Source: Hyphomicrobium sp. LHD-15
Lineage (GTDB): Bacteria; Pseudomonadota; Alphaproteobacteria; Rhizobiales; Hyphomicrobiaceae
Direction: 5' to 3'
DNA: 64,000 nt
NCBI RefSeq assembly: GCF_031157355.1
Contig: NZ_JAVIFT010000002.1
Span: 1 to 64,000, forward strand
Position 1 is the first letter of the stretch. Every line of letters begins with the position of its first letter. The notes under the pieces are model-generated. The model worked only from the letters and a program-made list of their open reading frames with translations, made no database searches and was not told the origin of the DNA. Shown here piece after piece: positions 1 to 64,000 of this stretch. The position numbers and the translations under genes were made by a program.

Positions 1-197
1 GGCAAGGTCGGCTCGGGCGCGGCGGCCGGCGCGGCCTGAGACGGCGCGGCGCTTTCGGTGGCGGCGGGCGGGGCGACTTCCTGCGCGGCCATCGGCGCTG
101 CGTGGGCCGAAATCATCGCGGCAACCGTAATGATACGAAGAACAGTACCCGCCCGATTACGGCGCCAGACTGGAACCATTGTAGAATACATCGTCAT
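1..197 (-). CDS. Secreted Ala/Pro-rich protein, N-terminal part (runs off left edge)
   Basis: An open minus-strand frame begins with ATG at 197 (ATG at 191 and 179 are alternatives) and stays open to the window edge, about 65 codons. It starts with a basic stretch (VWRRNRAG) and a hydrophobic run (TVLRIITVAAMISAHA), followed by a likely signal-peptidase site near AAPMAAQ. After that the chain is almost only Ala, Pro, Glu and Thr. This is the pattern of an exported protein with a Pro/Ala-rich linker, but the functional domain lies outside the window, so no family can be assigned. No strong ribosome-binding site is seen. Confidence 0.55.
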   Translation of the reverse strand, partial: MTMYSTMVPVWRRNRAGTVLRIITVAAMISAHAAPMAAQEVAPPAATESAAPSQAAPAAAPEPTL

Positions 198-465
198 GAT
201 CTCAGGTAACCCGCTTGTTCTCGTTCGTTGTGTCCGCGTGTCGGGCACATAAATAAAACTATACTACTCGCGTCAATATTAAGTCGCAATCTTGCCCACC
301 GACCGGGAACTTCCCGCCTGCGCAATAGTGTCGCGCACGGCCTTATCCGTACTCCGGTCATTTCGCACCTGGCTCGCCGATCCGGCGGAACCTTAACGCC
401 CAGTTGCGTATTCGGCTTCAGGTGCCCTTGAACGACATCGAACCTGAGCCCGAGCTGCCCATACC

Positions 466-1185
466 ATGACAGCCCTGCACGATTGGCCCCGCAACAGGCT
501 TCTTCTCGCGTTACCGAGCCGAATCCGTGGGCAGCTTCTTCCCAGTCTCGAACCGATCAAGTGCGAGCGCGAACAAGTGCTGATGGACGCGGATTCGGCC
601 CTCGATCACGTGTACTTCCCGGATAGCGGAGTGATTTCGGTGGTCGCAGTCTATCCTGACGGCGCTATTATAGAAATGGCTACGATCGGACGGGAGGGCG
701 GAACCGGTTTTCAGGCCGTGTTCGGCGCAAAAACCTCGTCCGCCCGGCTCCTTGTGCAGCTTCCCGGCACCGCCGCCAAGATGCCACGTTCAGTTTTCGT
801 GAACGCGATGGATACGATCCCGGCGTTCCGCACGCTGATGTACTGCCATGTTCATGCCTTTCTCGAGCAGGTGATGATTTCGGCGGGTTGTAACGGAGCC
901 CACAATCTCACTCAGCGGCTTGCGCGCTGGCTCCTGATGATGCGCGACCGGGCCGACGACGACACGATGCTGCTTACCCAGGATCTGCTGGCGGAAATGC
1001 TCGGCGTGCAGAGGCCTTCGATCACCAACGCCATGCATGGACTGCTGAAAGCCGGACTGATCGACAGCGGGCGCAAGCGGGTGACGATCCTCGATCGCGA
1101 TGGCCTCATGCGCGTCTCGTGCGAGTGCTATTCGCTGACGCGCACGCGCATTGCTCAACACCTGCCGAAAACTTATCCGGAATGA
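466..1185 (+). CDS. Crp/Fnr-family transcriptional regulator
   Basis: A 239-residue protein, the usual size for the family. Residues about 20-140 form the cyclic-nucleotide-binding-type beta roll (ALDHVYFPDSGVISVV, GREGGTGFQAVFG). Residues about 150-225 form the Crp-type winged helix, with the recognition part reading LLAEMLGVQRPSITNAM. The Fnr iron-sulphur cysteines are absent at the N-terminus, so oxygen sensing by an Fe-S cluster is unlikely; the ligand is unknown. It stands alone, 92 bases before a small unknown gene. Family assignment is secure; the regulated genes are not visible. Confidence 0.9.
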   Translation: MTALHDWPRNRLLLALPSRIRGQLLPSLEPIKCEREQVLMDADSALDHVYFPDSGVISVVAVYPDGAIIEMATIGREGGTGFQAVFGAKTSSARLLVQLPGTAAKMPRSVFVNAMDTIPAFRTLMYCHVHAFLEQVMISAGCNGAHNLTQRLARWLLMMRDRADDDTMLLTQDLLAEMLGVQRPSITNAMHGLLKAGLIDSGRKRVTILDRDGLMRVSCECYSLTRTRIAQHLPKTYPE

Positions 1186-1276
1186 TCCATTCCGTCATAT
1201 AGATGACCGACAGCGCATTGGTGCTTGCCGCATATCAATCGAGCACTTGATTGATCCCGCCGCGAGAAGTCTTCCC

Positions 1277-1528
1277 ATGCCCGTTCGCAAACTCATCGAA
1301 AACGCGTCGTTCGCGCCTGAAGCCCTCGAAGTTCTCTATGCCGCGTTCGATTTGGCGTGGGAGGAAGTCGCGTCTCACGTCGGACCCGATCCGACCGCGA
1401 TCACGTTCGCGCGTGAGCGGCTCGCCCAGGCCGTGCTGAGTGCTGCCAGGCTCAATGCGACGGACCCGACGCAGATCAAGACAGATGCGGTGGCGGCGTT
1501 TCTATCGTCCGATCCGACCGAACGTTAG
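1277..1528 (+). CDS. Small conserved-type protein of unknown function
   Basis: An 83-residue, mostly helical, acidic protein (KLIENASFAPEALEVLY, then AFDLAWEEVASHVG) with no signal peptide and no domain I recognise. The ATG at 1277 is preferred over an upstream frame extension that would overlap the Crp/Fnr gene. Its last four bases overlap the convergent alpha-hydroxy-acid dehydrogenase gene. Similar short helical proteins are common in Hyphomicrobiales, but I cannot name the family. Confidence 0.6.
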   Translation: MPVRKLIENASFAPEALEVLYAAFDLAWEEVASHVGPDPTAITFARERLAQAVLSAARLNATDPTQIKTDAVAAFLSSDPTER

Positions 1529-2625
1529 CTTGGCCAAAGCACGTCGCGATCGATGTCATCGATCGTAGCGCAGCCGGTCATGGCCATCGCGGCCTCGAAC
1601 TCGGCGCGGAGGATCGTCAGCAGATGCAGGACACCCACCGCGCCTGCGACGGCGAGGGCATGCATGATCGGCTGGCCGATCATGACGGCGCTGGCACCAA
1701 CGGCGAGCGCCTTCAGAACATCGGTGCCACGCCGCACGCCGCCATCGAGCAGCAACGGGACACGCCCTTCGACACGCGCGGCCACCGCTTCGAGCGCATC
1801 GAGGCTCGCGGGCAGCGTGTCGAGCGTGCGGCCGCCGTGGTTCGAAACGATGATGCCGTTCATGCCGGCTGCGATGGCGAGCTCGGCGTCTTTCGGAGAC
1901 ACGACGCCTTTGATCAAGATCGGCAGGTCGGTCTCGCTGCGCAACCAATCGATATCTGCCCAGGTCGGCGCGCTATCGAGCAGGCCCTTGAACACCGGAC
2001 TTTCGCCTGGCCCCGCGCGCGATACCGGCGCTTTAAATCCCTCGACGTTGACGGGGCGAACGTGCGGGGGCATCCGAAAGCCCGCGCGCTGCTCGTCATT
2101 GCGTACGCCATTGATCGACGCATCGACCGTCACGACGAGCGCCTTATATCCGGCTGCCTCGGCGCGCCGAACCAGACCCAGCGTCGCCGCTCTTTCGGCC
2201 TGCATGTAAAGCTGAAACCACAGCGTCGTTTGGGACGCCTCCGCGATGTCTTCGATGGTCGCGCTCGCGAGCGTGCTGACGGTCATCCAGGCGGCGCAGG
2301 CCGACGCAGCAATGACGGTGGCCAACTCACCGTCGGGATGAGCGAGCTTCTGATGCGCCACCGGCGCCAGAAGAATTGGAAACGGCAGGTGCGCGCCGAG
2401 CAGCGTGGTTGCGGTCGAAGCCCCCGACATATCCGCCAGCACGCGACCTGAAAGCCTGCGGCTGTCGAAGGCCTCCCGGTTCCACCGCCTGGTCAGTCCA
2501 TCGGCGCCTGCTCCCGCAATGTACGCCCACACGTCAGCGGGAAGGCGCTGGCGCGCGTGGCGCTCATAGTCGAGCGCGGCGACGACGTCTTCGGGAACGG
2601 GGCTAGCTGCAGGATCGACCCTCAC
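1525..2625 (-). CDS. FMN-dependent alpha-hydroxy-acid dehydrogenase/oxidase (LldD family)
   Basis: A 366-residue protein of the FMN-dependent L-lactate dehydrogenase/glycolate oxidase family (TIM barrel), which oxidises 2-hydroxy acids to 2-keto acids. Active-site residues typical of the family are visible: Tyr35 in AYIAGAGADG, Tyr140 in WFQLYMQ, Lys239 in LIKGV, and His263/Arg266 in SNHGGR, followed by the FMN-phosphate loop LLLDGGVRRG. The start is GTG with a GAGG ribosome-binding site. It lies 40 bases downstream of the PiuC-type gene on the same strand and so appears to be the last gene of the siderophore-receptor operon. Exact substrate (lactate, glycolate or another 2-hydroxy acid) cannot be told. 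Confidence 0.88.
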   Translation of the reverse strand: MRVDPAASPVPEDVVAALDYERHARQRLPADVWAYIAGAGADGLTRRWNREAFDSRRLSGRVLADMSGASTATTLLGAHLPFPILLAPVAHQKLAHPDGELATVIAASACAAWMTVSTLASATIEDIAEASQTTLWFQLYMQAERAATLGLVRRAEAAGYKALVVTVDASINGVRNDEQRAGFRMPPHVRPVNVEGFKAPVSRAGPGESPVFKGLLDSAPTWADIDWLRSETDLPILIKGVVSPKDAELAIAAGMNGIIVSNHGGRTLDTLPASLDALEAVAARVEGRVPLLLDGGVRRGTDVLKALAVGASAVMIGQPIMHALAVAGAVGVLHLLTILRAEFEAAMAMTGCATIDDIDRDVLWPS

Positions 2626-2665
2626 GGCGCCTCGCGCTTCAGCAGGCGAGCGGGGCGTGCGCCGC

Positions 2666-3346
2666 TCATACCTCGGACCATTGGCGGATCAGGTTGTGAT
2701 AGTGCGCGGTCAAACCAACGACGGCTGCATCGTCATCCGGCAGCCGCTCGCGGATGCTCATGATCGAGCGGTCGAGATCATAGAGCATGTGACGCTGCCA
2801 GTCGTCCTTGATCATCGACTGGGTCCAGAAGAACGAAGCCCATCGGCTGCCACGCGTGACCGGCGTCACGCTGTGCATGCTGGTCGCCGGATAGACGACC
2901 ATATGGCCAGCGGGCAGCTTCACGGCGTGCGTGCCGTAGGTGTCGTGCACCACGAGTTCGCCGCCGTCGTAATCCTCGGGCGGCGTGAGGAACAGCGTTG
3001 AGGACACATCGGTCCGCATCCGCTGGCCGCCCGGCAGCGCGCGGATCGACCCATCGACGTGGGCGCCGAAGGTCATGCCAACATCGTAGCGGTTGAACAT
3101 CGGCGGCAGCACGCGCAGCGGCAACGCGGCGCTCATGAAGGTTGGATTGCTGCCGAGCGCCTTGAGCACGATCTGGCCAAGCTCCAGCGCGATTTGGCTC
3201 TCGATCGGCACCTGCAGGTTGTTCTTGACCTTGATCGCCTGATCGCCCGCGGTGACGCGTCCATCCACCCAGTCGGTGCTTTCGAGCACGCGGCGGATCT
3301 CCGCCACCTCCTCCGCATTCAGCACATCGGGGATCGTGACGAGCAT
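2666..3346 (-). CDS. piuC: PKHD-type Fe(II)/2-oxoglutarate hydroxylase (PiuC/YbiX family)
   Basis: With the ATG at 3346 the protein is 226 residues, the standard length of PiuC/YbiX; the frame could extend 15 codons further. The iron ligands His96 and Asp98 (GAHVDGS) and His158 (TSMHSV) and the 2-oxoglutarate-binding Arg168 (TRGSRWA) are all present, so it should be active. Family members sit beside TonB-dependent catecholate siderophore receptors and are thought to modify siderophore or help iron release. Here the receptor gene is immediately upstream on the same strand, 111 bases away, in agreement with that role. The true substrate is unknown for the family. Confidence 0.92.
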
Positions 3347-3370
3347 TTTCGAGTTCCTCAAAAACGCCAA

Positions 3371-3438
3371 TTGCCGGGGCGAGCCCGGCAACGGCGTGTT
3401 TAGGTGATTTACCGGCGGGGCGGAACCCGTCCCGCCGG
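3371..3438 (-). other. Two intercistronic hairpins between siderophore receptor and piuC
   Basis: One perfect 8-bp stem spans 3371-3391 (arms 3371-3378 and 3384-3391), and another spans 3412-3438 (arms 3412-3419 and 3431-3438). Neither is followed directly by a long T run; the piuC-proximal one is followed on the minus strand by a looser T-rich stretch (TTGGCGTTTTTG). They may lower read-through or protect the receptor mRNA 3' end. Function is inferred. Confidence 0.5.
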
Positions 3439-3457
3439 ATTTTCTATGCTTCGCTTG

Positions 3458-5968
3458 TCAGAAATCAAACTTGGTGCCGAGGCGGAATGTGCGCGGCGCA
3501 CCAAGCGTTGCACGCGAGCCGTTCCAGTTGGTCGATAGCGCGTATTCCTCGTCGAAAAGGTTGTCGACGTTGAACTGCAAGGCAACGTTGTCGGTCAGAT
3601 CGTAAGACGCCATAACGTTGACCAGGAAGTAGCTCGGAAGCTCACCCGGTACGCCGTTCTTGATGACGCGGAAGGCATCGTCCGGGCGGCCGAGGAAGGA
3701 CTCGCCGGTGTACTGCACGCCGCCGCCGATCGTGAACGCGGTCGTCACGTCGTAGGTCATCCACAGCGTCGCCGAGAAGTTCGGCGTAAAGGCCAGTTCG
3801 TCGCCGTTGGTCGTAACGCCGGCCGTCGCACACTGGCCCGCCGCCCCTAGACCAAAATCGCCCGGCCGATCGCGGCACTGAAGATAATTGTACTCGGCGC
3901 TGTTCTTGCGCTCCGAGTCGAGCAACAGCAATCCGCCGAATACCTTCCAGCGGTCGGTCAGACTGCCTGCGACGCCCAACTCGATGCCCTGCACGACTTG
4001 ATCTTCATAGAACACTCCGTCTTCAAAGAATGTCGCAGCATTGCTTCGTACCTTGTGCGGCACGTCATTCTTCACGGTGCGGAAAGCGGCAGCCGTCGTG
4101 GAGAGCTTGCCACCGAACCAATCCCATTTTACGCCGACCTCGTAGTTGTCGATCATCACAGGATCGGCCTCCGGCGCGAACCCAGGCAGAGCGTCGTCAC
4201 CAGATCGCGAAATATCCGGGTTGGAAAGGTAGGAGCCAGGAGGCAGAGCCGAAGCGCCGTACGATGCGTAGAGCGTGCCGTTCGGAACCGGCTTGTATAC
4301 CAGACCGATCTTGCCGCCGAGGGTGGTCTCGCTTCCCTCTACGCCATCGAACGTACCCGGCACCCCGCTCGGAAGCGCTTTGCTCGCGATTTCATATTTG
4401 TAATGCTCGACGCGGAGGCCGCCAACCAAGTCGAGTTTTTTCGTCAGTTCGATCGTATCGTAGAAATAGGCTGCGATGGTATCGATCTCGACGTCATTGC
4501 GACCGTCCGGGGCCGGCGACGCAGCGTTGTAGCGATCTGGATTGGGATCGAACAAGCTGGTGTTGCCGGGGTTCTGCGCAGCGAACTGATTGGCGCCGGA
4601 TCTTTCATTGGTGTACTCGATGCCGGTCGAAATCGTGTGCTTGAAGCCGCTCGCGACGAATGTGCCGGCGAGATTGGTTTGGTTGCTCCATAGCTCGTTG
4701 ACGCGGTCATAGAACTGTCTCTGCGTCGTTGCCTGCACCGGCGGGCCGGCGACGATCCCAGTCGGGACAGTATAGCGCGCGTCGCGATCGACCCGGTCCC
4801 AAACGGTCTGGTTGGTCAAAGTGAAATTGCTCGACAGATCGTGTTCGAAGCGAGCCGTCACACGATCACCAACGAGATCATCGTAATCGCTCTTCAAGCC
4901 ATAGAAGCTATCGCGCGAAGCGCCAGCGGTGACAGGATTGAACGTTTTCAATCCGCTTATCGTTGCTCCCGGCACGCCCCAGTCAGGCAGATCGTTCCGC
5001 TGCAGGCGCTCATAGGAGAAGATTGCGCGCGTGTCCGTACCGAGGCCGAACGCGATCGACGGCGCAAGACCGTAGGCTTCTGCCTCGGCGACATCGCGGC
5101 CCATCACGCCGCCGTTCTCGTACATGCCGTTCATCCGGACCGCGACCGTGCCGATCCGCTGGTTGACGTCGATGGTGGACCGGAACAAAGGATCGGTTCC
5201 GTGCTCGTCGAAGGTGATGCTGGATTCGCTGCGAATGAAGTTTTCAGTGGTTGGCACCTTGGTCACAAGGTTGATGTAGCCGGCAGCAGCGCCACGGCCA
5301 TTGTCCGCAGCTGCACCTTTGACGACTTCCACCTGCTCGATGTTGAACATGTCTCGCGCAAAACTTCCGGAATTGCGCACGCCGTCGACAAAGATGTTGC
5401 CGCTGGTGTCGAAGCCCCGGAGCTTGAAGTTGTTGGTCGACGTCGAGAATCCGTTTTCACCCGCATCGAAGGTGATGCCCGGGGTGTTGCGCAGCGCCTG
5501 CGTCAGGTTTGGCGCGCCGCGCTCGCTGAGAATGGTGCCGGGGATCACGGTCACGGTCTGCGGCGTGTTGAGCAGCGGTCCGGTGATCTTTGCCGACGTT
5601 ACGTAGTCGGCCTTGTATTCGCCCGGTGCGACGGGGCCAGCCTGTCCCGGCAGCGGCGGCGCTTGGGGGCGCTCGGCCACAGGCTCGACAGCCGGCGGAG
5701 CAACGGGCGTGGGGCTCGAGGGTGCAGCCTTCTTCTTGGCGACCGCCTGCTTCTTCTTGCCTTTGGTCTCGACGACCAGCGGCGGCAGCTCGGCTGCCGG
5801 CGCGGCGGCCTGCTGGGCCAGAGCGGCGCCAGAGAACGGCGCGGAAAACGTCACGAGCGGCAGCAGTCCGAGCGTGGTTGCGATTGCGGCAGACGACCTT
5901 GGCTCCGCGCGATCCGGCGGGCACTCCGATGCCCCTACGGCCGACTTCTCGTTCTCACTCGCCCTCAT
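3458..5968 (-). CDS. TonB-dependent siderophore receptor (Fiu-like)
   Basis: An outer-membrane receptor of 836 residues from the ATG at 5968, which has a GGGGGA ribosome-binding site; a longer frame reaches 6079. A signal peptide ends near GAALAQQ. Then comes a TonB-box-like PPLVVET and an unusual Lys/Ala/Pro-rich linker (KGKKKQAVAKKKAAP). A plug domain follows (NTPQTVTVIPGTILSERG, RGFDTSGNIFVDGVR, VEVVKGAAADNGRGAAAGY), and a 22-strand barrel ending in the classical terminal Phe (FRLGTKFDF). Neighbouring piuC supports catecholate-type ferric siderophore uptake. No convincing Fur or Irr site was seen upstream. The same linker style recurs in the second receptor at 52.5 kb. Confidence 0.93.
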   Translation of the reverse strand: MRASENEKSAVGASECPPDRAEPRSSAAIATTLGLLPLVTFSAPFSGAALAQQAAAPAAELPPLVVETKGKKKQAVAKKKAAPSSPTPVAPPAVEPVAERPQAPPLPGQAGPVAPGEYKADYVTSAKITGPLLNTPQTVTVIPGTILSERGAPNLTQALRNTPGITFDAGENGFSTSTNNFKLRGFDTSGNIFVDGVRNSGSFARDMFNIEQVEVVKGAAADNGRGAAAGYINLVTKVPTTENFIRSESSITFDEHGTDPLFRSTIDVNQRIGTVAVRMNGMYENGGVMGRDVAEAEAYGLAPSIAFGLGTDTRAIFSYERLQRNDLPDWGVPGATISGLKTFNPVTAGASRDSFYGLKSDYDDLVGDRVTARFEHDLSSNFTLTNQTVWDRVDRDARYTVPTGIVAGPPVQATTQRQFYDRVNELWSNQTNLAGTFVASGFKHTISTGIEYTNERSGANQFAAQNPGNTSLFDPNPDRYNAASPAPDGRNDVEIDTIAAYFYDTIELTKKLDLVGGLRVEHYKYEIASKALPSGVPGTFDGVEGSETTLGGKIGLVYKPVPNGTLYASYGASALPPGSYLSNPDISRSGDDALPGFAPEADPVMIDNYEVGVKWDWFGGKLSTTAAAFRTVKNDVPHKVRSNAATFFEDGVFYEDQVVQGIELGVAGSLTDRWKVFGGLLLLDSERKNSAEYNYLQCRDRPGDFGLGAAGQCATAGVTTNGDELAFTPNFSATLWMTYDVTTAFTIGGGVQYTGESFLGRPDDAFRVIKNGVPGELPSYFLVNVMASYDLTDNVALQFNVDNLFDEEYALSTNWNGSRATLGAPRTFRLGTKFDF

Positions 5969-6510
5969 TACGCATTCCCCCATCAGCATCGGCGCTTCGA
6001 AAAGCGCGCTCGAAATCCCCGTTCGGACGGCGAAAAACTCGGCGTCCGATCCAACCTTCATCGGGTGAGATGAGAGCAAGTTGCGAAATCTATACGCTGT
6101 GCGTCAACTATCGTGGCGCCGCTCGGCGGAGTGTTCCGAAAGGCGCCGTATTTATGACACCTTGAGTATTCTTTTCCCTTGACACACTTTGTTACAAATG
6201 GGAGCAATCGCTGTTGTGCCCATTGGCATCAATCCTTTTCAACAATCTGATTTTATTGAATTTTGTCGCTCTCCCCAACGAGAGCTGTGCGGCAGATATC
6301 GGCTTATCCGAAACGATCGACGACACCCTTCACGCTGCGGTTTTGCGCGACTGCCATCACGTCCTTCCGAGGCCGTGAAGCGGCTCCGGCCGGCTTGCAT
6401 GATCATCCCGCGCCGGCGGTCAAGTTGCTGCTCCGATAGTGGTTGTTCCGCACTTGCGAGAAGGCGCGAAGCACTTTTGCATGGGGGTGCACAACAGCAC
6501 GGAGCCTTCC
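5969..6510. other. Intergenic region upstream of siderophore receptor
   Basis: About 540 bases of comparatively AT-richer DNA lie between the receptor start and a small plus-strand gene. It should hold the receptor promoter. I looked for Fur- or ICE-type palindromes and saw none that are convincing. Open frames across 6189-6785 have no ribosome-binding site and no protein-like composition, so I do not call them. Confidence 0.4.
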
Positions 6511-6684
6511 ATGTCCAAGAACACGGGCAGCTTCTATGTGTACGGCGCACCTGTCAGCTTTCTCGTCGCGTGTTACCGGCATCGGCTGAACCAGCGCCTG
6601 CTGGTTCTCTCTCTTCCCCAGGGGCACACCGCCGAGATCATCCAACTCGCGGATTGGAAAGCCTCAAGGGCCATGCCGAACTGA
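6511..6684 (+). CDS. Small hypothetical protein (57 aa)
   Basis: The ATG at 6511 is preceded by a GGAG motif at suitable spacing. The 57-residue product (for example SFYVYGAPVSFLVACYRH and LVLSLPQGHTAEIIQLADW) has a short hydrophobic core and a balanced composition, unlike the other frames nearby. No family is recognised. It is followed by tRNA-His on the opposite strand. An upstream in-frame ATG at 6481 is possible. Confidence 0.45.
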   Translation: MSKNTGSFYVYGAPVSFLVACYRHRLNQRLLVLSLPQGHTAEIIQLADWKASRAMPN

Positions 6685-6791
6685 CGAAGCGGCACCCGGG
6701 CAGGCTCAAGCCACCGGGAACGGCATCGACGCAATGGAAAGGCACGCGCTCGCGCGTTCCGGCCTTCGGCTCAATGTTTTTCTGATTTTGG

Positions 6792-6868
6792 TGGTACCGC
6801 CTCCCTGGCTTGAACAGGGGACCTCTAGATCCACAATCTAGCGCTCTAACCAACTGAGCTAAGGCGGC
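6792..6868 (-). tRNA. tRNA-His (GTG)
   Basis: A 77-base tRNA including an encoded CCA. Acceptor arms are GCCGCCT/AGGCGGT, with a G-U first pair. The D arm is GCTC/GAGC, the anticodon stem CTAGA/TCTAG with loop TTGTGGA gives anticodon GTG, and the T arm is CCCTG/CAGGG. The base before position 1 is A and the discriminator base is A, so the universal G-1:C73 histidine identity pair is missing. That loss is known for a clade of Alphaproteobacteria (Rhizobiales, Rhodobacterales, Caulobacterales). Confidence 0.95.
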
Positions 6869-7284
6869 TTACCTGCGTCGACTGGAACGCAAGGTGACGG
6901 TTACTCCGTCACGGCGTCCGCTCTGTCAACTGCGAACTCTCGTCCCAGATTCAGCTCGAAACAAAATTAATCTGTTTCATCAACGCTTTAAACGGACCAT
7001 CGGGTGCCCGAAAAAGCCGACCGATGGATACCGGGACGCGTATCGCTGGAGCTTATAGAAGGGGGGCGAACTTCCCGCAACATCAATGATCAAGGCGGCG
7101 ATGTCGAATTGGCCGGCGCCGAGCGGCCTCCTGCTGTTCGCCGAACCGGCACCTGCGAGGGCCGTGCCGCGCCAAGGGGTGAGCGATCCCCCCTACGAAA
7201 TCTTGCTTCTCATCATTACTTTAAGCCATGCTCCTCTGACCGCCTGACAAGACTTCGTACAACAGTGGTCCCGTGCTTCAGCCC
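6869..7284. other. Intergenic region between tRNA-His and histidine kinase
   Basis: About 415 bases without a supported gene. It holds the tRNA promoter (minus strand) and the kinase promoter (plus strand). A perfect 7-bp inverted repeat with a 5-base loop (GTGACGG/CCGTCAC) lies at 6894-6912, 26 bases upstream of the tRNA. A plus-strand frame at 7004-7288 has no ribosome-binding site and is not called. Confidence 0.4.
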
Positions 7285-8586
7285 ATGAACCGCCGCGTGC
7301 TCGTGCTGTTCGGAGAAGATCTGCCCGCTGTCGCTCTCGCTCAGCTCGATGCGAGCGGATCGTCGGCGGCCTGGCTGATCGATGTCGACGCGGGACGCAT
7401 CATCGCCGCCAACGGAAACGGCGCTGCTTTGCTCGGGCTCAACGGCGTCCGTGTGGTCGCCGACGCGGATCTCTCGCCACCTCTGCTCGACGCCTCGATG
7501 CCGGCGCTGGTCCGGTTGCGGGCGCTGGCGGCTTCATCAGACCAAGACACCAGCACCGAAGCCTTGGTTTTCTGGACCCGCAACGGCGCCCTGCGATTGC
7601 CGTGCCGTATTCATCTCTCACGCGCCCGTCTCCCACGCTCAGGCGCGCGTACGGTCGCAGCCATCATCGTTCAGGATCCGTCGCACGACCTCCACGATGC
7701 GTCCGACGCGGCAAATTCTTCCTTTGCCGGGAATGACGCGGCGAAGCTCAAGGAAATCGCGCGGCGCATCCACGAGGGGCAGGCCGCAAGAGGGCTCACT
7801 GAGGAGCGGGCCGGGCCGCGAACGCCGTCGGCTGCCGCTCTCTCAGACGGTGGCGCGTCTCCATCAGATCGCGAATTTTCGCCGACGCTTCGCGCGCGCC
7901 TTGCGCATGAACTCAAAACGCCGCTCAGCGCCATCGCGGCAGCTGCCGAAATCATGAAGGAACAACGCTTCGGCCCCCTCGGAAGCGCGCGCTATCTCGG
8001 ATACGCCTCCGATATCTTCGGAAGTGCGCAGCATATGATCGGCGTTATCGAGCGTATGCTGGCGGAGGGGACCGACCACGATCCGCTCTCGCTCGTTGCC
8101 GCGCTCGAGTTTGCGGAGATCGACGCGGGCGCGGTGCTCGCGGCTTCTGTTTCGCAGGTGGCACCACTCGCCGAGCGCGCCGGCATCGCGCTTGCGTTCG
8201 AGCTTGCCCCTCGCCTTCCGCACATCGTGGCCGATGCCACAAGCCTCCGGCAAATCGTGTTCAACCTCCTGACCAATGCCATCAAGTTCACGGAAAGCGG
8301 CGGATCGGTGAGGGCGGTTGCGCACTACGAAGTCGACGGCCCGTTCACGATCGCAATCTCGGATACGGGGTCTGGAATGACGCCGCGCGAACTCAGCAAT
8401 GTTTCGGATGCAATGAAGGCATCTCGTACGAAGCGCAAAGGCAAGGGGGCGGGACTTGGCCTCGGACTTCCGATGGTGCAAATGCTCGCCGAAGCGAACG
8501 GCGCCAGCCTCATCATCGAGAGCGTGCCAGGGCAGGGAACCTCGGCCTCGGTCGTGTTCCGGAAGGAGCGCGTGGTTCCGGTGTGA
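7285..8586 (+). CDS. PAS-like sensor histidine kinase, soluble
   Basis: A 433-residue kinase from the ATG at 7285 (a GTG at 7273 is possible). It has no membrane segment. Residues about 25-135 resemble a PAS/sensor fold (AAWLIDVDAGRIIAANGNG). The dimerisation domain carries the phospho-acceptor His near residue 208 (LAHELKTPLSA). The ATPase domain has the N box (NLLTNAIKFT), the G1 box (DTGSGM) and the G2 box (GLGLGLPMV). No response regulator gene is adjacent, so it is an orphan kinase. It precedes the Fe3+ transporter genes on the same strand, but a 229-base gap suggests a separate unit. Confidence 0.9.
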   Translation: MNRRVLVLFGEDLPAVALAQLDASGSSAAWLIDVDAGRIIAANGNGAALLGLNGVRVVADADLSPPLLDASMPALVRLRALAASSDQDTSTEALVFWTRNGALRLPCRIHLSRARLPRSGARTVAAIIVQDPSHDLHDASDAANSSFAGNDAAKLKEIARRIHEGQAARGLTEERAGPRTPSAAALSDGGASPSDREFSPTLRARLAHELKTPLSAIAAAAEIMKEQRFGPLGSARYLGYASDIFGSAQHMIGVIERMLAEGTDHDPLSLVAALEFAEIDAGAVLAASVSQVAPLAERAGIALAFELAPRLPHIVADATSLRQIVFNLLTNAIKFTESGGSVRAVAHYEVDGPFTIAISDTGSGMTPRELSNVSDAMKASRTKRKGKGAGLGLGLPMVQMLAEANGASLIIESVPGQGTSASVVFRKERVVPV

Positions 8587-8619
8587 TCCTGGGCTCGGCC
8601 TCTATCGTCGCCCTTGGAC

Positions 8620-8636
8620 ATTAGACAATTTCTAAA
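8620..8636 (+). promoter_or_regulatory. Candidate Irr/ICE-like iron-control box
   Basis: The 17-base element ATTAGACAATTTCTAAA is an inverted repeat of TTTAGA half-sites around a 5-base centre, with 11 of 12 half-site bases matching. This is the shape of the Irr-binding iron control element of Rhizobiales. It lies 180 bases before the Fe3+-binding protein gene. Assignment to Irr is inference. Confidence 0.5.
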
Positions 8637-8815
8637 CTGTCGGAATCGCCTTTTCTCTATCCTCATCCTCGGACATTGTTGACTTTCTTGACGCACTTCT
8701 CGGCCGCTGCTCTATGGTCGACGCGGCTTGCAGGCCCGTCGCGGCGCCATTTTCCATACGTCCGACGGTAAGCCGATAGCGGGACCTTGAACCCCGAATA
8801 TTGGAGAGTTGACCA

Positions 8816-9874
8816 ATGACGTTTTCACGACCCCATCTTCGTACGGCCGCACGCGCGCTCTCCGCGCCGATCCTCGCGCTGGCCGCACTTGCCGCCTACG
8901 GCACCGACGTGCGCGCCGAGGAAGAGGTGAACATCTATTCCTATCGCGAGCCGGGACTGATCGAACCGGTCCTCAAGGAATTCACGAAAGAGACCGGCAT
9001 CAAGGCCAACGTCGTCTTCTCCAAAGATGGTCTCATCGAGCGCATGACCGCCGAGGGCCGCAACAGCCCGGCCGATGTCCTGCTCGTCAACGAGTCGGGC
9101 CTGCTGTTCAAAGCCAAGGAAGCGGGCGTCACGCAGCCACTCGACTCGAAGGTCATCTCAGAGAAGGTCGATGCAAAGCTGCGCGATCCCGAACGCCATT
9201 GGTTCGCCGTCACACAGCGCGCCCGCGTCGTCTATGCCTCGAAGGACCGCGTGAAGCAGGACGCGATCAGCTACGAAGAGCTTGCGGACCCGAAGTGGAA
9301 GGGCAAGATCTGCACGCGTTCCGGACAGCACACCTACAACATTGCGCTGATCGCTTCGATCATCGCGCACGACGGCGAGGAGAAGGCCGAAGCCTGGCTC
9401 ACGGGCGTGCGTGACAACCTCGCGCGGAAGCCCGCAGGCGGCGACCGCGAGGGCGTACGCGACGTACAGGCTGGCCTGTGCGATCTCGCGATCGGCAACA
9501 CCTATTACATGGTGGCGATGCTGAAGAACCCGGAGCAGAAGGCCTGGGCGGACTCGGTCAAGATCCTGTTCCCGAATGCCGCCGATCGCGGCACGCACGT
9601 CAACATCTCGGGCGCCGCGCTGGCCGCCAACGCGCCGCACAAGGACAACGCCGCCAAGCTTCTCGAATTCCTGGTTTCGCACAATGCGCAGGAACTCTAC
9701 GCCGAGCAGACCGGCGAGTACCCGGTGGTCGCGGACGCGCACGCGTCGGATCTCGTGAAGAGCTGGGGTGAACTCAAGGCCGATCCGATCGCGCTTTCCG
9801 AGTTGGCGAAGCTGCGCAAGAAGGCATCCGAGCTGGTCGACAAGGTCCGCTTCGACGCCGGCCCGAGCTCCTGA
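8816..9874 (+). CDS. fbpA: Periplasmic Fe3+-binding protein of an iron ABC transporter (FbpA/FutA type)
   Basis: A 352-residue extracellular solute-binding protein. The signal peptide ends near DVRAEE, and the mature part begins with the family hallmark EVNIYSYREPGLIEPVL. The paired tyrosines of the Fe3+ site appear in IGNTYYMVAML, and a further conserved region reads ARVVYASKDRV. It lies directly upstream of a double-domain permease of the same system, and a candidate Irr box lies in its leader. Ferric iron is the best-supported substrate; ferric-chelate variants exist. Confidence 0.92.
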   Translation: MTFSRPHLRTAARALSAPILALAALAAYGTDVRAEEEVNIYSYREPGLIEPVLKEFTKETGIKANVVFSKDGLIERMTAEGRNSPADVLLVNESGLLFKAKEAGVTQPLDSKVISEKVDAKLRDPERHWFAVTQRARVVYASKDRVKQDAISYEELADPKWKGKICTRSGQHTYNIALIASIIAHDGEEKAEAWLTGVRDNLARKPAGGDREGVRDVQAGLCDLAIGNTYYMVAMLKNPEQKAWADSVKILFPNAADRGTHVNISGAALAANAPHKDNAAKLLEFLVSHNAQELYAEQTGEYPVVADAHASDLVKSWGELKADPIALSELAKLRKKASELVDKVRFDAGPSS

Positions 9875-9900
9875 CGTCTGACACTTCGTTTGATCGTGCC

Positions 9901-9935
9901 GCGCGGGAGCTGCCTTTTCAGGGTCGCTCCCGCGC
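9901..9935 (+). other. Intercistronic hairpin between fbpA and permease
   Basis: A perfect 10-bp stem, GCGCGGGAGC/GCTCCCGCGC, with a 15-base loop lies between the binding-protein stop and the permease start. It has no following T run. Such structures often stabilise the binding-protein part of the transcript; that role is inferred. Confidence 0.6.
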
Positions 9936-9986
9936 TCACTTTGGTAATCAGCAGGCTTCACGCCTCGCGTACGCAGGCCTTTGCCG

Positions 9987-11714
9987 ATGAGCGTCACTCC
10001 ATCTTCAGAGACCGAGCCTGGCGGCCCCCTGTCTGTCGCCCGCCGTGTCATTGAAGCGTGGCGCCTACGCTCGGCTTCGGCGCCCGGTTGGACGATGTGT
10101 GTGGGCGTGGTGCTGGCCGTAATCGCGCTGCCGGTCGCAGCGGTTCTTTATATCGCCGCGACGCCCGCCGATAACGACTGGCCGCATCTCCTGCAGTCCG
10201 TCTTGCCTCATGCGCTGCAGCAGACGCTGCTGCTCGCGTTCGGTACGGGGCTGGTCTCGTTGATCGTCGGCACGAGCACTGCGTGGCTCGTCACCATGTA
10301 TCGGTTTCCCGGGCGGAGCCTGCTCGATCGCCTGCTGGTGCTGCCGCTCGCCATTCCGACTTACATCGTCGCGTACTGCTATGCGGACCTGCTCGACTAT
10401 GCCGGGCCGGTTCAAACCGAGCTGCGCTCCCTCTTCGGGTGGGCGACGCCTCGGGACTACTGGTTTCCGCCCGTCCGCTCGCTGGGCGGCGCCGTGTTCG
10501 TGATGTCGGCGGTACTCTACCCTTATGTCTACCTTTCGGCGCGGGCGAGCTTCGTCCAGCAATCGGTCTGCGCACTGGAGGTGGCTCGCACGCTCGGGCG
10601 ATCGCCGATGGGCACGTTCTGGTCGGTTGCATTGCCGCTGTCGCGGCCGGCACTCGCGGCCGGCGTTGCACTGGTGCTGATGGAGACGTTGAGTGACCTC
10701 GGCGCCGTGCAACATCTCGGCGTCGAAACGCTTTCGGCCAGCATTTACACGACATGGCTGCAGCGCTCCAACCTCGGCGGGGCGGCGCAGATCGCTACGG
10801 TGGCGCTCGGACTCATTCTGCTGCTGCTTGCCGTCGAGCGCATCGCGCGGGGCGATGCCAAAGTCCATCATACGACCGGCCGCTACCGCGCCATTCCGTT
10901 CCAGGACATCGAGGGGTGGCGCGGCTATGTCGCCGCCGCGCTCTGCTCGCTGCCGTTCGTGGCGGGTTTCATCGTGCCGTTCCTTCGGCTCGTCGATTTT
11001 GCCATCGGACACGCGTCCGTTGCGATCGAAGGCGGTTTTCTCAGCGCGGCATGGAACAGCGTATTCCTCGCGACCACCGCCGCCGCAGCGACCGTCGCGC
11101 TCGGTCTTTTGATCAGCTATGCGCCACGCGTCGCCAGAAATCGCTTCACACGGTTTGCGGCTCGCTCAGCGGGACTGGGCTATGCGCTGCCTGGAACGGT
11201 GCTCGCGATCGGCGTGCTGATGCCGGTGGCCGCACTCGACAACGGCATCGACGCCCTGTTCCGGAGCACCTTCGGCATCTCGACCGGCCTCATTCTATCC
11301 GGCACGGTCGCGGCGCTGGTTTATGCCTATGTCATAAGATTTCTCGCGGTCTCGCTTGGCGGCATCGAGGCCGGTCTCGAACGCATTTCGCCCAATCTCG
11401 ATGCGGCGGCTCGCGCGCTCGGCGAAACCGCAACCACGGCGCTGTGGCGGATCCATCTTCCGCTGCTGGTGCCCGCGCTTGGCGCCGCAGGGCTTCTGGT
11501 ATTCGTCGACGCTTTGAAGGAGCTGCCGGCCACGTTGCTCTTGCGACCCTTCAACTTCGAGACTCTGGCGACGCACGTCTATGCGTTTGCAGCGCTCGAG
11601 CAGATCGAGAGCGGCGCGCTCGGCGCGTTGACGATCGTGATGGCCGGGCTCGTGCCGCTCGTCGTGCTTCACCATGCGATCGCGGGCGGACGCGCCGGGC
11701 GCAGCGGGTCTTGA
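9987..11714 (+). CDS. fbpB: Fe3+ ABC transporter permease, two fused permease domains (FbpB type)
   Basis: A 575-residue inner-membrane protein with about 12 transmembrane segments in two homologous halves. Each half carries an EAA-type loop: ARTLGRSPMGTFWSVALPL near residue 205 and ARALGETATTALWRIHLPL near residue 480. This duplicated layout is typical of FbpB/AfuB iron permeases. The ATG at 9987 is chosen over a TTG six bases upstream. The ATPase gene that must complete the transporter is not adjacent, because the unit ends at a strong terminator 35 bases after the stop codon. Confidence 0.92.
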   Translation: MSVTPSSETEPGGPLSVARRVIEAWRLRSASAPGWTMCVGVVLAVIALPVAAVLYIAATPADNDWPHLLQSVLPHALQQTLLLAFGTGLVSLIVGTSTAWLVTMYRFPGRSLLDRLLVLPLAIPTYIVAYCYADLLDYAGPVQTELRSLFGWATPRDYWFPPVRSLGGAVFVMSAVLYPYVYLSARASFVQQSVCALEVARTLGRSPMGTFWSVALPLSRPALAAGVALVLMETLSDLGAVQHLGVETLSASIYTTWLQRSNLGGAAQIATVALGLILLLLAVERIARGDAKVHHTTGRYRAIPFQDIEGWRGYVAAALCSLPFVAGFIVPFLRLVDFAIGHASVAIEGGFLSAAWNSVFLATTAAAATVALGLLISYAPRVARNRFTRFAARSAGLGYALPGTVLAIGVLMPVAALDNGIDALFRSTFGISTGLILSGTVAALVYAYVIRFLAVSLGGIEAGLERISPNLDAAARALGETATTALWRIHLPLLVPALGAAGLLVFVDALKELPATLLLRPFNFETLATHVYAFAALEQIESGALGALTIVMAGLVPLVVLHHAIAGGRAGRSGS

Positions 11715-11749
11715 TCTTGCCACGCGCGCATTCGGCTCATCGAAACGCG

Positions 11750-11787
11750 ACGACCCCGGAACGCGCTGTTCCGGGGTCGTTTTGTTT
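11750..11787 (+). terminator. Rho-independent terminator after fbpB
   Basis: A perfect 13-bp stem (ACGACCCCGGAAC/GTTCCGGGGTCGT) with a 5-base loop is followed by TTTGTTT. It stands between the fbpB stop and the convergent YceI gene and could serve both strands. Confidence 0.9.
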
Positions 11788-11822
11788 GGCCGGTCTTTCT
11801 GTGAAGAACCGAAGCCGAGCCG

Positions 11823-12398
11823 TTACTGCTTGACGCCTTCGACTTCGAGCGCGAGTTCGACTTCCTTAGAGGCCGGACCGAGGTTGAAGTTGATGCCGTA
11901 GTCGGCGAGCGTAATCTTGGTGGTGCCGGTAAAGCCCACGCGCGTGCCGCCCCAGGGATCGGCGCCGCCGCCGACATAGGCCGCGTCGATCTTGACCTCC
12001 TTGGTTACGCCGCGAAGCGTCAGATCGCCCGTGATCGTCGCCTTGCCGTCGCCTGCGGGAGTTACGGACTTGCTGACGAAGGTGGCCTTCGGGAACTTCG
12101 TGACATCGAGGAAGTCGGCACCGCGCAGATGCTTGTCGCGCTCGGCGTGGTTGGAGTTCACGCTGTTGGTGTCGATCTCGACGTTCACCTTCGAGGCATC
12201 GGGTGCCTTATCGTCATAGCTGAAGGTGCCGGAGAACTGGTCGAAGCGCCCGGCGAGCCAGCTGAAGCCCAAATGCTGGATGCGGAAATTGATCGAAGCG
12301 TGTGCGCCCTTGGTGTCGATCGCGTAGTCCGCCGCCGAAGCCGCTCCCGGCAACACGAGCGCTGCCATCAGAGCGAGCGAAGTCAAACGAAGTGTCAT
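11823..12398 (-). CDS. YceI-family periplasmic lipid-binding protein
   Basis: A 191-residue protein with a signal peptide ([18 protein letters not shown]) followed by the YceI lipocalin-like barrel. Hallmarks are [20 protein letters not shown] near the N-terminus, [20 protein letters not shown], and the later [14 protein letters not shown]. Family members bind isoprenoid or quinone-like lipids in the periplasm. It is 30 bases from the upstream cytochrome b561 gene, and the YceI/cytochrome b561 pairing is common, which points to quinone- or redox-linked work. Confidence 0.92.
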
Positions 12399-12428
12399 TG
12401 ACGTATTCCTTTCGAGGTGAATGAAAAC

Positions 12429-12980
12429 TCAAGTCTTGGGCGGACCGGACCACATGCGGGTCAGCGTGGAATCGCGGTCGACAAAGTGATGCTTCAAAGC
12501 GGCGACGGCATGGACGACGGCGAACGCGATCACGACGTAAGCGAGATACGTGTGAACCACACCAGCCGGATCTTCGAGCCCCTTGTTTTCTCCAGGCGAG
12601 GGCACGCTGAACCATCCGAAGACATCGACGGCCCGTCCGTCTGCTGTCGAAATCAGATAACCGCTCACGATCAGCGCGAAGATCAGAACATAGAAGCCGG
12701 CGTGAGCGATGTGGGAGGACACCCGCTCGAACGGCGTGAAGTGGGCGTCGGACGGCTTCACGTTCGCTACGCGCCAAACGAAACGGGCGGCGAGTGCGAT
12801 CAGCAGCAAAATGCCGATGGCTTTGTGAACGTAGGGCGCCGAATGGTAGTAGGGGCTGTAATAGTCGAGATCGACCATCCAGAGGCCGAGTCCGAACGTG
12901 CCGAATATGGCGAGCGCCATCAGCCAATGAAACAGACGGCTTACGACGCCATAGCCCGCCGTTGTATTTCGGATCAGCAT
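12429..12980 (-). CDS. Cytochrome b561
   Basis: A 183-residue membrane protein with four predicted helices. Conserved histidines that can bind two b-type haems occur in the four helices (SRLFHWLMALAIFG, YVHKAIGILLLI, SSHIAHAGFYVLIF, VVHTYLAYVVIAFAVVHAV). The C-terminus (DRDSTLTRMW) is typical of bacterial YodB/CybB-like proteins. It passes electrons across or along the inner membrane, probably with quinol. It is the first gene of a two-gene unit with YceI. Confidence 0.9.
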   Translation of the reverse strand: MLIRNTTAGYGVVSRLFHWLMALAIFGTFGLGLWMVDLDYYSPYYHSAPYVHKAIGILLLIALAARFVWRVANVKPSDAHFTPFERVSSHIAHAGFYVLIFALIVSGYLISTADGRAVDVFGWFSVPSPGENKGLEDPAGVVHTYLAYVVIAFAVVHAVAALKHHFVDRDSTLTRMWSGPPKT

Positions 12981-13110
12981 ACGAAACGTTCCCCTCCGGA
13001 CACCCTCACCGCGTAGATAAAGAGCCGACGCGTCAATTCAATGGATGGGGAGACGTGCATGCGTGCTCAGCGGGAAACAATCCGTTGCTCGGCGGGCAAC
13101 GATCGAGGCC

Positions 13111-13148
13111 AAACGAAAACGGCCGCGAGCGCTATGCTCGCGGCCGTT
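13111..13148 (-). terminator. Terminator downstream of His-rich protein gene
   Basis: On the minus strand a perfect 13-bp stem (arms 13118-13130 and 13136-13148, loop of 5) is followed by TTCGTTT. It lies 24 bases after the stop codon of the His-rich gene. Confidence 0.85.
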
Positions 13149-13171
13149 ACTACCTACGTAAAAATAAATCA

Positions 13172-13489
13172 CTAGAAACCGAAATAGAGCCGGACGCCCG
13201 GGCGGCGGTAATAGCGAGGATAATAATAATCCCCGTAGCCGCCGTAGTAGTACGGCCGATAGAAATGCCGATGGTGCCGGTGGCGGTGCCAATGGCGATG
13301 ATGGCGATGACCGCGCCAATGGCGATGGCGATGACGGCGGCCGACTTCTTCGACGGCGCTATCCACGTTGGCAGCTTGCTTGACCACTCCAGCAGCAGCG
13401 TTTCCGGCAGGCATGGCCTGGGCAGGCGCGGTTGCGGAGAAAACGACCGCACCGACGCCGAGCAAGGCCATGGCGATCAGTTTGCGCAT
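13172..13489 (-). CDS. Small secreted His/Arg/Tyr-rich protein
   Basis: A 105-residue protein. A signal peptide (LIAMALLGVGAVVFSATAPAQA) is followed by a short Ala/Val segment, then an extreme His/Arg/Trp block at about residues 51-75 (for example RHRHWRGHRHHRHWHRH), and a Tyr/Gly/Arg block (YYYGGYGDYYYPRYYRR) ending in RLYFGF. Proteins of this build are frequent in Hyphomicrobiales and are unnamed. Metal binding by the His block is plausible but unproven. The gene has its own terminator. Confidence 0.8.
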   Translation of the reverse strand: MRKLIAMALLGVGAVVFSATAPAQAMPAGNAAAGVVKQAANVDSAVEEVGRRHRHRHWRGHRHHRHWHRHRHHRHFYRPYYYGGYGDYYYPRYYRRPGVRLYFGF

Positions 13490-13825
13490 GGCAATTTTTT
13501 CCTTTCTGCAGTTGATCCCCAGCTACTTGCGGATCTCGAATTCACTAGGACACATCAAATACGCTCGTAGTTTGACAACACGCAACGATCCGACGACGTC
13601 CTATTGAACTCGCGTTCCGCATAACAGCACCGGCCCTTGACCGTGCCGGCCCCCTGCAGGCGTGAGTGCAGGATTATTGGCGACAATCTCCAGCCTATAT
13701 GCCACTTAGTTTAGCCGCCGCTGCTCTTTATGCTTCTTGCTTCGCATCACGATGCAAAAAGGCAATGGCGACCTGCCTATGATGTAGAAATCTTTCGCCA
13801 GAGATCAATTCGTCCCGTGCTCACT
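13490..13825. other. Intergenic region with divergent promoters
   Basis: About 335 bases between the divergent His-rich and acyltransferase genes. I see no gene. It should contain both promoters; no site could be assigned with confidence. Confidence 0.35.
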
Positions 13826-15820
13826 ATGACGTGTCCGCGTACGAATATTCATCCCGCAGTGCCGTTGAGCTACCTTCCGCACGTGGACGGATTACGTGCA
13901 CTGGCGGTTGTGCTCGTCGTCATTTTTCACGCCTGGCCCGCTGCGGTGCCCGGCGGGTTCATCGGCGTCGACGTCTTTTTCGTCATCTCGGGTTTCATCA
14001 TCACGCGCCAGCTCGCAGCGGAATTCGAGAGCGGGAGCTTTTCCTACTGGGCGTTTCTCGGCCGAAGAATTCGCAGGCTCGTGCCCGCGGCCTTCGTGTG
14101 CTGCCTGTTGGCCACGGTGGTTGCGTCCAAGCTGCTGATGCCGGAAGCGCTCACGGATTTTTCAGAGAGCCTGGCCGCCGTTTGGACGATGACGGCCAAC
14201 ATCTACTTCTATCTCAACACCGGCTACTTCGATGGCGCTTCCGCAGAAGCGCCGCTGCTGCACATGTGGTCTCTCGCCGTCGAGGACCAGTTCTATCTGA
14301 CCTGGCCGCTTCTGCTCGCGTTGCTGTTCAGCCGACTTGCGACGCGCCGCCGGATCGTGGTGGCCGTGCTCGTGCTTGCCGCGCTCTCACTCGTTCATTC
14401 GGACTTCAGCGCCTCGCGTAATCCGAGCCTGGCGTTCTACCTGCCGCTCTCGCGCGCGTTCGAACTCCTGGCTGGATGCGCACTCGCGCTGGCGCTTCCG
14501 TTCCTGTCGCTGCCGAAGCGCTCGCTGGCGCCGCTCTCCTTGCTGGGGTTCGCCCTCGTTCTCGGCTCGGCTTTTGTCATCAACGCCGAAACGAAGTTTC
14601 CGGGCCTTACGGTCGTGCCGACCGTAGTCGGAACCGTTCTTCTGATAGGCACCGGCTTGTTCGGATCGACGCTCGTGACGCGGCTGTTGTCGCTCACGCC
14701 TTCCGTGCTCGTCGGCAAGATGAGCTATTCGATTTATCTCTATCACTGGCCCGTGCTCGCATTCGCCACGTATTGGCTGGGCCGTACGCCGGATGCCGCC
14801 GAAGCCGCGTATCTGGTCGCGTTGAGCCTGGCTTTGGCCGTCCTCTCCTGGCTGCTGGTCGAGCAGTGGGCGACGCGACGACTCCAACTCGCCGCACTGC
14901 CTGCAGGTACCCTGATGCGCTTGACGGTGGCGGGATCGATTCCGTTCTGCCTGTTCGCCGGCGCCATTGCAGCAACACGCGGCTGGCCACAGCGCCTCGA
15001 TGCCCCCGCCTACGCGGTCTACAAGGCCGCCTCTTCCGGCAACCCGTTGCGCCCGAGCTGCGACGGCTATGATCTCGCCTTCCGCAACAACGGCACCTGC
15101 ACATTCGGACGACCGCTCGCCGGACGCTCGTCCTACGACATCGCCATTTTCGGAGATTCCAACGCCGATCAGTTCGTGCCGATGATCGCCAAGCTTTCGC
15201 AGTCCGCCGGCCTTTCCGGGCGGCAGATCACGCAGAGTTCGTGCGGGCCGCTGATCGGTGCGTCCCGAGGCGGGGCGGCCTATCTCGAAGAGCAATGCGC
15301 GCGCTATCAGGAAACCATCATCAAGTTTCTCGATCGCAATCCCGATCTCAAGATCGCCGTGCTGTCGTCGGTCTGGAGCAACTACTGGACGGCGACACCC
15401 AACCGCATCTCGACTGACGCGGAGCCGCCGTCGTTCGGGCACTTTGCGTCCCGGACGATCGAGCTATTCCGCAAGCGCGGCATCAAAGTTCTGGTGATCG
15501 GGCAAATTCCGCACTTCACGACGTTCTCGCTGCGTTGCCTCGCGGACGCCCATCGAAAAGACACCGAAGACCGCGACTGCGCGCTCCCGCGTGATGAGGG
15601 AATTACGCCGGACATCATCGGCGCCCAGGCCATTCTCGAAGCGATCGACCGCGACGACGCGGGCGTCAGTTTCCTCAGCATGCTCGATCTGTTGTGCACG
15701 ACGGCCAACTGCAGCGCCTTCAAGGACGATGTGCTGCTTTACCGTGACCGCGGTCATTTGAATGCATTGGGCGCGGAGTATCTGGCGCGCTTTGCGTCGC
15801 TGCCGCGGCTGGATCGTTGA
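13826..15820 (+). CDS. OafA/YrhL-type membrane acyltransferase with C-terminal SGNH domain
   Basis: A 664-residue protein from the ATG at 13826 (the frame extends 32 codons further up). Residues about 10-370 are an acyltransferase-3 domain with about ten membrane helices. It contains the family motifs YLPHVDGLRALAVVLVV, FIGVDVFFVISGFIITRQL and HMWSLAVEDQFYLTWP. The C-terminal part is a periplasmic SGNH domain with IAIFGDSNADQ (nucleophile Ser) and DRGHLNALGAEYL (catalytic Asp/His). Such proteins O-acetylate cell-surface polysaccharide or lipopolysaccharide. No polysaccharide cluster surrounds it, so the acceptor is unknown. Confidence 0.93.
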   Translation: MTCPRTNIHPAVPLSYLPHVDGLRALAVVLVVIFHAWPAAVPGGFIGVDVFFVISGFIITRQLAAEFESGSFSYWAFLGRRIRRLVPAAFVCCLLATVVASKLLMPEALTDFSESLAAVWTMTANIYFYLNTGYFDGASAEAPLLHMWSLAVEDQFYLTWPLLLALLFSRLATRRRIVVAVLVLAALSLVHSDFSASRNPSLAFYLPLSRAFELLAGCALALALPFLSLPKRSLAPLSLLGFALVLGSAFVINAETKFPGLTVVPTVVGTVLLIGTGLFGSTLVTRLLSLTPSVLVGKMSYSIYLYHWPVLAFATYWLGRTPDAAEAAYLVALSLALAVLSWLLVEQWATRRLQLAALPAGTLMRLTVAGSIPFCLFAGAIAATRGWPQRLDAPAYAVYKAASSGNPLRPSCDGYDLAFRNNGTCTFGRPLAGRSSYDIAIFGDSNADQFVPMIAKLSQSAGLSGRQITQSSCGPLIGASRGGAAYLEEQCARYQETIIKFLDRNPDLKIAVLSSVWSNYWTATPNRISTDAEPPSFGHFASRTIELFRKRGIKVLVIGQIPHFTTFSLRCLADAHRKDTEDRDCALPRDEGITPDIIGAQAILEAIDRDDAGVSFLSMLDLLCTTANCSAFKDDVLLYRDRGHLNALGAEYLARFASLPRLDR

Positions 15821-15822
15821 GG

Positions 15823-15862
15823 TTCATGCGGCGGCGAGGCGTACGCATCGCCGCCACATGAA
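15823..15862. terminator. Hairpin between convergent genes (probable bidirectional terminator)
   Basis: A long imperfect inverted repeat (outer arms TTCATG/CATGAA, inner arms GGCGGCGA/TCGCCGCC) fills the 46 bases between the acyltransferase stop and the methyltransferase stop. It lacks a clean T run. Confidence 0.6.
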
Positions 15863-15866
15863 TTTG

Positions 15867-16676
15867 CTAGGCGGCAGCCGCCTGCGGCTTCTTCAGCTCG
15901 ACGATCAGGTTGTCGTCGAACAGAGACATCCAGTTCATCCAGTGGAACTCGTAGCCGACGCTCTCGGCCAAAGCCTTGAGTGAGCGCGGCGTGAAATAGT
16001 TGACATGATCCGGGAAGCGGAAGCCGCACCACTCGGAGCCGCGGATGAAACGGTTCGCCGAGTTGTAGTTCGGCGAGCGCAACAGGATCTTGCCGCCGGG
16101 CTTCAGGCGCTTGAAGGCGCGCTCAAGGATGAGGCGCGGCTGCGCTTCGTGCTCGAGGTAGCTGCGCATCAGGATGCTGTCGAAGAAGTTGTCCTCGAAG
16201 CGCTCGATGCCGTCGGTCGCCGGCTCGTGATAGACGGCGCCGCCTCGTCCTTCGAAAATCGGTTGCGCCCGCTTGCTCAGGGCCTCGCTGATCTCGATGC
16301 CGTAGGGCGTCGGGCCTTCCGGAATGCGCGTCGATGGCCCACAGCCGATTTCAAGCACGCGGCCTGTGGCGGGCACAGCGCGCGTGTGGCGGGCACGGTC
16401 GACAAGTTTTCCGAACTTCAGGCGAAAGCGGGTCAGCGCGTCGAAACGCGCAAGCTTGTTCTTCTTACGCCGCTGCTTCTCCTCGGCGGCCTGCTTTTCC
16501 CACGCGAGGTTGACGGAGAGATCTTCATAGTCCGGCACGCGGCCCAGATAGACGAACCCGCAGGAATTGCAGGCGACAACCGGCCAGGGGCTACGGGTGT
16601 ATTTGTCGACGACGGTCGCACCAGTCTTGCTACAGACCTCGCACACCGGCCGCTCATGCGACCTCACTTCGGACAT
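15867..16676 (-). CDS. Class I SAM-dependent methyltransferase with N-terminal zinc-ribbon cysteines
   Basis: A 269-residue protein. The ATG at 16676 has a strong GGGAGGA ribosome-binding site. The N-terminus carries two CxxC pairs (CEVCSKTG and CNSCGF), suggesting a small zinc ribbon. The central part is a Rossmann methyltransferase with motif I VLEIGCGPSTR and a later FDSILMRSYLEH and RLKPGGKILLRSP. This arrangement resembles methyltransferase domain 13/C-methyltransferase-like proteins that act on sugars or small molecules. The substrate is unknown. It converges on the acyltransferase gene, which may be a hint at surface-sugar modification. Confidence 0.85.
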   Translation of the reverse strand: MSEVRSHERPVCEVCSKTGATVVDKYTRSPWPVVACNSCGFVYLGRVPDYEDLSVNLAWEKQAAEEKQRRKKNKLARFDALTRFRLKFGKLVDRARHTRAVPATGRVLEIGCGPSTRIPEGPTPYGIEISEALSKRAQPIFEGRGGAVYHEPATDGIERFEDNFFDSILMRSYLEHEAQPRLILERAFKRLKPGGKILLRSPNYNSANRFIRGSEWCGFRFPDHVNYFTPRSLKALAESVGYEFHWMNWMSLFDDNLIVELKKPQAAAA

Positions 16677-16956
16677 GCGTCCTCCCTCGAAAGAGCGCGC
16701 ACCGCCCCTTACCGCGGCACACGGCTCTAATGCTCCTGATCGGGCTGAACCTATCGAGGCTCCGGGCTGGCGGCAAGGAGGGGGCTTGGGCAAGAAAGTC
16801 GCGCTCGCGGGTAGGCCGATCCCAAAAAGCGGGTAAGCCGAGGGCCTATGATGAGGCCGATGATTCACGCTCCGGGCTTTTCCTGCGCTGCCGATTCACG
16901 CCGCGTCCGATAGGGGCCGCGACGATCGGAGCGCGGGGGTCCGAAACGATCATGGC

Positions 16957-17187
16957 CTAGCCCAACGGGCCACTTCTGAGAGCGGCGATCTCGGCATTCA
17001 GCGCATCGCGCAGAAACGTCATGGCGGCCGTGCGCAGGCCATCTTCATCCATCGTTCCCTTAACGGGAATTTCGACGGTGGCTTCCAGCCACTGCCTGGA
17101 TGCAGACGGATCAGGCTCGTCGCCAATCACCAAATGAACAAGCATGGCACGGCCAACGCCATGCATTTCGAATTGATGCAGCTTCAC
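16957..17187 (-). CDS. Small hypothetical protein (76 aa)
   Basis: Among possible starts the GTG at 17187 is best, because GGAGGG sits about eight bases upstream. The product begins VKLHQFEMHGVGRAMLVH and continues with an alpha/beta pattern (QWLEATVEIPVKG, AAMTFLRDALNAEIAAL). No family is recognised. The frame continues upstream to an ATG at 17235, but that extension is Gly/Cys-rich and unlike coding sequence here. Confidence 0.6.
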   Translation of the reverse strand: MKLHQFEMHGVGRAMLVHLVIGDEPDPSASRQWLEATVEIPVKGTMDEDGLRTAAMTFLRDALNAEIAALRSGPLG

Positions 17188-17338
17188 AGCCCACCCTCCG
17201 ACAGCCCCGCATGGTCCTTCGCACACGCCCGTCATATGGCGAGGATTGGGCTAACTTGAGGCAAAGCAAAACTTGGCCGCAAATGCGCGGAAGGGGCGAA
17301 CCGACGGTCCGCCCCCTCCTCATTCCTTTACCCTACAA

Positions 17339-17357
17339 CGCTCAAACGATTTGAGCG
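17339..17357 (-). terminator. Perfect inverted repeat after pccB
   Basis: CGCTCAAA and TTTGAGCG flank a 3-base loop, 10 bases beyond the pccB stop codon. A second GC-rich hairpin follows at about 17290-17314. Neither has a clear T run, so this is a possible terminator or mRNA-end structure. Confidence 0.4.
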
Positions 17358-17366
17358 GCAACGCCC

Positions 17367-18899
17367 TTACAGCGGGATGTTGTCGTGCTTCTTCCAGGGG
17401 TTCTCGAGGGTCTTGTTGCGCAGCATGTTGAGCGCGCGGCAGATGCGCCGACGCGTGCCATGCGGCAGGATCACCTCGTCGATGTAGCCGCGCTCGGCGG
17501 CGACGAACGGGTTGGCGAAGCGGCGCTTATATTCGTCGATGCGCGCCGCGATCTTTTCCGGATCGGCCAACTCGGCGCGGTACAAAATCTCAGCTGCACC
17601 CTTAGCACCCATGACGGCGATCTCGGCCGACGGCCAAGCGTAGTTCACGTCGCCGCGAATGTGCTTCGAGCTCATGACGTCGTAAGCGCCGCCGTAGGCC
17701 TTGCGCGTGATGAGCGTGACCTTCGGAACGGTCGCCTCGGCATATGCGAAGAGCAGCTTGGCGCCGTGCTTGATCAGGCCGCCGTATTCCTGCGCAGTAC
17801 CCGGCAGGAAGCCCGGAACGTCGACGAACGTGACGATCGGGATTTCGAAGCAGTCGCAGAAGCGCACGAAGCGCGCTGCCTTGCGCGAGGCATCGCTGTC
17901 GAGCACGCCGGCCAGCACCATAGGCTGGTTGGCCACGATGCCGATGGTGCGGCCTTCCATGCGGGCAAAGCCGGTGACGATGTTCTTGGCGTAGGCTTCC
18001 TGGATCTCGAAGAAGTCCGCCTCATCGACGACCTTCAGGATCAGCTCCTTGATGTCGTAGGGCTTGTTCGGGTTGTCCGGGATCAGCGTATCGAGCGAAT
18101 AATCGTGCCGGTCGGGGCTGTCGGACGTCGGCAGGCTGGGAACGCCGGCCTGATTGTTGGAGGGCAGGAAGTCCAACAGGCGGCGCATCTGAAGCAGCGC
18201 CTCGACGTCGTTCTCGTAGGCGCGATCGGCGATCGACGACTTGGTGGTGTGAACCTTGGCGCCACCGAGCTCTTCGGCCGTCACGGTTTCGTTGGTCACG
18301 GTCTTCACAACGTCCGGGCCGGTCACGAACATGTAGCTCGTGTCCTTCACCATGAAGATGAAGTCGGTCATGGCAGGCGAGTAAACGTCGCCGCCGGCGC
18401 AGGGACCCATGATGACGGAGATCTGCGGGATGACGCCAGAAGCCAACACGTTGCGCTGGAACACCTCGCCGTAGCCGCCGAGCGCGTCGACGCCTTCCTG
18501 AATGCGGGCGCCGCCAGCGTCGAACACGCCGATGATGGGCGCGCGGTTCTTCAGCGCCATGTCCTGGATCTTGGTAATCTTGCGGGCGTGCGTCTCAGAC
18601 AGCGAGCCGCCCATTACCGTGAAGTCCTTGGCGAAGACATAGACGACGCGGCCGTTGATGGTGCCCCAGCCGGTGACGACGCCGTCGCCCGGTACCTTGG
18701 TCTTCTCCATCCCGAACTCGGTGCAGCGATGCTCGACGAAGGTGTCGAACTCCTCGAACGAGTTCTCGTCCATCAAAAGCTCGATGCGCTCGCGGGCGGT
18801 CAGCTTGCCGCGCTTGTGCTGCGCGTCGATGCGGGCAATGCCGCCGCCCAGACGGGCATTATCGCGCCGGCGCTCGAGCTCCTCGATGACTTCCTTCAT
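17367..18899 (-). CDS. pccB: Propionyl-CoA (acyl-CoA) carboxylase, carboxyltransferase beta subunit
   Basis: A 510-residue biotin-dependent carboxyltransferase; the ATG at 18899 gives the usual length. Both crotonase-like halves are present: the N-half with [40 protein letters not shown] and [17 protein letters not shown], and the C-half with [21 protein letters not shown] and [18 protein letters not shown]. It transfers carboxyl from biotin to propionyl-CoA to make methylmalonyl-CoA. The biotin-carboxylase alpha subunit and methylmalonyl-CoA mutase genes are not next to it. The product most resembles PccB rather than acetyl-CoA carboxylase or methylcrotonyl-CoA carboxylase. Confidence 0.95.
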
Positions 18900-19078
18900 A
18901 AGACCCCATCCCGTATGTAAATGATCGGTGACACAACATGCTCTGCCGTGGGATAGCACAGCCCTCGGCGGCCAGCCAATGGAGCGTGAAGCGGTCGCCA
19001 TGCGACCTCGCGGCGCCCACGGCCCCAGCGGGGTCATCCCCGTTCACGCCCATACAGTCAACCGAGGAGAGAGACCCC

Positions 19079-19474
19079 GTGGCAAAGGCAATCCATATGA
19101 TGGTGCGGGTGCTGGACGAGGCGCGGAGCGTTGCGTTCTATTCCCAGGCCTTCGGGCTCTCGATCGCCGATCGCGTCGATTTCGCCGACTTCACTCTTAT
19201 TTACCTTCGCAACGCGGAGGCCGATTTCGAGGTGGAACTGACGGTTAACAAGGGCCGCGCCGAGCCCTATGACCTCGGCAACGGGTACGGGCATGTGGCG
19301 TTCGTGGTGGACGACCTCGAGGCGGAGCGGGCCAGGATCGCTGCGCTCGGCTATTCCCCTAAAGATATCAAACAGATGACCCACGACGGCAAACCGTTCG
19401 GCCGGTTCTTCTTTATCGAGGATCCGGACGGCTACAAGATCGAGGTGCTCGAGAAGGGTGGCCGGTTCAAGTAG
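19079..19474 (+). CDS. VOC-family protein, lactoylglutathione-lyase-like
   Basis: A 131-residue protein starting at GTG 19079, which has a GAGGAGAG ribosome-binding site; an upstream frame is not protein-like. It has the glyoxalase fold repeats: IHMMVRVLDEARSVAFYSQA at the N-terminus, then GHVAFVVDDLEAERARI and FFIEDPDGYKIEVLEK. His and Glu residues in these strands match metal ligands of glyoxalase I. Lactoylglutathione lyase activity is the natural guess, but other VOC functions cannot be excluded. It is divergent from pccB. Confidence 0.82.
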   Translation: MAKAIHMMVRVLDEARSVAFYSQAFGLSIADRVDFADFTLIYLRNAEADFEVELTVNKGRAEPYDLGNGYGHVAFVVDDLEAERARIAALGYSPKDIKQMTHDGKPFGRFFFIEDPDGYKIEVLEKGGRFK

Positions 19475-19987
19475 CGGCAACAGGTAGGCGGAAGCGGACA
19501 GGTGGCGCCTTCCTCTCCCCTTTCGCTTCCATCCCCTGCGTGTCTAGACTCCGACCGTTCATGCGGAGCATGCAGCGGCAGGCTGTGGCCGGGCCCAGAT
19601 GCGTCTCCGAAGTAAGCCCGCTCTAGGGGGCTCGCAAAGCGCCCTTTCAGAGCGCAAGCTTCGCATCAGCAAATGCCTCTAACCCTTTGACTCTCAGCAT
19701 CGTTTCATGTCCGGCACTTGCTGATGCAGCTCGCCTGCATCGTCTGGCGCCGAAACCTGGAACGTCTCGTGCCGCGGAAGCGGCTGTCAGAGGGTTCCGT
19801 GCATCAAATCGTGCCAAAGGCATCGAACGTTGCAGGCTTGGCGCAGCATCTTGTGCCAGAAGCCGCCGAGGCTCCGCGCGCGGCCGCATCGACGCTCATC
19901 TGCGAGCAAACCGGGACACCATGCCCGGCGCTGACCGCCCTTTTCGGCCCGCTCGCGCCGGCCGGAGACCAGGCTCACGCCTGGGTC
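19475..19987. other. Region without a supported gene
   Basis: About 510 bases after the VOC gene. An open frame continuous with the next gene runs from 19718, but its translation here (Ala/Arg/Pro-rich, unordered) does not look like protein and there is no ribosome-binding site. It may hold the promoter of the next gene or a decayed gene. Confidence 0.35.
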
Positions 19988-20587
19988 ATGTCGCTGGCGC
20001 CCTGCAGCGTGTGCCGCGTCGCCTTCGAAAGTGGGCGCAACAACCTTCGTAAATTGCGCCTCGGGCAGCGGGAGCGGGAAATCCTGATCGCGGCCTCGGC
20101 CGCCGGGGTATTCGTCGTGACGGAACCCGGTATGTCGCGGTCTCTCAGCGCGGCCCGGCGGCGGGCGGCGCTTTCGCTCGGCAAGGCCGGGCTCGTCGCC
20201 CCGGTCACGATGCCGAAAGGGGAGGGACCGCCCGGCGTCCTGCGTCCGCCGCGGGCGACCATCGCGCTCACCGACCTCGGCCGCTATGTGATGGCGGCCT
20301 ACGGGCGCTATCTCAAGGCCGGGAAGCCGATCCGCTGGACACGGCCATCACGCGGGATCACGTTTCCGGGACGCGACCCATCGCTACTCCGGGACGAAGC
20401 GCTTTGCCGCACGCAATCGGCGCTGCGCGACACGCTTAACGAGCTCAAAGGCGTGCTGGTTGCGGCAATCACCAAGCCCCAGAACGATCCCGGCCGGCTC
20501 GATGCCGTCACGCGCCATCTCGAACACAAGGCCACCCTCCTCAAGGCGGTTCTGGATCCTCAGCGCGCCAATCCCACAAGCGCCTGA
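19988..20587 (+). CDS. Putative winged-helix-like protein of unknown function
   Basis: Coding character begins near the ATG at 19988 and gives 199 residues; the frame is open back to 19718, so the start is uncertain. Residues about 25-75 look like a helix-turn-helix (LGQREREILIAASAAG, then SLSAARRRAALSLGKAGLV), followed by a beta-wing-like TIALTDLGRYVMAAYGRYL, as in MarR-like folds. The C-terminal 60 residues are helical. I do not recognise a named family. It ends 180 bases before hsp20. Confidence 0.6.
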   Translation: MSLAPCSVCRVAFESGRNNLRKLRLGQREREILIAASAAGVFVVTEPGMSRSLSAARRRAALSLGKAGLVAPVTMPKGEGPPGVLRPPRATIALTDLGRYVMAAYGRYLKAGKPIRWTRPSRGITFPGRDPSLLRDEALCRTQSALRDTLNELKGVLVAAITKPQNDPGRLDAVTRHLEHKATLLKAVLDPQRANPTSA

Positions 20588-20625
20588 TCCTGCTCGCGGC
20601 ATTGCCGCCGCACGTATAAGCCCCG

Positions 20626-20653
20626 CTTGAACGAAAGCGCGATCACCCCATAT
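20626..20653 (+). promoter_or_regulatory. RpoH (sigma-32) heat-shock promoter
   Basis: CTTGAA is followed after 14 bases by CCCCATAT, an essentially ideal sigma-32 type promoter, 115 bases upstream of the hsp20 start codon and in the correct orientation. Confidence 0.85.
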
Positions 20654-20748
20654 CTGTTGCATGTCAGAAATCCGGAGCCTGCAAGGGGCCGGAGAGCGGA
20701 GATCCAAACGGATGCCGCTGCGTAAAAGAAGTCATGAAGGTCGCTTAT

Positions 20749-20762
20749 CGAAAGGGCTTTCG
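20749..20762 (+). promoter_or_regulatory. Hairpin that could mask the hsp20 ribosome-binding site
   Basis: CGAAA/TTTCG forms a 5-bp stem with the loop GGGC, so the only purine-rich Shine-Dalgarno candidate (AAAGGG) ends up in the structure, just before the hsp20 ATG. A TCGCT sequence, reminiscent of ROSE-type thermometers, lies immediately upstream. The thermometer role is inference. Confidence 0.4.
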
Positions 20763-20767
20763 CGTCC

Positions 20768-21199
20768 ATGAGCAGGTTATCTGTGCTGTCCAATCCGCTA
20801 CTGCTGGGGTTCGAAGAGATCGAGCGTCTGATCGATCGAACTGGTAAAGGCGGAAATGAGGGCTACCCCCCGTACAACATCGAACGTATCGGCGGCTCGG
20901 ACGGAGCGCGTGAGAAGCTCCGCATCACGATCGCGCTCGCCGGTTTTACGCGTGATCAGCTCGAAATCCTCGTTGAGGATAATCAGCTAACCGTGCGCGG
21001 CCGCCAACAAGATGACAAATCCCGGGAGTATCTCTATCGCGGGATCGCGACGCGGCAGTTTACGCGAACGTTTGTGCTGGCCGACGGCATCGAAGTGCAG
21101 TCGGCTGACCTTTCGAACGGGCTTTTGGCGATCGACCTCGTGCGACATGAGCCGCATCGGCTCGTACGAAAAATCGAGATCGGGTCGGCTGCGAAATAG
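20768..21199 (+). CDS. hsp20: Small heat-shock protein, Hsp20/alpha-crystallin family
   Basis: A 143-residue Hsp20 chaperone. The short N-terminus (SNPLLLGFEEIERLID) is followed by PPYNIERIG, which opens the alpha-crystallin domain as in IbpA-like alphaproteobacterial proteins. The domain continues with ITIALAGFTRDQLEILVEDN and LTVRGRQQ, and the beta-strand ADLSNGLLAIDLVR closes it. It holds unfolding proteins in the cytosol. It has its own RpoH promoter and is followed by a DUF1150 gene, the usual partner of hsp20 in Alphaproteobacteria. Confidence 0.95.
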   Translation: MSRLSVLSNPLLLGFEEIERLIDRTGKGGNEGYPPYNIERIGGSDGAREKLRITIALAGFTRDQLEILVEDNQLTVRGRQQDDKSREYLYRGIATRQFTRTFVLADGIEVQSADLSNGLLAIDLVRHEPHRLVRKIEIGSAAK

Positions 21200-21377
21200 T
21201 GCGTCGTTTGGACGCGAAGCCGATGCCGCGGCGAAATGATTCGCTTCGGCCAGGTGACCCATCCGCTACAGCCAAACGTATCGAATCGTAGGAAAGTGGT
21301 GAGAGGTGGCGAAGGAAATTTAGCGCCTGCCTCGTTACCATGACGTTGGAATACCTCGAGAGAGGAGGAGTTGCGTC

Positions 21378-21665
21378 ATGAAGGAGAATACCTCTAAGCG
21401 GCGCCGCAATCCGCGGCCTGCAGTTGCCCCGGTGATGAGCGAGATCGAGCTGGCTAGGCTCGGTGGCGGGCAAGTGGCTTACATCAAAACCTTGTCCTCC
21501 GACGAAGCGCTTCGGATGTTTCCGGCGATCGAAGATCTGCCGCGCGGCATCAATCTCTTTGCGCTACACGCCGCGGACGGAACTCCGATCGCACTGACCG
21601 ATACGCGTCAGGCGGCGCTCAGCCACGCCATGGATGGCGAGCTCGAGATCGCGAGCGTGCATTGA
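21378..21665 (+). CDS. DUF1150-family protein
   Basis: A 95-residue protein with a strong GAGGAGG ribosome-binding site upstream of the ATG at 21378. After a basic tail (SKRRRNPRP) it carries the DUF1150 core (LARLGGGQVAYIKTLSSDEA, LPRGINLFALHAADGTPIAL). Genes of this family are regularly next to hsp20 in Alphaproteobacteria and probably belong to the same stress response; the molecular function is unknown. It may be read from the hsp20 promoter through a 178-base gap, because no terminator is seen between them. Confidence 0.9.
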   Translation: MKENTSKRRRNPRPAVAPVMSEIELARLGGGQVAYIKTLSSDEALRMFPAIEDLPRGINLFALHAADGTPIALTDTRQAALSHAMDGELEIASVH

Positions 21666-21817
21666 CGCACCAGAATCGGCGCGTCGGGTCGTAGCCGGCC
21701 CGGCGCGCTTAGAACGCTGCAATGCTTGAATGTTCGGCGCGCGCTACAGATTTTCTTCGGCACAAATTTCGTCTGCTCGCCTCGCTTAGCAGTGAGGGCA
21801 GGTCGTTCAAAACAATC

Positions 21818-21855
21818 AGGGCGGTTCCTGGATTAGGAGCCGCCCTTTTCATTTT
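21818..21855. terminator. Bidirectional rho-independent terminator
   Basis: A 12-base-arm hairpin (arms 21818-21829 and 21835-21846, one G-T pair) is followed by TTTCATTTT on the plus strand and by a T-rich run on the minus strand. It lies between the convergent DUF1150 gene and the next minus-strand gene. Confidence 0.8.
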
Positions 21856-21872
21856 CAGATTTGGTTCGGGTG

Positions 21873-22172
21873 CTATTTCGCCTTGCAGGCGTCGAGCTGC
21901 TGCTTGCGCGTCTGCAGCTGAACCTTCCACTGATCAGGGCCGACGGTGCCGCACCAGGCGACATGCGCTTTGAGATCGGGGCTCCATTCCGGCCCCGTGA
22001 AACCGCATTTCGCCGTCACGTTCTCCTGCTGCTGCTGCAAAGCGAGCTTGCCGTAGGTGTCGCAGTTGGCCTGGGCGTTCGCCCCGGATGCGAGCCCTGC
22101 CGCGCCCACGAGCGCCGTAAGGCAACCTGCAGCGTACAAACGCCATGGCGGGGTTTGGCGCGGTGTCAGCAT
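21873..22172 (-). CDS. Small secreted protein with four cysteines
   Basis: A 99-residue protein. A signal peptide ends around ASGANAQA; the mature part has Cys in ANCDTYGKL, TAKCGFTG, VAWCGTVG and LDACKAK, enough for two disulphides. The motif CDTYGKLALQQQQENVTAKC recurs in many small Rhizobiales exported proteins of unknown role. It has its own terminator and lies beyond the hisG 3' end on the same strand. Confidence 0.82.
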   Translation of the reverse strand: MLTPRQTPPWRLYAAGCLTALVGAAGLASGANAQANCDTYGKLALQQQQENVTAKCGFTGPEWSPDLKAHVAWCGTVGPDQWKVQLQTRKQQLDACKAK

Positions 22173-22361
22173 CTTCCTACCTCAATCCCTTCTTGCCGAT
22201 CCTCGGCCTGAGGATCCGGTCTTATTGGGGCGCCAAGACGGCTCCCTCGATCCATGCCCCCAATCTAGAGGCAGCCGCATGAACCGCCTGTGAATGTGGA
22301 CCAAGGCCGGCCGGCAATTCAACTGGTTTGGGACGTTGACAGAGCAACAGGCGGGCGGCGC

Positions 22362-23066
22362 TTAGCGGGCCGCCGTCATGCGGGCGGTGATCTCGGCCAT
22401 GATCTCGCGGTTTGCCGGCGACCAGTCGGCGGCGTTGGACGAGATCAAATTGGCTTCCGAGCGCAGTACGACGCCGTCATCCAAGACGCGCAGGCCGTTC
22501 GCGGCGAGCGTGGTGCCGGTGGTGGTGATGTCGACGATCAGCTCGGCCGTACCGGCCGCGGGCGTGCCTTCGGTCGCGCCCAAGCTCTCGACGATCCGAT
22601 AGTCGGTGAGCCCCTTGGCGGCGAAGAAGCGCCGCGTGATGTTGAGATACTTGGTCGCGACGCGATACCAGCGGCCGTGCGCGCGCCGGAACGGAAGCGC
22701 GATTTCGGCAAGCTCTGCCATCGTGCGCACGTCGATCCAGCAGTCCGGCACCGCGACGACCACGTCGGCGCGGCCGAAGCCGAGCTTCTTCAGGAACGTG
22801 ACGCGGGACGCCGCGTCCGACATCTGCTCGCTGACCAGATCCTCGCCGGTGACGCCAACGTGCACGCGTCCGGTTTTCAGATACCAGGCGATCTCGGACG
22901 CGGAAATGAACGCGACGTCGATATCGGGATAGCCCACGACCTCGCCGCGATAGCCGCGCTCGTTGCCGGTTTTGCGCAGCGTGAGACCGGCGGCGGCAAA
23001 GGCTTCCGCCGTCTGCTCCATGAGCCGGCCTTTCGAGGGAACGCCGAGGATCATCTTGTCAGACAT
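22362..23066 (-). CDS. hisG: ATP phosphoribosyltransferase catalytic subunit (short form)
   Basis: A 234-residue HisG that catalyses the first step of histidine synthesis (ATP + PRPP to phosphoribosyl-ATP). The ATG at 23066 gives [19 protein letters not shown]; characteristic blocks follow ([26 protein letters not shown], and the PRPP loop [18 protein letters not shown]). It lacks the C-terminal regulatory domain of long HisG, so it needs HisZ, whose gene overlaps it by 8 bases immediately upstream. Confidence 0.96.
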
Positions 23067-24252
23067 TGGCGCTGCCCCCGTTCCCGTTGTTGACGGCCGC
23101 GAGAAGACGATCGGTGTGCACGGCGGCACCGACCGCTGGGACATCCTGCTCGGCACCAACCGCCTTCAACAGATGATCGTAACGGCCGCCGCCCGCGACG
23201 GGGCTCTTGCGACCGAGGCCCGGGTTTATGACCTCGAACACGAAGCCGGTGTAGTATTCGAGAGCGCGGCCGAACTCGGCCGAGAATTCCGCGCGTTCGA
23301 GATCGATGCCGGCGCGTGCGAGCAATTCGAGGCGCCATTCGTGTGCGCCGACGGCCGACTCGATGTTGACGCCCATCAGCGTGGCGAGTTCGCGGATGCG
23401 CCGGGCCGACGCGCGGGCGGGCGAGACGATCGCAAGGTAGCTCGCGATCAATTGCGCGGTTTTCTCCGACAGCGGTTCCGAGCGTGCATCTTCCACACGA
23501 CCGAGCAGGTTCTCGGCGATCTCGGCCGTCGAGCGCAGGCCGACCGCCTCGATGCCGTTGCGTTCGAGATAGTTGGCGACGGCTGCTTCGGCGGCCGCGG
23601 GATCGTTGGGATCGAGGGCTTCGCGAAGCGCCTTCGGAATCTGCGCGTAGGCCGAGCCCGGCTCCAGCGTGAGGCGACGCAGCTCAGCCTTGAAGGCTGC
23701 CGGATGCCAGAAAAGATGCATCAGGCGCTGGCGCCAATGCGACGGCATCTCGGCGGCACGCAGGATCGCGCGCAACAGGCCGAGGTCGCCGAAGCGAAGC
23801 GTATAGGACGAGAGCCCGGCCGCTTCGATCCCCGCGACGATGGTCGCTACGATCTCGACTTCCGCACGCTCGCGGTTGGCCTCGCCAAAGGCTTCGATGC
23901 CGGTCTGGCGGAATTCGCGCGTGTGGGCGAGGTCGCTGCCCTGGGGTTGAAAGCGGAAAGCGGGTCCGTTGTAGCTGTACTTGGCGGTGACGTTGGCGGG
24001 CGAATGGCGCTCGATGTGGAGGCGGCAGGTCGGCACCGTGAGGTCCGGGCGCATGCACAGCTCGTCGCCGTCGGGATCGGTGAACACGTAGGTCCGGGCG
24101 CGCAGCGTCTCTCCGACCACATCGAGAAACACGCCCGCCGGCTGGATGATGGCCGGAGACACGGCTTCGTAACCCGCCCGCGTGAACACGGAGAGCAGCG
24201 TTTGCGCGTTCGCTTCCAGCGCCTCGAAATGTTTCGCCGTCTCAGCGGGCAT
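23059..24252 (-). CDS. hisZ: ATP phosphoribosyltransferase regulatory subunit
   Basis: A 397-residue HisRS paralogue that assembles with short HisG and confers histidine feedback. The class II synthetase-like core is visible ([74 protein letters not shown]). It lacks the anticodon-binding domain of real HisRS. It sits between hisS and hisG and overlaps hisG. Confidence 0.95.
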
Positions 24253-24354
24253 CGGATCCTCGGTAGCACCCTCCCTCCAGGATGAGACGCGAGGAGAGGG
24301 GTCGGGGGAAAGGGTACGTTTACGCTATGGCCTGGGTTCTGGCTCTCAGCTTAA

Positions 24355-24378
24355 CCTCTCCCCTCGGTACGGGGGAGG
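24355..24378. repeat. REP-like GC-rich inverted repeat between hisS and hisZ
   Basis: CCTCTCCCC and GGGGGAGG flank a 7-base centre. A related purine-rich stretch (gaggagaggggtc) lies about 65 bases upstream. Such short palindromes are common intergenic repeats in Hyphomicrobiales; copy number cannot be judged from this window. Confidence 0.45.
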
Positions 24379-24467
24379 AAGCCGTTCATAGGGGTGAAGG
24401 CGCGGGAGAGCAAGGACATGGGCTACGCTTGGTTCATGGCCTTCCCGTAAGCGCGGAAAGCTCCGCC

Positions 24468-25970
24468 TCAGGAATGGCGGGCCAGGATCTCGCGGACGGC
24501 CGAAACCAGCTCGGCCTCAGGAACTGTTACCTGGGCGGCGCGGGTTTCTTTCCATTCCTTGTTGTCCTTGATGGCGGCGGCGGCTTGGGCGCCCTCGACC
24601 AGGTCTTTCAGGATGACCTGGCCTGCTTCGCGCTCGTTCGAGCCCTGGATCACGACCACGGGCGAGCCGCGCTTGTCGGCGTATTCGAGCTGGCGGCCAA
24701 ACTTCTTGGGGTTGCCGAGATAGAGTTCAGCGCGGATGCCGGCTTCGCGCAGCGTTTGCACGAACTTCTGGTAGGATGCGATCTGGTCCTTATCCATGAC
24801 GGTCACGACGACGGGGCCGAGTGTCGGCGCAGGCGCGCGGCCGATTAAGTTCAACGCGGCCTGCAGACGCGAGACGCCGATCGAGAAACCTGTGGCCGGC
24901 ACCTTCTGGCCGGTGAAGCGGGCGACGAGATCGTCGTAGCGTCCGCCGCCGCCGACCGAGCCGAAGCGGACGGGATTGCCTTTCTCGTCGGTCGCGGGGA
25001 TTAGCAGCTCGGCCTCGAAGACGGGGCCGGTGTAGTATTCGAGGCCACGGACGACGGAGGGATCGATGCGAATGCGATCCTGTCCGTATCCAGCTTTTCG
25101 TATCAGCTCCTCCAAAAATCCGAGTTCATTCCATCCATCTATCGAAGCGTCACCGTAGAAAGATCCTTTCGAAGGGATCAAAAAAGCTTCGTTCACGCCA
25201 CCTGAAGACCCTACAGCCATCTCTAAAAACTCGGCCAGCCGCGTAATTTGCTCTGTCGAGAGATCTGCTCCTTTAGTGACGTCGCCGCTCTCGTCCTTAC
25301 GCCCTGGGCCTAGTAGAGCTTTGACTCCGTCAAGCCCCAAGCGATCGAATTTATCGAGCGCTCTGAGCACAGTGGTTCGTTTCGAAGCGTTTTCTTCACC
25401 TCCGAGTTCAACTGCCTCCATTATGCCATCAAGCACTTTGCGGTTGTTGACCTTGATGACGTACTGGCCGCGCGGGATGCCGAGGGCTTCCAGCGTATCG
25501 GCCGCGAGCATGCACATCTCGGCGTCCGCCGCGACGCTCTCGGCGCCGACTGTATCGGCATCGAACTGCGTGAACTGGCGGAAGCGGCCGGGGCCGGGCT
25601 TCTCATTGCGGAACACCGAGCCCGTCGCATAGCGGCGGAACGGCTTCGGCATGTCCTGGAAATTCTCCGCCACGTAGCGGGCGAGCGGTGCAGTCAGATC
25701 ATAGCGCAGAGAGAGCCACTGTTCGTCTTCGTCTTGAAAACTGAACACGCCCTCGTTCGGGCGGTCGCTATCGGGGAGAAACTTGCCCAGCGCATCGGTG
25801 TACTCGAAGGCCGGCGTTTCCAGCGGCTCGAAGCCGTAGCGCTCGTAGACGGCGCGGATCTTGTCGAGCATGGCCTGGGTCTGGCGCAACTCGTCCGGGC
25901 CGATGTCGCGCATGCCCTTCGGGAGGCGCGCATCTGGGCGCCTGGGAGCGTTCTTGTCGGGCTTGGCCAT
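24468..25970 (-). CDS. hisS: Histidyl-tRNA synthetase
   Basis: A 500-residue class II synthetase from the ATG at 25970 (the frame extends 39 codons further). It has motif 1 around [16 protein letters not shown], motif 2 [18 protein letters not shown], the His-A block [13 protein letters not shown] and motif 3 [12 protein letters not shown]-terminal anticodon domain follows ([30 protein letters not shown]). It belongs to the long alphaproteobacterial type that charges tRNA-His lacking G-1; that tRNA is also in the window. Codons about 177-297 (25081-25440) have clearly lower G+C than the flanks, suggesting a mosaic insertion domain. Confidence 0.96.
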
Positions 25971-26128
25971 GAGAGACGGATCTTCCGGTGAGAAGTTGCT
26001 GATGCGGCTAAAATCGCTCGAAAATCGTGCCGCCTTATAGCTGATGACGCCGATGGGTAAAAGATTACCACTTTGCCGCTTAGGCACGGCCTTTCGCGAG
26101 GGGCCGGAAATCGTTAGAAGATGCCAGA

Positions 26129-27370
26129 ATGACAGTGGTACTCGATCAGACGCAGCCTCGACCAGCTGCCCCGGCGAACGCAGCCCCAGCCTTCAAGCCG
26201 ACGCTTGCGGGTATGAGCCGCGATCGCCTGCGCGAAGCGATGGCCGCCGCCGGAGTTCCCGAAAAGCAGCTCCGCATGCGCGTGATCCAGCTGTGGCGCT
26301 GGCTCTATATCACCGGCGCGACGTCATTCGACCAGATGACGGACGTCTCGAAGGAGCTGCGCACGGAACTCGAAGCCCGCTACACGCTCGACCGGCCCGA
26401 GATCGTGGCCGAGCAGGTGTCGGTGGACGGAACGCGCAAATGGTTGCTGAGGCTGCCGAAGCGCGGCCACGAGGCACGAGCACCCGAGGTCGAGGCCGTC
26501 TACATCCCGGAAGCCGATCGCGGCACGCTGTGCATTTCCTCGCAGGTCGGCTGCACGCTCAATTGCAGCTTCTGCCACACCGGCACCCAGCGCCTCGTGC
26601 GCAACCTCGAAGCGTCCGAGATCGTCGGGCAGATTCTGCTGGCGCGCGATCGCATCGGCGATTGGCCGGGCGCGAAGCGGCCGGACGACACCGGTCTGCT
26701 GCCCTCCGGTGAGCGTAAGATCACCAACGTCGTGCTGATGGGCATGGGCGAGCCGCTCTACAATTTCGACAACGTGCGCGAGGCGATGGACATCGCCTCC
26801 GACGGCGAGGGCATCTCGCTTTCGAAGCGCCGCATCACGCTCTCGACCTCGGGCGTGGTGCCGGAGATCGCCCGCTGGGGCGAGCTTTCGGGAACCATGC
26901 TCGCGATCTCGCTGCACGCAACCAACGATGCGCTGCGCGACGAGCTGGTTCCGATCAACAAGAAGTATCCGATCAAGGAGCTGCTGGACGCGTGCCGCAG
27001 CTATCCCGGCGCGTCCAACGCGAAGCGGATCACCTTCGAATACGTGATGCTCAAGGGCGTCAACGACAGCCCGGCCGACGCCAAGGCGCTGGTTCGTCTG
27101 CTCGCCGGAATTCCCGCCAAAATCAATCTCATTCCGTTCAATCCGTGGCCGGGCTCCAAGTACGAGTGCTCGGACTGGGAGACCATCGAAAAGTTCGCGG
27201 ATGTCGTGAACAAGGCGGGCTACGCGAGCCCGGTGCGCACGCCGCGCGGACGCGACATTCTCGCGGCCTGCGGGCAGCTCAAGAGCGAGAGCGTCAAGCT
27301 GCGCGCACGCGAGCGGCAGAGCACAGACGGCGCTTCCGATCCGGCCCCTGCCGCTGAGACGGGAGCCTAG
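26129..27370 (+). CDS. rlmN: 23S rRNA (adenine2503-C2)/tRNA methyltransferase, radical SAM
   Basis: A 413-residue RlmN. The radical-SAM cluster motif CTLNCSFC lies in [19 protein letters not shown], followed by [32 protein letters not shown] and [18 protein letters not shown]. The C-terminal catalytic Cys region reads [13 protein letters not shown]. It methylates A2503 of 23S rRNA and A37 of some tRNAs. The two following genes encode small membrane proteins in the same direction; the first starts only 4 bases after the rlmN stop, so they probably share a transcript. Confidence 0.96.
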
Positions 27371-27374
27371 CCGT

Positions 27375-27797
27375 ATGGTTCTCCGCACGCTCGGGCGCCT
27401 GATCTGGATTCCGATCGCGTTTCTCTTTGCCGCGGCTGCCGCGATGTTCGTGCTGGTTACTCTTGGGCTCGAGACGGTGACGCATGCGGTTCACAACCTC
27501 GACGAAGCCGATACCATCTCGGCCGCCTATGACGTCATCTGGCAGGGCACGATCATCGCCTCGGGTGCGACGCTGATCCCGGCGCTGCTGGTCGTCATCG
27601 TGGGGGAAGTCGCGCGGATCAGATCCTGGCTCTACTATCTGATCGGCGGCGGCATCGCGCTCGCCGTCATTCCGCTGCTCGCGAGGATCGACGCCAGTAC
27701 GATGACCTATTCGCTGCCCGCTCTCTGGCACGTGTTCGCGACGGCGGGTTTCGCCGGCGGCTTCGTGTATTGGCTGCTTGCCGGCCGGAACGCTTGA
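27375..27797 (+). CDS. Four-helix membrane protein of unknown function (paralogue 1)
   Basis: A 140-residue protein with four hydrophobic segments (IWIPIAFLFAAAAAMFVLV, IIASGATLIPALLVVIVG, YYLIGGGIALAVIPLLA, FATAGFAGGFVYWLLAG). GGAG precedes the ATG, and it starts 4 bases after rlmN. It resembles the next gene in helix layout and C-terminal pattern (GGFVYWLLAGR against AGLVYWIVAVP), so the two appear to be tandem duplicates. No named family is recognised. Confidence 0.82.
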   Translation: MVLRTLGRLIWIPIAFLFAAAAAMFVLVTLGLETVTHAVHNLDEADTISAAYDVIWQGTIIASGATLIPALLVVIVGEVARIRSWLYYLIGGGIALAVIPLLARIDASTMTYSLPALWHVFATAGFAGGFVYWLLAGRNA

Positions 27798-27861
27798 GCG
27801 CGCGCTCAGCCTAGCCTAATTTATCAATCCGTTCCGGGGGCAAGCGTCGGGGAGTGGCCGG

Positions 27862-28296
27862 ATGTTGGTCGCGATCGTCAGGGTCATCTTCGGCTTCATC
27901 GCCGCCGTGCTGGTCGCTGGCGCCGTGCAGGTCCTGTTCGTCGCCGGTGCGGGCGATATCCTCTCCGGGATCAACGCGTCCCGCCTCCAGGATCTCGGGT
28001 TGCTGACGCTTCTGGCCGCGACGCAATCGGCGGTGTTTTCCGCTCCTTTCGTGTTCCTTGCAGCAGCCGTCGCAGCGTGGCTGCCGATCCGGTCGGGGCT
28101 GTTTTTCGTGCTGGTCGGGATCGTGGTCGCGCTTGCCGGATTTTTCGCGCAGTACGTCGGGGAAGGCGGCACCCAGACCATCCTCAACCGCTACGCGCTT
28201 GCCGCCTATGTAGCCTCGGGCTTGGCGGCAGGCCTCGTCTATTGGATCGTGGCGGTGCCAAAACCCAAGCTTTCTCAAGCCGGAACACAGGTCTGA
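27862..28296 (+). CDS. Four-helix membrane protein of unknown function (paralogue 2)
   Basis: A 144-residue protein with four hydrophobic segments (VRVIFGFIAAVLVAGAVQVL, SAPFVFLAAAVAAWLP, FFVLVGIVVALAGFFA, YVASGLAAGLVYWIVAV) and a GGGGAG ribosome-binding site. The order and spacing of helices match the preceding gene. The loop after helix 1 is acidic (GAGDILSGINASRLQD). The function is unknown; a role near the membrane linked to rlmN is not implied by anything in the sequence beyond gene order. Confidence 0.82.
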   Translation: MLVAIVRVIFGFIAAVLVAGAVQVLFVAGAGDILSGINASRLQDLGLLTLLAATQSAVFSAPFVFLAAAVAAWLPIRSGLFFVLVGIVVALAGFFAQYVGEGGTQTILNRYALAAYVASGLAAGLVYWIVAVPKPKLSQAGTQV

Positions 28297-28532
28297 TCGG
28301 GGGCCTGATCGGGTCCGGACCGCTCGTCCTTTAGGTTAATGGCGGCGAATTCGATTGCCAGCCGCAGCCCCTAGGGGTATCTTGCTGCGATGCACAATCG
28401 CACATGCGAGATCCGGGAGCGCTTTCCGATTCGATTGCATCGGGTCGACGCTCCAGATTTTTGTTTTCTCGCATTTTCTTGCGACGAACCGGTCTCCACT
28501 TCGTCGGAAAATGCTCCAGAGGAGGGCCGGCA

Positions 28533-29129
28533 ATGACCCCCGTCGACACCGAACTCACCACGCGCTTCGCCAAGAGCTACACCACGGCGGCTTTCGGCTA
28601 TGCGCGCGCGGCCTCGGCCGCCTATGCCGCGTTGGCCGATCAGACGTTGGATTTCTGGGCTCAGGCTACGAAAACGCCGAATCGCCCGAACGACGATTTC
28701 CGGCCGTCCAAGCCTTACCTCGTCACCGGACCGCGCCCTTACCGCTCGGCCTATGCGCCGACGCCCGCACCGGTCTCGACACCGCTCGACCTGTTCCGGG
28801 TCTCCAACGCGTGGGCGTCGTCGCCGATGTTCGCACCGATGCGCGCGTGGTGGGGGCTTTTTCCGCTGGAAGGAAATCCTTCCAGCTGGCCAATGGCTTA
28901 CGCGATGATGACCGCGGGAGTTCCGCGCGCCGTTGCGCTTCCGGCCGCAGAAGCCAACCTTGCCGCCATCGATGCAGCCGAAGCGGCTTCCGCCTCCATC
29001 GACCGGGCGTTCTCGACCTATCGCTCGGAAAGCGGGTTCGCGGTGGCGCAGATCGTGTCGCCCAAGGCCCTCTACAGCGCTTTGATGCTGGCGCCGTTCA
29101 CGACCTCGTTCAAACTGCCCTGGGCGTAG
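28533..29129 (+). CDS. Hypothetical helical protein, weakly phasin-like
   Basis: A 198-residue protein whose ATG at 28533 follows a strong GGAGGG. The N-terminal helix (TTAAFGYARAASAAYAALADQTLDFW) and the late Ala-rich helix (LPAAEANLAAIDAAEAASAS) give it an amphipathic, phasin-like look. They flank a Pro-rich middle (PRPYRSAYAPTPAPVSTP) and an aromatic segment. No signal peptide. The phasin comparison rests on composition only. Confidence 0.7.
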   Translation: MTPVDTELTTRFAKSYTTAAFGYARAASAAYAALADQTLDFWAQATKTPNRPNDDFRPSKPYLVTGPRPYRSAYAPTPAPVSTPLDLFRVSNAWASSPMFAPMRAWWGLFPLEGNPSSWPMAYAMMTAGVPRAVALPAAEANLAAIDAAEAASASIDRAFSTYRSESGFAVAQIVSPKALYSALMLAPFTTSFKLPWA

Positions 29130-29139
29130 GCGCTGGCTT

Positions 29140-29961
29140 CTATTCCGACGAGCCCGACGGCGGGACCGTAACAACTACGGCGCTGCCACCACCCGGCATG
29201 ATCGGGGAAACCGAGCCGAACGACGGCATCGGCGCATGGGTGGGCTGCTGCGGCGGCTTGACGACGATCGGAGCCTGGGCGGCTTCCTTTGCCGGCTTTT
29301 CTTCCTCGGCAGCCGCTTCTTCCTGTTTCGGGGCTTCTGCGACAGGCGCCTCGACGGGCGCGGCCTTGGCTTCGACGTTCTGAGCCGGAGCCTTCTTCTT
29401 GGCCGGCTTTTCCGCCTCTTCGTCCCCAACTCGCGTCACGGAGGCCTTCACGGCCGGAGCAGCGGGGGCTTGCGGCGCGGCGGCGGTGGTCTTTTTCGGC
29501 TTGTTCGCGGCAGGCGCCTTGTTAGCGGCTTTCGGAGGCGCTGGCGGGCGGACGGCGCAGCGGGCCGGAACCAACGTTCCATCCTGAAGCGCGATATCGC
29601 CAACCCAGGCACAGGTCTTGAGATCCCGGCAAGCAGCTTCGAATAGGCCCGAGCATTGGGCCGCAGCCGCTTGCGCAGCGGCCGGATCTCCGCCGACGGG
29701 GGCTTCGGCTATGGGCGCGTTGGGTCTGTTGGTCCAGGGCAGGACTTCTGTCGTCGCCTTTTTGGCACCCGCGGATGGCGTTGCCGGCGCTGCGGCCGCA
29801 GGCGGCGGGCTCTGAGCCGGAACCACGACGATCGGCGGCACGGCGCTCTTCGGGCCGCCCCACTCCTCGGACTGTGCAGCGGTCGGGCCAGCTCCGGCGG
29901 CGAACCCCGCCAGGGTGAAACCGGCGATCAGCAGCGAGGCCGTTGTTCGTTTCAAGCTCAT
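29140..29961 (-). CDS. Secreted Ala/Pro/Lys-rich protein with a small Cys domain
   Basis: A 273-residue protein whose ATG at 29961 has a GGGGGG ribosome-binding site. A signal peptide (TASLLIAGFTLAGFAAGAG) precedes Pro/Ala-rich stretches. A short conserved-looking domain with four Cys occupies about residues 120-150 (CSGLFEAACRDLKTCAWVG, then VPARCAV). The C-terminal half is a low-complexity Lys/Ala/Glu/Pro tail (KKTTAAAPQAPAAPAVKA). It probably lies in the periplasm, possibly spanning to the peptidoglycan; the function is unknown. It converges on the preceding gene with only 10 bases between. Confidence 0.75.
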   Translation of the reverse strand: MSLKRTTASLLIAGFTLAGFAAGAGPTAAQSEEWGGPKSAVPPIVVVPAQSPPPAAAAPATPSAGAKKATTEVLPWTNRPNAPIAEAPVGGDPAAAQAAAAQCSGLFEAACRDLKTCAWVGDIALQDGTLVPARCAVRPPAPPKAANKAPAANKPKKTTAAAPQAPAAPAVKASVTRVGDEEAEKPAKKKAPAQNVEAKAAPVEAPVAEAPKQEEAAAEEEKPAKEAAQAPIVVKPPQQPTHAPMPSFGSVSPIMPGGGSAVVVTVPPSGSSE

Positions 29962-30264
29962 TCCCCCCGAATGGCGGCTTCTGGATGGCACTTTTCGTTG
30001 AGACTAGAGCGTTTGGGGCAAAAAAACACGGCGAGATGATGGAGATTTCCTCAGCTCTGCCCTAAAGCATCGGCGCGGCCGGGCGCGATTGCGCCCTAGC
30101 CATTTGATCGGCCGATGTTTCACGCGTTGGGCTTACGGGATCCGACGCGATCACGGTCCGGTTGATTAACTGTGGGAACGTGAGACGGAGTGCGCCTTGC
30201 GGAGCCGGTTGCGGCCCCTATAGTGCCGCGCGACTCAACAGCTAAAGCAGAAAAAGGTCGGGCC
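29962..30264. other. Intergenic region upstream of argG
   Basis: About 300 bases between divergent genes. It must contain the argG promoter and that of the secreted protein. I see no gene, RNA or convincing operator. Confidence 0.35.
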
Positions 30265-31503
30265 ATGAGCACGAAAGACGGAAAGCCGAACATCAAGAAA
30301 GTGGTGCTCGCCTACTCGGGTGGCCTCGATACCTCGATCATTCTCAAGTGGTTGCAGGAAACCTACGGCTGCGAGGTGGTGACCTTCACCGCCGACCTCG
30401 GACAGGGCGAGGAGCTCGAGCCTGCGCGCAAGAAGGCCGAGATGCTCGGCATCAAGAAAGAAAACATCTTCATCGAAGACCTGCGCGAGGAGTTCGTCTC
30501 CGAGTACGTGTTCCCGATGTTCCGCGCCAACGCACTCTACGAAGGCATCTATCTGCTCGGCACCTCGATCGCGCGACCGCTGATCGGCAAGAAGCAGATC
30601 GAGATCGCGCGCAAGACCGGCGCCGACGCCGTCTGCCATGGCGCCACCGGCAAGGGCAACGACCAAGTGCGCTTCGAGCTCACCTATTACGCGCTCGAAC
30701 CCTCCATCAAGATCATCGCGCCGTGGCGCGAGTGGGCGTTCAAGGGTCGCGAAGACCTGATCGAATTCGCGCGCAAGAACCAGATCCCGGTCGCCAAGGA
30801 CAAAGAGGGCGAGTCGCCGTTCTCGGTCGACGCCAACCTGCTGCACTCGTCCTCCGAGGGCAAGGTGCTGGAAGATCCGGCGATCAAGGCGCCGGAGATC
30901 GTCTACCAGCGCACGATCTCGCCGATGGATGCGCCCGACAAGGTCACAACGATCAAGATCGGCTTCGAGAAGGGCGATGCCGTTTCGCTCAACGGCAAGC
31001 GGCTTTCGCCGGCAACGCTGCTCAAGGCCTTGAACGACCTCGGCCGCGACAACGGCATCGGACGCCTCGACCTCGTCGAGAACCGCTTCGTCGGCATGAA
31101 GAGCCGCGGCGTGTACGAGACCCCGGGTGGCACCATTCTGCTGCAGGCGCATCGCGCTATCGAGAGCCTGACGCTCGACCGCGGAGCCGCTCACCTCAAG
31201 GACGAGCTGATGCCGCGTTATGCGGAACTCGTCTACTTCGGCTTCTGGTTCAGCCCCGAGCGCGAGATGCTGCAGGCGGCGATCGACAAGAGCCAGGAGC
31301 ACGTGGAAGGCGAAGTGACGCTCGAACTCTACAAGGGTAACGTCATCGTCGTCGGCCGCGAGAGCCCGAAATCTCTCTATGCCCCCAATCTCGTCACCTT
31401 CGAAGACGACAAGGGCGCCTACGACCAGAAGGACGCGGCTGGCTTCATCAAGCTCAACGCGCTCAGGCTTCGTACGCTCGGAGCACGGAACAAGGGCAAG
31501 TAG
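30265..31503 (+). CDS. argG: Argininosuccinate synthase
   Basis: A 412-residue enzyme that joins citrulline and aspartate with ATP in arginine synthesis. The P-loop-like PP motif [15 protein letters not shown], the [16 protein letters not shown] block, the [14 protein letters not shown] block and the SMxx-type C-terminal [12 protein letters not shown] are all present. The ATG at 30265 is chosen over a 25-codon upstream extension. It stands as a single gene; argH is not adjacent. Confidence 0.97.
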
Positions 31504-31547
31504 TCAACAGTTAGCGGACAGCACGCCGTAACAGGAGTAGACCGGTC

Positions 31548-31814
31548 ATGGACAAGACGAAAATCATCGCAGCGATTGCCATCGGTTTCGGCGTGCTCGC
31601 GGCCTCTGGCGCCGCCAACGCCTACAGCGGCCGCGTTAAGTCGGCGTGCAAGACCGATTTCTACAAATTCTGTCCGTCCTACAAGCCGGAAACCCCCGAG
31701 CTTCGCGCCTGCATGCGAGCCGTGGGCGGCAACATCTCTCAGCGCTGCCTCGACGCGTTGGCCGATTCAGGAGAAATTCCGCGCAAGTATCACAGCAGCC
31801 AGCGCAAGCGGTAA
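31548..31814 (+). CDS. Small secreted cysteine-rich protein
   Basis: An 88-residue protein with an AGGAG ribosome-binding site. The signal peptide ends near ASGAANAYS, and the mature part carries four Cys (KSACKTDFYKFCPSY, LRACMRAVG, SQRCLDAL) spaced like the short Cys-rich repeat proteins common in Rhizobiales. The tail is basic (RKYHSSQRKR). The function is unknown. It lies 44 bases after argG and ends at a terminator, so it could be co-transcribed with argG. Confidence 0.82.
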   Translation: MDKTKIIAAIAIGFGVLAASGAANAYSGRVKSACKTDFYKFCPSYKPETPELRACMRAVGGNISQRCLDALADSGEIPRKYHSSQRKR

Positions 31815-31847
31815 GGCGTCTGAGACATCGTTTCGCGCAAGATCGGG

Positions 31848-31879
31848 AGCCGGGGCTCGATAGCCTCGGCTTCTTTTTT
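31848..31879 (+). terminator. Rho-independent terminator
   Basis: A 10-bp stem (arms AGCCGGGGCT and AGCCTCGGCT, one G-T pair), loop CGAT, followed by TCTTTTTT. It ends the transcript that carries the Cys-rich gene and possibly argG. Confidence 0.9.
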
Positions 31880-31899
31880 GCGCGCATCGCTAAGTGCGG

Positions 31900-32304
31900 T
31901 TAGCTTTTCTGGACCGCGGCCGGGTCCATCCAGAAAACCTCCCAGACGTGACCATCTAGGTCCTGGAAGCTTTCGAGATACATGAAGCCGTGATCCTGGG
32001 CCGGCATCCATGGCGTGGCGCCGGCCGCCTTCGCCTTGGCCGCGATCTCCTCCACCTCGGCGCGGCTCGCGGCTGACAGCGCGTTCAGCACCTGGGTGGC
32101 CTTGAACGCGTCGCCGATCTCTCCGGTGATGAAATCCTTGAAGCGCGCGTGGGTGTGGAGCTGGAAAAAGATCGTCTCATCCACGACGATGCTCGCGGAG
32201 GTTTCGTTCGAGAATTGCGGATTGATGCTGAAGCCAAGCGCGGTGAAGAAAGCCTTCGATCTTTCGAGATCTCTGACCGGCAGGTTGACGAAGATCATAC
32301 GCAT
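31900..32304 (-). CDS. VOC-family (glyoxalase/bleomycin-resistance-like) protein
   Basis: A 134-residue protein with a CAGGAG ribosome-binding site. It opens with MRMIFVNLPVRDLERSKAFF and continues FTALGFSINPQFSNETS. The closing strand FQDLDGHVWEVFWMDP carries the Glu typically used for metal in this fold. The pattern matches the PhnB/YaeR-like single-domain VOC proteins often annotated as glyoxalase or extradiol-like. No neighbour suggests the substrate. Confidence 0.85.
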   Translation of the reverse strand: MRMIFVNLPVRDLERSKAFFTALGFSINPQFSNETSASIVVDETIFFQLHTHARFKDFITGEIGDAFKATQVLNALSAASRAEVEEIAAKAKAAGATPWMPAQDHGFMYLESFQDLDGHVWEVFWMDPAAVQKS

Positions 32305-32515
32305 AGGCGGCTCCTGTTTTTTATCCTGTGATCAAAGGACGAACCAGGTGCGGTTCCGACAGCGGTGTCGGGAGCCCGCCAGGACGGGCATCGCGCGGAA
32401 CGCACCGAACATTTTCGGCAAGGCGGCATTAAGACCGATGGGCGTTGTGCGCATTGGCGTTGTTGATATGGATTTCGGATTTGGCTATCGAGCGTAGTAT
32501 CCAAATCGATAGTCG

Positions 32516-33028
32516 ATGTATGCGGATTACCCGTCGATGCTTTCAGAAGATGATGCACGAGGACTTATAGATCGAGCACACGCGACGTGGTCATCCAGAA
32601 ATGTAGATAAACTTCTTACCCTTTACGATGACGACTTAACCTATTGGTGCAACGTAGGTGGACCCGGCGGCGGGCCCCATATCCTGCGAGGCAAGGCGGA
32701 GTTCAAAGCCGCACTGGACGCTTTTCTTGTCAGCACGGAAAGTGTCTCGAAGGTACAATCGTTCGCCTTGCACGACCCCTTCAGCATCGATCCGGTCGGA
32801 AAAGGCACCGTATTCTTCCGCGTGGTGCACCTTCCGACCAAGAATGTCCTAGAGGGGACTTTCCGGCAGATCGTTACGTTTCGGCGCGGCAAAATCCTGC
32901 GCCTCGACGAATTCCACGACGAGGCGCGGATGAAGGCATTTTGGCAGCTGGTGGCAGACGCGAACCCGCCGCAGCAGGATCTTTGGAATTTTCCTGCCGG
33001 TGCCAAGCGCCCCCGCAACGTGAAATGA
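32516..33028 (+). CDS. NTF2-like (SnoaL-like) protein, copy 1
   Basis: A 170-residue protein of the nuclear transport factor 2-like fold: an N-terminal helix (ARGLIDRAHATWSSRNVDKL), then LLTLYDDDLTYWCNVGGPGG, and the antiparallel sheet VLEGTFRQIVTFRRGKILRL with DEFHDEARMKAFW. It is clearly related to the protein at 41.2 kb (shared YWCN, FRQIVT and EEFHD/DEFHD). No catalytic function can be assigned. The first hundred bases are AT-richer than the surroundings, and no ribosome-binding site is obvious, so the start is tentative. Confidence 0.82.
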   Translation: MYADYPSMLSEDDARGLIDRAHATWSSRNVDKLLTLYDDDLTYWCNVGGPGGGPHILRGKAEFKAALDAFLVSTESVSKVQSFALHDPFSIDPVGKGTVFFRVVHLPTKNVLEGTFRQIVTFRRGKILRLDEFHDEARMKAFWQLVADANPPQQDLWNFPAGAKRPRNVK

Positions 33029-33107
33029 TTTTGCGGGCGCATCGGGGGCAATTCCCATGCATCGGATAGCCGTAAATCGCCGATCAAGTATTTTCGTGTC
33101 CCCGGGA

Positions 33108-35675
33108 CTATCCCGCGATAGCCTGGTGGCGGGTGACATCCTGGTCGTGGGCACCGCAGTCTTCGGCCGCTGCGACAAGCCCGGCGACCGAAGCCGAGGA
33201 TGAATTTAGCACCTGGACGGTGCAAGACATTCGGTCAGCGGCTTTCTCTTCCGTGGACGCTTGCTCGACGTCACTCGGAAAATATCCGCGCAGCTCGGAC
33301 GCCGGTTTTGGTTTGCTGAAAAGGAAGCCCTGCATCTCGGTGCAGCCCTCCTTGCGGATGACGTCGAGCTGCTCCTGGGTTTCAACCCCTTCCGCGGTAA
33401 TGGAGAGATCCAATGCGCGGCCGAGACCACTGATGGCGCGCACGATGGCCAAGCTGCTGTCGCCATCGAACAGGCCAGAGATGAAGCTTTTGTCGATCTT
33501 GATTTTGTCGAATGGAAAGCTTCGTAGGTACCTCAGTGAAGAGTAGCCCGTACCGAAATCATCCATCGCAATTCGAACGCCGAAGTCGCTGAGCTTCCGC
33601 AATATCGCGAGCGTGTCCTCGCTATCGCTCAACAAAGCAGACTCGGTGATTTCCAACTCCAGCCGGTTCGGGGAAATCCCCGCCGCCGCGACCGCGCTGA
33701 AGACAGATTGTACAAGGGTTCGCCCATTAAACTGTACAGGCGAGAGATTGACGGCGACCTTGATGTGATCAGGCCAGGCCGCCGCATCGGAACAGGCTTG
33801 CCGCAGGACCCACTCGCCGATGGGAATGATCAGACCGCATTCTTCGGCGACCGGAATGAAATCTGCCGGCGAAACCAAGCCACGCTCGCTATGGCGCCAG
33901 CGCAAAAGAGCTTCGAAGCCTGCTATCTCATCTCGCTCGAGGTTCACGAGGGGCTGATAATTGATTTCGAATTCGCCGTTGAGCAGAGCAGACCGCAAGT
34001 CTTGCTCCATGCCGCGCCGGCGCCGCGCACTGGTGTCCATTTCCTCTTCGAAAAAGCGATAGGTTCCACGTCCATCGCTCTTGGAGCGGTACAACGCCAG
34101 ATCAGCCTGAACCACGAGCGCATCGTTGTCGATCTCGCCATTGGAGATCGCGATGCCGACGCTTGTGCCGATCGAACACTTCTGCCCTTCGATTTCGTAG
34201 GGTTCGCTCACGGCCTCGATGATGCGCGCCGCAAGGTTTGCGGGCTCGGCTTCCGGATCGGCGGCGCTCAACATCACCACGAATTCGTCGCCGCCCACAC
34301 GCGCCACCGTGTCTGATTTCCGGACGCAGTTACGCAACCGCTGCGCAACCTCCTTGAGCAAGGCGTCGCCGACGCTATGCCCGAGGGTGTCGTTCACTTC
34401 CTTGAACCGGTCGAGATCAAGAAACAGCAGCGCTGTTTTTTCCGTCTCGTTCTCGCATTGGAGAGCCTGCGCAAGCCGCTCGTGCAAAAAGGTTCGGTTG
34501 GGCAAACCAGTCAGCATATCGTGCCGCGCCATATGGGCGATCTTGGCGTCCTGCCTGCTTCGCTCGGTGATGTCTTCGTGGACGTCGACCCAGCCGCCGC
34601 CCGCGACCGGACCGACGCGTACGAAAATCGTTCTCCCGTCGCTGAGCTGAATCGGATCCGTAAACGCCTTCCCATCGCTCAAGCGGCCCCTAAGCCCCTC
34701 GATCCAATCGCTAACGCCTTCCTGGGCATTCTCGACAACAGAATTGGAATCGTTTGCCGCATGATTGCGCATAATACTGTCGAATGACGTGCCAGGACGG
34801 GTGGCTTCTTCCGTCAGGCCATACATGGACCTGTAGGAGTCGTTGCACATGATCAGGCGATGTCCGGCGTCGAACATGGACAGCCCGACCGGCAGGTAGT
34901 GCACGGCCGCTTCAAAACGGCTGTTCTGTTCACGCAATGCTTTCTCGCAGCGCATATTCGTCCGTTGGATTACGGCTGCCGAGATGGCGGAGAGCAACAC
35001 CACAAACGTGACGCCCGCCGTCGCCATGGCCAGCAGCGGCCGATCCAACGCGGAAGCCTGAAAGGCAACTGCCGGATCTGGAAGGATGCTCACTGCCCCC
35101 ATGGACGTGAAATGCATGCCGCAGATCGCGAGGGTCAGAAGCGCGGAGGCCGATACGATCCCAGCTACGCCACGCTGACGATGGAAGGCGTGCAACGACG
35201 CGAACCCGGCCGCGATGCCAAGCATCCATGACACGGCGACGAGTGGAGCATCCCAGCCAAGGGTTCCGGGAACCATGAGAGCGCCCATGCCGACGTAGTG
35301 CATGCACCCGATCGCGGCGCCAAGCACGGCACCGCCGGCTGCAACCATCCACCGTTCACCTTGCGCAGCCAGCGCAACGCCTGTCGTGGAAAGGACGATC
35401 GCAACGAGAAGCGACGCCAGCGTCGCTGCTGGATCGTAAGCCGTGGGAAAGCCGCCGTCGTAGGCGAGCATGGCGACAAAATGGGTCGACCAGATCCCTG
35501 TACCGGCGCACACGCCGGTGAGGATCGACCAGCCGACCTTGCGAAGGTCCCTGCTGGCGACCGCCAAAGAATAGGCCACGAATGTCGTCAGCGTCGTGCT
35601 GACGCAAACCACCGCTGCGAGGGCGACAAGCCAAAGATCATGTTCCGTCGCAAGGCAGGAGAGAACACGATACAT
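33108..35675 (-). CDS. MHYT-PAS-GGDEF-EAL membrane cyclic-di-GMP protein
   Basis: An 855-residue protein. Residues about 10-240 form a seven-helix MHYT sensor with its repeated motif (STHFVAML, CMHYVGMGAL, CGMHFTSMGAV), thought to bind a metal and sense a diatomic gas. A PAS domain (about 250-370), a GGDEF domain with intact RVGGDEFVVML and an EAL domain with FEALLRWRH follow. The later EAL residues (ESALLSDSEDT, DDFGTGYSSL, KIDKSFI) are also intact. Both synthesis and breakdown of cyclic-di-GMP are therefore possible. GGAGCG precedes the ATG. A perfect palindrome lies 30 bases upstream. Confidence 0.95.
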   Translation of the reverse strand: MYRVLSCLATEHDLWLVALAAVVCVSTTLTTFVAYSLAVASRDLRKVGWSILTGVCAGTGIWSTHFVAMLAYDGGFPTAYDPAATLASLLVAIVLSTTGVALAAQGERWMVAAGGAVLGAAIGCMHYVGMGALMVPGTLGWDAPLVAVSWMLGIAAGFASLHAFHRQRGVAGIVSASALLTLAICGMHFTSMGAVSILPDPAVAFQASALDRPLLAMATAGVTFVVLLSAISAAVIQRTNMRCEKALREQNSRFEAAVHYLPVGLSMFDAGHRLIMCNDSYRSMYGLTEEATRPGTSFDSIMRNHAANDSNSVVENAQEGVSDWIEGLRGRLSDGKAFTDPIQLSDGRTIFVRVGPVAGGGWVDVHEDITERSRQDAKIAHMARHDMLTGLPNRTFLHERLAQALQCENETEKTALLFLDLDRFKEVNDTLGHSVGDALLKEVAQRLRNCVRKSDTVARVGGDEFVVMLSAADPEAEPANLAARIIEAVSEPYEIEGQKCSIGTSVGIAISNGEIDNDALVVQADLALYRSKSDGRGTYRFFEEEMDTSARRRRGMEQDLRSALLNGEFEINYQPLVNLERDEIAGFEALLRWRHSERGLVSPADFIPVAEECGLIIPIGEWVLRQACSDAAAWPDHIKVAVNLSPVQFNGRTLVQSVFSAVAAAGISPNRLELEITESALLSDSEDTLAILRKLSDFGVRIAMDDFGTGYSSLRYLRSFPFDKIKIDKSFISGLFDGDSSLAIVRAISGLGRALDLSITAEGVETQEQLDVIRKEGCTEMQGFLFSKPKPASELRGYFPSDVEQASTEEKAADRMSCTVQVLNSSSASVAGLVAAAEDCGAHDQDVTRHQAIAG

Positions 35676-36062
35676 GTTTCTCGCTCCGATATCGGACTAA
35701 CATAAAAATACGCGTATTTTCCAAAGGAACCATTAAGCCATCAGCTGACGGATCGTTAGTAATCATCGTTTATTTTCAGACGGCTGGCCGGCATTGCTGA
35801 TGCGAAAATTTCAACGCGCGGCGCTTGGGCCTTTGACGCGGGAGAGTCAATTGGCGGGTGCCGAAGGTGCTGCCAGTCGGCTGCTCGCACTGCGGCGAAT
35901 ACCTCGCCTTTCAGGTCGCGGTTCTACAGGACGGAGCGCCCGAGCAGGCTCGCGATCCTCCGCGCTTGATCACGGTCTCGATAGTTGCCAATGCTAGCGC
36001 GGTCTCAAGCAGCTTGTTGAGAGACGGGCTGCGGACGCCTCGATCGACCTGATCAATCAGCC
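35676..36062. other. Intergenic region between divergent genes
   Basis: About 385 bases between the cyclic-di-GMP gene and the TfoX-like gene. Apart from the palindrome near 35705 I see no gene or RNA; short open frames on the plus strand lack ribosome-binding sites. Confidence 0.35.
35705..35720. promoter_or_regulatory. Perfect 16-bp palindrome upstream of the MHYT-GGDEF-EAL gene
   Basis: AAAATACGCGTATTTT reads identically on both strands and lies 30 bases before the ATG of the cyclic-di-GMP gene, in an AT-rich stretch. It has the form of an operator overlapping a promoter; the binding protein is unknown. Confidence 0.5.
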
Positions 36063-36455
36063 ATGGAACTCGCAGACCATATCGTCGATGCCTTCCGGGC
36101 CTTCGGTCCGATCCAACTGAAACGCATGTTTTCCGGCTACGGGTTGTTTCGGGGCGGCGTGATGTTCGGCTTGCTCCATGACGACGTTCTGTATCTCAAG
36201 GCCGATCTCGATAACGTCGCCGACTTCGTAAGCTTGGGGCTCGCGCAATTCACCTATGTCCGCAACGGAAAAACCGTCGGTCTGTCCTACTATCAAGCCC
36301 CGGACTCTGTGATGGACGACGGCGCGGAAGCGGCCAAATGGGCGCAGCGTTCTTTCGAAGCGGCCCTGCGCGGGGGCGCATCCAAAGCGAAGGCCGTCAG
36401 GAAACGCACGGCTAAGAGCCGAGACGTCATGCGAAACCGGAAACGCGCGCCTTAA
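36063..36455 (+). CDS. TfoX/Sxy N-terminal-domain protein
   Basis: A 130-residue protein with the TfoX N-terminal fold (HIVDAFRAFGPIQLKRMFSG, YGLFRGGVMFGLLHDDVLYL, then FTYVRNGKTVGLSYYQAP). The C-terminal 25 residues are strongly basic (KAKAVRKRTAKSRDVMRNRK). It lacks the TfoX C-terminal domain, as is usual for alphaproteobacterial members. In gamma-proteobacteria the family controls competence, but here the function is open. Confidence 0.88.
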   Translation: MELADHIVDAFRAFGPIQLKRMFSGYGLFRGGVMFGLLHDDVLYLKADLDNVADFVSLGLAQFTYVRNGKTVGLSYYQAPDSVMDDGAEAAKWAQRSFEAALRGGASKAKAVRKRTAKSRDVMRNRKRAP

Positions 36456-36467
36456 CTCCCAAGGAGC

Positions 36468-36493
36468 GACGCCAGACACTGACGCCAGACACT
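36468..36493. repeat. Perfect 13-bp tandem duplication
   Basis: The sequence gacgccagacact occurs twice head-to-tail (36468-36480 and 36481-36493) just after the TfoX-like gene. It looks like a recent local duplication. Confidence 0.8.
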
Positions 36494-36582
36494 CCGGCAG
36501 ATTCCGAAGGAATCTACGCCATCTCTGGGAACCCAGCTTGGCTCATTGCCGTTTCTCCCGAAAACAGGAGGAGAAAACGCCC

Positions 36583-36957
36583 ATGAAACGCGCAATCGGA
36601 TCTTTGCTGCTTCTGTCGCTGGCGACAGCCGGCGCCATCGCTCAAGACAAAGGCTCGGTCACGGTCGGCAAGCACCCCGGCATGAAGCTGGCGCAGGCCG
36701 AGTGCCAGGCGGCTTGGGCTAAGCTGAACCCGACCAAGAAAGAAAAAATCAGTCTCGGGCAGGCGGGGCCTTTCCTTGCCGATGCTAAAGCTGCCAATAG
36801 CAACAGCGACGGCTACATCGATCAGGCGGAATTCACCGCAGCCTGCGACAAGGGCCTGATGAAGGACATGTCGGGCGCGAGCACGGGCAGCAGCACGGGT
36901 GCCGGTGGCGCCGCTGGCACCGACGGCGCCGGGGCACCTCACCCCGCGGCCCCATAA
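36583..36957 (+). CDS. Small secreted EF-hand-like protein
   Basis: A 124-residue protein from the ATG at 36583. A signal peptide (GSLLLLSLATAGAIAQ) is followed by a helical part and one EF-hand loop NSNSDGYIDQAE with oxygen ligands at positions 1, 3, 5, 9 and 12. The tail is Gly/Ala/Ser/Thr-rich (STGSSTGAGGAAGTDGAG). It probably binds Ca2+ in the periplasm or outside. GGAGGAG lies about 10 bases before the ATG. Confidence 0.82.
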   Translation: MKRAIGSLLLLSLATAGAIAQDKGSVTVGKHPGMKLAQAECQAAWAKLNPTKKEKISLGQAGPFLADAKAANSNSDGYIDQAEFTAACDKGLMKDMSGASTGSSTGAGGAAGTDGAGAPHPAAP

Positions 36958-36982
36958 AAAAGTAAATTAGTGGGCGCGTTCC

Positions 36983-37013
36983 GCCGCGCTGGTCTTCTGC
37001 AGGCCAGCGCGGC
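36983..37013. terminator. Hairpin between convergent EF-hand and cupin genes
   Basis: A 10-bp perfect stem (GCCGCGCTGG/CCAGCGCGGC) with an 11-base loop lies in the 96-base gap. The T run is weak, so termination is likely but not certain. Confidence 0.6.
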
Positions 37014-37053
37014 GCTTTCGCGCGCGAATTGTCGTCCGTTTGGCAGACGCTGC

Positions 37054-37449
<396 letters not shown>

Positions 37450-37792
37450 CGTGTTCTCCTTCGTGTTTGCGGGTAGCTCGTTCGCCAAGGCTCGAGGCGG
37501 CGCGCGCCCGTCGACTCAGGATCTGAATCAGAGCCGCATCCTCCGCGCGAAAATTTCGGAATTACTCAGATGTGAGAGCAAAAATTGTCTGCGCACGGAT
37601 TGATCGCACGCAAGGCGAGGTTGACGAAGTCACCCCCAAATCGGATCGGGCCAATTCAAACATTACATTACGAATAGCTCCATCCACGAGCGACGGAAAA
37701 CGATGCGAGCCACGTTCTCATCATATCAGGGCTGGAACTCCGGCCCTCCGTAAATCGTTCAAGACGCCCGATACTCATAAAGGAGACTCGCT
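37450..37792. other. Intergenic region
   Basis: About 340 bases between the divergent cupin and secreted-protein genes. I see no gene or RNA; an AAAGGAG ribosome-binding site for the next gene lies at its right end. Confidence 0.35.
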
Positions 37793-38113
37793 TTGAAAAT
37801 TGCTGCGTTCGCATGTTCCGCCGCTTTGCTCGGACTTATGAGCATCACGCCGGCCAATGCATTGCCGGCCTCTGCCGCAAACCAGGCGACTGCTACTGCG
37901 CCGCAGAGCATTCAGCTCGTCAACCACAAGCCCGGCCATAAAAAGTATGGCAACAAGTACGGGAAGAAGAACTATTTCGGTCCCAAGCCCCATTATCGTT
38001 CGGGCGGACGCTACTCGCATGCGCCCAAGGGCTGGCACCGCCATTCCAAGCGTCCGGCTTATTGGCAGACGCGCGGCTGTATCGCAGTCGGCCCGGTCTG
38101 GTTCTGCCCGTAA
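37793..38113 (+). CDS. Small secreted basic aromatic-rich protein
   Basis: A 106-residue protein starting with TTG, supported by AAAGGAG nine bases upstream. A signal peptide (AFACSAALLGLMSITPANA) is followed by a Lys/Gly/Tyr/His-rich middle (KPGHKKYGNKYGKKNYFG) and a C-terminal element with two Cys, GCIAVGPVWFCP. That C-terminal signature occurs in many unnamed Rhizobiales exported proteins. It is similar in design to the His-rich protein at 13.2 kb. It ends at a good terminator. Confidence 0.8.
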   Translation: MKIAAFACSAALLGLMSITPANALPASAANQATATAPQSIQLVNHKPGHKKYGNKYGKKNYFGPKPHYRSGGRYSHAPKGWHRHSKRPAYWQTRGCIAVGPVWFCP

Positions 38114-38142
38114 CAGATCCAGCGCTTACGCGGGACATTTCG

Positions 38143-38178
38143 ACGTGCCGGAGACACGCTCTCCGGCACGTTTGTTTT
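38143..38178 (+). terminator. Rho-independent terminator
   Basis: A 12-bp perfect stem (ACGTGCCGGAGA/TCTCCGGCACGT), 5-base loop, then TTGTTTT, 30 bases after the preceding stop codon. Confidence 0.9.
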
Positions 38179-38260
38179 GGGCGCCATCTTTGCCCTTGAA
38201 ATGCCGCGGTCTGCCGATCACGGTTGGGGCCCAGTCGCTCATAGTTGCAGTGCTTGCCCC

Positions 38261-39055
38261 ATGACCCGCGCTTCCCTCAACCGTACGCTCCGCCATGCCT
38301 ACTTCTGGCTGGGCTTCGTATTGGTGCTTTCGCTCGCCTCGAAGTTTGCCGATCGTATCCCGGGAATTGCCGGAACGGCGATCGAAACCGCGGCGGCGGA
38401 CCTCTACGAATACTTGAAGGACATGACGCTGGTGTTCGTGACGGTGGTGGCCGCCTATCTCGCCAACGTGTTCCAGAAGCGCTCCAAGTTCGTCGAGAGC
38501 CTTGAAGAGGAATGGCGCGGCATCGTGCGCACGAAGTCTGCGCTCTATACCTATTGCGAGAAGCCCTACGTCTCGACCGACGACTACCTCGCCGCGTTCG
38601 GGCGCATTTCCGAGACGATCGACAATATGCGGATCGTCTATGCGAACGCCGGCGAAACCGAAAGTCTGGTGGGGCTCTACCCATATGCGCCGCTGCACGA
38701 CATGCGCCGCGCGCTGCAATCGCTCGATCCCCGAAAGCGGCCGGACATTCCGCCCGAGGACAAGAAGCTCGCGTGCGAGGCGATCCTGCAATCGTTCTTC
38801 GCGCTGCGCGAAACCATGCTCGAGGAATTGGACCTCGACGAGCCGACACACCCGCTCCTGATCTCTGGCGGGCGACGGCTCAAGGAGCCAGGCGCCACTT
38901 GGCGGGCGCGGTCCCGGCAGGAGCGCCAGCGGAAACGGCAAGATCAGCTGACGGCCACAAAGCCGGAGGTCGATGCGTTTTTGGCCCAGCTCTATGCGGC
39001 GGAGCAGACGAGCCCCGGCCCTGGAAGCAACGGGACCAGCCCCCCGCGCGTTTAA
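38261..39055 (+). CDS. Membrane-anchored hypothetical protein
   Basis: A 264-residue protein from the ATG at 38261. Two hydrophobic segments lie near the N-terminus (AYFWLGFVLVLSLASKFA and MTLVFVTVVAAYLANVF). A mostly helical soluble part with many acidic and basic residues follows (RSKFVESLEEEWRGIVRTKS, EILQSFFALRETMLEELD-like), and the tail is a charged Arg/Gln-rich region. No domain is recognised. It precedes typA by 159 bases in the same direction. Confidence 0.75.
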   Translation: MTRASLNRTLRHAYFWLGFVLVLSLASKFADRIPGIAGTAIETAAADLYEYLKDMTLVFVTVVAAYLANVFQKRSKFVESLEEEWRGIVRTKSALYTYCEKPYVSTDDYLAAFGRISETIDNMRIVYANAGETESLVGLYPYAPLHDMRRALQSLDPRKRPDIPPEDKKLACEAILQSFFALRETMLEELDLDEPTHPLLISGGRRLKEPGATWRARSRQERQRKRQDQLTATKPEVDAFLAQLYAAEQTSPGPGSNGTSPPRV

Positions 39056-39214
39056 CCATCCTGGCGCCTGGAAAACAGGCATTTGCGATCGATCCAGCCC
39101 TGGGGCGCCGCGGCCGCTGGCGATCAGGCTCGGGGTGTGCTACCTCCGCGCCAGAATTATTGCGGCGCACACGCTCCACAATCTCAGGTTGCGCCCACAC
39201 CCTTCAGGACACCC

Positions 39215-41053
39215 ATGGACATTCGCAATATCGCGATCATCGCGCACGTCGACCACGGCAAAACGACCCTCGTCGACGAACTTCTGAAACAATCGGGCTC
39301 TTTCCGCGAAAACCAAAAGGTTGCGGAACGGGCGATGGACTCGAACGACCTCGAGCGCGAGCGCGGCATCACCATTCTGGCGAAGTGCACCAGCGTCGTC
39401 TGGAAAGACACGCGCATCAACATCATCGATACGCCGGGCCACGCCGACTTCGGCGGCGAGGTGGAGCGCATCCTGAACATGGTCGATGGCGTCGTGGTGC
39501 TGGTCGACGCTTCGGAAGGTCCGCTGCCGCAGACCAAGTTCGTGGTGTCGAAGGCGCTGAAGCGTGGCATCCGCCCGATCGTCGCCATCAACAAGATCGA
39601 CCGCCCCGACGAGCGGCATCTCGACGTCCTGAATGAGATCTTCGATCTCTTCGCCAATCTCGACGCAACCGACGAGCAGCTCGATTTCCCGGTTCTCTAC
39701 GGTTCCGGCCGCAACGGCTGGATGGCGCTCGATCCGGCAGGTCCGCAGGAAAACCTGGCGCCGATGTTCGATCTCATCGTGCGCCACGTGCCGCCGCCGA
39801 CCGTCGAGCCGGGACCGGTGCGTCTGCTTGCGACCACGCTCGAAGCCGATAACTTCCTGGGCCGCATTCTTACGGGCCGCATCTCATCCGGCACGCTGAA
39901 ATCAAACCAGCAGCTCAAGGCGCTGGACCGCAACGGCAAGCTGGTCGAAACGTTCCGTGTCACCAAAGTGCTGGCATTCCGCGGGCTCGAACGCGTGCCG
40001 GTCGAGGAAGCGCACGCGGGCGAGATCGTGGCGCTTGCCGGCATGAGCGAGGCAACGGTGGCCGATACGCTTTGCGATCCCGCCGTCGAGAAGCCGATCG
40101 AAGCGCAGCCCGTCGATCCGCCGACGCTGTCGATGACGTTCCGCATCAACGACGGACCGTTCGCCGGGCAGGAAGGCGACAAAGTTCAGAGCCGCGTCAT
40201 TCGCGACCGGTTGTTCAAGGAAGCGGAACGCAACATCGCGATCAAAGTGACGCCGTCGCTCGAAGGCGGCGACTCCTTCGACGTCGCAGGCCGCGGCGAG
40301 TTGCAGCTCGCCATTCTCCTCGAAAACATGCGCCGCGAAGGATTCGAGCTGACCGTCTCGCGCCCGAAGGTCGTGTTCAAGGCCGACGAGGCGTCCGGCG
40401 CCAAGCTCGAACCGATCGAGGAAGTCATCATCGACGTCGACGACGGCCACACCGGTATCATCGTGCAGAAGCTCTCGGAACGTAAAGGCGAGCTGCGGGA
40501 AATGCGCCCCTCGGGCGGCGGACGTACGCGCATGGTGTTCTATGTTCCGACCCGCAGCCTGCTCGGCTATCAGGCGGAACTGCTTTCGGACACGCGCGGC
40601 ACGGCCGTCATGAACAAGCTGTTCCATGCCTACGAGCCATTCCGCGGTGAAATCGCCGGGCGCCACACCGGCGTTCTGATCTCGAACTCCGACGGCGAAG
40701 CGGCGGCCTACGCGATCTTCAACCTGCAGGATCGCGGACCCTTCTTCATCGGCGCGCAGACCCGCGTCTACGTCGGCATGATCGTCGGCGAACACACGCG
40801 CGACAACGATCTCGAGGTCAACGTCGTCAAGGGCAAAAAGCTCACCAACGTGCGCGCCTCGGGCAAGGACGACGCGGTGCTGCTGACGCCGCCGATCAAG
40901 CTCACGCTCGAACGCGCGATGAGCTACATCACCGACGAAGAGCTTGTCGAGGTCACACCAAAGACGATCAGGCTCCGCAAGCGCTGGCTCGATCCGAACG
41001 AGCGCAAGAAGCAGGAGCGCAAGCGTGAGGCGGACAGCGAGGCCGTCGCTTAA
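39215..41053 (+). CDS. typA: Ribosome-associated GTPase TypA/BipA
   Basis: A 612-residue translational GTPase. The G domain has AHVDHGKTTLVDELL (P loop), DTPGH and the NKID motif, with LERERGITI in switch I. The domain II and EF-G-like III/V segments follow (GRGELQLAILLENMRREGFE), and the BipA-specific C-terminal domain ends with EVTPKTIRLRKRWLD. It acts on 50S assembly and stress-responsive translation. The ATG at 39215 fits the family start; longer upstream reading is not conserved in type. Confidence 0.96.
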   Translation: MDIRNIAIIAHVDHGKTTLVDELLKQSGSFRENQKVAERAMDSNDLERERGITILAKCTSVVWKDTRINIIDTPGHADFGGEVERILNMVDGVVVLVDASEGPLPQTKFVVSKALKRGIRPIVAINKIDRPDERHLDVLNEIFDLFANLDATDEQLDFPVLYGSGRNGWMALDPAGPQENLAPMFDLIVRHVPPPTVEPGPVRLLATTLEADNFLGRILTGRISSGTLKSNQQLKALDRNGKLVETFRVTKVLAFRGLERVPVEEAHAGEIVALAGMSEATVADTLCDPAVEKPIEAQPVDPPTLSMTFRINDGPFAGQEGDKVQSRVIRDRLFKEAERNIAIKVTPSLEGGDSFDVAGRGELQLAILLENMRREGFELTVSRPKVVFKADEASGAKLEPIEEVIIDVDDGHTGIIVQKLSERKGELREMRPSGGGRTRMVFYVPTRSLLGYQAELLSDTRGTAVMNKLFHAYEPFRGEIAGRHTGVLISNSDGEAAAYAIFNLQDRGPFFIGAQTRVYVGMIVGEHTRDNDLEVNVVKGKKLTNVRASGKDDAVLLTPPIKLTLERAMSYITDEELVEVTPKTIRLRKRWLDPNERKKQERKREADSEAVA

Positions 41054-41234
41054 ATAGAGAACAGCGTTCGATTCCTCGCTTTCAGGTGGTGGTCGCTCGC
41101 TTTTCTCGCTTCTAATTGTGTTTCACGCGCTTTACAGTGGTCGCAAGGATGCGTTGGTGTCCGTGTGTAAGCTTTTATGAATTTTATCTGATATTTCATT
41201 GCAGACGAATGCCCGTCGAAAGGGGGGTTTGCAG

Positions 41235-41672
41235 TTGAAGAAATTTGACTCGTACATGGCACGTGAAGTGCTCGACTCTCTGCACAATGCTTGGTCGCAG
41301 GGCGAGATCGAGCTGATGCTCAGCTATTATGCCGACGACGTGATCTATTGGTGCAATGCGGGCTTGGACGGTGCGCCCTACACGATCGAGGGGAAGCCGG
41401 GCCTCCGGACATTCCTCCGATCTATCGTTTCCGTCGCAGAAAGCGCGACCGCAACCGAGTATTTCCAGTTCGAAGATGGAGTCGGGCGCGCCAAAGTCGA
41501 GGCGTATGTCCGGCATCGCCGCACCGGGCATGTGCTGTCCGGCTCATTCCGGCAGATCGTGACCTATCGAGGCCGGAAGATCGCCAAAGTCGAGGAGTTT
41601 CACGACGCGGCCAAGATGGCGGCGTTCTGGCGTCTCGTCACGTGCGACGAGACCATCGAGGACGCGAAGTAG
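41235..41672 (+). CDS. NTF2-like (SnoaL-like) protein, copy 2
   Basis: A 145-residue protein. The TTG at 41235 follows AAAGGGGGG at good spacing; an internal ATG at 41256 is the alternative. The fold signature matches copy 1 at 32.5 kb: LLDSLHNAW-type helix, LMLSYYADDVIYWCNAGLDG, SGSFRQIVTYRGRKIAKV and EEFHDAAKMAAFW. The shared YWCN near the pocket entrance is unusual for the fold. The function is unknown. Confidence 0.8.
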   Translation: MKKFDSYMAREVLDSLHNAWSQGEIELMLSYYADDVIYWCNAGLDGAPYTIEGKPGLRTFLRSIVSVAESATATEYFQFEDGVGRAKVEAYVRHRRTGHVLSGSFRQIVTYRGRKIAKVEEFHDAAKMAAFWRLVTCDETIEDAK

Positions 41673-41756
41673 CTCACACACAGCGAAGCGCGAATTCATC
41701 CCGAAGCGGCAGGCGTCCCGACGCGACAGGTTTCGCGAGGTGATAGGCCGCTTCGG

Positions 41757-42419
41757 TCAGCGGCCACGTGAGCGCATCTTCAGAACGGCCGGCGCACCTT
41801 CGAGAAACTTGGCCACCGTCAGCGCGACAAAGCCCTCGACATCGGTCGTCACCTTCACCCCGTACACCCAGCGCCGAATGGCGAGATAGAAAACCTCGCC
41901 ATGTAACCCCCACGACAGCTCCAGCGCCTCTTCGCTCGGAACCGCGCCGCCGTGGCCAGTTCCGCCAAGCTTTCCGAGCTCGACAGCGACCGGCGCAATC
42001 ACCTTGCGTTTGATCAGGCTCAGATAGCGCTGATTGATATTGATGCCGGCAAGGCCGCCGTAGATGAACGTTCTCACCCACTCCGGGCGATCGATGGCGC
42101 GCAGGTAGCCGGAATAGAAGCGCTTCAGCCGCTCGGCGAGCGGCAAAGTTCCGTCGTCCAGCAAGCCGTCCCAAGTCGGATCCCAACGAGACAGAAAGAT
42201 GCGGTCGTAGACGCGATCGATCAGCGCGTCCTTGGTCGGGAAATAGCGAAACAGCAGCGCGTGGGAAATACCGAGGCGCGCCGCCAGATCTCTCATGCTG
42301 CCGTCGAAACCGACCTCCGCGAAGTAGAGGCTCGCCCCTTCGACGATCTCCTCCTCGCGCGTCTGGGGATCGAGGCGCTTCCGTTTCGGCTTCCGGGAAC
42401 CGGCGCTTTCATCTGACAT
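41757..42419 (-). CDS. TetR-family transcriptional repressor
   Basis: A 220-residue regulator. After a basic tail (KPKRKRLDPQTREEE) comes the TetR helix-turn-helix (GFDGSMRDLAARLGISHALLF, then RYFPTKDALIDRVYDRIF), and a helical ligand domain. It is divergent from a small monooxygenase gene, and two near-identical palindromes lie in the shared promoter region, as expected for self- and neighbour regulation. The ligand is unknown. Confidence 0.92.
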   Translation of the reverse strand: MSDESAGSRKPKRKRLDPQTREEEIVEGASLYFAEVGFDGSMRDLAARLGISHALLFRYFPTKDALIDRVYDRIFLSRWDPTWDGLLDDGTLPLAERLKRFYSGYLRAIDRPEWVRTFIYGGLAGININQRYLSLIKRKVIAPVAVELGKLGGTGHGGAVPSEEALELSWGLHGEVFYLAIRRWVYGVKVTTDVEGFVALTVAKFLEGAPAVLKMRSRGR

Positions 42420-42455
42420 CGGCGCGTCCCTCCGGGTCATTCCGGTGCGACCTGT

Positions 42456-42469
42456 TGACCACTTGGTTA
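42456..42469. promoter_or_regulatory. TetR-type operator, site 1
   Basis: TGACCACTTGGTTA, an inverted repeat of TGACCA with a 2-base centre and one imperfect base, 37 bases from the TetR start codon. The same motif recurs 50 bases further on. Confidence 0.75.
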
Positions 42470-42480
42470 TCAGCCAGGGA

Positions 42481-42500
42481 GCGTGCGATTACACGCACGC
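42481..42500. other. Inverted repeat between the two operators
   Basis: GCGTGCG and CGCACGC flank a 6-base centre. It lies exactly between the two TGACCA palindromes and could be a further protein site. Confidence 0.45.
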
Positions 42501-42505
42501 GATAT

Positions 42506-42519
42506 TGACCACTTGGTCA
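42506..42519. promoter_or_regulatory. TetR-type operator, site 2
   Basis: TGACCACTTGGTCA, a perfect TGACCA palindrome with a 2-base centre, 37 bases before the monooxygenase ATG. Centre-to-centre distance to site 1 is 50 bases, close to five helical turns. Confidence 0.8.
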
Positions 42520-42555
42520 TTATAAGACTTTGCGCCTGCAAACAAGGAGGCATTC

Positions 42556-42852
42556 ATGTCCAACGACCCGATCGTCGTCACGCTTCGTTTGACGCCCACA
42601 GACGCGAACGCGTTTCAGGCCTTTCTCGCCGAGATTTTGCCCGACACACGCAAAGCCAAGGGCTGCCGATTCTGCAAGACGTACGTCGGCCGCGACAACG
42701 CGGGAGATTTCCTGCTGCTTCAGGAGTGGGATTCTCCCGCCGATCAACAAGCGTACATGGCCTGGCGCGAGTCCACCGGCGTGCTTCAGAAGTTTCTCGG
42801 CCATCTGGCGAAGCCGGCCGACGTTTCAATCTGGACGCTCGACCCGGCCTAG
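42556..42852 (+). CDS. Antibiotic-biosynthesis-monooxygenase (ABM) domain protein
   Basis: A 98-residue ferredoxin-like ABM-fold protein with an AAGGAGG ribosome-binding site. It reads VVTLRLTPTDANAFQAFLAE, then a central CRFCKTYVG and the conserved LLLQEWDSPADQQAYMAW. Such proteins are often putative quinol monooxygenases or autoinducer-2-degradation-like proteins. The CxxC pair is unusual for the family. It is controlled, by inference, by the divergent TetR gene. Confidence 0.88.
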   Translation: MSNDPIVVTLRLTPTDANAFQAFLAEILPDTRKAKGCRFCKTYVGRDNAGDFLLLQEWDSPADQQAYMAWRESTGVLQKFLGHLAKPADVSIWTLDPA

Positions 42853-42908
42853 TTCGCCGGTCGCTCAAAGGCGGCGGAGACAGTCTCTCTCCGCCGCCTC
42901 CAACGCGT

Positions 42909-44195
42909 CTATTCGATCACGATCGTCGCCACGTAGTCCATGGTCCGGTTGACGTTGTTGGCCGGCAGCAGCGTGTTCAACAGATACGATGTCGGCGAAT
43001 AGTTCTCCGGCACGGCGCGGTTGAAGGCACTCCGGATCAGCCGCGCCCTCAGGCGCTGCACAACGGTGCCGCCGCTGACACCCAGATAGTAATCCTTCAG
43101 GGTCTCGAATTTCGGCTGCATGGTCTCCGCGACCTTGCGGTGGCCTTCCGACATCTTCGAGAGCTTGCTCGGATTCTCGACGAACACGGATTGCAGCAAC
43201 GTATCGCGCTCCGACTTCGGGATCTTCAATCCGTCGATCACCGTAAGAGGACCATCCGCAAGCCCGACGCGGGACGTGCGCCCCGCGCTCGTAATCGTGT
43301 TGCCGGCCGCATCCAACGGCGTCATCGGCGGCTTCACGCACGAAGGAACGCGGCTCCCCTTGAAATCATCGGCGGTCTTGGCCGGATCACACCCCTTCAG
43401 CGCGAGCAGGGACCACGCGAACTCGGAACAATAGAGATCCAGCGTACCCGGCGGGTTCTGGCCGAGTGCGATCTGCCCCAGGTGCTTCACGAACTCCACC
43501 GGCTTGCCGGGCTTGTACTTCGGCGCGTTATAGTCGTCGTTGAATTTGATCTGGCTCGGATAGATGCGCTTGGCGTTGCTGTTCAAGCGCGACGCCCACG
43601 CGACGATGTTGGCCCGATCGGCGTCGCTGAGATCGCGCGGCCGCACGACATGGATGAAGTTCAGCGTCTTGTAGTGCTCGCTCGTCAACTCCGCGGTCAT
43701 GCCCTTGCCGAGGTATTCCTCGTTCAACGGGTTGTCGACATTCCGCAGCTTGCCGTCCTTGATGTAGGCGATGCCGGTATGGCTGATGCCCATCTGCACA
43801 TTCGGATAAGCGCCGGCTCCTCCCCATTCTGCCCGGAACGTCAGCAGAAGATCTCCGGTTTGAAAGATGCCGCTCTTGGCCAGGCGCGCGGCCATTCCGG
43901 AGCGCGGCGTGACGACGAGGCGAAGACCTGCGTCGCTGCGCGTCTTTAGAGCGTCCGGATGCTTGAAATCGACCAGGACGTCGGTCGTGTTGAATGGACC
44001 CTTCAAGGGCGCCCATGTGCTGGCAGGAAGCGTGAAGTAGATCGGAATGTTCAGCTTCTTCGCGAGGCGCTCGTTCGCTTTCTCGCTAAACGTGAAATCC
44101 TTCGCCGCCATGGCCGGTGAGGCGGCGAGCACCAACGCGGCCGAAGCGGCAAGCGATATGGCTACGGAAAGTGTCTTTGATCTCGACATTCGCAT
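42909..44195 (-). CDS. Secreted protein with a permuted NlpC/P60 (YiiX/YebB-like) cysteine-peptidase domain
   Basis: A 428-residue protein from the ATG at 44195. A signal peptide (LSVAISLAASAALVLAASPAMA) is followed by a region of unknown type, then the YiiX/YebB-like signature: His in QMGISHTGIAYIKDGK and the nucleophile-like Cys in LYCSEFAWSLLALKGC. The Cys follows the His, the permuted order. The C-terminal 130 residues look like a separate helical part. Such domains often act on peptidoglycan or lipids; the activity here is inferred. It converges on the ABM gene. Confidence 0.72.
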   Translation of the reverse strand: MRMSRSKTLSVAISLAASAALVLAASPAMAAKDFTFSEKANERLAKKLNIPIYFTLPASTWAPLKGPFNTTDVLVDFKHPDALKTRSDAGLRLVVTPRSGMAARLAKSGIFQTGDLLLTFRAEWGGAGAYPNVQMGISHTGIAYIKDGKLRNVDNPLNEEYLGKGMTAELTSEHYKTLNFIHVVRPRDLSDADRANIVAWASRLNSNAKRIYPSQIKFNDDYNAPKYKPGKPVEFVKHLGQIALGQNPPGTLDLYCSEFAWSLLALKGCDPAKTADDFKGSRVPSCVKPPMTPLDAAGNTITSAGRTSRVGLADGPLTVIDGLKIPKSERDTLLQSVFVENPSKLSKMSEGHRKVAETMQPKFETLKDYYLGVSGGTVVQRLRARLIRSAFNRAVPENYSPTSYLLNTLLPANNVNRTMDYVATIVIE

Positions 44196-44827
44196 TGCGT
44201 TCCACTCTGGTAGCCGAACAAGTCCCCTCAGTATTGTCTCCCGGCAGACAGGGACTAGGCAAGAGATTGCTCGTTCGCTCTCATACTCCGCCTCCGCACA
44301 AAACGCTTCGGTGACGGCAAAATGATGCCCGGAGACCTGATTTTGATTGCCCAACGGCGGCAACCCCCGATACTTTCGGGAACGATCCGCTATCGGCATG
44401 CAAGGGATGCTGCTCGCGCCAGACTGAAATGAGACCCGACAACGGCCGGGCTCAGCGGTTGGTCATGCGTATAAAGAAAATACATCCCTGCACCGAGAGG
44501 CCCAATGCCCCGACATTTCGAGATCGAGAGAGCTGCCCGTGCGCGGCGTTTGTCGAATAGGGCCATCACTGCAGAAGCCCAAGACGCCCTGATGCGCGAA
44601 GCCTGAGGCTCGCGAATTCTACGGCTGGCGGTGCGCAACCCTGTCGAATTTTTCCGTGCCCTACGCGAAATTCGTTCTGCCGGCGTCACGTCGGACGGTT
44701 AACACGGCGACGAAGAGACCCCATATTTGTACTCGTTGCGTCTCCCGCCTCCGATCCCGCGTCTCGCTGACGATCCATCCGAAAACCTCTTGTCCGAACA
44801 GATTGGGCGAAACAGACCTGGAGCCTT
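44196..44827. other. Intergenic region upstream of the antiporter gene
   Basis: About 630 bases between the divergent secreted-protein and antiporter genes. A 33-codon open frame with a Shine-Dalgarno lies inside (see 44505). The remaining sequence shows no RNA or repeat that I can support. A minus-strand frame at 44390-44689 is Arg/Ser-rich and not called. Confidence 0.35.
44505..44606 (+). CDS. Possible very small protein (33 aa)
   Basis: ATG at 44505, preceded by GAGAGG, opens 33 codons (starting MPRHFEIERAARARRL and ending ITAEAQDALMREA). The composition is charged and helical, like known short alphaproteobacterial proteins. No homology can be checked here. Confidence 0.35.
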   Translation: MPRHFEIERAARARRLSNRAITAEAQDALMREA

Positions 44828-46666
44828 ATGGAACACGACATCTCGCTGATTGCCACGATCTCGATGGGCCTCGTGCTCGCTTTCATTGGCGGGCTCATTG
44901 CCCAAAAGGTGAGCCTCCCTCCGCTCGTGGGCTATCTCCTTGCGGGTGTCGCGCTCGGTCCCTACACGCCCGGCTTCGTCGGAGACGCGCACATCGCGGG
45001 GCAGCTCGCCGAGATCGGCGTTATGCTCTTGATGTTCGGCGTCGGCCTCCACTTTTCCATTAACGACCTGCTCGAGGTGCGGGGTATCGCGCTTCCCGGC
45101 GCCATCGTGCAAATCGCGGTCGCGACCGGTGCCGGTCTCGGGCTTGCGCTGCTGTGGGGATGGACCGTAGGTGCGGGCTTGGTGTTCGGGCTTGCGCTTT
45201 CGGTCGCGAGCACCGTGGTGCTTTTGCGGGCGCTCGAACAACGCAATGCACTCGATTCTCTCAACGGGCAGATCGCGGTCGGCTGGCTGATCGTCGAGGA
45301 TTTGGCGATGGTGCTTGCGCTCGTGCTGCTGCCGGCGCTCGCCGGCGCGCTTGGAGGCGAGGGTGAAGCGCGCGGCGTCGCGAGCCAGCTCTCCGGCGGC
45401 AGCGTGGTCGTCACACTTCTTCTCACGCTCGGCAAGGTCGCGATCTTTACGGCTCTGGTGTTCGTGGTCGGAACGCGGGCGGTGCCGTGGTTGCTGCAGC
45501 TCGTTGCACGAACCGGGTCGCGCGAGTTGTTCACGCTCGCGGTGCTCGCGATCGCGCTCGGCATCGCCTACGGCTCGGCGGAGCTGTTCGGCGTCTCGTT
45601 CGCGCTCGGCGCCTTCTTCGCCGGCGTGGTGCTCAGCGAATCCGATTTCAGCCACAAGGCGGCCGCCGACTCGCTGCCGCTGCAAGACGCATTCGCCGTG
45701 CTGTTCTTCGTTTCGGTCGGCATGCTGTTCGACCCGAGTATCCTGGTGCGCGAGCCGCTCGCGGTGATCGCGACCGTGCTCCTGATCGTGTTCGGAAAGT
45801 CGATCGCGGCGTTCGCGATCGTGCTCGCACGCGGCTATCCGATCGTGACGGCGCTCACGGTGTCGGCGAGCCTCGCGCAGATCGGCGAATTCTCGTTCAT
45901 CCTGGCCGCGCTCGGCGTGTCGCTCGGACTTCTGCCGCCGGAAGGGCGCGACCTCATTCTGGCGGGCGCCATTCTGTCGATCACGCTCAACCCGCTGGTG
46001 TTCGCCGGAATCGATCCGGCGGCGAACTGGATCAAGGCACGGCCGAAACTGCTTTCCTGGCTCGAACGGCCGACCGGCTTCGAGACGCTGCCCGACCGCG
46101 ACAAGAGCCCTTCCCTCAAGGACCACGCGATCATCGTCGGCTACGGGCGCGTCGGTAGCGACATCGTCGATGTGCTCAAGGAGCAGGGGCTTGCGTTCGT
46201 CGTCATCGACCAGGATCGGCGGCGGGTGGAAGATCTGCGCAAACGGGGGATTTCGGCGGTCTACGGAGACGCGACGGCCCCAGGCGTGCTGGAAGCGGCC
46301 GGAGTCGCCTCCGCGCGCCTGCTCATTCTCGCGCTGCCGCCCAGTTATCAGAAGCGCCAGATCCTGACCCTGGCGCGGGATCTCAATCCCCGCATCGACA
46401 CCGCCGTACGTACGCACCGCGCTTCCGAGCTCGCCTACCTCAAGACGCAAGGCATCGGGTTCGCGATCATGGGCACGCGCGAGGTGTCACTCGGGCTGCT
46501 CGGCTACACGCTGACCAGTCTCGGGCTCACGCCGGAGCGGGCCGAAGCCATCGTGAAGACGGCGCGGCTCTCCGGCGACGGCGCGGCGTTCGAGCCATCA
46601 GAAGATGCGGACTTGCCGGAAGCCCCCGAGCTGCGGGAACACCGGGAGAGCGAGGGCTCGTCCTAG
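44828..46666 (+). CDS. ybaL: Cation:proton antiporter with C-terminal TrkA-N domain (YbaL/KefB family)
   Basis: A 612-residue CPA2 transporter with GGAG before the ATG. Residues about 5-385 carry some 12 membrane helices (GLVLAFIGGLIAQKVSLPPL, LAGVALGPYTPGFVG, VGWLIVEDLAMVL, GVSFALGAFFAGVVL). Residues about 415-540 form a Rossmann NAD-binding RCK domain (HAIIVGYGRVGSDIVDVLKE, VVIDQDRRRVEDL, VYGDATAPGVLE). This layout is that of YbaL, a Kef-like K+/H+ exchanger. No KefF/KefG partner gene is nearby. Confidence 0.93.
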   Translation: MEHDISLIATISMGLVLAFIGGLIAQKVSLPPLVGYLLAGVALGPYTPGFVGDAHIAGQLAEIGVMLLMFGVGLHFSINDLLEVRGIALPGAIVQIAVATGAGLGLALLWGWTVGAGLVFGLALSVASTVVLLRALEQRNALDSLNGQIAVGWLIVEDLAMVLALVLLPALAGALGGEGEARGVASQLSGGSVVVTLLLTLGKVAIFTALVFVVGTRAVPWLLQLVARTGSRELFTLAVLAIALGIAYGSAELFGVSFALGAFFAGVVLSESDFSHKAAADSLPLQDAFAVLFFVSVGMLFDPSILVREPLAVIATVLLIVFGKSIAAFAIVLARGYPIVTALTVSASLAQIGEFSFILAALGVSLGLLPPEGRDLILAGAILSITLNPLVFAGIDPAANWIKARPKLLSWLERPTGFETLPDRDKSPSLKDHAIIVGYGRVGSDIVDVLKEQGLAFVVIDQDRRRVEDLRKRGISAVYGDATAPGVLEAAGVASARLLILALPPSYQKRQILTLARDLNPRIDTAVRTHRASELAYLKTQGIGFAIMGTREVSLGLLGYTLTSLGLTPERAEAIVKTARLSGDGAAFEPSEDADLPEAPELREHRESEGSS

Positions 46667-46813
46667 ACCGCGTTCACAGGCCGGCCTGGCGCGGGCGGGG
46701 TGACCTCCGCGCCACACCTGGCCCTCTCGTGCCAAGCTTGCGCCCCCGTGACTCGACCGGGTGGACCGGGATAGGATACGAGGAGAGCAGACGGACGGGT
46801 CGGGGAGTAGAGC

Positions 46814-47656
46814 ATGGCTGAGGCAGCGGCTGGCGGGGCAGCGATCCCGGAGGTCAAGCACGAGCGAACCGTCTATGCCGCTAGTGGCGGCCGCAAGACG
46901 TTCTTCTCGTTCGTCTTTCTCATCCTTCTCCCGTTTTTCGCCAGCTTGCCCGCCATGATCTACATGCGGCTCAAGCATGGGCTGTTCTTCGACGCGGTCG
47001 GCCTCGGCATCATGGCGACGGCGTTCGCGATTCTGATGTTCCTGATCGTCATCGAGCTCCTGTTCTCGCTCCGTGCGCGCGTCGAACTCGGCGAAACGTC
47101 GGTCAAGATGACGTTGCCATCGGGCCGCGGTCCGACGCCGATGCTGCGCTATAAAACCTATGAGGTTCCCTACGATCAGGTGCAGACGGTCGAGACGCGG
47201 CGCGAGATCTATGGCGGTTCGCTGGTGCCGGTGCTGCTCAAGGGCGCCCGCCTGATCACCAAGGACGAGAAATCCGTGCCGATCGGCTACGTCAGCGAAG
47301 CCAACGTCGATCCGTGCTTTCCCTATACGGAGATCGCCAAGAAAATCGCGGAGCGGGCTAGGCTTCCATTGATCGACCGGGGCAATGTGCGCCGCTCGTT
47401 CCGCCGCAAATTCTTCGGCATCAAAGGTAGCCGGGTGAACGAGGTGGACGCCGTCGATGAGGCGCAGATCACCGATCTCAACAGGTCTCACCACAACGTG
47501 GTGATGGGGCTGGTGGGCGCGCTCGTGGTTCTGATCGTGATTGGTATCGTCGATGATTTTGCGAGTGAGACGCCAATCGGCCAGACAGCTTCGGCCGCGG
47601 TTTCGGGCCAGCTTGCTCCGACCGCCACGCTGCCAGCCAAAGCGCAAAAGAAGTAG
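46814..47656 (+). CDS. Membrane protein of unknown function
   Basis: A 280-residue protein. Two helices lie near the N-terminus (FFSFVFLILLPFFASLPAMIY and GIMATAFAILMFLIVIELLF). A beta-rich segment resembling a PH/bPH-like fold follows (RARVELGETSVKMTLPSG, PYDQVQTVETRREIYGG, LIKGARLITKDEK-like), and a third helix is near the C-terminus (VVMGLVGALVVLIVIGIV). The position of the beta region between membrane anchors recalls bacterial PH-domain membrane proteins. GGGAG precedes the ATG. Confidence 0.78.
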   Translation: MAEAAAGGAAIPEVKHERTVYAASGGRKTFFSFVFLILLPFFASLPAMIYMRLKHGLFFDAVGLGIMATAFAILMFLIVIELLFSLRARVELGETSVKMTLPSGRGPTPMLRYKTYEVPYDQVQTVETRREIYGGSLVPVLLKGARLITKDEKSVPIGYVSEANVDPCFPYTEIAKKIAERARLPLIDRGNVRRSFRRKFFGIKGSRVNEVDAVDEAQITDLNRSHHNVVMGLVGALVVLIVIGIVDDFASETPIGQTASAAVSGQLAPTATLPAKAQKK

Positions 47657-47755
47657 CAACGCCGGGGCGACCAGAGCCCGCCTCTGCTAGCAGGGAGGGG
47701 TAAGCGCGCCTTCAGTTGCGCGCTTGGCCGCTCGCAGGTCAGTTGGAGAAGCCGG

Positions 47756-48067
47756 TCAGTTGGCGAAAATGCGCACGGTCTTTCGCCGCCGACCCGCGTA
47801 ACCAGCGAGAAGGGCGAGCCCGCCGAACGCCACGAACGTCGGGATGGTGAGGATCGGCGCGATCACATCCCCCCATAGCCACGGTGCGAGGCCCGAGACC
47901 GCGCTTCTGGCTGCGTCGTATGATTTCGGGGCCAGCTCCATCCAGTCGTTGCTCAAGGCCGAGGGCTTGAAGCTTCCGGCGCCGTAGACCGTGGGAGTGG
48001 CGTCTACGACCAGGGCGACGGTAGCGACCAGCAGGAACACTGCGGCAAGGAAGCGGAAGACGGCCAT
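47756..48067 (-). CDS. Small membrane protein of unknown function
   Basis: A 103-residue protein with an N-terminal hydrophobic helix (FLAAVFLLVATVALVVDATP), a periplasmic-type middle (YGAGSFKPSALSNDWMELAP) and a C-terminal helix with basic end (VAFGGLALLAGYAGRRRK). Related PetM-like small proteins are common in Hyphomicrobiales; I cannot name a family. GAGAG precedes the ATG. Confidence 0.72.
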   Translation of the reverse strand: MAVFRFLAAVFLLVATVALVVDATPTVYGAGSFKPSALSNDWMELAPKSYDAARSAVSGLAPWLWGDVIAPILTIPTFVAFGGLALLAGYAGRRRKTVRIFAN

Positions 48068-48412
48068 TTTAAGCTCTCGTGTGTCCTAAGCTCTTGGTCA
48101 GGGCCAGAAATTACGACGCGACAGGCCTCGCGCGGACAGGCCTAGGGAGAGGGAGCACCCATCCCTTTCGTGCCCCAGAAGGCGGTGCCAGGGCTCTTCG
48201 CCACCTGCTGCCGAACCGCTCGGCTCTTACTCTAACATGTTGGGGCAAAAAAGAAGATGCATCGCGCCGGTTCGCGTGTTGCCTCGAAGACGGTTCTGGG
48301 TATAGTGCGCCGCTTCGGGTCGGTTCTCAGCGGAATCCTGCGGTTTCGGACGAACGAAAACCTGATGCCCCCTGTCCTTTCCACACAGGGCGGACATGCG
48401 CTTATGCGCGTC
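48068..48412. other. Intergenic region upstream of tRNA-Ser
   Basis: About 345 bases with no supported gene. Open frames here and across the tRNA give the typical false translation VGFEPTR on the minus strand. The tRNA promoter must lie here; a short hairpin (CCCTG/CAGGG) occurs about 25 bases before the tRNA. Confidence 0.35.
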
Positions 48413-48502
48413 GGAGAGATGGCCGAGTGGTTGAAGGCGCACGCCTGGAACGCGTGTAGGCGGGCAACCGTCTCGTGGGTTCGAATCCCACTCTCTCCGC
48501 CA
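48413..48502 (+). tRNA. tRNA-Ser (GGA)
   Basis: A 90-base class II tRNA with encoded CCA. Acceptor arms are GGAGAGA/TCTCTCC with discriminator G. The anticodon stem CACGC/GCGTG has loop CTGGAAC (anticodon GGA), the variable arm is long, and the T arm has GTGGG/CCCAC with loop TTCGAAT. It is typical of serine tRNA reading TCC/TCT. Confidence 0.96.
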
Positions 48503-48534
48503 CTATATCGCTCACGCGCCAGTGGGCGCTCCGC
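48499..48534. repeat. 36-bp direct repeat, copy 1 (starts in tRNA-Ser 3' end)
   Basis: Begins with the last four bases of tRNA-Ser (GCCA) and continues into the flank as ctatatcgctcacgcg; the end carries a GGGCGC-type inverted repeat. A second copy 120 bases on differs by one base. Confidence 0.85.
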
Positions 48535-48618
48535 GGGGGCGGGCCACTTGGCCCGGGTCGCCTTGCTCCCGAGCCCTTCGGGCTGGAACGAGAATTCGAA
48601 CTCAGTCCCTCCAGGCCC

Positions 48619-48654
48619 GCCACTATATCGCTCACGCGCCCGTGGGCGCTCCGC
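48619..48654. repeat. 36-bp direct repeat, copy 2 (downstream duplicate)
   Basis: Matches 48499-48534 at 35 of 36 positions. The 30 bases before it (gagaattcgaactcagtc and then ccctccaggc) resemble a degraded T-arm and acceptor 3' half of tRNA-Ser, so the duplicate looks like a tRNA fragment plus its flank. Confidence 0.8.
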
Positions 48655-48721
48655 TTTGCTCCCTGCCACCGCGACCAGCAGTCGGGCTGCACCTCTCGAC
48701 GATGCACAGCCCGACCCTCTG

Positions 48722-49222
48722 TCACTCCCGCTGGTTCAGACCGAACGCCGGATGATGAATCAGTTCCCCGCGCGGCTCTATTCCGTCGAACGGCAAGGCC
48801 TGAACCACCTCGGGGGGACAGCCAGCTACGCCTAGGCCGGGGAAGGACCGGAAGCCGAACCGGCCGTAGTAGGTGGGGTCGCCCACCAACGCCGCACCCC
48901 GGCTTGTCGCCTGCAGTCGGCTGAGGGCTTCTTCCATCAGAGCCGTGCCGATACCCTGGCGATGCCTTGACGGCAAAACCACAAGCGGACCGATCAGACC
49001 CCAGCCACCCTCACTGCCGATCCGTGCCGCCGAAGCGGCCAGATAACCGATCACCTCGCCCTCCTCTTCTGCCACAAGGGAGAGAGCAAGGGCGCCCTCT
49101 GCCCGCAGCCTCTCAACGATGCTCGCTTCTGTTCCACTTGATTGCGCAAGCATCAGGAGAGCTTCCGTGACAAGACGGCTGATCGCCGGGATGTCACCCA
49201 TCGTTTCGTTGCGGATCAGCAT
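48722..49222 (-). CDS. GNAT-family N-acetyltransferase (YhbS-like)
   Basis: A 166-residue acetyltransferase. It starts [20 protein letters not shown] and has the acetyl-CoA-binding motif A ([21 protein letters not shown]). The YhbS-type ending [17 protein letters not shown] is followed by a C-terminal strand. It is one base from the stop of the YjhX gene on the same strand, so they form one unit. The substrate is unknown. Confidence 0.9.
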
Positions 49223-49223
49223 G

Positions 49224-49487
49224 TCATGCCCCCCGATTGTCGAGTTGAGCGCGAACGAAAGTGCGGCCGCGTTTCGAAATCCGATATGGGCTCCCCGACC
49301 GGGATTCGATAAGCCGTTTCTGCCGCAACCGGTTGAAGACAGTCAGGTCGAAGTCAGCGAGGGCCATCCCGTCGCGGGTGACGCATGTCACGGCCGTGAT
49401 TTTTGGACCGTCGACCCGCTCGTGGAGGATTCGGCCACCAAGGGCCAGCACGTGCAGGGCACGTTGCTCATTTCGTGAGATGTTCAT
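49224..49487 (-). CDS. YjhX-family (UPF0386) protein
   Basis: An 87-residue protein matching the YjhX family along its whole length: MNISRNEQRALHVLALGG at the start, then VTRDGMALADFDLTVFNRL and RSGSPYRISKRGRTFVRAQL. YjhX is described as a putative toxin of a toxin-antitoxin pair in Escherichia coli. Here the partner YjhQ, a GNAT-family protein in E. coli, corresponds in position and fold to the GNAT gene directly downstream. Function in this organism is inferred. Confidence 0.9.
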   Translation of the reverse strand: MNISRNEQRALHVLALGGRILHERVDGPKITAVTCVTRDGMALADFDLTVFNRLRQKRLIESRSGSPYRISKRGRTFVRAQLDNRGA

Positions 49488-49833
49488 GGAAGTCTCGTGT
49501 GATAGGCGCGAAAAGACGCCCCGCGTGCGCGTGCACGCGGCGGCTATGAATTCACGAGGCTCTCTGAGGTTCAGAGAGCCTTCTCACACAAGCTCTGACA
49601 TCCAGTCTCCAGCTATCGCGAAGCGAACAGTGTCGCCGCGCGCTTTGCCAATATAGGGGGCGCGTGCTCCTGACAAATGGAAAAGCGGCTGGCCGACGAA
49701 ACGGAGACCTATGTCTTACGCAATCGCGCTCCATAACCCTCACAAGACGACGCTGACGCCATCACGATACCGGCTTATGGAGCGCCAAATTTCGCGTCTG
49801 AGATTGGCAAGCAGACGTTGGTCGTAGGTCCCT
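49488..49833. other. Intergenic region with strong hairpin
   Basis: About 345 bases between the YjhX gene start and the end of the amidohydrolase gene, both read on the minus strand. It should hold the yjhX promoter. The main feature is the hairpin at 49557-49581. Small open frames are not protein-like. Confidence 0.4.
49557..49581. other. Perfect 11-bp hairpin upstream of yjhX
   Basis: AGGCTCTCTGA and TCAGAGAGCCT flank a 3-base loop, 70 bases before the yjhX ATG. No T run follows on either strand, so it is more likely an operator or leader structure than a terminator. Confidence 0.55.
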
Positions 49834-51168
49834 TTACAGAGCGTTCTTGAAGACCTTGCCGTCCTTCATGATGACGACGAGGTTCTTGGCCGGATCCTGG
49901 AGCAACTTGATGTCGGCGATGGGATCACCGTCGACCAGCAGAAGATCCGCGAAAGCGCCTTCCTCGACGACACCGAGCTTGCCGGGATATGGATTGCGCT
50001 CCCCAGACATCGCCAAGAGTTCGGCGTTGGTTCCGGTTGCCATGACGAGCGTTTCAGCCGGGGTGTACCACCGCGTAAACTTGACCAGCAATTCGCCCTG
50101 ACGCTGGGCCAGCCGCTGCGAAAACAGGACGTCGGTGCCCCAAGCCGTCTTGAGCTTATATTTTTTGGCCAGTTCGATGGTCTTGTTCGTCCCCGCGAAC
50201 ACCGTGAACGCCTTGGCGCGCTCTTTCGAGCCCGGTGGAAACGCGTCGGCCATCTCGTCCGGAAACGCCTGGGTGCTAAGCCAAACGCCTCGCTCGGCGA
50301 TCAACTTCGCTGTCGCCTCATCCATAAGGTGGCCGTGCTCGATGCACTTTACGCCGGCGGCGATTGCGCGCTGGATAGAAACCGGCGTGTAGGCGTGCAC
50401 CGTCACGTAGGTGCCCCAGTTTTCCGCCGCTTCGACAGCGGCGCGCAACTCAGCTTCGGTGAACGTGGAAGCATCAAGGGGGCTGTTCGGCGACGCCACG
50501 CCACCGCCTGCCGTGAGCTTGATTTGCGACGCCCCCTTCAGAAGCTGTTCGCGCACGCGCACGCGGACTTCATCCGGACTGTCGGCGACCATCGAGGCTC
50601 CAGTCCGCTCCTGGCGCGACAAGGGGGCGCCGACGACGCGGGGCAGCTCATTGGCATTGCGGAAGTCGCCGTGGCCGCTCGTGACTGTGATGATGGCGCC
50701 GGAAGGAAAGATGCGTGGCCCCACGACGATACCCTCGTCGATCGCGCGCTTGAGGCCGAACGATGGCCCACCGACGTCGCGAACGGTGGTGAACCCACGC
50801 ATCAGCGTATCCGTCGCCTCGGCTCCGGCGACCAAATTCAGATAGCCAAGGTCGTCCGTGAGCAACGCTGCCGGCGTGGGCCGAACAAGCATCGCGTGCC
50901 AATGCGCATCGATGAGGCCCGGCATGAGCGTGCGCCCACCCCCAGCTATGATCTTTGCCGAGGGGCTGCCATCGACCGGAATAGGATCTTTTGAGATTTT
51001 TTCGATCGCGTTGCCGCGGATCAGGACATTCATGTTCCCGCTGAGCGTATCGCTCTTGCCGTCGAAGATGCGGACGTTCTCAAACAGCGTGAGCGCGGGT
51101 GGCTCGGCGGCATGCGCGGCCTGTGCGAAGCAAAGCACAGCGGCGGCGATAGAAGTCCGGCAAAGCAT
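49834..51168 (-). CDS. Secreted amidohydrolase (imidazolonepropionase-like/prolidase-type)
   Basis: A 444-residue metal-dependent hydrolase with a strong AGGAGG ribosome-binding site before the ATG at 51168. The signal peptide ends at AQAAHAAEP. Metal ligands are visible in sequence order: HxH in LIDAHWHAM, the carboxylated Lys in SQIKLTAGGG, His in YVTVHAYTP and EHGHLM, and Asp in WGTDVLF. The family includes secreted Xaa-Pro dipeptidase-like and other amidohydrolases. The substrate is not evident. Confidence 0.9.
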   Translation of the reverse strand: MLCRTSIAAAVLCFAQAAHAAEPPALTLFENVRIFDGKSDTLSGNMNVLIRGNAIEKISKDPIPVDGSPSAKIIAGGGRTLMPGLIDAHWHAMLVRPTPAALLTDDLGYLNLVAGAEATDTLMRGFTTVRDVGGPSFGLKRAIDEGIVVGPRIFPSGAIITVTSGHGDFRNANELPRVVGAPLSRQERTGASMVADSPDEVRVRVREQLLKGASQIKLTAGGGVASPNSPLDASTFTEAELRAAVEAAENWGTYVTVHAYTPVSIQRAIAAGVKCIEHGHLMDEATAKLIAERGVWLSTQAFPDEMADAFPPGSKERAKAFTVFAGTNKTIELAKKYKLKTAWGTDVLFSQRLAQRQGELLVKFTRWYTPAETLVMATGTNAELLAMSGERNPYPGKLGVVEEGAFADLLLVDGDPIADIKLLQDPAKNLVVIMKDGKVFKNAL

Positions 51169-51330
51169 TGGAACCTCCTGTGAAGTTCCCCCCGTTGCGC
51201 CCAACTTTCTAGAAGCTTGCCATCCTAACTGAGAGTCCGCTGTCCGCCCACCGCCTCGTGGTTAAGATTTACCTCGGTCGTGCGATTTTGACTCGCAACG
51301 GCGCGGAAATGTCCGGCCGATGTCATTGGT

Positions 51331-51738
51331 TCAGCCTGGAAGCTCGTCGATCTTGGAAATGTCTTCGATCTGCCGGTCCCACGTTGCCCGGCTCGCGAAA
51401 CAGATGTGCGCATTGGGCCGGATGTCCACCGCGCTGTCGAGGCTTCCAGCGGGCACGACGAGCAAGGCGCCTCCCAACTGGAGGCTCGGGACTGCCGAAC
51501 CACAGCTGCTGCAGAAGCTCCTCTGATGGCGCGTAGATGGCAGTTGGAACGTCCTCACGAGGTCTTGCCCGGAGCGCCACGTGATCGTGGCCGTCGTCGA
51601 GAACAGGTTCGCCGCGTAAGCCGATCCCGTATCCTTGCGGCAGCGCGAGCAATGGCAAAGGAAGAAGCTCTCGAACGGTCCAGACACTTCGAAGGTGATG
51701 CTTCCGCATAGGCAAGAGCCGACGGTCTTGTTATCCAT
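51331..51738 (-). CDS. GFA (CENP-V-like) zinc protein, glutathione-dependent formaldehyde-activating family
   Basis: A 135-residue protein from the ATG at 51738, preceded by GAGGG. The zinc cysteines of the GFA domain are all seen: SCLCGSITFEV, CHCSRCRKDTG and SFCSSCGSAVP. In methylotrophs one GFA member was linked to formaldehyde-glutathione adduct formation, but most are uncharacterised. Formaldehyde handling is possible but not shown by the neighbours here. Confidence 0.9.
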   Translation of the reverse strand: MDNKTVGSCLCGSITFEVSGPFESFFLCHCSRCRKDTGSAYAANLFSTTATITWRSGQDLVRTFQLPSTRHQRSFCSSCGSAVPSLQLGGALLVVPAGSLDSAVDIRPNAHICFASRATWDRQIEDISKIDELPG

Positions 51739-51965
51739 TTTGTCCCTCATTCCGGCCTGCGATTGTCCACCCTTAACAGGCAGCGCCGGTTCGGGCCAAA
51801 GGTGGAACTCCCGGCGACGGGTCGCTCGCCCGAGCTTTGCGGTGGCCTTCGTGACCGAGAAGCAACAGAGACTGCGCTTTCGGCTGGGCCACAGAAAGCC
51901 AGAGTTGCTATCGCAGGCTGCTCATTCCAACTTCCCAACGAGTTATTGCCTCGGGCAAGGATGCC

Positions 51966-52352
51966 GTGATCCTAAAGCGTGTGCTCCATCTCCTGTGTTT
52001 GGCGGCGTTTGCCATCCATTCCCTGCTGCCGGCCGGATTCATGCTTGCGCCCTCAGTTGAGACGGGCTCCGCCACGGTCGTCATCTGCACAGGCTACGGC
52101 CCTCGCACAATTGCCCTTGAAACCGGCGACGAGCAGTCTCCCCTCCATAAACAGCAGCGCACCGCGAAAGCCTGCGATTTTGCTACGATGGGAACCGTTG
52201 CTCTGCTGTCTGACGCGCCGTTTCAAGTTGCATCCGAGGCGGAATTCTCAGCCGTCACTTATCGGATCGTCCGTGATCGTTTCTGGGCGACGCCTAAGGC
52301 CGGCGCCGTTTCGGCGCGAGGTCCGCCAGCTGCGGCTTTCCTGACCGCGTAA
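51966..52352 (+). CDS. DUF2946-like secreted protein
   Basis: A 128-residue protein starting at GTG 51966 with AAGGA upstream. A hydrophobic N-terminus (LHLLCLAAFAIHSLLPAGFM) is followed by the DUF2946-type motif VVICTGYGPRTIAL and a Cys in KACDFATMG. Members of this family often lie beside TonB receptors and copper- or metal-handling genes. The next gene, 104 bases on, is such a receptor. Confidence 0.7.
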   Translation: MILKRVLHLLCLAAFAIHSLLPAGFMLAPSVETGSATVVICTGYGPRTIALETGDEQSPLHKQQRTAKACDFATMGTVALLSDAPFQVASEAEFSAVTYRIVRDRFWATPKAGAVSARGPPAAAFLTA

Positions 52353-52456
52353 GCCGGTCCCCGCCTTTCCATCACATGATAGCTGACATTTCGGCTGCAG
52401 TTGCAGTGCGCGCTCTCGCGCACGCAGCGCTGACCGAACTCCTATGAGTTCCTGCA

Positions 52457-54766
52457 ATGAACAAACACTTTCACCGCCTCGCAAAGAAGAGCCACGCGGT
52501 CGGGCTCTTCTCCTTTTCCTGCCTGTTGACGGCGATGCCGTTCTCCTCCGCCCGTGCGCAAGAGGCGAACAGCCAGCCCGTAGCCCTTCCGCCGCTGGTC
52601 GTAGAGACCCCAAAAGCGGCGAAGGCCAAGAAAGCGACTGCAGGCAAGAAGGCGCCGACCACAGTTTCGGCTCAACCGCAGCAGCCAGTCGCTCCGGAAA
52701 AGTCTCCCGAACAGATTGCCAATGATCCGACGGCGGGCGCCGCCGATGCAGCCGCTGCGAAACTCCAGATCAAAAACAACACGGGAAGTGCTCTCGGACT
52801 GACACCTGAGGAGACGCCGGCCACCGTCAACATCGTCACGCAGCGGGACATCGAGGAGAAAGGCGCGCGTGGCCTCGTTGAAACGTTCCGGACAATTCCT
52901 GGCGTCGTCGTCGGCAACAATCCGGGCGAGCCGGGCACCACGGTGACCCGCGGCTTCTACAAGGCCACCGGATTTTCCATCGACGGTTCACGCACCGCCG
53001 ATCCGGTGTTCCTGCCCCGCGACTACAGCTCATTTCATTTCGACCGCGTCGAAGTTCTCAAAGGCCCTGCGTCGGTCGTGTCCGGCACCAGTGGCCTGGC
53101 AGGCTCGTTCAACATCGTGACCAAGCAGGCGACCACCGACCGGAATTTCTCCGAAGCCATGGTGAGCTATGGAAGTTTCGACACGGTCCAAACGGGCGTT
53201 GGCACGAACATCGTGCTCAGCCCGGATGCCGCCTTGAGGTCGACATTCAGTTTTTCGGGTTCCAACGGGTTCATCGACGATACCGAGTCCGAAAAATTCG
53301 GATTCACGAACAACCTTCTCCTGAAGCCGACCGACCGGCTGAAAATCACTGCGTCAGTGGACTACTTCAAGGACGATTTCTCGACCGCCTACTACGGCAC
53401 GCCGCTCATCGACCGCAGCGTGGCGCGGAATCCGACGGGGGTGGTCTCGAGCTCAAACGGGCTCGTGCTCGATAAGAGCATCCGCGACAAGAACTATGAT
53501 TTCGAAGACGGCAAGATGGAATCGGAGAGCGTCTGGATGCGCGGCGCCGCCGATTACAAGCTCTCAGAGAATTGGACGCTGAGAAACGAGCTCAACTACT
53601 ACAGTGCGGATCGTCTCTGGCGCGATGCGGACTACTATTCCTATTCGGCGGGGCTGATCACGCGCGGTACCACGTTGATCTCGCATGATCATGAGTTCTG
53701 GTCGGATCGGATGGTGCTGAGCTTTGACGGACTCGTCGGTGGGGTTCGCAATCGCTTTGCAGCCGGCGCCGAGTATATGGAAACCTCTTTCGGCACCACG
53801 CGGCGATTTGGTAGCACACCCGGCGTCGACATCTTCGACCCTGATCGCGGGACTTATCCCTTTGGTACATTGGGGACGCAGCAGTCTGCTGACCACGTGA
53901 CCAAGGCAGTGTTTGCGGAGAACGCCGTAAACCTGACCCCGTCCTGGCTTGTCTCGGCCGGTATCCGCTATGAGACGATCGATCTGGATCGCACGATCGT
54001 AAACGAGATGTCGGGTGCCGCGGTGAGCTTCGGAAACGAGTTCGAAAGCACGACCTGGCGGATCGGAACAACGTACGAAATTCTCAAGGGCACTTCGGTT
54101 TTTGCTCAGTACGCCGAGGCGGTCGTCCCCATCACCGCCTTGATGACCTCGAGCTTGAGCAACGCCCAATTCGAGCTCTCGACCGGCAACTCCGTGGAGC
54201 TTGGTATCAAGTCGACGCTCTTCGGGGGGCGCGTGACGACGACCACCTCGATCTACGAAATCAATCAGGACGACATCATCACGCGCACTTCCGCCTCCGT
54301 TTCCATTCAGGGCGGAAGCCAACGGAGCCGCGGCATCGAAGCCGAGGCGGCGATCGATCTCACGAGTCGATGGAACCTCAGCCTCTCCGGTACGCTCATC
54401 GACGCGGAATTCACCGAGCTGCGCGCAGCTTCCGGTACGGATCTGACAGGCAATCGTCCAGTGAACTCGGTGCCGTGGGCTTGGTCGGCGCTGACGACCT
54501 ATCGGCTCGAGAGCGTTCCGGCCACCCTTGGTGCACAACTGACGGGCGTCGGCCCATTCTACACCAGCAATGCCAATCTCTATGAGGCGCAGGACCGTAC
54601 GGTGCTGGATGCTTGGATCGCCTTCGATGTCGGCCAAGGCACGCTGACGCTGCGTGGTCGGAATCTTACCGACGAATTCTATGCGGAATGGGCGGATTAC
54701 AACGAGACATCCCTTTACGTCGGTGCTCCCCGGAGCTTCGACGTGACCTACAGCGTCAAATGGTGA
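52457..54766 (+). CDS. TonB-dependent siderophore receptor (FhuE/FpvA-like)
   Basis: A 769-residue outer-membrane receptor. A signal peptide ends near SSARAQE, followed by the TonB box-like PPLVVET and a Lys/Ala linker (KAAKAKKATAGKKAPTT). The plug is intact (TVNIVTQRDIEEKGARGLVE, RGFYKATGFSIDGSRT, VEVLKGPASVVSGTSGLAG). The barrel ends in the expected aromatic residue (FDVTYSVKW). The ferric siderophore is unknown. The linker and TonB box closely parallel those of the receptor at 3.5 kb, while the barrel differs, so they are separate paralogues. Confidence 0.93.
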   Translation: MNKHFHRLAKKSHAVGLFSFSCLLTAMPFSSARAQEANSQPVALPPLVVETPKAAKAKKATAGKKAPTTVSAQPQQPVAPEKSPEQIANDPTAGAADAAAAKLQIKNNTGSALGLTPEETPATVNIVTQRDIEEKGARGLVETFRTIPGVVVGNNPGEPGTTVTRGFYKATGFSIDGSRTADPVFLPRDYSSFHFDRVEVLKGPASVVSGTSGLAGSFNIVTKQATTDRNFSEAMVSYGSFDTVQTGVGTNIVLSPDAALRSTFSFSGSNGFIDDTESEKFGFTNNLLLKPTDRLKITASVDYFKDDFSTAYYGTPLIDRSVARNPTGVVSSSNGLVLDKSIRDKNYDFEDGKMESESVWMRGAADYKLSENWTLRNELNYYSADRLWRDADYYSYSAGLITRGTTLISHDHEFWSDRMVLSFDGLVGGVRNRFAAGAEYMETSFGTTRRFGSTPGVDIFDPDRGTYPFGTLGTQQSADHVTKAVFAENAVNLTPSWLVSAGIRYETIDLDRTIVNEMSGAAVSFGNEFESTTWRIGTTYEILKGTSVFAQYAEAVVPITALMTSSLSNAQFELSTGNSVELGIKSTLFGGRVTTTTSIYEINQDDIITRTSASVSIQGGSQRSRGIEAEAAIDLTSRWNLSLSGTLIDAEFTELRAASGTDLTGNRPVNSVPWAWSALTTYRLESVPATLGAQLTGVGPFYTSNANLYEAQDRTVLDAWIAFDVGQGTLTLRGRNLTDEFYAEWADYNETSLYVGAPRSFDVTYSVKW

Positions 54767-54772
54767 TCACGT

Positions 54773-54808
54773 GCCGGCAGCTCCTCGCCGTGGTGACGAG
54801 CTGCCGGC
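54773..54808. terminator. Hairpin between convergent receptor and autotransporter genes
   Basis: An 11-bp perfect stem (GCCGGCAGCTC/GAGCTGCCGGC) with a 14-base loop starts 7 bases after the receptor stop. No T run follows, so it is a probable but weak terminator. Confidence 0.6.
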
Positions 54809-54838
54809 CGCATCCCCCGAGTAACGGACGCTACTCGC

Positions 54839-57832
54839 TCACCAGGCGAAGCGAACGGCGCCCTTGCCGGCATAACCCGACGTGTTCTCTGAGAACTCGC
54901 CCTCGAAGGTGCCGAAAACGGAGAGGTTATTCTGCCATTTCACCTCGGCGCCGGCAGAGACGAGTGCGAGATCCTTCGACGGAACCGCGCCGTTCACCGT
55001 GAATGCGGAACCAGGGAGGGAGAGGAAACTCGCCGACACTAAACTGTCGTTGCCTTCGTCATGCGCCCAGGCGATGCGACTGCGCAGAGTCAGCAGGGCG
55101 TCGTCGAGCTTGAATTCGCGATCGAAGCGCGCGCCGAGTTCGGTGCGCGTGATGGTCGTGTGATTGGACTCGTAGTCGAGCGAAAATGCATCCGAGCCGG
55201 AGCCCGCGCTTTCCTCGTAGCCGGGCAGGTTGATCTGCGTGACCTGCAACGCCGCGTAGGGCGTGATGCCGACGAACGGAGTGGCATAGCGATAGCCGCC
55301 TTCGACGCGTCCGCCGAATGTGTTGGCATCGAACTTTGCTTTGAGGTCATCGACTCCCGACACCGTCACGGTGCGGTTGGTGGTGACATCCTGGAAGGTG
55401 TAGGCGAGGCCGGCGAAAACATAACCAGCGCCCATCGTTTGCTTGCCGAATACGCCGGTCTGGAGCATGTCGGCCTCGCCGCTGCCGAGCCCGCTCGACA
55501 CCCCGAACGATGACTGACCGCCGCCGAGTGCGAAGCCGAACAGCGTATCGCGGGAGAGCGCGTAGTCGGCGCCCGCAACAATGCCGTAGGTGCGGCTCGA
55601 CGTGTCGCCTGCTCCGCCGCTGCCGTTCGTGTCGCTGTTGCCGCCGTAGACCGTACCCCAGTAGTGCCGCTTCGGATCGGAGAAGGCGGCGCGCGACGCC
55701 TCGTGGGAAACTGCGCCGAGCGAACTGCGGCCGGCAGGTGCGGGCTTCGGCGCGTCTGCCGTTGCGGAACTTCCGGCAAGGCCGCGTCCGTAGGCGAACG
55801 GATCGAACACCGCGTTCATGAACTGGTTACTGGCGTCGTAGGCTGCCTGCTTTCCGGCAGCTGAAAGCTGGCCCGAGACCTGGGTCGTCGCATCCGTGAG
55901 CGCGGCGCCGCTGAGACTCATGAGGCCAACCATCTGCGAACTCGGCGTGGCGCCGGCCGAGAGGCTATTGTCGATCGCATCCACGATGGTTTTCGCGCTG
56001 CGCGAGGCGTTTTCCGGCAGTGCATTTGCTAGGTAGCCGCGATCGAGTGTCACGATCACGTCGTTGCCGACGATATCCCAGCCCGTCAGCGTCGCCAGAC
56101 CCAACCGGGTGACAGAGGCAGTATCGAAATCACCGGTCGTGCCGCCAACGGCGGTCAGAACTGTGTATGTCGACGTCGCGCCTATCCAGGTCGTGGGGGT
56201 AATGCTCAACGCGCCGCCGAGATTAGCAACGCCGGTCACGACGGTACTGTCGGATATGCCTGCACTGCCGGTCTTTACGGCATAGGTGCTGCAATTGCAC
56301 AGCATGAGAACGCCATCGATCGTCAACGTGCCGATGCTGTCCGGTGTGCCGGGCGCCAGTGTCGCGCCATCGTCGACGAACACAGAGCCGACCGTGCCTG
56401 TGCCACCGAGCGTTCCACCCGGATTGACGAACACGATGCCGGACGAATTCGTCGAGCCGTTCACCAGCAGCGTGCCGCCGTTGATGATCGTGTCGCCCGT
56501 GTACGTGTTTGCGGCGGAAAGGACTGTCGTGCCGGCCTCGACGGTCATGTCACCATCGCCGAGGATCTGCGTGCCAAAGGTGTAGTTGATGCTGGTGTGA
56601 TTGAACACGAGCTCGCCGTCACCGGACCCGAACTGCAAAGTGGTGGCATTGATTCCGCCTGGCGCGACAGCGGCGCTGCCCGACGCGGCGCCGATATTCA
56701 CTGTACCGCGAGAGCCGATTTGATCCGCGACTGTAATGCCACCTGCCTGGGCTGTTCCGCCGTTCGAGAGAGTCAAGGTACCGGTGCCGTCTTGACCGAC
56801 AACCACCTGCTCGGCACGCAGCAAAGAGCCCGCGCCGTCGACCGTGACAGTGCCGGAGCTACCCGCGACCTGACCGATTGTAATGTACCCCGGATGGCCG
56901 CCCAGCACCACGCTGCGAACCTCACCGCCATTGGTGACGTTCAGAACACCAGTACCGGAAAAGCCGATGGACAGGCTGCTCGTCTCGAAAAGAGATCCCG
57001 CTCCACTCACATTGAGGGTGCCGATCCCGGTCGCGTCCTGACCGACATATGCGCCACCGCCATTGATACCGTAATAGCCGCCAAAGAGCTCACCGCCGTT
57101 GATGACGTTGAGAGTGCCCGTGCCGTTAACACCGACGCCGATGTAATAAGTTGCCGTCCACTTCGATCCCGCACCGTCGATGGTCGCTGTGCCGACCGCG
57201 CCAGCTGCGGTACCGAGAACGGCGTGGCTTGTCCTCGCTTCTGCGCCATTGGTGATCGAAAGGGTCCCTGTTCCTTGCGTGCCAACGTGCAGCTGGCTGT
57301 ACAGATAGAAGTATGTACCGGGGCCATCGAGCCTGAGCGTGCCCTCCGACCCCACGCTGTTGGCGCCGAGCATCGCGAAACTGCCCCAAAATTCGGCGCC
57401 ACCTCGGAGGGAGACCGTTCCAGTCCCATCATAGCCGACGTAAAGATTGCCCCCGGCGTAAACACTCGAATTCGCGCCCGTCGCGCTAAACGTGCCAGAG
57501 GCGCCTGCGCCGTATCCTAGCCATATGGGACCCGTCCAGAGCGTCCCGTCGGAAATGGTGAGCGCGCCTGTCGAAGATTGGCCGATGACCAGTTGCGGGG
57601 TCTCATGGATGCCGCCGACGATGCGCGGAGCATTCGGCGACGTGGCATCGATAACGGCGTTCACGCTCGACCCGGGCGCGCCGCCGCTCCAGTTGGCTGC
57701 GTTCGACCAGTCGCTCGATACGTTGCCGGTCCAGTCGGTAGCGAGACCTGGCGAACCCACACCGAGCGCCGCAAGCCCAGCCGATGCGAGAAGCGTTGTT
57801 TTAAGTCTGGATGCGGACTTCGCTTTGGCCAC
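54839..57832 (-). CDS. Autotransporter with passenger-associated repeats and beta-barrel domain
   Basis: About 997 residues from GTG 57832, which has a GGGGGG tract upstream; a TTG at 57907 is the alternative. A signal peptide (LKTTLLASAGLAALGVGSPGLA) is followed by a passenger made of repeated strands such as VGQDGTGTLTLSNGG, VGYDGTGTVSLRGGAEF and IGFSGTGVLNVTNGGE (beta-helix type). The usual PATR-like TYTGDTIINGGTLLVNG precedes the translocator, whose C-terminal barrel ends GAVRFAW. It displays or releases the passenger at the cell surface. A hairpin lies in the leader if the GTG start is right. Confidence 0.9.
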   Translation of the reverse strand: MAKAKSASRLKTTLLASAGLAALGVGSPGLATDWTGNVSSDWSNAANWSGGAPGSSVNAVIDATSPNAPRIVGGIHETPQLVIGQSSTGALTISDGTLWTGPIWLGYGAGASGTFSATGANSSVYAGGNLYVGYDGTGTVSLRGGAEFWGSFAMLGANSVGSEGTLRLDGPGTYFYLYSQLHVGTQGTGTLSITNGAEARTSHAVLGTAAGAVGTATIDGAGSKWTATYYIGVGVNGTGTLNVINGGELFGGYYGINGGGAYVGQDATGIGTLNVSGAGSLFETSSLSIGFSGTGVLNVTNGGEVRSVVLGGHPGYITIGQVAGSSGTVTVDGAGSLLRAEQVVVGQDGTGTLTLSNGGTAQAGGITVADQIGSRGTVNIGAASGSAAVAPGGINATTLQFGSGDGELVFNHTSINYTFGTQILGDGDMTVEAGTTVLSAANTYTGDTIINGGTLLVNGSTNSSGIVFVNPGGTLGGTGTVGSVFVDDGATLAPGTPDSIGTLTIDGVLMLCNCSTYAVKTGSAGISDSTVVTGVANLGGALSITPTTWIGATSTYTVLTAVGGTTGDFDTASVTRLGLATLTGWDIVGNDVIVTLDRGYLANALPENASRSAKTIVDAIDNSLSAGATPSSQMVGLMSLSGAALTDATTQVSGQLSAAGKQAAYDASNQFMNAVFDPFAYGRGLAGSSATADAPKPAPAGRSSLGAVSHEASRAAFSDPKRHYWGTVYGGNSDTNGSGGAGDTSSRTYGIVAGADYALSRDTLFGFALGGGQSSFGVSSGLGSGEADMLQTGVFGKQTMGAGYVFAGLAYTFQDVTTNRTVTVSGVDDLKAKFDANTFGGRVEGGYRYATPFVGITPYAALQVTQINLPGYEESAGSGSDAFSLDYESNHTTITRTELGARFDREFKLDDALLTLRSRIAWAHDEGNDSLVSASFLSLPGSAFTVNGAVPSKDLALVSAGAEVKWQNNLSVFGTFEGEFSENTSGYAGKGAVRFAW

Positions 57833-57851
57833 TCGCCCCCCGGCAGATGAA

Positions 57852-57879
57852 CGGCCTGCCGTCGCAGACCGGCAGGCCG
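57852..57879 (-). promoter_or_regulatory. Leader hairpin of the autotransporter gene
   Basis: CGGCCTGCCG and CGGCAGGCCG form a perfect 10-bp stem with an 8-base loop, 20 bases upstream of the proposed GTG start and next to the G-tract ribosome-binding site. If translation started at the TTG at 57907 this stem would be coding. Confidence 0.5.
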
Positions 57880-57949
57880 AATCACATTTATTATTGTGTG
57901 CTGACAAACAGATGTCGTTCTATTTTTCGTAGAGCGAAATTCGACCGGG

Positions 57950-58219
57950 CTATTTGCCCTTCCAGCCCGATTCCTTGCTGCACTGTTCCATCACCTTGGG
58001 ATTGGCCTTCTCCCACTCGGTGATCGAGCGCGACTCGTCGTCTGACATCTGGTTGTTCATACAGGTGCAGTACTTGGTGACCACATCGGCGGCTTGTTTC
58101 TCGTCCTTGTTCTCGATCACGCAGTCGCCGATCCATTTGGCATCGTCGGAATTTTTGTCGGCAAGGGCAGGCGTTGCGAGGCAAGCAAGCATCGCGATGA
58201 GGGCAGCGTGACGTTTCAT
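57950..58219 (-). CDS. Small secreted Cys-containing protein
   Basis: An 89-residue protein with a very strong GGAGGAAAAAA leader before the ATG at 58219. A signal peptide (AALIAMLACLATPALA) is followed by an acidic, helical mature part with four Cys (IGDCVIENKD, TKYCTCMNNQ, MEQCSKESG). The pattern of a C-x-C pair flanked by single Cys suggests disulphides. No family name. It lies between the autotransporter and the quinoprotein module, on the same strand. Confidence 0.82.
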   Translation of the reverse strand: MKRHAALIAMLACLATPALADKNSDDAKWIGDCVIENKDEKQAADVVTKYCTCMNNQMSDDESRSITEWEKANPKVMEQCSKESGWKGK

Positions 58220-58389
58220 TTTTTTCCTCCATCCAAAGCGGATGAAGCTCTATGCCCAGGCGAATCAGGCGGTGTCATCTCATTCCGCGCAAAGTGTTGC
58301 GGCTAGAGAAGAGAGTGGCACGAATACATCAGCATCCTGAGGGATCTTGTTTGGGAGACTGCAAGGGCGGGTGCCTGACGGGAGCGGCC

Positions 58390-58707
58390 TCACTCTCGGG
58401 GGCGCAGCAACTCCAAGCTATCGAAGCTTCTAGGCGTGCTCTCGATCATGCACGAGCGATCGTCGAACGTGTCCGTGCAAACAACGACAACACCATCCGG
58501 ATAGGCGTTTACGTCCCGGCAGACAGCCTTGAAGCGCCGCTCGGCTTTGCCGCTCTCAAGGCGGGTCAGATGCTGGACGCCGCAGGACGTTTTCAGATGC
58601 AGCAGGCGCCGGATCATGTAGTCGTGGATTTCCGCCGCTGCCTGGACGGCGCCGCCGATTTGTACGCCAAACAGCGCGAGCACGAAAAGCAGAGGCTTCC
58701 GGCTCAT
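58390..58707 (-). CDS. Secreted small protein of the quinoprotein module, unknown
   Basis: A 105-residue protein beginning MSRKPLLFVLALFGVQIGG with a likely signal peptide ending near AVQAAAE. The mature part has three Cys (KTSCGVQHL, KAVCRDVNAY, VVCTDTFDD, and a further DRSCMIES) and reads as a small alpha/beta domain. Its start overlaps the stop of the SoxYZ-like carrier gene by four bases (ATGA), which indicates translational coupling. It is the last gene of the module. Confidence 0.78.
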   Translation of the reverse strand: MSRKPLLFVLALFGVQIGGAVQAAAEIHDYMIRRLLHLKTSCGVQHLTRLESGKAERRFKAVCRDVNAYPDGVVVVCTDTFDDRSCMIESTPRSFDSLELLRPRE

Positions 58708-59525
58708 TGCTCGGACTGTGCCCGGAACAGCTTGCCGTCCGTATCGCGCGCCACAACCGTCAGCGGGACTGGATCGTTGCGGGCGAACGTGAAGCGGAAG
58801 TTCGGGTCCTCGGAGATCGCGATCCCGCTTTCAATCGTAAGCAGGCGCATCGCGCCGGCATCGACATCGATGCGATCCACGACCCGGACCGGCGTGTAGG
58901 TATTGGTGCGCGTATCGATCTGCATGCCGGAAAAATTTGGATGCCGGATCATGAGCTGCACCTCATTCCATGCCTGCCCTCTGGTCGGCTCGCGCGCAAT
59001 CTTGAGTTTGATCTTGCCGATGCCGGCAAGCGCCTCGTCCATATCCTTCAGCGACGTCGACGTGCAGCCCCCGGCCCCGCTCACGAACTGGCTCGCCTCA
59101 TAAAGCGCGCCATCGTCTGACTCGAGGATCGCGCGGACCCGGCTCATGGACTCGAGCCGAACGCGCACCTCGATAGTGCGGTCTCCGATCTCGCCGCCCG
59201 ACCGATAGGCTTCACCGAATATGAAAACCGCCGCGACGGGCGCCGGGTTCTGATCCACCACCAGCGTCAACTGCTTGGCGCGGGCGACGCGATCGGCTGC
59301 GATGTATATCGTCAGCGGAACCAGCGCGGCGTCTTCTGCTCGCTTCGGCGCGAAGAGCTTGACCGATTGGCCGTCGCTCGCGATCGGGCGCTCCTCGAAC
59401 AGGCTCGCCTTGATCTGCGTCCACGCTTCATCGTCCGCCTGCGCGGACTGTGCCGAAAGTGCCAGCGCCGCGGCCGCGATCCACCTTAGCCACACCTGCC
59501 CGTGTCTTGTCCGCTTACGTCGCAT
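58704..59525 (-). CDS. Quinoprotein dehydrogenase-associated SoxYZ-like carrier protein
   Basis: A 273-residue periplasmic protein from the ATG at 59525. A signal peptide (IAAAALALSAQSAQA) is followed by a SoxY-like half ending in the carrier Cys154 within FVSGAGGCTSTS, and a SoxZ-like half (KIKLKIAREPTRGQAWNEVQ, MIRHPNFSGMQIDTRT). This fused SoxY-SoxZ family occurs with PQQ dehydrogenases rather than with thiosulphate oxidation. Its chemistry is not known. It lies between PedF and the terminal small protein in the same transcript. Confidence 0.9.
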   Translation of the reverse strand: MRRKRTRHGQVWLRWIAAAALALSAQSAQADDEAWTQIKASLFEERPIASDGQSVKLFAPKRAEDAALVPLTIYIAADRVARAKQLTLVVDQNPAPVAAVFIFGEAYRSGGEIGDRTIEVRVRLESMSRVRAILESDDGALYEASQFVSGAGGCTSTSLKDMDEALAGIGKIKLKIAREPTRGQAWNEVQLMIRHPNFSGMQIDTRTNTYTPVRVVDRIDVDAGAMRLLTIESGIAISEDPNFRFTFARNDPVPLTVVARDTDGKLFRAQSEQ

Positions 59526-59533
59526 GGTGAAGC

Positions 59534-59962
59534 CTACTCGGGCTGGGAATCGATGTAGGTGCGGATGGCCCAGATGGCTTCCTGGTTCAACAACCCGTCG
59601 AACGGCGGCATCTTCTGGCGACCACCGACCGTCGCACCATTGAGAACGCGGGAGATGAACCATGCGTCCTCGGTCTCGCCCTCGCCGAGCTCGCGCAGGT
59701 CCGGCGCCATACCACCCGATTTGGCTTCGAGCCCGTGGCAGCGGGCGCAGTTCGAGTTATAGCCGCGCGAGCCGATCTCGATAGCGGCGGCGCGCTGTTT
59801 TTCGTCGGTGCGATAAGGATTGATTGCAAGCCATTCGTCACCGAGGGGCGCGAGGCCGGTGGTGTCGACGGGCTGGGGGGCGCCGTCACCATGGGCAAGA
59901 GCCGCGGTCGCGGGCATTGCGAAGAAGAGAACGAGGGCCAGAGCGGCCGATCGCGGAATCAT
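59534..59962 (-). CDS. pedF: Cytochrome c-550 PedF
   Basis: A 142-residue secreted c-type cytochrome. The signal peptide ends near TAALAHG. The mature N-terminus QPVDTTGLAPLGDEW is the PedF hallmark. The haem site is CARCH (Cys72, Cys75, His76) and the distal ligand is probably Met118 in GGRQKMPPFDG. In Pseudomonas PedF takes electrons from PQQ ethanol dehydrogenase. Here it belongs to the same run of genes as the PQQ alcohol dehydrogenase. Confidence 0.93.
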   Translation of the reverse strand: MIPRSAALALVLFFAMPATAALAHGDGAPQPVDTTGLAPLGDEWLAINPYRTDEKQRAAAIEIGSRGYNSNCARCHGLEAKSGGMAPDLRELGEGETEDAWFISRVLNGATVGGRQKMPPFDGLLNQEAIWAIRTYIDSQPE

Positions 59963-59978
59963 TCGTGCTACCTCGTTG

Positions 59979-60419
59979 CTAGTTGGTTTTCTGATCCGAA
60001 TGGGGCTCTAGCCATATGCGCCAGGACTCGCTGCCGTTGATGTCGAGGAAGTAAATGCCTGACCGGTCGATCACGTAGCTCGCCTCGCCGCCTCCCCCGA
60101 GGTGCAAGTTCTGGATGACCTCGTTGGCGTCTGACTTGAGGTAGAGGACAAAAATCGCGCCATCGCTCTGGAAGCGCAGAGTGGTCGGCGCTTCGATGTG
60201 GAAGCGTTCCGTTGTTTTGTTGAGGCGTCCGGAAAAGCTCGGCGTAACGCGCTTTCTCACCTCGCGGTCGTAGCAGGCAAGGCGCGGGGCATCGTCGGCA
60301 ATAGCGAGGCATTGGAGCGCGCCGTCGCGGCTCTCTGCAGCGCGCGCAGGTTGCGCCCATGCTGCGGCGAGAACCATGCTGGCTCCGAGCCACCAGACCG
60401 TTGCGGGACAGCCTCTCAT
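59979..60419 (-). CDS. Secreted protein of the quinoprotein module, unknown
   Basis: A 146-residue protein; the ATG at 60419 overlaps the pentapeptide gene stop (ATGA). A signal peptide (VWWLGASMVLAAAWAQPARA) precedes QCLAIADDAPRLACYDREV, a motif also seen at the N-terminus of small periplasmic proteins such as the VasI/TagO type. A beta-rich part follows (TTLRFQSDGAIFVLYLKS, VIDRSGIYFLDINGSESW). No function is known. Its position between the pentapeptide and PedF genes suggests a part in the quinoprotein pathway. Confidence 0.82.
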   Translation of the reverse strand: MRGCPATVWWLGASMVLAAAWAQPARAAESRDGALQCLAIADDAPRLACYDREVRKRVTPSFSGRLNKTTERFHIEAPTTLRFQSDGAIFVLYLKSDANEVIQNLHLGGGGEASYVIDRSGIYFLDINGSESWRIWLEPHSDQKTN

Positions 60420-61108
60420 TGGCCCGACGCCGGCTCCCACTTCGTTTTGTCCTGCTCCCAGACCTTTCCGCCCGTCTGCCAATCGTGCGGACAACCGGTG
60501 CATCCCTCCATGAACGCATCCTGGAAGATCGCGAAGCGAATCTTCACTCCGTCAAAGACGGCATTGGAGAGGTCTGCTTCGTAGAACTTGGTCTCCTGCA
60601 GATCCGTATTGATGAATTTAGCGCCGTTGAAGCGAACGCCTTTCGCCCAAGCGCTTTCGAGCGTCGCGGCGGTGAGATCGGCCTCCGAAAAATCGGCTCG
60701 CGCCATGCGTGCGAACGAGAGATCCGCCCCTCGCAGCGTGGCGCGCGAAAGCTTGGCGCCTTGCATAAAGGCGATCTCAAGACGCGCGCCGTCGAGATTG
60801 GCTTCGGTCAGGTCGGCACCCTGTAAATTGGCGTGGCGCAGATCGGCACGTGCGAGGCGCGCACCCTTGAGATTTGCGCCTTGCAGATTTGCGTCCTTGA
60901 GATCCGCGTGGCGCAGGTCGGCGCCTTCACAGGAGGCGTTCGGCGCGATGGTGCAGCCATTAACGACCCAAGGGCTTGGCCGCTCCTCGACATTCCGTAT
61001 GACCGGATAGTCCTGGGCCTGTGCGGAGTGGGAAACCGCACCAACGGCGCCAACAGAAACGATCGCAAGCGCAATCGCCTCCGTAGCTCTACGAAAGAAT
61101 GGGATCAT
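60416..61108 (-). CDS. Secreted pentapeptide-repeat protein
   Basis: A 230-residue protein from the ATG at 61108. A signal peptide (IALAIVSVGAVGAVSHSAQA) leads into a domain of about 25 A(D/N)LxX repeats (for example GADLRHADLKDANLQGANL), flanked by an N-terminal Cys pair region (NGCTIAPNASCEG) and a C-terminal CTGCPHDW. This is a right-handed quadrilateral beta-helix placed in the periplasm, which is rarer than the cytosolic type. It is the first gene after the dehydrogenase terminator and is coupled to the next gene. A scaffold or chaperone role is guessed. Confidence 0.9.
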   Translation of the reverse strand: MIPFFRRATEAIALAIVSVGAVGAVSHSAQAQDYPVIRNVEERPSPWVVNGCTIAPNASCEGADLRHADLKDANLQGANLKGARLARADLRHANLQGADLTEANLDGARLEIAFMQGAKLSRATLRGADLSFARMARADFSEADLTAATLESAWAKGVRFNGAKFINTDLQETKFYEADLSNAVFDGVKIRFAIFQDAFMEGCTGCPHDWQTGGKVWEQDKTKWEPASGQ

Positions 61109-61140
61109 CAGCTTGTTCCCGAGCGGCCACGCTTGCGGGT

Positions 61141-61180
61141 AAAAGGGCAGTCGGCCTCGCGTGGCTGAGGTCGACTGCCC
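61141..61180 (-). terminator. Intrinsic terminator after the PQQ alcohol dehydrogenase gene
   Basis: On the minus strand, GGGCAGTCG and CGACTGCCC plus an inner CCTC/GAGG form a long stem followed by TTTT, about 48 bases after the dehydrogenase stop. It would let the dehydrogenase be made in excess over the downstream genes. Confidence 0.85.
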
Positions 61181-61227
61181 GGAGGGCTCAAGCGGGGAGA
61201 GAGGAACGATCGCCCGCTCGAGTGGGA

Positions 61228-63135
61228 TCACTCGGCCGAAGCCGTGGTGCGCGGAACCTCAAAGACCCAGAACGAACCGCCTTGGCTCACCTGCTTGGTC
61301 TGATCGGCCATGTCACCGCCCCACAGCGGCACGGCGCCGCCGTAGCCCGATGCGATGCCGATGTACTGCTTGCCATCTAGCTCCCAGGTGACGGGCTGAG
61401 ACACGACGCCGGAGCCGGTCTGGAACTTCCACAGCTCCTTGCCGGACTTGGCGTCGAGAGCCTTCACGAAGCCGTCGCTGGTGCCGGTCAGGACCCAGCC
61501 ACCCTTGGTCGTGAGCGTGCCGGCCCAGAGCGGCATCTCTTCCTTGTGCTCCCAGACGATCTTGCCGTTGGTCGGATCGAGTGCGCGAAGCACGCCGACG
61601 TGGGTGTCGAACTGGCGCTTGATGCGGAAGCCTTGACCGAGATAGGCAGCACCCTTCTTGTAGGCGATGTTCTCGGTCCAATAGTCTTCCGACCAGTCGT
61701 TCGACGGGATGTAGAAGAGCTTGGTTTCCTGGTTATAGGACATCGGCATCCAGTTGGTGCCGCCGAGGAAGTTCGGCGTCACCTTGATCGCCTGGCCCTT
61801 GGTCTCGCCTGCTGCGGGAGCCGGCGGACGCTGGCCTTCAACCTCGTTCGGGCGGCCCGTCGCGAGATCCCAACCCGTTGCCCAGCTGATGTTCGGGACG
61901 AACGGATAGATGCCAAGCGCGGTGCCGGCCTGCTTCGAGATCTTGCCGTCGCGGGCCGTCAGCTTGTCGATGTCGGTGATGAACAAGAAGCCGTTGCGAT
62001 CGGCGTGGGCGCCGGCGCGGATGGTCTTGCCGTCCTTCTCCATCTCGAACAGCGTGATCGGGTTGTTACCCGAATAGTCCCACGCATCGTTCGGCGTGTG
62101 CTGGAAGAAGCCAACCGGCTCGCCCGTCGACGGCTCGATGTAGACTTGACCCGACGTGTAGAGGCTGTCGTACGGCTTCCAGTCTCCGTTCGGACCCGAA
62201 CGGTAGTGGTGGTTCCATGGAGCCGGATTGCCGGTGCCGATGACGATGGTGTTGGTCTTTTCGTCATAGGTTGCCGACTGCCAGGGCGCGCCGCCGCCGT
62301 GGTTCCAGGCCTCGACCTTGCCGCCATCCTTGTTGTTCGGCCACGACGGGGCCTTGGGATCGCCGGTGGGCGTCGAGTCCTTGCCGTTCAGGCGACCCTT
62401 GTGGCCTTCGACGAGGGGACGCATCCAGATTTCCTCGCCGGTGTCCGGATCGCGCGCATAGAGGCGACCGACGACACCGAACTCGTCGCCCGACGAGCCG
62501 TGGATCAGGAGCACCTTGCCGGTCTTCTTGTCCTTGATGATGTTCGGCGCGCCGGTCATCGTGTAGCCGGCAGTGTGGTCCTCGAACTTCTTGCTCCAGA
62601 CGACCTTACCGGTCTTGCGATCCAGAGCGACAATGCCCGCATCGAGCGTGCCCATGTAGAACTTGTCGCCGTAAAGCGCGCCGCCACGATTGACGACGTC
62701 GCAGCAGGGGCGGATGTCGTCGGGCAAGCGGTGCGAATAGGACCAGAGGCGCTTACCGGTCTTGGCATCGAGCGCGAACGCACGCGAATAGGAGGCGGTG
62801 ACGTAGATCACGCCGTCGTGCACGAGCGCTTGCGTCTCCTGGCCACGCTGCTTCTCGTCGCCGAACGAGAACGACCAGGACGGCTTCATCTGGCCGATGT
62901 TGTCGACGTTGATCTGATCGAGCGTGCTGTAGCGATGGTTGCGAACACCCATGCCCCAGCTCACCACATCGCCCGTGGTGCTCTCGTCGTTGAGGATGTC
63001 CTCCCACGTCACCGGCTTGCTGCCGGCGGTTTCCGCAGAGCTCGGAATGCTCGAAGTGAAAACGGCAATTGCAAGGGTGGATGCGGCCGCAAAAAGGCTC
63101 GCGTTGACGCCCCGAAGGGGGTGTCTACGTTGCAT
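61228..63135 (-). CDS. PQQ-dependent alcohol dehydrogenase, periplasmic (methanol/ethanol dehydrogenase family)
   Basis: A 635-residue eight-bladed propeller enzyme from the ATG at 63135, which follows GGGAGAAACGCC. A signal peptide ends around SSIPSSAETA. The adjacent disulphide Cys144-Cys145 (IRPCCDVVNRGG), metal ligands Glu218 (GSSGDEFGVVG) and Asn303 (GTGNPAPWN), and catalytic Asp353 (PNDAWDYSGNN) are present. Two residues after Asp353 is Ser, where lanthanide (XoxF/ExaF) enzymes have Asp and MxaF has Ala, so Ca2+ use and an ethanol-type role are favoured. It needs PQQ made elsewhere and probably feeds PedF. Confidence 0.95.
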   Translation of the reverse strand: MQRRHPLRGVNASLFAAASTLAIAVFTSSIPSSAETAGSKPVTWEDILNDESTTGDVVSWGMGVRNHRYSTLDQINVDNIGQMKPSWSFSFGDEKQRGQETQALVHDGVIYVTASYSRAFALDAKTGKRLWSYSHRLPDDIRPCCDVVNRGGALYGDKFYMGTLDAGIVALDRKTGKVVWSKKFEDHTAGYTMTGAPNIIKDKKTGKVLLIHGSSGDEFGVVGRLYARDPDTGEEIWMRPLVEGHKGRLNGKDSTPTGDPKAPSWPNNKDGGKVEAWNHGGGAPWQSATYDEKTNTIVIGTGNPAPWNHHYRSGPNGDWKPYDSLYTSGQVYIEPSTGEPVGFFQHTPNDAWDYSGNNPITLFEMEKDGKTIRAGAHADRNGFLFITDIDKLTARDGKISKQAGTALGIYPFVPNISWATGWDLATGRPNEVEGQRPPAPAAGETKGQAIKVTPNFLGGTNWMPMSYNQETKLFYIPSNDWSEDYWTENIAYKKGAAYLGQGFRIKRQFDTHVGVLRALDPTNGKIVWEHKEEMPLWAGTLTTKGGWVLTGTSDGFVKALDAKSGKELWKFQTGSGVVSQPVTWELDGKQYIGIASGYGGAVPLWGGDMADQTKQVSQGGSFWVFEVPRTTASAE

Positions 63136-63218
63136 GGCGTTTCTCCCAAATAAGTTTTTCAAAGGCGAACTATTTCGTCGCCGGTTTGCAAAAATCAGAA
63201 ATGCCAGACAAACGTCTA

Positions 63219-63234
63219 TTCGCCTTTTGGCGAA
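63219..63234. promoter_or_regulatory. Inverted repeat TTCGCC-tttt-GGCGAA upstream of the dehydrogenase
   Basis: Perfect 6-bp arms with a 4-base centre, 84 bases before the dehydrogenase start. It could be an operator or a leader hairpin. Confidence 0.45.
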
Positions 63235-63287
63235 ACCGGCTCAATTGTCGGCCATTCCTAGACGAATGTATAAGAGGCCTGTTCCTA

Positions 63288-63312
63288 TTACTCCCTGCTA
63301 GACAGGGAGTAA
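63288..63312. promoter_or_regulatory. Perfect 10-bp inverted repeat upstream of the dehydrogenase
   Basis: TTACTCCCTG and CAGGGAGTAA flank a 5-base centre, about 150-180 bases before the dehydrogenase start. No T run follows on either strand, which speaks for an operator rather than a terminator. Confidence 0.6.
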
Positions 63313-63551
63313 CTCCCAGTTACAATCATACTATTGCAACGCGCCCGTAAAAATGCCCCGATCCCTAGCTAGGTCGCGGGCAGCCCGGCTGGTGTCGAGC
63401 CCTTTCCGCTGGCCGATTTCATCGCTCAGGGCTGGGTAGGAATTGGTCTCAGCCTCGTCGCTTCGGGCCGGGGAGATGTGCTAAACACAATAATCCTACG
63501 TCGGACGGTCAATCCCAAAGAACACGCCCGAACCCCAAGCCACTTTTCAAA

Positions 63552-63581
63552 CGACCCATGTTTTAAGACGCTCATGGGTCG
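63552..63581. promoter_or_regulatory. Perfect 9-bp inverted repeat upstream of the glycosyltransferase
   Basis: CGACCCATG and CATGGGTCG flank a 12-base centre, 39 bases before the glycosyltransferase ATG. Confidence 0.5.
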
Positions 63582-63619
63582 AACTTCGCTGGAGATCCCA
63601 CGAATTACAGGCCTGATTG

Positions 63620-64000
63620 ATGAGTAACGGTTTGCGTATTGCAATCACTGTCTGCACACGTGACAGGCGGGAACTTTTACAACTCTGCCTGGAATCGATC
63701 CTCCGGCTTGAGGTTCCTCAAAACATTCAGCCTGTTGTCGTTGTCGTTGAGAACAACGCTTCGCCCGCCTCCCAAGTGTTCGTTGAAGATCTTGCACGGG
63801 GCGCAGCTGCGCCGTGGAAGATCATTTACGGCCATGAACCCACGCTCGGCATTCCCATTGCGCGGAACCGGTCGCTCGACATCGCGCTCCGTGAAAAACC
63901 GGATTGGATTGCGTTCGTCGACGACGATGAGACCGTCGATCCAAAGTGGCTCGAACGGATGCTTGTTGCCGCCGAGGAGTTTCGCTGTGACGTCCTGCAC
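63620..64000 (+). CDS. Family-2 glycosyltransferase, N-terminal part (runs off right edge)
   Basis: An open frame from ATG 63620 to the window edge (127 codons). It starts RIAITVCTRDRRELLQLCLE, the nucleotide-sugar-binding opening of GT-A family-2 enzymes, followed by VVVVVENNA, LGIPIARNRSLD and the metal-binding AFVDDDETVD. The DDD triplet supports an active transferase that uses an NDP-sugar. The acceptor cannot be told from the fragment. No ribosome-binding site is obvious upstream of the ATG. Confidence 0.85.
   Translation, partial: MSNGLRIAITVCTRDRRELLQLCLESILRLEVPQNIQPVVVVVENNASPASQVFVEDLARGAAAPWKIIYGHEPTLGIPIARNRSLDIALREKPDWIAFVDDDETVDPKWLERMLVAAEEFRCDVLH

Follow-up and report, generated by a model that had tools for sequence, protein, structure and literature searches.

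An alcohol dehydrogenase operon of the calcium (ExaA/PedE) type with PedD and two unnamed exported partners

The window, a 64,000-nucleotide stretch of Hyphomicrobium sp. LHD-15 DNA, holds a run of minus-strand genes (58390–63135) that raises the question of what a pentapeptide-repeat protein and two small Cys-containing proteins do beside a periplasmic quinoprotein alcohol dehydrogenase. The initial annotation described six consecutive genes here, and all six ORFs, from the dehydrogenase to a 105-residue protein, were located in the sequence. Their N-termini are all signal-peptide-like as judged by eye, and export of all six proteins is therefore predicted.

Gene content and relation to known clusters

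The first gene (61228–63135) encodes a 635-residue PQQ-dependent alcohol dehydrogenase that scores 700 bits against TIGR03075 (cut-off 480). Its best relative in the PDB is the quinoprotein ethanol dehydrogenase 1flg (946 bits over residues 40–628), ahead of 6zcw (637 bits), which we take to be PedH. The metal-site motif is NDAWDYSGNN, with a Ser two residues after the catalytic Asp, and the aligned sites read NDAWDYSG in the window, NDAWDFSG in 1flg and HDGWDFDG in 6zcw. Ser or Asp at this residue separates the calcium from the lanthanide type, and metal type was assigned from this one residue in all of our surveys. By sequence, the window enzyme is of the ExaA/PedE calcium type, its calcium dependence being predicted from the Ser. 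It also carries vicinal cysteines in the motif RPCCD.

The dehydrogenase gene is followed by genes for a 230-residue pentapeptide-repeat protein (60416–61108; Pfam Pentapeptide, 143 bits, cut-off 20.2), an unnamed 146-residue protein, P3 (59979–60419), cytochrome c-550 PedF (59534–59962; TIGR04494, 182 bits, cut-off 122), a 273-residue quinoprotein dehydrogenase-associated fused SoxYZ-like carrier (58704–59525; TIGR04557, 218 bits, cut-off 140) and an unnamed 105-residue protein, P6 (58390–58707). The SoxYZ-like ORF has a longer alternative reading of 319 residues whose start lies inside pedF. Two ATGA overlaps had been proposed and both were read in the sequence, one joining the pedD stop to the P3 start (60416–60419) and the other the SoxYZ-like stop to the P6 start (58704–58707). 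Because the same gene order recurs in many genomes, the arrangement is more than chance, and we assign the six genes to a calcium-type ExaA/PedE alcohol dehydrogenase operon, the metal type being predicted, with unnamed partners. An 89-residue gene at 57950–58219 was rejected as a seventh member, having no match at 37 other loci and reaching no family cut-off. No Rfam RNA was found in 57900–63700, and a promoter and terminator scan of the locus gave hits no more frequent than in shuffled sequence.

The pentapeptide-repeat protein had been regarded as a non-standard part of such a locus, a view that does not hold, for it is already in print as PedD or QedB (PMC12997753, PMC12875217). We make this identification from its sequence and place, a pentapeptide-repeat protein with export predicted by eye directly beside a calcium-type dehydrogenase. 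It is 30–45% identical to the PedD proteins of eight loci of our phylum sample (L137–L144), a set that does not include the P. putida PedD itself. Its cysteines are Cys52 and Cys60 and, in a C-terminal CxxCPxxW motif, Cys203 and Cys206. Cys203, Cys206, Pro207 and Trp210 are identical in 50 of 50 aligned PedDs, and Cys52 and Cys60 in 49.

The operon is a known ped-type cluster in a new form. In Pseudomonas putida the order is pedD-pedE-pedF-pedG-PP_2677-PP_2678-pedH, and the entries consulted in the gene table of the review that gives it include no P3- or P6-like protein (PMC12997753). The two clusters share the calcium dehydrogenase type, PedD, PedF and the SoxYZ-like carrier. In the window, unlike in P. 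putida, PedF and SoxYZ come after PedD on the same strand, and the genome has no SoxH-like gene reaching its cut-off and no PedH type, the next best dehydrogenase being 39% identical. The small qedA1-qedB operon of methylotrophic Pseudomonas P14/P15 likewise pairs a dehydrogenase with a pentapeptide-repeat protein, but the passage and figure legend that describe it mention neither P3 nor P6 (PMC12875217, citing Promden et al. 2008). The exaA-PA1981 pair of Pseudomonas aeruginosa combines a calcium ExaA with a PedD homologue, whereas the account of it gives no homologue of the SoxYZ-like PP_2677 and no P3- or P6-like protein (PMC12997753). Rhodobacterales plasmids (Paracoccus sp. TOH, Paracoccus marcusii, Ponticoccus alexandrii) carry a cassette of the order pedF-SoxYZ-SoxH-ADH-PedD-'hypothetical protein', in which, as in the window, PedD is followed by an overlapping P3, annotated in these records only by that phrase. 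Here PedF and SoxYZ lie upstream, in contrast to the window, and P6 has no match on plasmids. Among 14 further family loci, some of which are short contigs, 5 have the SoxYZ-like gene next to the cassette. Variable across loci, the carrier was rejected as a core component; it is an optional member, a separate quinoprotein accessory that is shared.

Linkage to the calcium-type enzyme

What is new in the operon is the specificity of its partners for the Ser-type enzyme. We surveyed 114 dehydrogenase ORFs (at least 500 bits, rows with identical last 200 residues removed), a set that includes loci picked for holding P3 (L058–L071, L095–L136). PedD adjoins 50 of the 52 Ser-type enzymes and none of the 61 Asp-type enzymes, one further enzyme (L172) being untyped because its metal motif is unreadable. 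The two Ser-type rows without PedD are a locus with two broken frames and a 38-bit PedD piece (L175) and one at a contig end (L178). In a phylum sample for which the dehydrogenase was the sole criterion of choice, PedD is found beside 10/10 Ser-type and 0/31 Asp-type enzymes, one enzyme of that sample being untyped; the phylum and order dehydrogenase searches took at most three candidates per genome at E 1e-150. Moreover, all 20 plasmid records with a 60–80% identical dehydrogenase carry PedD just downstream; these records score at least 142 bits and 25 others listed at most 96 (45 of 129 records listed). The dehydrogenase had no match in phages. PedD is thus linked with the calcium type, as predicted from the Ser residue, whereas the lanthanide (Asp) type shows no such link, a specificity that the initial annotation had not noted.

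The linkage of P3 and P6 is narrower. In the order of the window's genome (397 genomes), both give strong matches in the same 17 genomes, all of them among the 21 with a Ser-type enzyme; the remaining 4 of the 21 have neither. These counts join three surveys of 397 genomes each, in which the listed genomes were compared and the rest taken as the same set, and leave uncounted three weak partial P3 hits in genomes lacking a Ser-type enzyme (G158, G101, G184; E 7e-7 to 6e-6). In the phylum sample, P3 and P6 lie beside 2 of the 10 Ser-type enzymes and are missing beside 8; on the plasmids, P3 is absent from 12 of the 20 records and P6 from all 20. Co-occurrence of the small partners with the dehydrogenase, as first supposed, consequently stands within the order (17/21) and fails in the phylum sample (2/10), and these gaps make P3 and P6 at most lineage-specific additions. 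One P6 profile search that came back empty lacked a positive control of its own; in the order, that profile did find the 17 genomes.

Some loci depart from this pattern. P3 and P6 of Hydrocarboniphaga (L127) and of one Neptuniibacter (L131) also have an Asp-type enzyme no more than a few kb away, while at L132 and L134 an Asp-type enzyme is the only dehydrogenase in view near P3/P6; all four genomes also hold a dehydrogenase 68–70% identical to that of the window. Two metagenome assemblies (G839, G840) contain P3, at or near a contig end, and no such dehydrogenase at E 1e-100.

The P3 and P6 families

P3 reaches no Pfam or NCBIfam cut-off, and relatives were found at 42 loci. Its model (pLDDT 86.9) comprises a helical hairpin, in which Cys37 and Cys49 are invariant in the alignment of relatives (A4), followed by an eight-stranded beta sandwich. 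It also occurs in Rhodobacterales and Gammaproteobacteria, mostly directly after PedD, and 27 of 39 distinct PedD–P3 junctions show a four-base overlap, a count that excludes L118, whose P3 frame starts 66 bases later. In the enzyme tree, every row of one 35-row clade (SH-aLRT 99, by a quick method without bootstrap) has P3, and the clade takes in both alpha- and gammaproteobacterial rows; P3 was scored by distance (3 kb), so that L131 counts as lacking it although its locus holds one. VasI (PF11319) was rejected as the family of P3, which scores 12.0 bits over residues 36–58 only (gathering cut-off 26.5); 27 of 37 relatives match VasI at E up to 0.5, the best at 0.0017. A GOLD or jelly-roll beta-sandwich fold is a candidate for P3, the fold search giving a best match of Z 8.9 (rmsd 3.8, 88 aligned) with many unrelated sandwiches within 1 of it. 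By sequence no solved structure is a convincing relative, the top rows being methane monooxygenase regulatory protein B at E about 0.7. A longer dehydrogenase loop (26–27 vs 15 residues) was rejected as a P3 docking site, being found in P3-less loci (L072–L074, L144) and absent in L131.

P6 likewise falls below every Pfam and NCBIfam cut-off. It has four invariant cysteines (42, 63, 77 and 86; alignment A5), a model of pLDDT 88.6, a best fold match of Z 5.8 (rmsd 3.9, 65 aligned) and no solved relative by sequence. The fold searches gave no family for either protein, and kinship between the two was rejected (hhalign probability only 0.65%). No publication on P3 or P6 was found in a literature search made through the names of partner genes, both proteins being nameless. 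The two are conserved protein families now defined. The initial expectation of a compact quinoprotein module of exported proteins, two of them undescribed, Cys-containing and conserved together with the dehydrogenase, was confirmed.

Proposed role of PedD, P3 and P6

The dehydrogenase would oxidise alcohols in the periplasm and pass electrons to PedF, a passage established for the Pseudomonas relatives. We tentatively favour the reading that PedD, P3 and P6 belong to the calcium enzyme as periplasmic accessories, most probably for its assembly or stabilisation. PedD, whose predicted beta-helix carries a Cys pair at either end, may be one such factor, and P3, with its Cys hairpin and beta sandwich, and P6 may be others. 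By analogy with the mxaACKLD genes, regarded as accessories of MxaF, a calcium enzyme, rather than of XoxF, they might help the apoenzyme to acquire or retain calcium and PQQ in vivo. Both sets accompany a calcium enzyme, although PedD, P3 and P6 matched no Pfam or NCBIfam model of the mxa kind, and neither in P3 nor in P6 could a metal site be recognised, which speaks against an assembly role. In P. putida, PedE and PedD (PP_2673) both decrease with La3+ on glycerol and 2-phenylethanol (PMC7188995), and growth of P. putida U with several short-chain alcohols is described as impaired when pedD is truncated (PMC12997753); we count both for an accessory role with the calcium enzyme. When produced in E. 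coli BL21, where PedD is presumably absent, PedE is reported active at 1 mM Ca2+ with the artificial acceptors PMS/DCPIP, and Methylopila PedE is reported active in Methylorubrum extorquens (0.72 U/mg), a host that may have its own PedD, P3 and P6. Given activity in both foreign hosts, the accessories do not look strictly required.

A stronger form, which we consider doubtful, is that the three proteins, P3 and P6 being new families, make up an assembly line in the periplasm that is specific for calcium and corresponds, for ExaA, to the mxa calcium-insertion genes. Such a line would let cells that have both calcium and lanthanide enzymes in one periplasm supply each enzyme with its proper metal. 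The calcium/lanthanide switch of these enzymes is known mainly as a matter of transcription, and a protein set tied to the calcium enzyme makes a post-translational layer of the switch directly testable. PedD, called uncharacterized in a 2026 review (PMC12997753), gains a specific hypothesis, and there is a possible bearing on the production of these enzymes in foreign hosts.

It is unlikely that the three proteins instead join the calcium dehydrogenase to PedF, or tune the cytochrome, with no assembly role. P6 adjoins pedF or lies one gene away in most loci, and the eight loci with P3 and without P6 (Rhodoblastus L110, L118 and L123; Gammaproteobacteria L121, L124, L125, L126 and L136) have no pedF in view either; the activity of E. 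coli-made PedE, measured with artificial acceptors, leaves transfer to the cytochrome outside that assay. However, a PedF-like gene lies no more than 5 kb from 34 of the 61 Asp-type enzymes, all without PedD, and one would hardly expect a factor serving PedF electron flow only to avoid these enzymes. P3 stays with PedD even where pedF is elsewhere or upstream, and P6 is present at L132 and L134 with no pedF in view.

MxaI is a small subunit of MxaF, and P3 and/or P6 could similarly be stable small subunits of the dehydrogenase, as might be supposed of small exported Cys-conserved proteins that share one set of 17 genomes in the order, each with a Ser-type enzyme. This is distinctly improbable: the P. 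aeruginosa ExaA is a homodimer that lacks small subunits, and 1flg contains two ExaA chains. Moreover, P3-bearing and P3-less enzymes (37 vs 11 rows) differ consistently only at Phe509 and Ser617, which gives no clear docking patch, and P6 has additional unlinked copies in four genomes.

There is also a slim chance that the proteins are operon passengers, linked to the enzyme type mainly by joint inheritance of one cassette. The gammaproteobacterial rows L121, L124, L126 and L136 are nested in a clade of alphaproteobacterial rows (SH-aLRT 99), as if the cassette had moved whole, and linkage in a cassette that moves as a unit need not imply physical interaction; yet the invariant cysteines and motifs of PedD, P3 and P6 over wide divergence argue for a selected function. 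Least probable is that PedD serves something other than the enzyme, such as biofilm or envelope physiology, an idea put forward in the 2026 review, which describes the protein as predicted extracellular and alcohol-induced (PMC12997753, section 12). Against this, PedD adjoins one metal type of the enzyme in three classes, the alpha-, beta- and gammaproteobacteria, and on plasmids as well as chromosomes, which points to the enzyme itself.

The window cassette and its dehydrogenase

The initial annotation described six consecutive minus-strand genes at 58390-63135 of the window, joined in two places by ATGA overlaps; all six genes are present at these positions and both overlaps are seen in the sequence. 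In transcription order they encode a PQQ alcohol dehydrogenase, a pentapeptide-repeat protein, a 146-aa exported protein (P3), the cytochrome c-550 PedF, a fused SoxYZ-like carrier and a 105-aa exported protein (P6). The dehydrogenase is of the ExaA/PedE type, with 1flg as its closest solved structure, and in the alignment its metal site reads NDAWDYSGNN versus NDAWDFSGNN in 1flg and HDGWDFDGVN in 6zcw (PedH). One residue of this site distinguishes calcium-type (Ser) from lanthanide-type (Asp) enzymes. Dehydrogenase matches scoring 210 bits or more occur at 12 places in the window's genome, which also has two pqqC matches above the cut-off; its second-best dehydrogenase is 39% identical to that of the window. 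This second enzyme (L002, C7:94049-95626) also has NDAWDYSGNN, with an in-frame TAG in the match.

The pentapeptide-repeat protein had been held not to be a standard part of such a module. It is PedD, which is already in print in a review of the ped cluster (PMC12997753) and also as qedB, and the claim is therefore incorrect: the cluster is of an already known kind and its pentapeptide member is already known. According to that 2026 review, PP_2673 is pedD, encodes a pentapeptide-repeat protein, adjoins pedE and is homologous to PA1981, which adjoins exaA; truncation of pedD in P. putida U gave poorer growth on several short-chain alcohols, and the role of PedD is there called undefined (PMC12997753). 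The name qedB for pedD is given, with 2008 work cited, in PMC12875217, and La3+ lowered the abundance of both PedE and PP_2673 in P. putida on glycerol and 2-phenylethanol (PMC7188995).

Directly downstream of P6, an 89-aa Cys-bearing protein (57950-58219, minus strand), whose start resembles a signal peptide, had no match at the 37 other loci searched. A 1022-aa ORF (54839-57907, minus strand) looks autotransporter-like by eye, with repeated passenger segments.

Association of PedD with the calcium-type enzyme

As judged from the metal-site residue, the link of the cassette appears to be with the calcium type. This residue is Ser in 52 and Asp in 61 of 114 distinct dehydrogenase ORFs, one being untyped, and PedD lies within 1.5 kb of 50 of the 52 Ser-type enzymes versus none of the 61 Asp-type enzymes. 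The two Ser-type exceptions are a contig end and a broken dehydrogenase accompanied by a short PedD piece. Because part of this set was gathered via P3, two samples gathered by dehydrogenase match alone, from the window's phylum and order, weigh more. In the phylum sample (398 genomes), PedD is found at 10/10 Ser-type and 0/31 Asp-type places, with one further place untyped; P3 and P6 stand beside two of the ten. The order sample (397 genomes) holds a Ser-type enzyme in 21 genomes, of which 20 have PedD and 17 have P3, the same 17 having P6, and G030, G139, G190 and G811 have neither P3 nor P6; in G192 the gene is split across contigs L178 and L078. In the remaining 376 genomes P6 had no match at E 1e-5, and P3 matched just three times, each match being weak and partial.

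A dehydrogenase match is present in 106 plasmid records and is 60-80% identical to the window's enzyme in 20, a grouping by identity and not by metal-site residue, and PedD lies just downstream by coordinates in all 20. Ranked by PedD score, these plasmids also take the first 20 positions, each with at least 142 bits, and the next 25 among the best 45 of 129 records score at most 96 bits. The constant pair is the dehydrogenase and PedD. The strictness of the PedD-calcium link appears to be new, in that we did not find it in print in the literature on PedD/PedE and the mxa genes.

In G811 (L175 7636-10000) the dehydrogenase frame is broken in two and PedD is short, reflecting decay or assembly errors.

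Proposed role of the accessory set

The periplasm and PQQ are common to Asp-type and Ser-type enzymes, and a PedF-like gene lies within 5 kb of 34 of the 61 Asp-type enzymes. PedD is nevertheless beside none of the 61. When a factor accompanies a single metal type, the simplest explanation lies in what is peculiar to that type. Such an accessory factor may help the calcium-type enzyme to take up or keep calcium and PQQ, or may stabilize the protein. The mxa set, thought to serve the calcium enzyme MxaF and not XoxF, provides a precedent for calcium-specific accessories, and the table of one paper lists mxaACKLD with the Mxa-type enzyme. Counting against an assembly role, PedE made in E. coli is reported to be active at 1 mM calcium, and Methylopila PedE made in Methylorubrum extorquens to be active at 0.72 U/mg. 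Given this activity, the accessory set would be helpful at cellular calcium levels and dispensable in vitro. The chief alternative is that the set serves docking for electron transfer, because the E. coli-made PedE was assayed with artificial acceptors.

P3, P6 and the variable members

P3 and P6 are two conserved unnamed families. Neither window protein matched a Pfam or NCBIfam model at cut-off, their relatives gave weak Pfam matches only, and structure comparison assigned no family to either. P3 is predicted to form a helical hairpin bearing its two invariant cysteines, Cys37 and Cys49 (37-row alignment), placed ahead of an eight-stranded sandwich (mean pLDDT 86.9), and P6, with invariant Cys42, 63, 77 and 86 (32-row alignment), a small helix-and-sheet protein (pLDDT 88.6); both probably contain disulfides.

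A P3 match occurs in 15/103 genomes of the window's family, and a search of named genomes gave 42 loci, including Hyphomicrobium, Methylobacterium, Methylorubrum, Methylopila, Rhodoblastus, Rhodomicrobium, Methyloceanibacter, Methyloligella and Filomicrobium and, among gammaproteobacteria, Nevskia, Hydrocarboniphaga and Neptuniibacter. PedD is directly upstream at 37 of the 42; of the remaining five, three are from Neptuniibacter, one is from Hydrocarboniphaga and one is at a contig end. A four-base stop-start overlap is present at 27 of 39 distinct PedD-P3 junctions. Eight of 72,556 plasmid records, all from Paracoccus, Gemmobacter or Ponticoccus, carry P3, in each case annotated 'hypothetical protein' and in each case with PedD and a 60-80% identical dehydrogenase; three of the eight were examined at full length.

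P3 broadly tracks the dehydrogenase's own tree, being present in every row of a 35-row clade (SH-aLRT 99) of alpha- and gammaproteobacterial enzymes and, outside it, at loci L127 and L131. At these two loci, which run against the rule, P3 and P6 are near an Asp-type enzyme as well, and at L132 and L134 the Asp-type is the sole dehydrogenase type in view; each of the four genomes additionally encodes a dehydrogenase that shares 68-70% identity with the one in the window. No such dehydrogenase was found in two P3-bearing metagenome assemblies, where P3 is at or near contig ends.

At eight loci, three from Rhodoblastus and five from gammaproteobacteria, P6 was not found and pedF is likewise out of view. 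A genome-wide search of seven of the genomes concerned also gave no P6, and six of the seven have PedF over cut-off elsewhere. In G245 the genome's sole P6 match is on a different contig from the cassette (L209 7609-10972), adjoining ORFs with weak matches that score 47 bits for the dehydrogenase and 22 bits for PedF. Extra unlinked copies of 83-86 bits occur at L205 7892-8254, L206 7686-8048, L207 3232-3594 and L208 3132-3509, where the adjoining ORFs match none of the other five cassette proteins, and two tandem copies share an operon at L114 3145-3946 and L135 8812-9491.

The SoxYZ-like carrier is variable, adjoining the cassette in the window and at 5/14 family loci. In Rhodoblastus acidophilus (L110 8360-11320 and L118 8303-11224, the family search covering L110), DUF1194 (VWA-like) and NosR-like proteins follow P3, their genes occupying the place of PedF and P6 elsewhere; the L110 NosR-like protein scores 532 bits, under the cut-off of 1000, and has a 4Fe-4S domain and a weak FMN-binding match. 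Cytochrome b561, named from its L091 member (7762-8361) and assigned by ORF cluster to similar ORFs in 11 others, is near the cassette in 12/52 Ser-type loci, a possible link to the quinone pool.
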